The notes under the pieces: model-generated
The model's database searches: none
What the model saw: the letters and a program-made list of their open reading frames with translations, nothing else
Told to the model about the DNA's origin: nothing
Shown: in pieces, positions 1-15,254 of the stretch
Layout of the letters: each line of letters starts with the position of its first letter
Position numbering within the stretch: position 1 is the stretch's first letter
Assembly: GCA_021780935.1 (NCBI GenBank)
Contig: JAJXXT010000103.1
Coordinates: forward strand, 1 to 15,254
Length of the DNA: 15,254 nt
Direction: 5' to 3'
DNA from: Pseudomonadota bacterium
GTDB taxonomy: Bacteria > Pseudomonadota > Alphaproteobacteria > Acetobacterales > Acetobacteraceae
Translations under genes and position numbers: made by a program

Positions 1-14
1 CCTGATCGACCACC

Positions 15-656
15 ATGTCGCGCATCCTGGTCATCAATCCGAACCGCTCGGAAGCCTGCGGCGCTGGCATTTCTGCCGCGCTCGCGCCGCTGCGTTTTAC
101 GGGTGGGCCCGCGCTCGATGTCGTGTCGCTGGCGGACGGTCCGCCGGCGATCTATTCCTGGGCCGATTGGCACGCCGCGGTGGCGCCGATCCTGCGGTGG
201 ATCGCAGCCGATGCGGCGGATGCCTATGTGATTGCCTGCGCGTCCGATCCAGGGATCGAGGCCGCGCGTGCGCTTACGTCCCGTCCGGTGTTCGGGATCT
301 TCCGCTCCGCGGTTGCCGCCGCGGCGGCACGGGCCGAGCGTTTCGGGGTGATCGCGATCGTGGAGGCGTCGAAGGCCCGTCATCGCGCCGCGCTGCGGGC
401 GATGGGGCTTGAGGGGCGGCTGGCGGCAGAGGTGGCGCTGAACGTGAGCATGGAGATATTGCTCTATCCCGTCGCGGCCCGCGCGGCGCTGATCGCTGCG
501 GCGCGAGCCTGCGCGGAAGCGGGGGCGGAGACCGTGATCCTCGGCTGCACCGGCATGGCGCACCACCGCGCGGCGATCGAGGCGGCAGCCGGGGTGCCGG
601 TGATCGAACCCTGCCGGCAGGGAGTGGCGCTGGCGATTGCCGCGCTCGCCGGCTGA
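15..656 (+). CDS. Asp/Glu/hydantoin racemase family protein
   Basis: This 213-residue protein belongs to the aspartate/glutamate/hydantoin racemase superfamily, cofactor-independent enzymes that move a proton at a chiral carbon using two cysteines. The N-terminus INPNRS (residues 7-12) is the usual substrate-binding strand. The two catalytic cysteine positions are visible as Cys75 (IACASDPG) and Cys178 (LGCTGM), and the length fits the family. An in-frame TGA at 3-5 leaves ATG 15 as the only start upstream of the conserved INPN strand. No ribosome binding site is visible in the 14 upstream bases, so it may be coupled to a gene to the left. The substrate cannot be told from sequence: hydantoin or allantoin racemase, aspartate or glutamate racemase and maleate isomerase relatives all remain possible. 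Family assignment is firm; specific activity is not. Confidence 0.85.
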   Translation: MSRILVINPNRSEACGAGISAALAPLRFTGGPALDVVSLADGPPAIYSWADWHAAVAPILRWIAADAADAYVIACASDPGIEAARALTSRPVFGIFRSAVAAAAARAERFGVIAIVEASKARHRAALRAMGLEGRLAAEVALNVSMEILLYPVAARAALIAAARACAEAGAETVILGCTGMAHHRAAIEAAAGVPVIEPCRQGVALAIAALAG

Positions 657-725
657 GCGACACGGGAGGAGCGCCCCGGTTCGCCGACCCTGGCCCGATC
701 CGGCCCGCCGGTGCATGCTCCCGGA

Positions 726-1337
726 ATGCTGCAACGCACGCCACCCGAACTCGTGCTCGCCAGCGCGTCCTCCGCGCGGCGCACGCTGCTGGAAGCCGCC
801 GGCCTGGTGTTCACCATCGCCCCCGCGGCGATCGACGAGGCCGCGATCCGCGACGCCGCGCGGGCCGAAGGGGCGGAGGCGACCGAAGCCGCCCTGCGGC
901 TGGCCGAACTGAAGGCCGAGCGGGTGGCGCGCCGGCGGCCGGACGCGCTGGTGATCGCCGCCGATCAGATCCTGGTGTGCGACGGGACGTGGTACGACAA
1001 GCCCGCCAACCTCGTCGCCGCCCGCGCGCAGTTGGCCGCTTTGCGCGGCCGGGTGCACCACCTGGCCACCGCTGTGCTCTGCTGGGGGAGCGGTGCGCGG
1101 CTCTGGCACCATATCGCCGCGCCGCGCCTGACCATGCGGACGTTCTCGCCGGCGTTTCTCGATGCCTATGTGACCGCCGAAGGGGAGCGGATACTGACCA
1201 GCGTCGGCGCCTATCGGCTGGAGGGGTTAGGCGTTCACCTGTTCGATCGCATCGAGGGCGAGCACAGCGCGATTCTGGGGTTGCCGCTGCTGCCCCTGCT
1301 CGGCTTCCTGCGCCAGCACGGGGTGCTGCTGGGCTGA
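726..1337 (+). CDS. maf: Maf-like nucleoside triphosphate pyrophosphatase
   Basis: Maf proteins hydrolyse non-canonical or modified nucleoside triphosphates to monophosphates in the cytoplasm (house-cleaning). The protein has the N-terminal phosphate-binding loop LASASSARRTLL (residues 11-22; family consensus SASPRR, with the Pro replaced by Ala here), the conserved Lys63, the catalytic pair Asp80-Gln81 (AADQ), a variant of the GKP motif (YDKPAN, 90-95), and the C-terminal [11 protein letters not shown] segment. ATG 726 gives 203 residues, normal for Maf. An in-frame GTG at 711 would add five residues. Neither start has a clear ribosome binding site. The 3' end overlaps the convergent HxlR gene by 111 bp. 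The substrate preference (dTTP/UTP type or m7GTP type) was not determined. Confidence 0.87.
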   Translation: MLQRTPPELVLASASSARRTLLEAAGLVFTIAPAAIDEAAIRDAARAEGAEATEAALRLAELKAERVARRRPDALVIAADQILVCDGTWYDKPANLVAARAQLAALRGRVHHLATAVLCWGSGARLWHHIAAPRLTMRTFSPAFLDAYVTAEGERILTSVGAYRLEGLGVHLFDRIEGEHSAILGLPLLPLLGFLRQHGVLLG

Positions 1338-1667
1338 TACGGCCCGGTCCGGGTACCAGCGCCGCGCCACGGTGTTCAGCGCTTCCAATGCGGCCATCAA
1401 TTCGAAGCCGCGCGCGGTCAGCGCATAGCTGACGCGTGGGGGCGTGGTGGGCTCGACGCTGCGGCGGATCACGCCCTCCTGCTCCAGCAACCGCAGGCGC
1501 AGCGTGAGCAGGCGGGAGGAAACGCCGGGAACGGCGCGGCGCAAGGCGCCGAAGCGTGTAGCCCCCTGGCTGCCGAGCACCCAGAGAATGTAGGTGGTCC
1601 ACGGCCCCATCAGCAGCGTGAGCAGGGCTTCCATCGGGCAGGGGGAGCGGGGAGCGGTTCGGGCCAT
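1227..1667 (-). CDS. HxlR family transcriptional regulator
   Basis: This is a winged helix-turn-helix regulator of the HxlR/MarR-like class, 146 residues. It shows the family opening [20 protein letters not shown] (Cys10 in the family's usual redox-sensing position), the recognition helix region [21 protein letters not shown], and the wing PPRVSYALT. Many HxlR proteins sense quinones, aldehydes or thiol oxidation through this N-terminal Cys and repress a divergent detoxification gene. That fits the divergent wrbA and doxX genes just across the 99-bp intergenic region. About the last 37 residues are encoded antisense to the end of maf and are unlike the family, so the C-terminal tail is probably non-conserved. 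Likely autoregulated through the inverted repeat at 1677-1696. Confidence 0.88.
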
Positions 1668-1676
1668 ACGGTTACT

Positions 1677-1696
1677 TTGGAATACCTACTTTCCAA
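1677..1696. promoter_or_regulatory. Probable HxlR operator (inverted repeat)
   Basis: The arms TTGGAA (1677-1682) and TTCCAA (1691-1696) form a perfect 6-bp inverted repeat with an 8-bp spacer. The hexamer TACTTT also occurs twice at a 14-bp interval (1673-1678 and 1687-1692). The patch is AT-rich in a GC-rich surrounding and lies 10 bp upstream of the HxlR start codon and about 70 bp upstream of wrbA, where an HxlR dimer would be expected to control both directions. Operator status is inferred from position and symmetry; no clear -35/-10 pair was identified. Confidence 0.5.
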
Positions 1697-1766
1697 TTGC
1701 AACCCCCTGGCCCAGATAGCCGCCACGGCCCCCGCGTGGGGTGCAAATGCGATGGAGAACGCAACG

Positions 1767-2369
1767 ATGGCGAAGATTCTGGTCCTCTACTACAGCACCT
1801 GGGGCCATGTGGAGACGATGGCGACCGCAATCGCCGAGGGCGCGGCGGCGGTACCCGGCACTACGGTGACGATGAAGCGGGTGCCCGAGACGATGCCGGC
1901 CGAGACGCTGGCCGCGATCCACGCCAAAACGGACCAGCCTGCACCGATTGCTGTACCGGGCGAGCTTGCGGATTACGACGCCATCATCTTCGGCACACCC
2001 ACGCGCTTTGGCAACATGTGCGGGCAGATGCGTAACTTCCTCGATCAGACGGGAGGGCTTTGGGCAGCGGCGAAGCTGGTCGGCAAGATCGGCAGCGTGT
2101 TCGCCAGCACTGCGTCTCAGCACGGTGGGCAAGAGACGACGATTACGTCCTTCCACACCACGCTGCTGCATCACGGCATGATCATCGTCGGGATGCCTTA
2201 TGCGATCCCCGAAATGAACCAGCTGGCCGAGGCCGCCGGCGGCACGCCCTATGGCGCCACCACCCTGTCGGCCGGGGACGGCTCGCGCCGGCCGAGCGCG
2301 GGGGAACTCGCGATCGCGCGCTACCAGGGCGGCCATGTCGCCGGCCTGGCCGCACGGCTGTTCGGCTGA
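1767..2369 (+). CDS. wrbA: NAD(P)H:quinone oxidoreductase, WrbA type
   Basis: A flavodoxin-fold FMN enzyme that reduces quinones by two electrons and so avoids semiquinone radicals. Residues 4-14 ([11 protein letters not shown]) form the FMN phosphate loop. [21 protein letters not shown] (76-96) and [14 protein letters not shown] (112-125) are the WrbA flavin-contacting segments. The length of 200 residues is typical. ATG 1767 is chosen because GGAGAA (1754-1759) sits at a good distance and the protein then begins directly with the family start [10 protein letters not shown]. Upstream in-frame ATGs at 1752 and 1677 would add residues with no family counterpart. It is followed after 17 bp by the DoxX gene, and the divergent HxlR gene probably regulates both. 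Confidence 0.92.
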
Positions 2370-2386
2370 GGCGGGGAGAGCGTGCG

Positions 2387-2815
2387 ATGAACGCCGACGG
2401 AATCGATTCCCGCACCGCGCCCTATGCGGCGTTTCTGCTGCGCGTGTCCCTTGGGGCGCTGTTCCTGGCCCATGCCGGGCTCAAGCTGTTCGTGTTCACC
2501 CCGGCCGGTACCGAGCGCTTCTTCGCTTCCCTCGGCATGCCGGGCTGGGCGGGGCTCGTGGTGATCGCGGCCGAGATCATCGCTGGCATGGCCCTGATCG
2601 TGGGATTCCACGCTCGAGTGGTCGCCCTGGTGATGATCCCGGACCTGCTGGGCGCGATCGCCCTGGTGCATATCCACAACGGGTTCTTCTTCACCGCCAA
2701 GGGCGGTGGTTACGAATACCCGTTGTTCTGGGCCATGGCGCTGGCGGTTCTGGCGCTGGCGGGGGACGGGGCCTGGGCGGTCCGGCCGGGTCACACGGGG
2801 CACGAGAGAATATAG
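2387..2815 (+). CDS. DoxX family inner-membrane protein
   Basis: A 142-residue integral membrane protein of the DoxX family, with four hydrophobic segments at about residues 15-37, 54-74, 77-95 and 112-126. The family features RVSLGALFLAHAGLKLF at the first helix and the loop HNGFFFTAKGGGYEYPLFW before the last are present. DoxX relatives were first found with terminal quinol oxidase and often accompany redox-stress genes; their biochemical role is mostly undefined. GGGGAGAG (2373-2380) precedes ATG 2387. It lies 17 bp after wrbA in the same direction and almost certainly shares its transcript. The 3' side runs into an AT-rich stretch (2810-2848). The terminator found there has its U-run on the other strand, so termination of this gene is less clear. 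Confidence 0.87.
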   Translation: MNADGIDSRTAPYAAFLLRVSLGALFLAHAGLKLFVFTPAGTERFFASLGMPGWAGLVVIAAEIIAGMALIVGFHARVVALVMIPDLLGAIALVHIHNGFFFTAKGGGYEYPLFWAMALAVLALAGDGAWAVRPGHTGHERI

Positions 2816-2839
2816 ATACGAATACGCAATATATATGGC

Positions 2840-2882
2840 AAAAAAAGAGTGCGCAGGGTGGATCATTCCCCACCCTGCGCAC
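2840..2882 (-). terminator. Intrinsic terminator of the minus-strand PFOR operon
   Basis: A perfect 13-bp inverted repeat (2849-2861 with 2870-2882) encloses an 8-base loop. On the minus strand the stem is followed after two bases by seven consecutive T (2846-2840), a classical Rho-independent terminator. The stop codon of the DHOD-like gene (2865-2863) lies in the loop, and the upstream arm consists of that gene's last codons. There is no T-run on the plus-strand side, so any bidirectional effect on the wrbA-doxX transcript would rely on the hairpin alone. Confidence 0.9.
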
Positions 2883-3879
2883 CCGGCAGAATTACGGTAA
2901 ACCCCTGCAGGATCTGGATATAGTCGCCACGCTCCATCCGCATAGCCCGGCCTACCGCAGCTTGGCTCATGCAGCCCCTCAGGCCCTCGACCGAGGCGAA
3001 TCCACGCGCTTCGCCCCAGCGCTCCAGGCCTTCCAGCAGGGTTCGGAGATAGGCGGGGCCGTGGCGCAGCAGCGCGGCGGTGCTCATCACGGTGTCCGCC
3101 CCGACCAGCAGGTATTTGATCACCTCTTCGGCCGTCTCGACCCCGGTGCCGGCGGCGAGAGAGCCGCGCAACCGTCCGGCCAGCGCGCCGATCCAGAGCA
3201 GCCCGGGACCGATCTCGCTCCGGCTGCTGAGGATCGCCTGGCGTGACGGGCGTAACGCGGCAAGATTGATGTCCGGCTGATAGAGCCGGTTGAACAAGAC
3301 AAAGCCATCCGCTCCGGCCGCATCGAGGGCACGGATCACCGCGCCCGGCGCGCTGAATGCCGGGGTCAGCTTCATCGCTACCGGCACGGAAACGGTGCGC
3401 TTGAGCGCCTCCAGCACCGCCAGATGCCGCCGCTCCACCGCTGCGCCATCCAGGGTCGGCTCGACTGGCGGGAAATAGACGTTGATCTCGATCGCCTGTG
3501 CGCCGGCCTGTGCGACCAGGCGCGCGTACTCGATCCAGCCGGACTCGGTCGTCCCGTTCAGGCTTGCGATCACCGGGATAGACAGTGCGGCGCGGGCACG
3601 CGCGATCAGAGCGAGCTGCTCGTGCGGCCCCGCTTCCGGCACGCTGCCGACGGGAAAGAAGCTGCTCGCCTCGGGAAACCCCTCGGTGAGCCGGGCAAGG
3701 CGTTCCCGTTCGGCCGTCTCGGCGGCGATCTGCTCCTCAAAGATCGAGGGCAGCACCACCGCGGCGGCGCCCGCGTCCTCCAACCGGCGCAGGTTGTCGA
3801 GCGCGCCGGTGAGCGGGGAGGAGGAAGCGATCAGTGGGCTTGCGAGCGCGAGACCCAGATAGCGTGTGGCGAGATCCAT
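2863..3879 (-). CDS. Dihydroorotate dehydrogenase-like FMN protein
   Basis: A 338-residue TIM-barrel flavoprotein of the dihydroorotate dehydrogenase (class 1)/PreA superfamily. It has the N-terminal strand LGLALASPLIASSSPLTG (8-25), Lys170 (VAMKLTP) at the FMN/substrate position, Asn197 (LFNR), and the FMN phosphate-binding segments GTGVETAEEV (244-253) and LLVGADTVMSTAAL (258-271). The active-site loop that reads N-x-S-C-P-N in true DHODs is INVYFPPVEP (132-141), so the catalytic Cys is replaced by Phe. A pyrimidine-synthesis role is therefore doubtful. It is the last gene of the operon, 8 bp after nifJ, with only a weak ribosome binding site, suggesting coupled translation. An electron-transfer role with PFOR and the Fe-S flavoprotein is an inference from context. 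Confidence 0.8.
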   Translation of the reverse strand: MDLATRYLGLALASPLIASSSPLTGALDNLRRLEDAGAAAVVLPSIFEEQIAAETAERERLARLTEGFPEASSFFPVGSVPEAGPHEQLALIARARAALSIPVIASLNGTTESGWIEYARLVAQAGAQAIEINVYFPPVEPTLDGAAVERRHLAVLEALKRTVSVPVAMKLTPAFSAPGAVIRALDAAGADGFVLFNRLYQPDINLAALRPSRQAILSSRSEIGPGLLWIGALAGRLRGSLAAGTGVETAEEVIKYLLVGADTVMSTAALLRHGPAYLRTLLEGLERWGEARGFASVEGLRGCMSQAAVGRAMRMERGDYIQILQGFTVILPGAQGGE

Positions 3880-3887
3880 GGTGTGCT

Positions 3888-6800
3888 CTATGTCGCCGCT
3901 GGCACCGGCGGGTGGAAGCGTCCGGCATGCCAGCCGGCCATTTCCTCGTAGGTGCGGTATTTCTCATCGATCGCGGCCTGCGCGGCGGCGAGCAACTGCG
4001 CCGCTTCCTCCGGCCGGGCCTGCGCCAATGCGCGGTAGCGGATCTCGTTGTAAGCGTAGTCGCGGAACGGGATCGCCGGCCGCGGAGAATCGAGGCGGAA
4101 CGGATTTTCTCCGACCGTCCGCATGGCCGGATTGTAGCGGAACAACGGCCAATACCCGGAGGCCGCGGCCAGATCCTGCTGGCGCAGCCCATGACGCAGA
4201 TCGTAGCCGTGGGCGATGCAGTGCGAATAGGCCAGGATCAGCGACGGTCCGGGATAGGCTTCGGCCTCCCGGAAGGTCAGCAGGGTCTGCTGCGGATTGG
4301 CCCCCATCGCCACCTGCGCGACATAGACGTTGCCATAGGCGATCGCCTGTAGCGCCAGGTCCTTGCGTGCGGTGCGCTTGCCGGCGGCGGCGAAGCGAGC
4401 GATGGCCCCGAGCGGGGTGGCCTTGGACGCCTGACCGCCGGTATTGGAATAGACCTCGGTATCGAGTACCAGCACGTTTACGTCCCGCGCGCTGGCCAGC
4501 ACGTGGTCGAGCCCGCCATAGCCGATGTCGTAGGCCCAGCCGTCGCCGCCGACGATCCAGACGCTGCGGCGAACGAGATGATCGACCACCGACAGCAGAT
4601 CGCGGGCGGCGGGATCGTCGCCGAGCGCAGCGATGCGGGGGAGCAGCGCTTCGAGCCGCGCCCGCTGCGCGCGGATCTCGGATTCTTGGCGCTGCGGCGC
4701 GTCGAGCATGGCGGCGACGTCGTCCGCGCCGAGCCGTGGCGCCAGCGCGGTGGCGAGCCGGCGCGCCAGTTCGACATGCTGATCGACGGCAAGCCGGAAG
4801 CCGAGGCCGAACTCCGCGTTGTCTTCGAACAGGGAATTCGACCAGGCGGGGCCGCGGCCCTCGCCGTTTTTCGCCCATGGCGTGACGGGCAGGTTGCCGC
4901 CATAGATCGAGGAGCAACCGGTAGCGTTGGCGACCATCATGCGATCGCCGAACAACTGCGAGAGGAGCTTCAGATAAGGCGTCTCGCCGCACCCGGCGCA
5001 GGCACCTGAGAAGGCGAACAGCGGCTCGAGGAATTGCACGCCGCGCACGGTGGCCAAATCGACCCGCGCCCGATCGTTGAGCGGCAGATGTTCGAAAAAG
5101 TCGATCCTTGGGCGCTCGGCAATCGCCCGGCCGCCCTTGTGGTGGAGGTTGATCGCCTTCCGGCCCGGTTCGGTCGGACTGAGTGCCGGGCACGCTTCCA
5201 CGCACAGTCCGCAGCCGGTGCAATCTTCCAGATAGAGTTGCAAGGTGAAGGCGACGTCGGGATACCCGCGCGCGTTGATCGGTGCCGAGAGAAATCCATC
5301 GGGTGCGTCCGCCAACCGTCCGGCGTCGTAGTATTTGGCGCGGATCACGCCATGCGGGCAGACGAAGCCGCACTGGCCGCACTGGATACAAACATCCGGC
5401 ACCCATACCGGAACGTCCTCGGCGATGTCGCGCTTCTCGAAGGCCGAGGTTCCCAGCGGGAAGGTCCCGTCCACAGGCATGAGGCTCACTGGGATGTCGT
5501 CGCCGCGCCCGTCCAGCATTGCCGCGGTCACTTGCTGCACGAAGTCGGGCGCGTCGGCCGAAACCGGCGGTGGGCGTTCCCAGGTAGCGGTGACGGCATC
5601 GGGAACCGGCACTTCGGCGAGCCGCGCCAGCGTGCCGTCCACCGCCTGGAAGTTGCGCTGCACGACCTCCTCGCCCTTGGCGCCGTAGCTCTTGCGGATC
5701 GCGTATTTGATCCGCTCGATCGCCTCTGCGCGCGGCAGCACGCCGGCGATCGCGAAGAAGCAGGTCTGCAGGATGGTGTTGGTACGCCCGCGCAGACCGA
5801 CGTCCTGCGCCGTGTGCGAGGCATCGATCACGAACAGCCTTAGGCCCAGCGCCCGGATCCGCGTCTGCATCGCGCGCGGCAGATGGTTCCAGATCAGATC
5901 CGGCCCGAACGGGGTGTTCAGCAGCAGCGTGGCCCCCGGCGCGGCGAGCCGCAGGATGTCGCGCCGCCCGACGAATCCCCAATGGTGGCAGGCGATGAAA
6001 TTGGCCTGGGCGATCAGATAGGGTGCCCGGATCGGCCGAGGGCCGAAGCGCAGGTGGGAAACCGTCTCGGCGCCCGATTTATGGGAATCGTAGACGAAAT
6101 ACCCCTGGGCGTAGCGCGCACCATCCTCGGCCAGGATCTTCACGCTGTTCTTGTTGGCCCCCACCGTGCCGTCGGAGCCGAGGCCATAGAACACCGCCCG
6201 CACCTCGTCCTGCGGCTCGGGCGGGAAATCCGTCGGGACCGACAGGCTGGTGTGCATCACGTCGTCGTCAATGCCGACGGTGAAGCCGCGACGCGGCGCG
6301 GCACCGGCGAGTTCGTCGAACACCGCCCCGGCCATCGCCGGGGTGAAGTCCTTCGACGACAAGCCGAAGCGTCCGCCGATGACCCGCGGCATGATCGCGC
6401 GTGCGCCGTCCGCGAACGCCTCCGCCAGCGTGGTCACCACATCCTGATACAGTGGCTCCCCGGGTGCGCCGGGCTCCTTGGTACGTTCGAGCACCGCGAT
6501 GGAACGCACCGACGCCGGCAAGGCGGCCAGGAAGGCGCCCGTGGCGAACGGCCGGAACAGCCGGATCTGGAGGACTCCGAGCTTCCTGCCGCGCGCGTTC
6601 AGTGCCGCGGCGGTGGCCCGGGCCGTTTCCGCGCCGCTGCCCATCACCACAACAACATGCTCGGCATCGGCGGAACCGGCGTAATCGAACAGTCGGTAGG
6701 CGCGGCCGGTCATCGCGGCGAGCCGGTCCATGGCGTCCTGCATATGGCCGGGCATGGCGGCGTAGAACGGGTTCACGGTCTCGCGCGCCTGGAAGAAGGT

Positions 6801-7466
6801 ATCGGGATTGTGCGCCGTGCCGCGCACCACCGGGTGCTCGGGATCGAGCGCGCGGGCGCGGTGCGCGCGCACCAGATCGTCGTCGATCATGGCGCGGATC
6901 TGGGTATCGCTCAGGAGCTCGAGTGTGTTCACCTCGTGGGAGGTACGGAATCCGTCGAAGAAATGCAGGATCGGCACGCGAGAGGCGAGCGTGGCCGCCT
7001 GCGCGACCAGCGCCAGGTCGTGCGCTTCCTGTACGGAGCCTGAGCAGAGCTGCGCGAAGCCGGCCGACCGCACGGCCATCACATCCGAATGATCGCCGAA
7101 GATCGACAGCGCCTGGGTGGCAACTGACCGAGCCGCGACATGGAACACGGTCGGCGTCAGCTCGCCCGCGATCTTGAACATGTTGGGCAGCATCAGAAGC
7201 AGCCCCTGCGAGGCAGTGAACGTCGTGGTCAGCGCCCCCGATTGCAGCGCCCCGTGCACCGCGCCGGCCGCGCCGCCCTCGCTCTGCATTTCCTGCACCA
7301 CCGGCACGCCGCCCCAGATGTTGCGCAGCCCGGCTGCAGCCCATTCGTCGGCGAGTTCGGCCATGGTGGAGGAGGGGGTGATCGGGAAGATCGCGCAGAC
7401 TTCGTTCACCCGATAGGCGACATGGGCGGCCGCGGTGTTGCCGTCCATCGTGGCACGGTTCGCCAT
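3888..7466 (-). CDS. nifJ: Pyruvate:ferredoxin (flavodoxin) oxidoreductase
   Basis: A full-length (1192 residues) single-chain PFOR that converts pyruvate and CoA to acetyl-CoA and CO2, reducing ferredoxin or flavodoxin in the cytoplasm. In order it has: the pyrimidine-binding domain (TMDGNTAAAHVAYRVNE; FPITPSSTMAE; SQGLLLM), the transketolase C-terminal-like domain, the EKR region, a two-cluster ferredoxin domain (Cys693/696/699/703 and Cys749/752/755/759), and the TPP domain with GDGWAYDIGYGG and TEVYSNTGGQ. Cys823, Cys826, Cys851 and Cys1083 match the ligands of the TPP-proximal cluster in Desulfovibrio PFOR. No key residue appears missing. GGAGGT (7477-7472) lies 5 bases before ATG, and the start is 1 bp past the stop of the preceding flavoprotein gene. 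No nif genes are nearby, and the upstream FNR-like promoter points to a fermentative or low-oxygen role. Confidence 0.97.
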   Translation of the reverse strand: MANRATMDGNTAAAHVAYRVNEVCAIFPITPSSTMAELADEWAAAGLRNIWGGVPVVQEMQSEGGAAGAVHGALQSGALTTTFTASQGLLLMLPNMFKIAGELTPTVFHVAARSVATQALSIFGDHSDVMAVRSAGFAQLCSGSVQEAHDLALVAQAATLASRVPILHFFDGFRTSHEVNTLELLSDTQIRAMIDDDLVRAHRARALDPEHPVVRGTAHNPDTFFQARETVNPFYAAMPGHMQDAMDRLAAMTGRAYRLFDYAGSADAEHVVVVMGSGAETARATAAALNARGRKLGVLQIRLFRPFATGAFLAALPASVRSIAVLERTKEPGAPGEPLYQDVVTTLAEAFADGARAIMPRVIGGRFGLSSKDFTPAMAGAVFDELAGAAPRRGFTVGIDDDVMHTSLSVPTDFPPEPQDEVRAVFYGLGSDGTVGANKNSVKILAEDGARYAQGYFVYDSHKSGAETVSHLRFGPRPIRAPYLIAQANFIACHHWGFVGRRDILRLAAPGATLLLNTPFGPDLIWNHLPRAMQTRIRALGLRLFVIDASHTAQDVGLRGRTNTILQTCFFAIAGVLPRAEAIERIKYAIRKSYGAKGEEVVQRNFQAVDGTLARLAEVPVPDAVTATWERPPPVSADAPDFVQQVTAAMLDGRGDDIPVSLMPVDGTFPLGTSAFEKRDIAEDVPVWVPDVCIQCGQCGFVCPHGVIRAKYYDAGRLADAPDGFLSAPINARGYPDVAFTLQLYLEDCTGCGLCVEACPALSPTEPGRKAINLHHKGGRAIAERPRIDFFEHLPLNDRARVDLATVRGVQFLEPLFAFSGACAGCGETPYLKLLSQLFGDRMMVANATGCSSIYGGNLPVTPWAKNGEGRGPAWSNSLFEDNAEFGLGFRLAVDQHVELARRLATALAPRLGADDVAAMLDAPQRQESEIRAQRARLEALLPRIAALGDDPAARDLLSVVDHLVRRSVWIVGGDGWAYDIGYGGLDHVLASARDVNVLVLDTEVYSNTGGQASKATPLGAIARFAAAGKRTARKDLALQAIAYGNVYVAQVAMGANPQQTLLTFREAEAYPGPSLILAYSHCIAHGYDLRHGLRQQDLAAASGYWPLFRYNPAMRTVGENPFRLDSPRPAIPFRDYAYNEIRYRALAQARPEEAAQLLAAAQAAIDEKYRTYEEMAGWHAGRFHPPVPAAT

Positions 7467-7467
7467 G

Positions 7468-9099
7468 TCAGACCTCCACCGTTTCCGGCATCATCTGGAT
7501 CGCGTGGCATGGGCACTGTTCGAAGCAGGCCGCGCAGCCGGTGCACCGGGCATAGTCGTAGCGGTAGCGGTTTCCTGGGCCGAGCTTGACGATCGCATCC
7601 TCCGGGCAGGCCGCGTAGCAATTGTCGCACTCGAAGCAGACCCCGCAGGACAGGCAGCGTTGCGCCTCCCGCCGTGCCTCGGCTTCGCCGAGGCCGGCCA
7701 TAATCTCGGAAAAATCGTCGCGTGCGGTAACCGGGAGCTCCCGTTGCGCCGCGGGATCGGCGTCGCTGAACACCGGTAGATGCAGCATGGGGAACGTCAC
7801 GACCGGAGTGCGCTCCGTTGTGGTCAGGCTCGTGCCATTCAGCCAGGCACTGATGTGCCGCGCCGCTCGTTTGCCGTGGCCCACCGCGACGGTCACGCTG
7901 CGCGGACTGGGCACCATGTCGCCGCCGGCGAAAATCCCCGGAGCTCCGGTCATCATATCGGCGCCGACGATGACCGTGCCGTCGGAGCGGACCGAGATGC
8001 CGGGGATGCGGCGAAGGAAGTCGCTGTCTGTGTCCTGCCCGAGCGCGAGCACGACCGCATCCGCGCTCAGCGTCTCGATCTCACCGGTCGGCTGCGGACG
8101 GCCGTTGGCGTCAATGCTCATGCGCTCGACCGTCAGCGCATCGGCCGCGATGTCCTTGATGGTCGTGAGCCATCTGATCTTGACGCCTTCGGCCATTGCC
8201 TCGTCGGCCTCGAACGCATGCGCCGGCATATGGGCGCGGTCGCGCCGATAGACGATCAGGGCTTCTTCCGCACCCAGGCGACGGGCGGTGCGCGCTGCGT
8301 CCATCGCCGTGTTGCCGCCACCATACACGACGACGCGCCGGCCGAGCTGCGGCCGTTCCCCGGCGCTCACGTCTCGCAGCAGGCTCACCGCGTCCAGGAC
8401 GCGGGTGGCGTCGCGTGCCGGAATCTCGACGTGGTGCGAGATCTGCGCACCGATCGCGACCAGCACCGCGTCGAACGCGCCAGCCTCGCGCGCAGCGGCC
8501 AAGTCGGTCACCTTGCAGCCAAGCAGGATACGGACCCCAAGACCCTCGATGCGCGCCACCTCGGCGGCCAATTCGTGGCGCGGCAGCCGGTAAGCGGGAA
8601 TGCCGAAATGCAGCATGCCGCCAGCGACCGGCCCCGCCTCGTGGATTTCCACCGAATGTCCAAGCCGGGCGAGATGATAGGCCGCCGAAAGGCCGCACGG
8701 CCCCCCGCCCACCACCAGCACGCGCTTGCCTGAGGCGGCAGCGCTGAGCGGCAGGCGCCAGCCTTCGGCAAGGGCGCGATCGCCGAGGAAGCGTTCCACC
8801 GCGTGAATGCTCACGGCCGCGTCGAGTTCGCCGCGGTTGCAGGCGCTCTCGCAGGGATGATAGCAGACCCGGCCGTGCGTCGCGGGCAACGGGTTGTCGG
8901 CCACCAAGGCCTCCCACGCAGCCCGATAGCGTCCGGCCTGCGCCAGCGTGAGCCAGGCTTGCACATCCTCCCCCGCGGGGCAGGCGTTGTTGCAGGGTGG
9001 CAAGAGATCCCGATAGACCGGTTTCCGGGTACGGATCGGGCCCGCCCCCGGTCCGGCGGTCAGATCGAGGGCCCGCGTCATGTCCGTGCGCTTCAGCAT
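7468..9099 (-). CDS. GltD-like FAD/NAD(P)H oxidoreductase with C-terminal ferredoxin domain
   Basis: A 543-residue flavoprotein resembling the small subunit of glutamate synthase. The N-terminal Fe-S region has Cys36, Cys40, Cys79, Cys83 and Cys87 (CNNACP; CYHPCESAC). The FAD site is VVGGGPCGLSAAYHL (129-143) and the NAD(P)H site VVYGGGNTAMDAAR (257-270). A second FAD-contact segment, GIFAGGDMV, lies at 388-396. Unlike plain GltD it continues into two ferredoxin motifs: Cys488/491/494/498 (preceded by Cys482 and Cys485) and Cys519/522/525/529. No glutamate synthase large subunit is present. Placed directly before nifJ, it probably passes electrons between ferredoxin and NAD(P)H (inference). 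ATG 9099 has GAGG seven bases upstream and overlaps the kinase stop by 7 bp. ATG 9081 is the alternative but has no ribosome binding site. The reading frame upstream of 9099 only shadows the kinase. Confidence 0.88.
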   Translation of the reverse strand: MLKRTDMTRALDLTAGPGAGPIRTRKPVYRDLLPPCNNACPAGEDVQAWLTLAQAGRYRAAWEALVADNPLPATHGRVCYHPCESACNRGELDAAVSIHAVERFLGDRALAEGWRLPLSAAASGKRVLVVGGGPCGLSAAYHLARLGHSVEIHEAGPVAGGMLHFGIPAYRLPRHELAAEVARIEGLGVRILLGCKVTDLAAAREAGAFDAVLVAIGAQISHHVEIPARDATRVLDAVSLLRDVSAGERPQLGRRVVVYGGGNTAMDAARTARRLGAEEALIVYRRDRAHMPAHAFEADEAMAEGVKIRWLTTIKDIAADALTVERMSIDANGRPQPTGEIETLSADAVVLALGQDTDSDFLRRIPGISVRSDGTVIVGADMMTGAPGIFAGGDMVPSPRSVTVAVGHGKRAARHISAWLNGTSLTTTERTPVVTFPMLHLPVFSDADPAAQRELPVTARDDFSEIMAGLGEAEARREAQRCLSCGVCFECDNCYAACPEDAIVKLGPGNRYRYDYARCTGCAACFEQCPCHAIQMMPETVEV

Positions 9100-10031
9100 G
9101 GCCGTGCCTCGCTCAGACGGCGGAAGCCCGCCTCGACATCCGCACGGCGAACCCGCGCGGTCCCAACCCCGGCGATCGCCGCCGCGCCGGCGGCAAGGCC
9201 CCAGTCCAGCGCCTCGATTGGAGTCGCGCCGCGCGCGAGCGCCAGTACCAGGCTGGCGAGGAACGCATCGCCGGCGCCGACCGCGCTGTGCACCGGACCC
9301 GGCAGCGGCGGGCGATGCAGGACCCCCGTTTCGGTGGCCAGGATGGCGCCGCCAGAGCCCAGGGTCACCACCACCATCCGCGCTGCGCCGGCGCGGACCA
9401 GACCAAGCGCCTCGGCCTGCTGTGTCGGCAGATCGGGCAGCGCCCGGCCGACCAGGGACTCGAATTCGCGCAGGCTCGGCTTCATCACGTCGATGCCGTG
9501 GCCGAGGGAGGCGCGCAGCGCCGCGCCGGACGTGTCGAGGACGAAGCGCCGGCCTTGCGCAACGGCCATCCGTGCCGTTTCGGCATAGGCCCAGGCGGGA
9601 ACGCCGCGCGGCAAGCTGCCGCTGGCGACGACGAACTCGGCCGGTTCTTCGGCCAGCGCGGCAAGTGCCGCTCGCCATTCCGCCTCGGTCAGTTCGGGGC
9701 CTTCCGGCACGAAGCGGTATTCTTGTCCGCTCGATGCTTCGCGCACGGTGAAGGAGACCCGGGTGCGTCCGGCGATTGGAACCGGCCGGTACGGGACGCC
9801 GGCCTCGTCTAGCAGCTCGGTGAGAAAGCGGCCGGTTGCGCCGCCGGCGGCGACGACCGCCCGCACCTGCCCGCCCAGGGCATGCACCACGCGGGCGACG
9901 TTGATGCCACCGCCGCCAGGATCGACGTGCTCGTCGAAGGTGCGAATCTTGTGGGTTGGCTGCACGCCCGGCGCGGTGGACGCCAGGTCCACCGCCGGGT
10001 TCAGGGTGAGCGTCGCGATCTGCCCTGCCAC
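9093..10031 (-). CDS. pfkB: PfkB-family 6-phosphofructokinase (Pfk-2 type)
   Basis: A 312-residue ribokinase-fold sugar kinase. It matches the pattern of E. coli Pfk-2 closely: LTLNPAVD at the N-terminus, PGGGGINVARVVHALGG (38-54), AAGGATGRFL (61-70), EYRFVPEGPEL (104-114), ASGSLPRGV (136-144), and the catalytic GAGDAF (252-257) with Asp255 as base. It should phosphorylate fructose-6-phosphate to the 1,6-bisphosphate; 1-phosphofructokinase or tagatose-6-phosphate kinase activity cannot be excluded. The GTG at 10031 is chosen as start because it lies one base after the stop of the BON gene and places the family start immediately after it. The reading frame is open further upstream, but there it only shadows the BON gene. 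It overlaps the next gene by 7 bp, so all three are probably translationally coupled. Confidence 0.82.
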   Translation of the reverse strand: MAGQIATLTLNPAVDLASTAPGVQPTHKIRTFDEHVDPGGGGINVARVVHALGGQVRAVVAAGGATGRFLTELLDEAGVPYRPVPIAGRTRVSFTVREASSGQEYRFVPEGPELTEAEWRAALAALAEEPAEFVVASGSLPRGVPAWAYAETARMAVAQGRRFVLDTSGAALRASLGHGIDVMKPSLREFESLVGRALPDLPTQQAEALGLVRAGAARMVVVTLGSGGAILATETGVLHRPPLPGPVHSAVGAGDAFLASLVLALARGATPIEALDWGLAAGAAAIAGVGTARVRRADVEAGFRRLSEARPC

Positions 10032-10032
10032 G

Positions 10033-10719
10033 TCAGGGACGAACCTGCAGCTGATTCTCGACCGCCGCCACGCCGGCCGCTGACCATGCTGCGTTTTCTG
10101 CGATACGGCGCGCCGCCAGAGTGCGCACGCTGCCAGAAAGCGTGATCCGGGCGCCGCCCCCCGCATCCCCCGGTGCGCTCCCGAGGACGTCCTCCACCGA
10201 GACGGCGATGCGCCTCGCATCAAGGTCGGCATGGCGGGCGAAGGCACGCTGGACCTTCACCACGATATCCTGCGCCGCGACGGCGGGATGGACCAGCAGT
10301 TGGTTGTCCACCGCCACCACCCCCGAGAGCTGCTGGACCCGCGTTTCGGCTTCCTGCCTCTGGTAGTTCCAGTCCAGCACGCCGCTCAGGGTGACCACGC
10401 CCGCTTCGACCCGCACCCGGATGCGTTCATCGGGGATCAGCGTATCCCATTGCAGAACCGCTACCGCCCGCCGGGCGATCTCCACGTCGTCCTGGCGCTG
10501 GCCCGACGTCAGGCGAACCTCGATGTCTTGCGCTAATCCCAGCACGCCGTGCACATGCCAAGTCACCCGCTCGGCAGCCCTCTTCTCAGCGAGGCTCGCG
10601 ACGAAGCCGCCCAGTCTGACGATGCCTTCCTGCACGTCGACGCTGACATGCGTGGCATCGACATGCGGTGCCCATTCGAGTTCCTCGCGCACCGCGTGCT
10701 CTATCGCCCGATCGTCCAT
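10033..10719 (-). CDS. Triple BON-domain protein
   Basis: A 228-residue protein made of three BON (bacterial OsmY and nodulation) domains at about residues 3-71, 77-145 and 150-228. Each has the repeating pattern of an alpha helix, a strand ending in V-x-L-x-G, a helix rich in A/R/E and a terminal V-x-N-x-L or similar strand: IVRLGGFV, VVTLSGVL, ITLSGSVR; then VAVDNQLLV and VAAVENQLQV. There is no signal peptide or membrane segment, so it should be cytoplasmic, unlike periplasmic OsmY. BON domains are thought to bind membranes or ligands in stress responses; its partner is unknown. ATG 10719 follows the ribosome binding site GGGGAGAGG and lies 21 bases after the predicted FNR-type transcription start. 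It is the first gene of the operon with pfkB, the Fe-S flavoprotein, nifJ and the DHOD-like gene. Confidence 0.88.
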   Translation of the reverse strand: MDDRAIEHAVREELEWAPHVDATHVSVDVQEGIVRLGGFVASLAEKRAAERVTWHVHGVLGLAQDIEVRLTSGQRQDDVEIARRAVAVLQWDTLIPDERIRVRVEAGVVTLSGVLDWNYQRQEAETRVQQLSGVVAVDNQLLVHPAVAAQDIVVKVQRAFARHADLDARRIAVSVEDVLGSAPGDAGGGARITLSGSVRTLAARRIAENAAWSAAGVAAVENQLQVRP

Positions 10720-10746
10720 GAGCGCCTCTCCCCGAATGCCACGAAC

Positions 10747-10788
10747 ACGGTAGGCGCTTGTGATGGGATGGTCCTTGACCTGGGTCAA
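10747..10788 (-). promoter_or_regulatory. FNR/FixK-type activated promoter of the PFOR operon
   Basis: TTGACC-tg-GGTCAA at 10775-10788 matches the FNR/FixK/DNR pattern TTGAY-N4-RTCAA used by oxygen- or NO-responsive Crp-family activators. Reading the minus strand, TACCGT occupies 10752-10747. If the site is centred at -41.5, as at class II FNR promoters, this hexamer falls exactly at -12 to -7 and transcription would begin near 10740, 21 bases before the BON start codon. In the opposite direction (toward the cyclase) the equivalent position reads CCCTGG, which is not promoter-like, so the site appears to serve the minus-strand operon. The match is seen in the sequence; regulation is inferred. 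Confidence 0.72.
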
Positions 10789-10912
10789 TCGCAGCCCGGC
10801 GTGGGATGCGCCCTGGCGATGGCTGTCCGCGATCCCCAAACGGCTCGGGCCGCCCGTTGCGCGCGGCGCGGAAACCAGGAAAGACTCCCGTAAACGCTCG
10901 GGAGGAACCGCC

Positions 10913-11701
10913 ATGCCGCGCCGTCTGATCGATATTTCGGTCCCGCTTAAGGCCGGGATCGCCAGCGATCCTGCCCACATGCTGCCCCAGATTGAATATC
11001 TCGACCATCACCAGACCGCGGCTCAAATGGCCGATTATATGGGTGTGCGGGTCGATCAGCTGCCGGACGGCGAGTACGCGGCGGTCGAGAGGGTTCAGGT
11101 CAGCACCCACAACGGCACCCACCTGGATGCACCGTACCATTTCTTCTCGTCGATGAACCATGCGCTCAAGCCAGGCGGAGAGCCATCCTGGAGGATCGAC
11201 GAGGTGCCGCTCGAATGGTGCTTCCAACCCGCGGTCAAGCTGGATTTCCGCCATCTGCCGGACGGCTACGTGGCGACACCGGGAGACGTGGAGGCCGAGC
11301 TCGCGCGCATAGGCCACAGCCTGCGGCCGCTCGAGATCGTGCTGGTTAACACCGCCGCCGGCACGCGCTACGGCGAAGCCGATTACGTCGATCGTGGCTG
11401 CGGCATGGGCAAGGCCGCAACATTGTGGCTGCTGGAGCGCGGCGTCCGCCTGGTGGGAACAGACGCGTGGAGCTGGGACGCGCCGTTCAGCATCACCCGT
11501 CGGCGCGTTGCGGAGACGGGCGACGCGGGTTTGATCTGGGAGGGCCATCGGGCCGGCCGCGAGATCGGCTATTCGCACCTGGAGAAGCTGCACAACCTCG
11601 AGGCGCTGCCGGGGGACGGTTTCGAGGTCGCTTGCTTCCCGGTGAAGGTCCATCGCGCCTCCGCTGGATGGACCCGCGCGGTGGCGATTCTGCCGGGCTA
11701 G
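10913..11701 (+). CDS. Cyclase family protein (kynurenine formamidase-like metal hydrolase)
   Basis: A 262-residue protein of the cyclase family (Pfam Cyclase), metal-dependent hydrolases that include kynurenine formamidase and isatin hydrolase. The metal-binding signature HNGTHLDAPYHF is at residues 66-77 (His66, His70, Asp72, His76), and DISVPL near the N-terminus is the usual first strand. The later segment LVGTDAWSWDAPF (180-192) is typical of the longer members. GGAGGA (10901-10906) is placed well for ATG 10913. It stands alone on the plus strand. The substrate is unknown; no tryptophan- or indole-degradation genes lie nearby. Its TAG stop interlocks with the TAG of the convergent gene in a CTAG palindrome. 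Confidence 0.88.
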   Translation: MPRRLIDISVPLKAGIASDPAHMLPQIEYLDHHQTAAQMADYMGVRVDQLPDGEYAAVERVQVSTHNGTHLDAPYHFFSSMNHALKPGGEPSWRIDEVPLEWCFQPAVKLDFRHLPDGYVATPGDVEAELARIGHSLRPLEIVLVNTAAGTRYGEADYVDRGCGMGKAATLWLLERGVRLVGTDAWSWDAPFSITRRRVAETGDAGLIWEGHRAGREIGYSHLEKLHNLEALPGDGFEVACFPVKVHRASAGWTRAVAILPG

Positions 11702-12474
11702 GCCCGCAGCGCTGCCTCCAGCACAGCAATATTGACGCCGAGATCTCGACCGTCTGTTCGCGCCAGTTGCCGCCAGACGAGGCCGTAGGCCTCGTCCAGC
11801 CGCGCTTGCACCCAGCGCCAGGTGGCCGACTTGAACCCACCCCAGGTCGCCAGACGGACAAGGTCCGTATCGCCGAGACCGGTATAGTCCCAAGCGTTCA
11901 GCATATGGCCCCCTTCGAGGGGGCCCGGATCGCGGCGATCGTCATCCCATGGCACGCTCGAACTGGCCGCATCCATGTCGCGCGCGTGGAGACGAACGCC
12001 CCAGTAGCCGACCCCCAGGCGCGCGATGCCTGTGGCGAGGCGCGCGCGGTCGAGTGGCACCGTTCCGAATAGACCGACTAACCGCGTTTCCCCGCCGACG
12101 TCGAAACCGGCGGTGACTTGCCGCCGCAACACGTCGATTGCCACCGCCCCCTCGGTCCGTGCCAGCTCGGAGCTGGAAGCGCCGGGCATTCCCACGCAGG
12201 CCGCGTAGAGCGCCGGAACGGCGGAATCGACGATCAGAGTCTGGAACCCGTTGAGAGCGGAAACCGCCAGCGCGGCGTTTGCGAGAGCGGCGCAAGTGCA
12301 AACGGGGAGGATGTCATTGCTGAACATCCGTGGCTGGAACGCCACCGCCTGCCGGTCCACCGTCGGCGCGGGCGCCATCGCCGCGAAGCGGTGATCGGCG
12401 AGGTGCGGCGCCTGGGCAAGGGCCTGCGGGTCATGATGCAGGCGGCCAAGGCGCCGAGGGCGGTCGTCGATCAC
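11698..12474 (-). CDS. Phage-associated protein, possible papain-like fold
   Basis: No certain family. It has 258 residues from GTG 12474, which follows GGAGAG with an 8-base spacer; ATG 12495 would add 7 residues but lacks a ribosome binding site. The layout suggests a papain-like cysteine peptidase: Cys59/Cys61 in NDILPVCTCAALANA, followed by a helix, then His190 in EGGHMLNAWDY, then LATWGG (208-213), recalling the Cys, His and N-S-W-G blocks of C1 peptidases. The usual Gln before Cys and the Asn before WG are not obvious, so it could be an inactive or diverged member. It is the most downstream gene of the phage-like minus-strand series, 198 bp after the lipoprotein. Function and fold are inference. 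Confidence 0.6.
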   Translation of the reverse strand: MIDDRPRRLGRLHHDPQALAQAPHLADHRFAAMAPAPTVDRQAVAFQPRMFSNDILPVCTCAALANAALAVSALNGFQTLIVDSAVPALYAACVGMPGASSSELARTEGAVAIDVLRRQVTAGFDVGGETRLVGLFGTVPLDRARLATGIARLGVGYWGVRLHARDMDAASSSVPWDDDRRDPGPLEGGHMLNAWDYTGLGDTDLVRLATWGGFKSATWRWVQARLDEAYGLVWRQLARTDGRDLGVNIAVLEAALRA

Positions 12475-12493
12475 GTTTCCGGCTCTCCGAAGC

Positions 12494-12528
12494 ATGACTC
12501 ATACCGGCGTCCCGAATGAGTGACTCAT
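12494..12528. repeat. Operator-like repeats upstream of the papain-like gene
   Basis: ATGACTCAT (12494-12502) recurs inside ATGAGTGACTCAT (12516-12528), a 13-bp palindrome around a single central base. TGACTCAT is therefore present twice directly, 26 bp apart, plus one inverted half. The cluster lies just upstream of the GTG start of the 258-residue protein and overlaps its alternative ATG. It resembles a binding site for a dimeric regulator; no regulator is encoded nearby, so its role is unknown. Confidence 0.4.
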
Positions 12529-12643
12529 CTGAAGCCAGTGAGGCCGTCGGTATCAGATATCGCTGGCGGCGCGCGGTCCCGTGCGGCTTTGCCTGCCGTG
12601 GCCCTGCGCCCTTGCGTGGACGTGGCGATGACCGAGTTTGAGG

Positions 12644-12668
12644 CGCCGGCGATCGCTGCACGCCGGCG
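12644..12668 (-). terminator. GC hairpin after the lipoprotein gene
   Basis: CGCCGGCG occurs at 12644-12651 and 12661-12668, separated by 9 bases, giving a strong 8-bp stem that begins 3 bases beyond the stop codon of the lipoprotein gene on the minus strand. No T-run follows, so it is at best a weak or Rho-assisted terminator, or an RNA-stabilising 3' structure. Each arm is itself palindromic. Confidence 0.35.
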
Positions 12669-12671
12669 AAC

Positions 12672-13220
12672 TCAGCGCCCTGTCGTGACCCCCGCGGCGC
12701 GTGCCAGGTAGGCTTTGGCCTGGTCGGCATCGGGGAAGCGCGGCAAAGTGGCACGAAATGCCGCCGTGGGCCCCGTCCGCTCCATAGCGGCCGGCAGCGG
12801 CACCCCAGCCGAAGCGGCAAGCGCGGGCAGCACGACCTGCGCGGCACCGAGGACCATGCTGACGGCAGTCCATGTGGCGGCCAGTTGGGCCGGAAGACCT
12901 GGCGGGATCGGAACGCCGGCCGCGATGGTGATGGCTTCGTTGATCCAGCCGAGGGTCTCCTGAAGCGCGGTCCCGCTCGGCAACGCGCCGGATCGCACCT
13001 TCGTCACGGCAGCGACGATGTCGCCGTCGATCACCCGTAGCTGCGTCACTACCGCCGGGGCGACGACGTCCGCCGGCACTTTCGCGAGTGCATTCCCGAG
13101 CGCGGTGCCGATGTTGGCGATGTCCGTCAGGATCTGGCTCGGCGTCTGGCCCGCGCAACCGGAGAGGCCCAGCGGCACGGCCGATACGGCAATGAGCAGG
13201 TGGCGTCGATTGAGGATCAT
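12672..13220 (-). CDS. Putative lipoprotein in phage lysis region
   Basis: A 182-residue protein with a lipoprotein signal peptide: Arg5-Arg6, a hydrophobic core (residues 8-18) and the lipobox Leu19-Ser20-Gly21-Cys22, followed by a mature part rich in Ala, Val, Thr and Leu helices. The paired arginines could also suggest Tat export. No enzyme motif is visible. Its ATG overlaps the stop of the holin-like gene by 4 bp (ATGA), so the two are coupled. In phage lysis cassettes an outer-membrane lipoprotein can act as a spanin partner, but this one is long and no inner-membrane spanin was recognised, so that role is only a possibility. Confidence 0.75.
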   Translation of the reverse strand: MILNRRHLLIAVSAVPLGLSGCAGQTPSQILTDIANIGTALGNALAKVPADVVAPAVVTQLRVIDGDIVAAVTKVRSGALPSGTALQETLGWINEAITIAAGVPIPPGLPAQLAATWTAVSMVLGAAQVVLPALAASAGVPLPAAMERTGPTAAFRATLPRFPDADQAKAYLARAAGVTTGR

Positions 13221-13462
13221 GGCGTTGTCGCCTTCGGCGCGACCGCCTCGGCCGGAGTCTGCGTCGTGGGTCGGGCGTTCCCAGGCCCGTGGGTGATCAG
13301 CAAGTGCACCATCGGCGCGATCAGCGTGACCAAAGCAGCGGCGACATCCGACGGGAGTGGCGTGTGGAACAGCGAAAGGATCCAGACCATGACGACCACA
13401 GCAGATCCCGCAGCCCCGCTGCTGGCCGCGCCGCTGGCAACCGAGCCTTGTGAGGTATTCAT
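13217..13462 (-). CDS. Small holin-like membrane protein
   Basis: An 81-residue protein with two hydrophobic segments (about 19-33 and 38-57) joined by a short turn with Pro35, Pro37 and Asp39, a small polar N-terminus and a polar Pro/Thr/Ala-rich C-terminal tail. Size, topology and position between an endolysin and a lipoprotein are what is expected of a class II holin, which would permeabilise the inner membrane to release the endolysin. GGAGAG lies just before ATG 13462. It overlaps the lipoprotein start by 4 bp. No sequence signature of a named holin family is recognised, so the holin call depends on context. Confidence 0.65.
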   Translation of the reverse strand: MNTSQGSVASGAASSGAAGSAVVVMVWILSLFHTPLPSDVAAALVTLIAPMVHLLITHGPGNARPTTQTPAEAVAPKATTP

Positions 13463-13698
13463 TGCTCTCTCCGTTTGGGGATATGGGCGGCCATGGGACG
13501 GGTAGGCCGCCGAGACCGGATATTTCTGGATACGACATCGTCCCGACACGATAATAGGAATGTTACGTGCATCGGGGTCCGGTGCGTTTATAGATTCGTA
13601 GGAGGTCGAAGACCTGCATGGATCGGGAGCTGATGGCAGGATTGCAACCGGGTCCGATGGCGCGCGACATCGGCTCGCCAGGAGCTTGGCGCGCGCCG
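13463..13698. other. AT-richer intergenic region between endolysin and holin-like genes
   Basis: These 236 bases hold no convincing gene. They include TATTAT- and TATAAA-like hexamers on the minus strand (around 13550-13595), which might be -10 elements for the holin and lipoprotein genes, but no well-spaced -35 box was found. A small inverted repeat AGGTC-GAA-GACCT lies at 13603-13615. The region is less GC-rich than its surroundings. Confidence 0.35.
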
Positions 13699-14235
13699 TC
13701 AATCGGCGATCGTGAGCGACCGGTAGAGCAGCCTGCACAGCCGGCGCGCCCAGCCGAGGCCAAACCTCGTCCAGGTCGGCAACTCGGCCATGAATGCCAA
13801 GCGAAGCGCCAGGAACTCGATGCACATTCCGGTCAGATCCTCCGGCTGCACCGCTGCTGAGGCGACCGCAGCCAGCGTTGCAGGACCAATCACGCCATCG
13901 GGGGTGACCTTCGCGGCTTTTTGCAGCCAGGTTGTCGCTCGGAAGATACCGTTGTTCACTGCCGCATCGAACGCCAGCAGCGCAAGCCGCGGCGGCAGAC
14001 GATCAGCGTAGAGCCTGTCCCAGTAGTCGCGTTTGTAGAGCGCGCGGGCTGCCTGGATCGTCAACTCCGCGATGTCGATATTGGGATAGGCAGCCGCGCT
14101 GATACCAAACTTGGTGCCCCGGCAGATGCCACAACCCGGGCTGCCGCCGGTCCAGTTGCCGGGGTCCGCCGGATCCTCGGTGAAGCCACCCTCCGCTCCA
14201 ACAACGATATCAAAACAGTCATCGAACGTGTTCAC
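13699..14235 (-). CDS. GH108-type phage endolysin
   Basis: A 178-residue peptidoglycan hydrolase of the glycoside hydrolase 108 class (N-acetylmuramidase), with a C-terminal peptidoglycan-binding-like part. The catalytic glutamate is Glu15 in GAEGGFTEDPADPGNWTGG, followed by GTKFGIS (40-46), FDAAVNNG (89-96), and DGVIGPAT (113-120). The length is normal for the family. The GTG at 14235 is chosen because it lies just past the upstream gene's stop and starts directly at the family N-terminus. ATG 14283 would add 16 residues inside the neighbour, and neither start has a strong ribosome binding site. There is no signal peptide, so release would need the holin. Cys35 and Cys38, in the loop after the catalytic region, stand out as a close pair. 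Confidence 0.9.
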   Translation of the reverse strand: MNTFDDCFDIVVGAEGGFTEDPADPGNWTGGSPGCGICRGTKFGISAAAYPNIDIAELTIQAARALYKRDYWDRLYADRLPPRLALLAFDAAVNNGIFRATTWLQKAAKVTPDGVIGPATLAAVASAAVQPEDLTGMCIEFLALRLAFMAELPTWTRFGLGWARRLCRLLYRSLTIAD

Positions 14236-14248
14236 GGCTCGGCGATGA

Positions 14249-14590
14249 TTACTTGGCGTGGGTGATGAGCGTGCTCCAGCCATAGGCGATCAAGGCCAGC
14301 ATCGCTGCGGTGAGCATGCTCTTCCAGAACGCCCAGTCCTCGCGGCTCACGAATTTGTCCGTGACGTCGCGCAGACTGTTCCGGAACGTTGCTCCTTGCG
14401 CATCGAGTGCGGCGCTGAAGCGGTCCGCGAGCGCGCGTAAGCTCGCCTCGAGCTCGGTGTCGCGGTTGGACAGCCGCTCCACTGACGTCACGACCTGGCG
14501 CATCTGTTCCTCGAGACGCGCCAGGCGCTCGACAAGTTCGTCGGCGAAAGAAATCGGCGGCATCGCCTTCACGGACTGATTTTGGCGCAT
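14249..14590 (-). CDS. Coiled-coil protein with C-terminal membrane anchor
   Basis: A 113-residue protein. Residues about 17-78 are highly charged with heptad-like spacing (LVERLARLEEQMRQVV and onward) and should form a coiled coil. A hydrophobic segment at about 88-110 (WKSMLTAAMLALIAYGW) anchors it in the inner membrane with a short tail. This architecture resembles XhlA/Rz-like lysis accessories or small tail-module proteins, but no family is certain. ATG 14590 has AAGG nine bases upstream; Met10 is a possible later start. It ends 13 bp before the endolysin start, and that fits a lysis cassette. Confidence 0.7.
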   Translation of the reverse strand: MRQNQSVKAMPPISFADELVERLARLEEQMRQVVTSVERLSNRDTELEASLRALADRFSAALDAQGATFRNSLRDVTDKFVSREDWAFWKSMLTAAMLALIAYGWSTLITHAK

Positions 14591-14633
14591 GGCGGAAGTA
14601 CCTTCGAAAGGGAATGCATGTCGGGTGCGTTGG

Positions 14634-15254
14634 TCAAGGGGTATCGCTCAGCGCGATCGGGGCCGCGGTCGCTGCCAGTGGGTAATCGATCGTCCAAGCG
14701 CTGCCGAGATCGCCTGCGATCGCCCATCCCGGCGGCATCGGCAGCGAGGAAAAATTGTCGGTCACCGCGTTGCCGCGGCCGATCGTACCGGTTCCATAGG
14801 GATAATAGAGCAAGCATGCGCTGCTGGAATTGACGAGCGCGCGGCCCAGGGTGATCTGCAGATGGCTTGCGTCCACACGAACGCAGGCGGTCGCTGCGAC
14901 AACCGGTCCCGGGCTGATGACAGATCCACCGTCCATCACCGCGAATCCGGCGCCCTGGGCTGCCTGCAACGGAACCCGCAGATCCGTGCCAGCGTCATGC
15001 TGGATGGTCAACACGATCGTCGCCGGTCGCTGATGGTAGGCGTGCACGATCCGCGGGCCACCAGAAGCCGGCAGCGCGGGGGGGATGCTGGTCAGACTGT
15101 CGCCGCGTCCGGTTGCTAGGATGGCGCGCGCGGCCGGGGCCGCAGCAAGGTGGGCAAAGCGCTGGTTGTCCGGGCCGTCCCGATGGGCGCTGTCGCCGCC
15201 GGAGGCCAGACCAGTGGTCGGATCCCATACCGCTCCCCGCGGATTGCTGTCGCT
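14634..15254 (-). CDS. C-terminal part of a phage structural or esterase-like protein (runs off the window)
   Basis: The frame is open from the right edge to the stop at 14634, about 206 residues, so the beginning of the gene lies outside the window; the GTG at 15047 is internal. The sequence is rich in Gly, Ala, Asp and Thr, with [20 protein letters not shown] near the end. This suggests a beta-rich C-terminal domain such as those of phage tail or SGNH-type carbohydrate esterase proteins. The esterase idea rests on general resemblance only and no catalytic motif is in view. It is followed after 43 bp by the coiled-coil gene, in the same direction as the lysis genes. Confidence 0.6.

What the first reader, a model, noticed from the sequence alone, without database searches (positions are those of the whole stretch)
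10747..10788. FNR-type palindrome with a class II promoter geometry drives the PFOR operon
Seen: TTGACC-tg-GGTCAA and, on the minus strand, TACCGT placed exactly where the -10 box of a class II site centred at -41.5 should be; the first gene's ATG follows 21 bases after the inferred start. Known: FNR, FixK and DNR bind TTGAY-N4-RTCAA. Inference: the BON-pfkB-flavoprotein-nifJ-DHOD operon is induced under low oxygen or by NO.
Basis: partly seen in the sequence, partly recalled or inferred. Interest (0 to 1): 0.72.

Follow-up and report, generated by a model that had tools for sequence, protein, structure and literature searches.

The report
Low-oxygen switch before PFOR operon
A short DNA palindrome in front of a pyruvate-oxidising gene cluster looks like a genuine docking site for a low-oxygen gene activator of the FNR/FixK kind, kept at the same spacing in related bacteria, so the cluster is probably switched on when oxygen runs out; this kind of switch is well known.

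Summary
TTGACCTGGGTCAA lies at 10775-10788. On the minus strand TACCGT (10752-10747) begins 29.5 nt from its centre, as in a class II promoter at -41.5; the BON ATG is at 10719.

Presence alone proves little (74 of 200 shuffles hold a match at <=1 mismatch). Comparison does. G001, the closest relative, keeps site and TACCGT. Of 24 loci with flavoprotein >=70% alike, 20 carry a strict site before operon head or flavoprotein, 2 one with a mismatch, 1 misses, 1 is cut off. Nine more distant loci: 1 strict, 3 one mismatch, 5 none. A -10-like score peaks at exactly 29.5 nt (0 of 5000 shuffles), also at other sites of G001, which has 44 such sites near hemN, ccoNO and ubiU, and fixLJ-fixK.

In Rhodobacter capsulatus the flavoprotein gene that stands with nifJ and pyrD1 is listed as directly activated by FnrL, so control of this module by FNR is not new.

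Best reading: low-oxygen class II promoter, FixK or FNR driven. NO control is unsupported; expression is untested. New member of a known kind.

The parts
10775..10788 (-). FNR/FixK-type operator, TTGACCCAGGTCAA on the minus strand (TTGACCTGGGTCAA on plus)
   Evidence: TTGATCCAGGTCAA at the same place in L001; strict or one-mismatch sites at operon heads of most close relatives
10747..10752 (-). Inferred -10 hexamer TACCGT, first base 29.5 nt from the operator centre (class II, -41.5)
   Evidence: kept in L001; score peak at exactly 29.5 nt in 22 operon-head sites and in 58 oriented site-gene pairs of G001
10740..10740 (-). Inferred transcription start
   Evidence: Inference from class II geometry; not mapped
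10033..10719 (-). First gene: protein of three BON domains (228 aa)
   Evidence: PF04972, 139 bits, 3 stretches
9093..10031 (-). pfkB: 1-PFK-type hexose kinase (start placed by comparison with L001)
   Evidence: TIGR03168 above cut-off; L001 gene starts at 1784
7468..9099 (-). NAD(P)-binding Fe-S flavoprotein, PRK12771 subfamily (start placed by comparison with L001)
   Evidence: NF009410, 741 bits against cut-off 516
3888..7466 (-). nifJ: pyruvate:ferredoxin (flavodoxin) oxidoreductase
   Evidence: TIGR02176, 1675 bits
2863..3879 (-). Dihydroorotate-dehydrogenase-like protein, PRK07565 subfamily
   Evidence: NF005741, 380 bits against cut-off 303

Best explanation
The palindrome is a functional operator of an FNR/FixK-type activator. 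A dimer binds TTGAC-N4-GTCAA centred at -41.5, overlapping the -35 region, and helps RNA polymerase to a weak -10 (TACCGT) that has no good -35 of its own; transcription runs leftwards through BON-pfkB-flavoprotein-PFOR-DHOD-like as one operon. In this lineage the signal most likely runs oxygen shortage -> FixLJ -> FixK -> operator (about 0.55), with a directly oxygen-sensing FNR as the main alternative (0.35). Under low oxygen the cell would then make PFOR, an oxygen-sensitive enzyme type that feeds ferredoxin or flavodoxin, with the flavoprotein as its likely NAD(P)H partner. Shown: site, spacing, conservation, regulon context, fixLJ-fixK in the closest relative. Inferred: binding, start site, oxygen response in this organism, electron path.
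For: Closest relative L001/G001: promoter 91% alike over 192 bp, site changed only C to T within the consensus, TACCGT unchanged. Strict sites before operon head or flavoprotein in 20 of 24 loci with flavoprotein >=70% alike. 15 of 33 loci have a strict site within 300 bp before the aligned flavoprotein start, 0.29 expected from the rest of the same loci; 0 of 32 before the internal PFOR gene. Mean T1/A2/T6 score 1.82 of 3 at 29.5 nt against 0.53 at the other 39 offsets, 0 of 5000 shuffles; 1.76 without the window; independent peak at 29.5 nt in 58 G001 site-gene pairs other than the PFOR operon, 0 of 3000 shuffles. G001 has 44 sites with spacing 4 and 13 for the other nine spacings together; neighbours include hemN with two sites, ccoNO, ubiU (behind another ORF), USP, BON, CBS, OmpW. 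FixK-like proteins, best solved match FixK2 4i2o, one beside FixJ (over its curated cut-off) and a FixL-like kinase. In R. capsulatus RCC01729 is listed as activated (+) by FnrL with ATGATCCAAGTCAT (PMC4634722, passages), and another paper lists rcc_01729, nifJ and pyrD1 together under one RegA peak (PMC5359404, passages).
Against: The genome of the window itself is not held, so its regulators were not seen. The strict pattern alone is not rare enough. TACCGT matches TATAAT at 3 of 6 bases. The full T-A-n3-T stands at 29.5 nt in only 6 of 22 operon-head sites (8 of 27 with near-duplicates), at 28.5 in 2 of 22; some lack it, such as GGATTG in L089. L069 has no site within 300 bp (strict at 876.5 bp, one mismatch at 425.5). 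Five of nine loci with flavoprotein below 70% show none, Phenylobacterium none. Loci are related, so Poisson and shuffle figures overstate independence; flanks of L064 and L062 are 0.51 alike, so not all promoters are unrelated. Some G001 sites lie inside genes, as in IGPS and a CNNM protein. In R. capsulatus the module is also bound and repressed by RegA, so a second redox regulator may act here too.
Confidence: 0.87

Rival explanations
1. Same promoter, but the activator is a true Fe-S cluster FNR (FnrN/FnrL) that senses oxygen directly.
For: Five of the six genomes searched (G068, G148, G007, G011, G073) have a Crp/Fnr protein with an N-terminal C-x2-C-x7-C triad and an ETVSR or ETISR helix. 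FnrL is the listed activator of RCC01729 in R. capsulatus. Tsoy et al. (PMC4999443, passages) report only FnrN in the Rhodospirillales they analysed, and very similar sites for FnrN and FixK.
Against: In G001, the closest relative, the best matches to two such FNR proteins are the FixK-like ones (42% and 31% alike at best); of its nine PF13545 hits I read five, and the only one with the Cys triad has a VHVSR helix. G001 is a draft, so absence is weak.
Confidence: 0.35
2. Same site, but a nitric-oxide regulator of the DNR/NnrR type uses it.
For: DNR and NnrR bind similar half-sites (recalled). G001 has FtrB/DNR-like Crp proteins, one with a strict site 84.5 bp before its start.
Against: No denitrification or NO-detoxification family was seen among the 40 site neighbours sent to Pfam (not all neighbours were sent), whereas hemN, ccoNO and ubiU were.
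Confidence: 0.07
3. The palindrome serves the divergent cyclase gene (plus strand, ATG assumed at 10913; an in-frame GTG lies at 10760) rather than the PFOR operon.
For: It lies in the shared region, about 131 bp before that ATG.
Against: The plus-strand class II position reads CCCTGG (L001 in that orientation; same in the window). Relatives with other genes there keep the site before the operon.
Confidence: 0.04
4. Chance palindrome without function.
For: A match at <=1 mismatch arises in 74 of 200 shuffles of the window.
Against: Conservation, operon-head placement, exact spacing and genome-wide enrichment.
Confidence: 0.03

Closest known systems
FnrL control of RCC01729 (with nifJ, pyrD1) in Rhodobacter capsulatus
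   Same: The table of Kumka and Bauer (PMC4634722, passages) lists RCC01729 'oxidoreductase' as + with FnrL sequence ATGATCCAAGTCAT, under genes unique to R. capsulatus; Schindel and Bauer (PMC5359404, passages) list rcc_01729, nifJ and pyrD1 together under one RegA peak. So the flavoprotein-PFOR-DHOD-like module under an FNR-type activator is known.
   Different: There the site is imperfect and RegA represses the genes; no BON, pfkB or PEP synthase in the passages read; distance to the start not seen. That RCC01729 is the same flavoprotein family rests on its name and neighbours, not on a comparison made here.
FixLJ-FixK2 regulon of Bradyrhizobium diazoefficiens
   Same: Same operator class; a table on microoxia (columns only partly seen) lists PEP synthase (blr4655), a 1-phosphofructokinase-family kinase (blr4659), USP, CBS and host-attachment proteins (passages of PMC6515984), gene kinds found with sites in G001. 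A FixK box 40.5 bp from a mapped start is reported for nosR (passages of PMC5582078).
   Different: No word beginning with 'pyruvate' in that main text, so no PFOR seen there.
Low-oxygen-activated (lxa) locus of Burkholderia cenocepacia
   Same: USPs, a BON protein and a phosphofructokinase rise together in later isolates; a FixK homologue is proposed as regulator (passages of PMC6127331).
   Different: No PFOR named in the passages read; 'FNR' and 'motif' have 0 hits there.
FnrN/FixK regulons of Alphaproteobacteria (Tsoy et al. 2016)
   Same: Consensus TTGANCNNGATCAANG; targets cco, hemN, fixK (passages of PMC4999443).
   Different: nifJ has 0 hits in that text; Rhodospirillales there are said to have only FnrN.
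Class II FNR promoters (fnr1 of Herbaspirillum)
   Same: Site centred at -42, class II (passages of PMC5934665).
   Different: Here starts are inferred, not mapped.

Membership tests
FNR/FixK-type operator | TTGAY-N4-RTCAA dyad | tested here: met
   Strict match at 10775-10788; consensus of FnrN/FixK in PMC4999443
FNR/FixK-type operator | Conserved before the same operon in relatives | tested here: met
   24 close loci: 20 strict, 2 one mismatch, 1 miss, 1 cut off; 9 distant: 1 strict, 3 one mismatch, 5 none
Class II activator-dependent promoter | -10 placed for a site centred at -41.5, without a good -35 | tested here: met
   Score peak at 29.5 nt, though full T-A-n3-T in 6 of 22 only; no sigma-70 pair of hexamers in 10500-11000
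Class II activator-dependent promoter | Mapped transcription start | not testable with these tools
   Needs RNA
FixLJ-FixK regulon | fixL, fixJ and fixK present | tested here: inconclusive
   Side by side in closest relative G001: FixJ over cut-off, FixL-like and FixK-like under the curated cut-offs; own genome not held
FixLJ-FixK regulon | Induction by low oxygen that depends on FixK | not testable with these tools
   Needs expression data
Fe-S FNR regulon | Regulator with Cys cluster ligands and E-x-x-S-R helix | tested here: inconclusive
   Seen in 5 of 6 genomes searched (G068, G148, G007, G011, G073), not in draft G001
CRP-cAMP operator | TGTGA-N6-TCACA | tested here: not met
   Sequence read has TTGAC half-sites; CRP consensus recalled

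The most novel reading that the evidence does not exclude
In one part of this alphaproteobacterial family the PFOR-flavoprotein module is a standing member of the low-oxygen FixK/FNR regulon, and the class II operator has repeatedly been gained anew or moved as the operon got a different first gene (BON, PEP synthase or the flavoprotein), at the same 29.5-nt spacing although most of these promoters share nothing else.
Probability: 0.55. Interest if true: 0.4.

Novelty: new member of a known kind. Interest (0 to 1): 0.3.

Why it matters
It gives a testable oxygen signal to a PFOR operon in little-studied relatives known largely from draft genomes, extends what is listed for FnrL in Rhodobacter to another group of Alphaproteobacteria with another operon make-up, and offers a case of one operator being placed before different operon heads. 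Nothing in it changes what is known about FNR/FixK promoters themselves.

Tried and rejected
Whole genome of the window: not held, so G001 (BON 96%, PFOR 97% alike) stood in for it. Consensus promoter scan of 10500-11000 found no sigma-70 pair. Plasmid search with 9900-11100 matched only coding parts in 3 records, none over the promoter. Beyond the family, 3 plasmid records read: Methylovirgula pHY1 has a strict site 251.5 bp before the flavoprotein; Phenylobacterium none at <=1 mismatch in the stretch examined; Azospirillum B510, with a different PFOR neighbourhood, one-mismatch sites at 414.5 and 216.5 bp. NO control and service of the cyclase gene were set low (see rivals). Literature: eight searches of an open-access library; I first took them as showing no report of FNR control of PFOR, but a paper listed, once opened, lists RCC01729 as an FnrL target, so the claim of newness was dropped. 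Most papers in the listings were not opened.

Dropped rows: the 27 operon-head sites were cut to 22 for by leaving out near-duplicates L001, L063, L086, L087, L011; L069, L076-L080, L082, L083, L085 (no strict site at the head), L084 and L090 (head missing) could not enter, nor the second site of L088's PEP synthase head and of L091. Of the neighbours of the 44 G001 sites, 40 proteins went to Pfam. The ORF caller is crude and some starts are wrong. One-mismatch sites were sought within 700 bp of the flavoprotein, within 450 bp of PEP synthase heads and, for four distant loci, within 400 bp of the gene ahead; 42 such sites in 427,232 bases give 0.03 per 300 bp. One search was a badly chosen query and told nothing. 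The cyclase query was translated one base out of frame, with stops in it; its rows were not used.

Full report
Observation. The sequence holds TTGACCTGGGTCAA at 10775-10788. Reading the minus strand from its centre (10781.5), the hexamer TACCGT (10752-10747) starts at 29.5 nt, where the -10 of a class II promoter belongs; the inferred start is 10740 and the BON ATG begins at 10719. The window has no other match to TTGAYNNNNRTCAA at 0 or 1 mismatch; shuffled windows hold a mean of 0.43 and 74 of 200 have at least one. The palindrome by itself is not proof.

Genes. Families confirm the operon: three-BON protein, 1-PFK-type hexose kinase, PRK12771-type Fe-S flavoprotein, PFOR and a PRK07565-type dihydroorotate-dehydrogenase-like protein. 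The genes are nearly back to back, so one transcript is likely. The divergent neighbour is a cyclase-family gene.

Closest relative. One scan of genome contigs with the BON protein gave 11 loci. In L001 (MAG SKS5.bin64, here G001) the region between the genes is 91% alike over 192 bp, the palindrome is TTGATCCAGGTCAA, a change inside the consensus, and TACCGT is unchanged while bases just after it differ.

Wider relatives. Of 150 genomes drawn from the family of G001, 27 have the flavoprotein at E <= 1e-80. The tool does not name the family; titles such as 'Acetobacteraceae bacterium' and 'Rhodospirillales bacterium' among the loci suggest Acetobacteraceae. I read 32 neighbourhoods, L060-L091: 26 from 25 of these 27 genomes (G125 twice) and 6 from G002, G005, G006, G007, G008 and G011; G001 is L001, and G154 (40% alike) was not fetched. 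L084 lacks the start of the flavoprotein; with window and L001 that leaves 33 loci. With flavoprotein >=70% alike there are 24: 20 have a strict site before the operon head or the flavoprotein (window, L001, L060-L063, L065-L068, L070-L075, L087-L089, L091; in L066 it is 269.5 bp before the flavoprotein, in L067 before a gene further up whose membership of the operon is assumed), 2 have a site with one mismatch (L064, L086), L069 has none within 300 bp, and L090 is cut off by the contig end. With flavoprotein below 70% there are 9: L081 strict at 213.5 bp; L077 and L085 one mismatch; L076 one mismatch before the gene ahead of the flavoprotein; L078, L079, L080, L082 and L083 none found. So the link is a trait of one part of the family, not of the operon everywhere.

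Three kinds of head. In the window and L001 the first gene is BON. In L060, L061, L064, L086, L088 and L091 it is a PEP synthase (named by family in L061 and L088; by like N-termini in the others), and so in L003, L004 and L011, which have PEP synthase, BON and pfkB without PFOR in the stretch held. In L062, L065, L068, L070-L075 and others the site stands before the flavoprotein itself. Over these 9 PEP synthase heads 7 sites are strict and 2 have one mismatch. G001 has a PEP-synthase-like gene elsewhere with its own site and TAGGCT at 29.5 nt.

Numbers. Strict sites fall within 300 bp before the aligned flavoprotein start in 15 of 33 loci, against 0.29 expected from the rest of these loci (Poisson 4e-21, overstated since loci are related), and in 0 of 32 before the internal PFOR gene. 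For the -10, a score of T1, A2 and T6 (0 to 3) was taken at 40 offsets. In 22 operon-head sites (27 less 5 near-duplicates) it averages 1.82 at 29.5 nt and 0.53 elsewhere; none of 5000 shuffles reached 1.82 at any offset (largest 1.18); without the window it is 1.76. The full T-A-n3-T is met at 29.5 nt in 6 of 22 and at 28.5 nt in 2 of 22; L062 has TAGGCT at 28.5, L089 has nothing good. Flanks of sites before different heads have mean identities of 0.28-0.31 against 0.28 for shuffles, so the spacing is mostly not just inherited with the promoter; an exception is L062 against L064 (0.51).

Regulon. G001 has 44 strict sites; spacings 0-9 together give 57, so the other nine spacings share 13; the pattern read backwards gives 2. 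In 58 oriented site-gene pairs of G001 without the PFOR operon (both orientations of a site may count) the -10 score again peaks at 29.5 nt (1.03; 0 of 3000 shuffles). Forty neighbouring proteins were scanned (six of them named further, with ccoO). hemN (two sites), ccoN with ccoO, ubiU (about 820 bp from the site, behind another ORF), a TtrB-like Fe-S protein (under its cut-off; a near-twin locus with paired sites too), USP, BON, CBS, CBS-BON, host-attachment protein, OmpW, the PEP-synthase-like gene, S30AE, a proton P-ATPase and a Crp-family gene fit a low-oxygen regulon; xanthine-dehydrogenase-like, thiolase, lyase, amidohydrolase, tRNA synthetase, transporter genes and several proteins without family say little; sites inside IGPS and a CNNM gene look like chance.

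Regulator. G001 has two FixK-like proteins with ETVCR or ETICR helices and no N-terminal Cys cluster; the one at C480 matches FixK2 (4i2o, 155 bits) best among solved structures and stands divergent from a FixJ (276 bits, cut-off 255) and a FixL-like kinase (441 bits, under the cut-off of 850). Of nine PF13545 hits in G001 I read five. The other five genomes searched (G068, G148, G007, G011, G073) have a protein with the Cys triad and an E-x-x-S-R helix; searching with two of these gave no closer relative in G001 than its FixK-like proteins. The site does not tell them apart, as Tsoy et al. also note (PMC4999443, passages). I put FixK at 0.55 and Fe-S FNR at 0.35.

Mechanism and limits. Oxygen loss would activate FixL, FixJ would raise FixK, and FixK at -41.5 would lift a weak promoter. 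PFOR then takes over pyruvate oxidation, and the flavoprotein probably passes electrons between ferredoxin and NAD(P)H; that last step rests on family knowledge. No RNA, binding or oxygen test was available here for this organism.

Known before. In R. capsulatus, RCC01729 is listed as activated by FnrL with the sequence ATGATCCAAGTCAT (PMC4634722, passages), and rcc_01729, nifJ and pyrD1 stand together under one RegA peak, repressed (PMC5359404, passages). So FNR control of this module has been reported; I met this only on checking a paper listed. PEP synthase, a phosphofructokinase-family kinase, USP and CBS proteins appear in a microoxia table of Bradyrhizobium (PMC6515984, passages), and a BON protein, USPs and a phosphofructokinase in the lxa locus of Burkholderia (PMC6127331, passages). 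What may be new is the joining of both sets in one operon under a conserved, repeatedly placed class II operator. New member of a known kind.

Noticed in passing
L120 (G001:C477:3577-3804 and around): A Crp/Fnr protein with FNR-like cysteines (C-x2-C-x7-C and a later Cys) but a VHVSR recognition helix in place of E-x-x-S-R; it may sense oxygen yet read a different operator.
   Followed up: partly
L163 and L165 (G001:C23 and C36): Two near-twin loci of a TtrB-like Fe-S protein, each with a pair of strict sites about 106-115 bp apart facing divergent genes.
   Followed up: partly
window 12672-15254: Right end looks phage-like: a protein weakly like a holin-associated muramidase at 13699-14283 and small neighbours without families, a possible prophage edge.
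   Followed up: no
window 10885-10904, minus strand: A short stem-loop with a T-rich tail just before the cyclase ATG, pointing towards the BON promoter; it may shield it from read-through, or be chance (0.2 expected).
   Followed up: no
L055 (G133:C1:72440-74056): The flavoprotein relative in this genome shows one in-frame TAA in the search; not looked at further.
   Followed up: no
L168 (G001:C103): An FtrB/DNR-like Crp gene has a strict site 84.5 bp before its start, hinting at a cascade below FixK.
   Followed up: partly
L178 and L177 (plasmids of Methylovirgula sp. HY1 and Phenylobacterium zucineum): The flavoprotein-PFOR-DHOD-like module sits on plasmids; in Methylovirgula a strict site lies 251.5 bp upstream, in Phenylobacterium it follows an alcohol dehydrogenase gene without a site.
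   Followed up: partly
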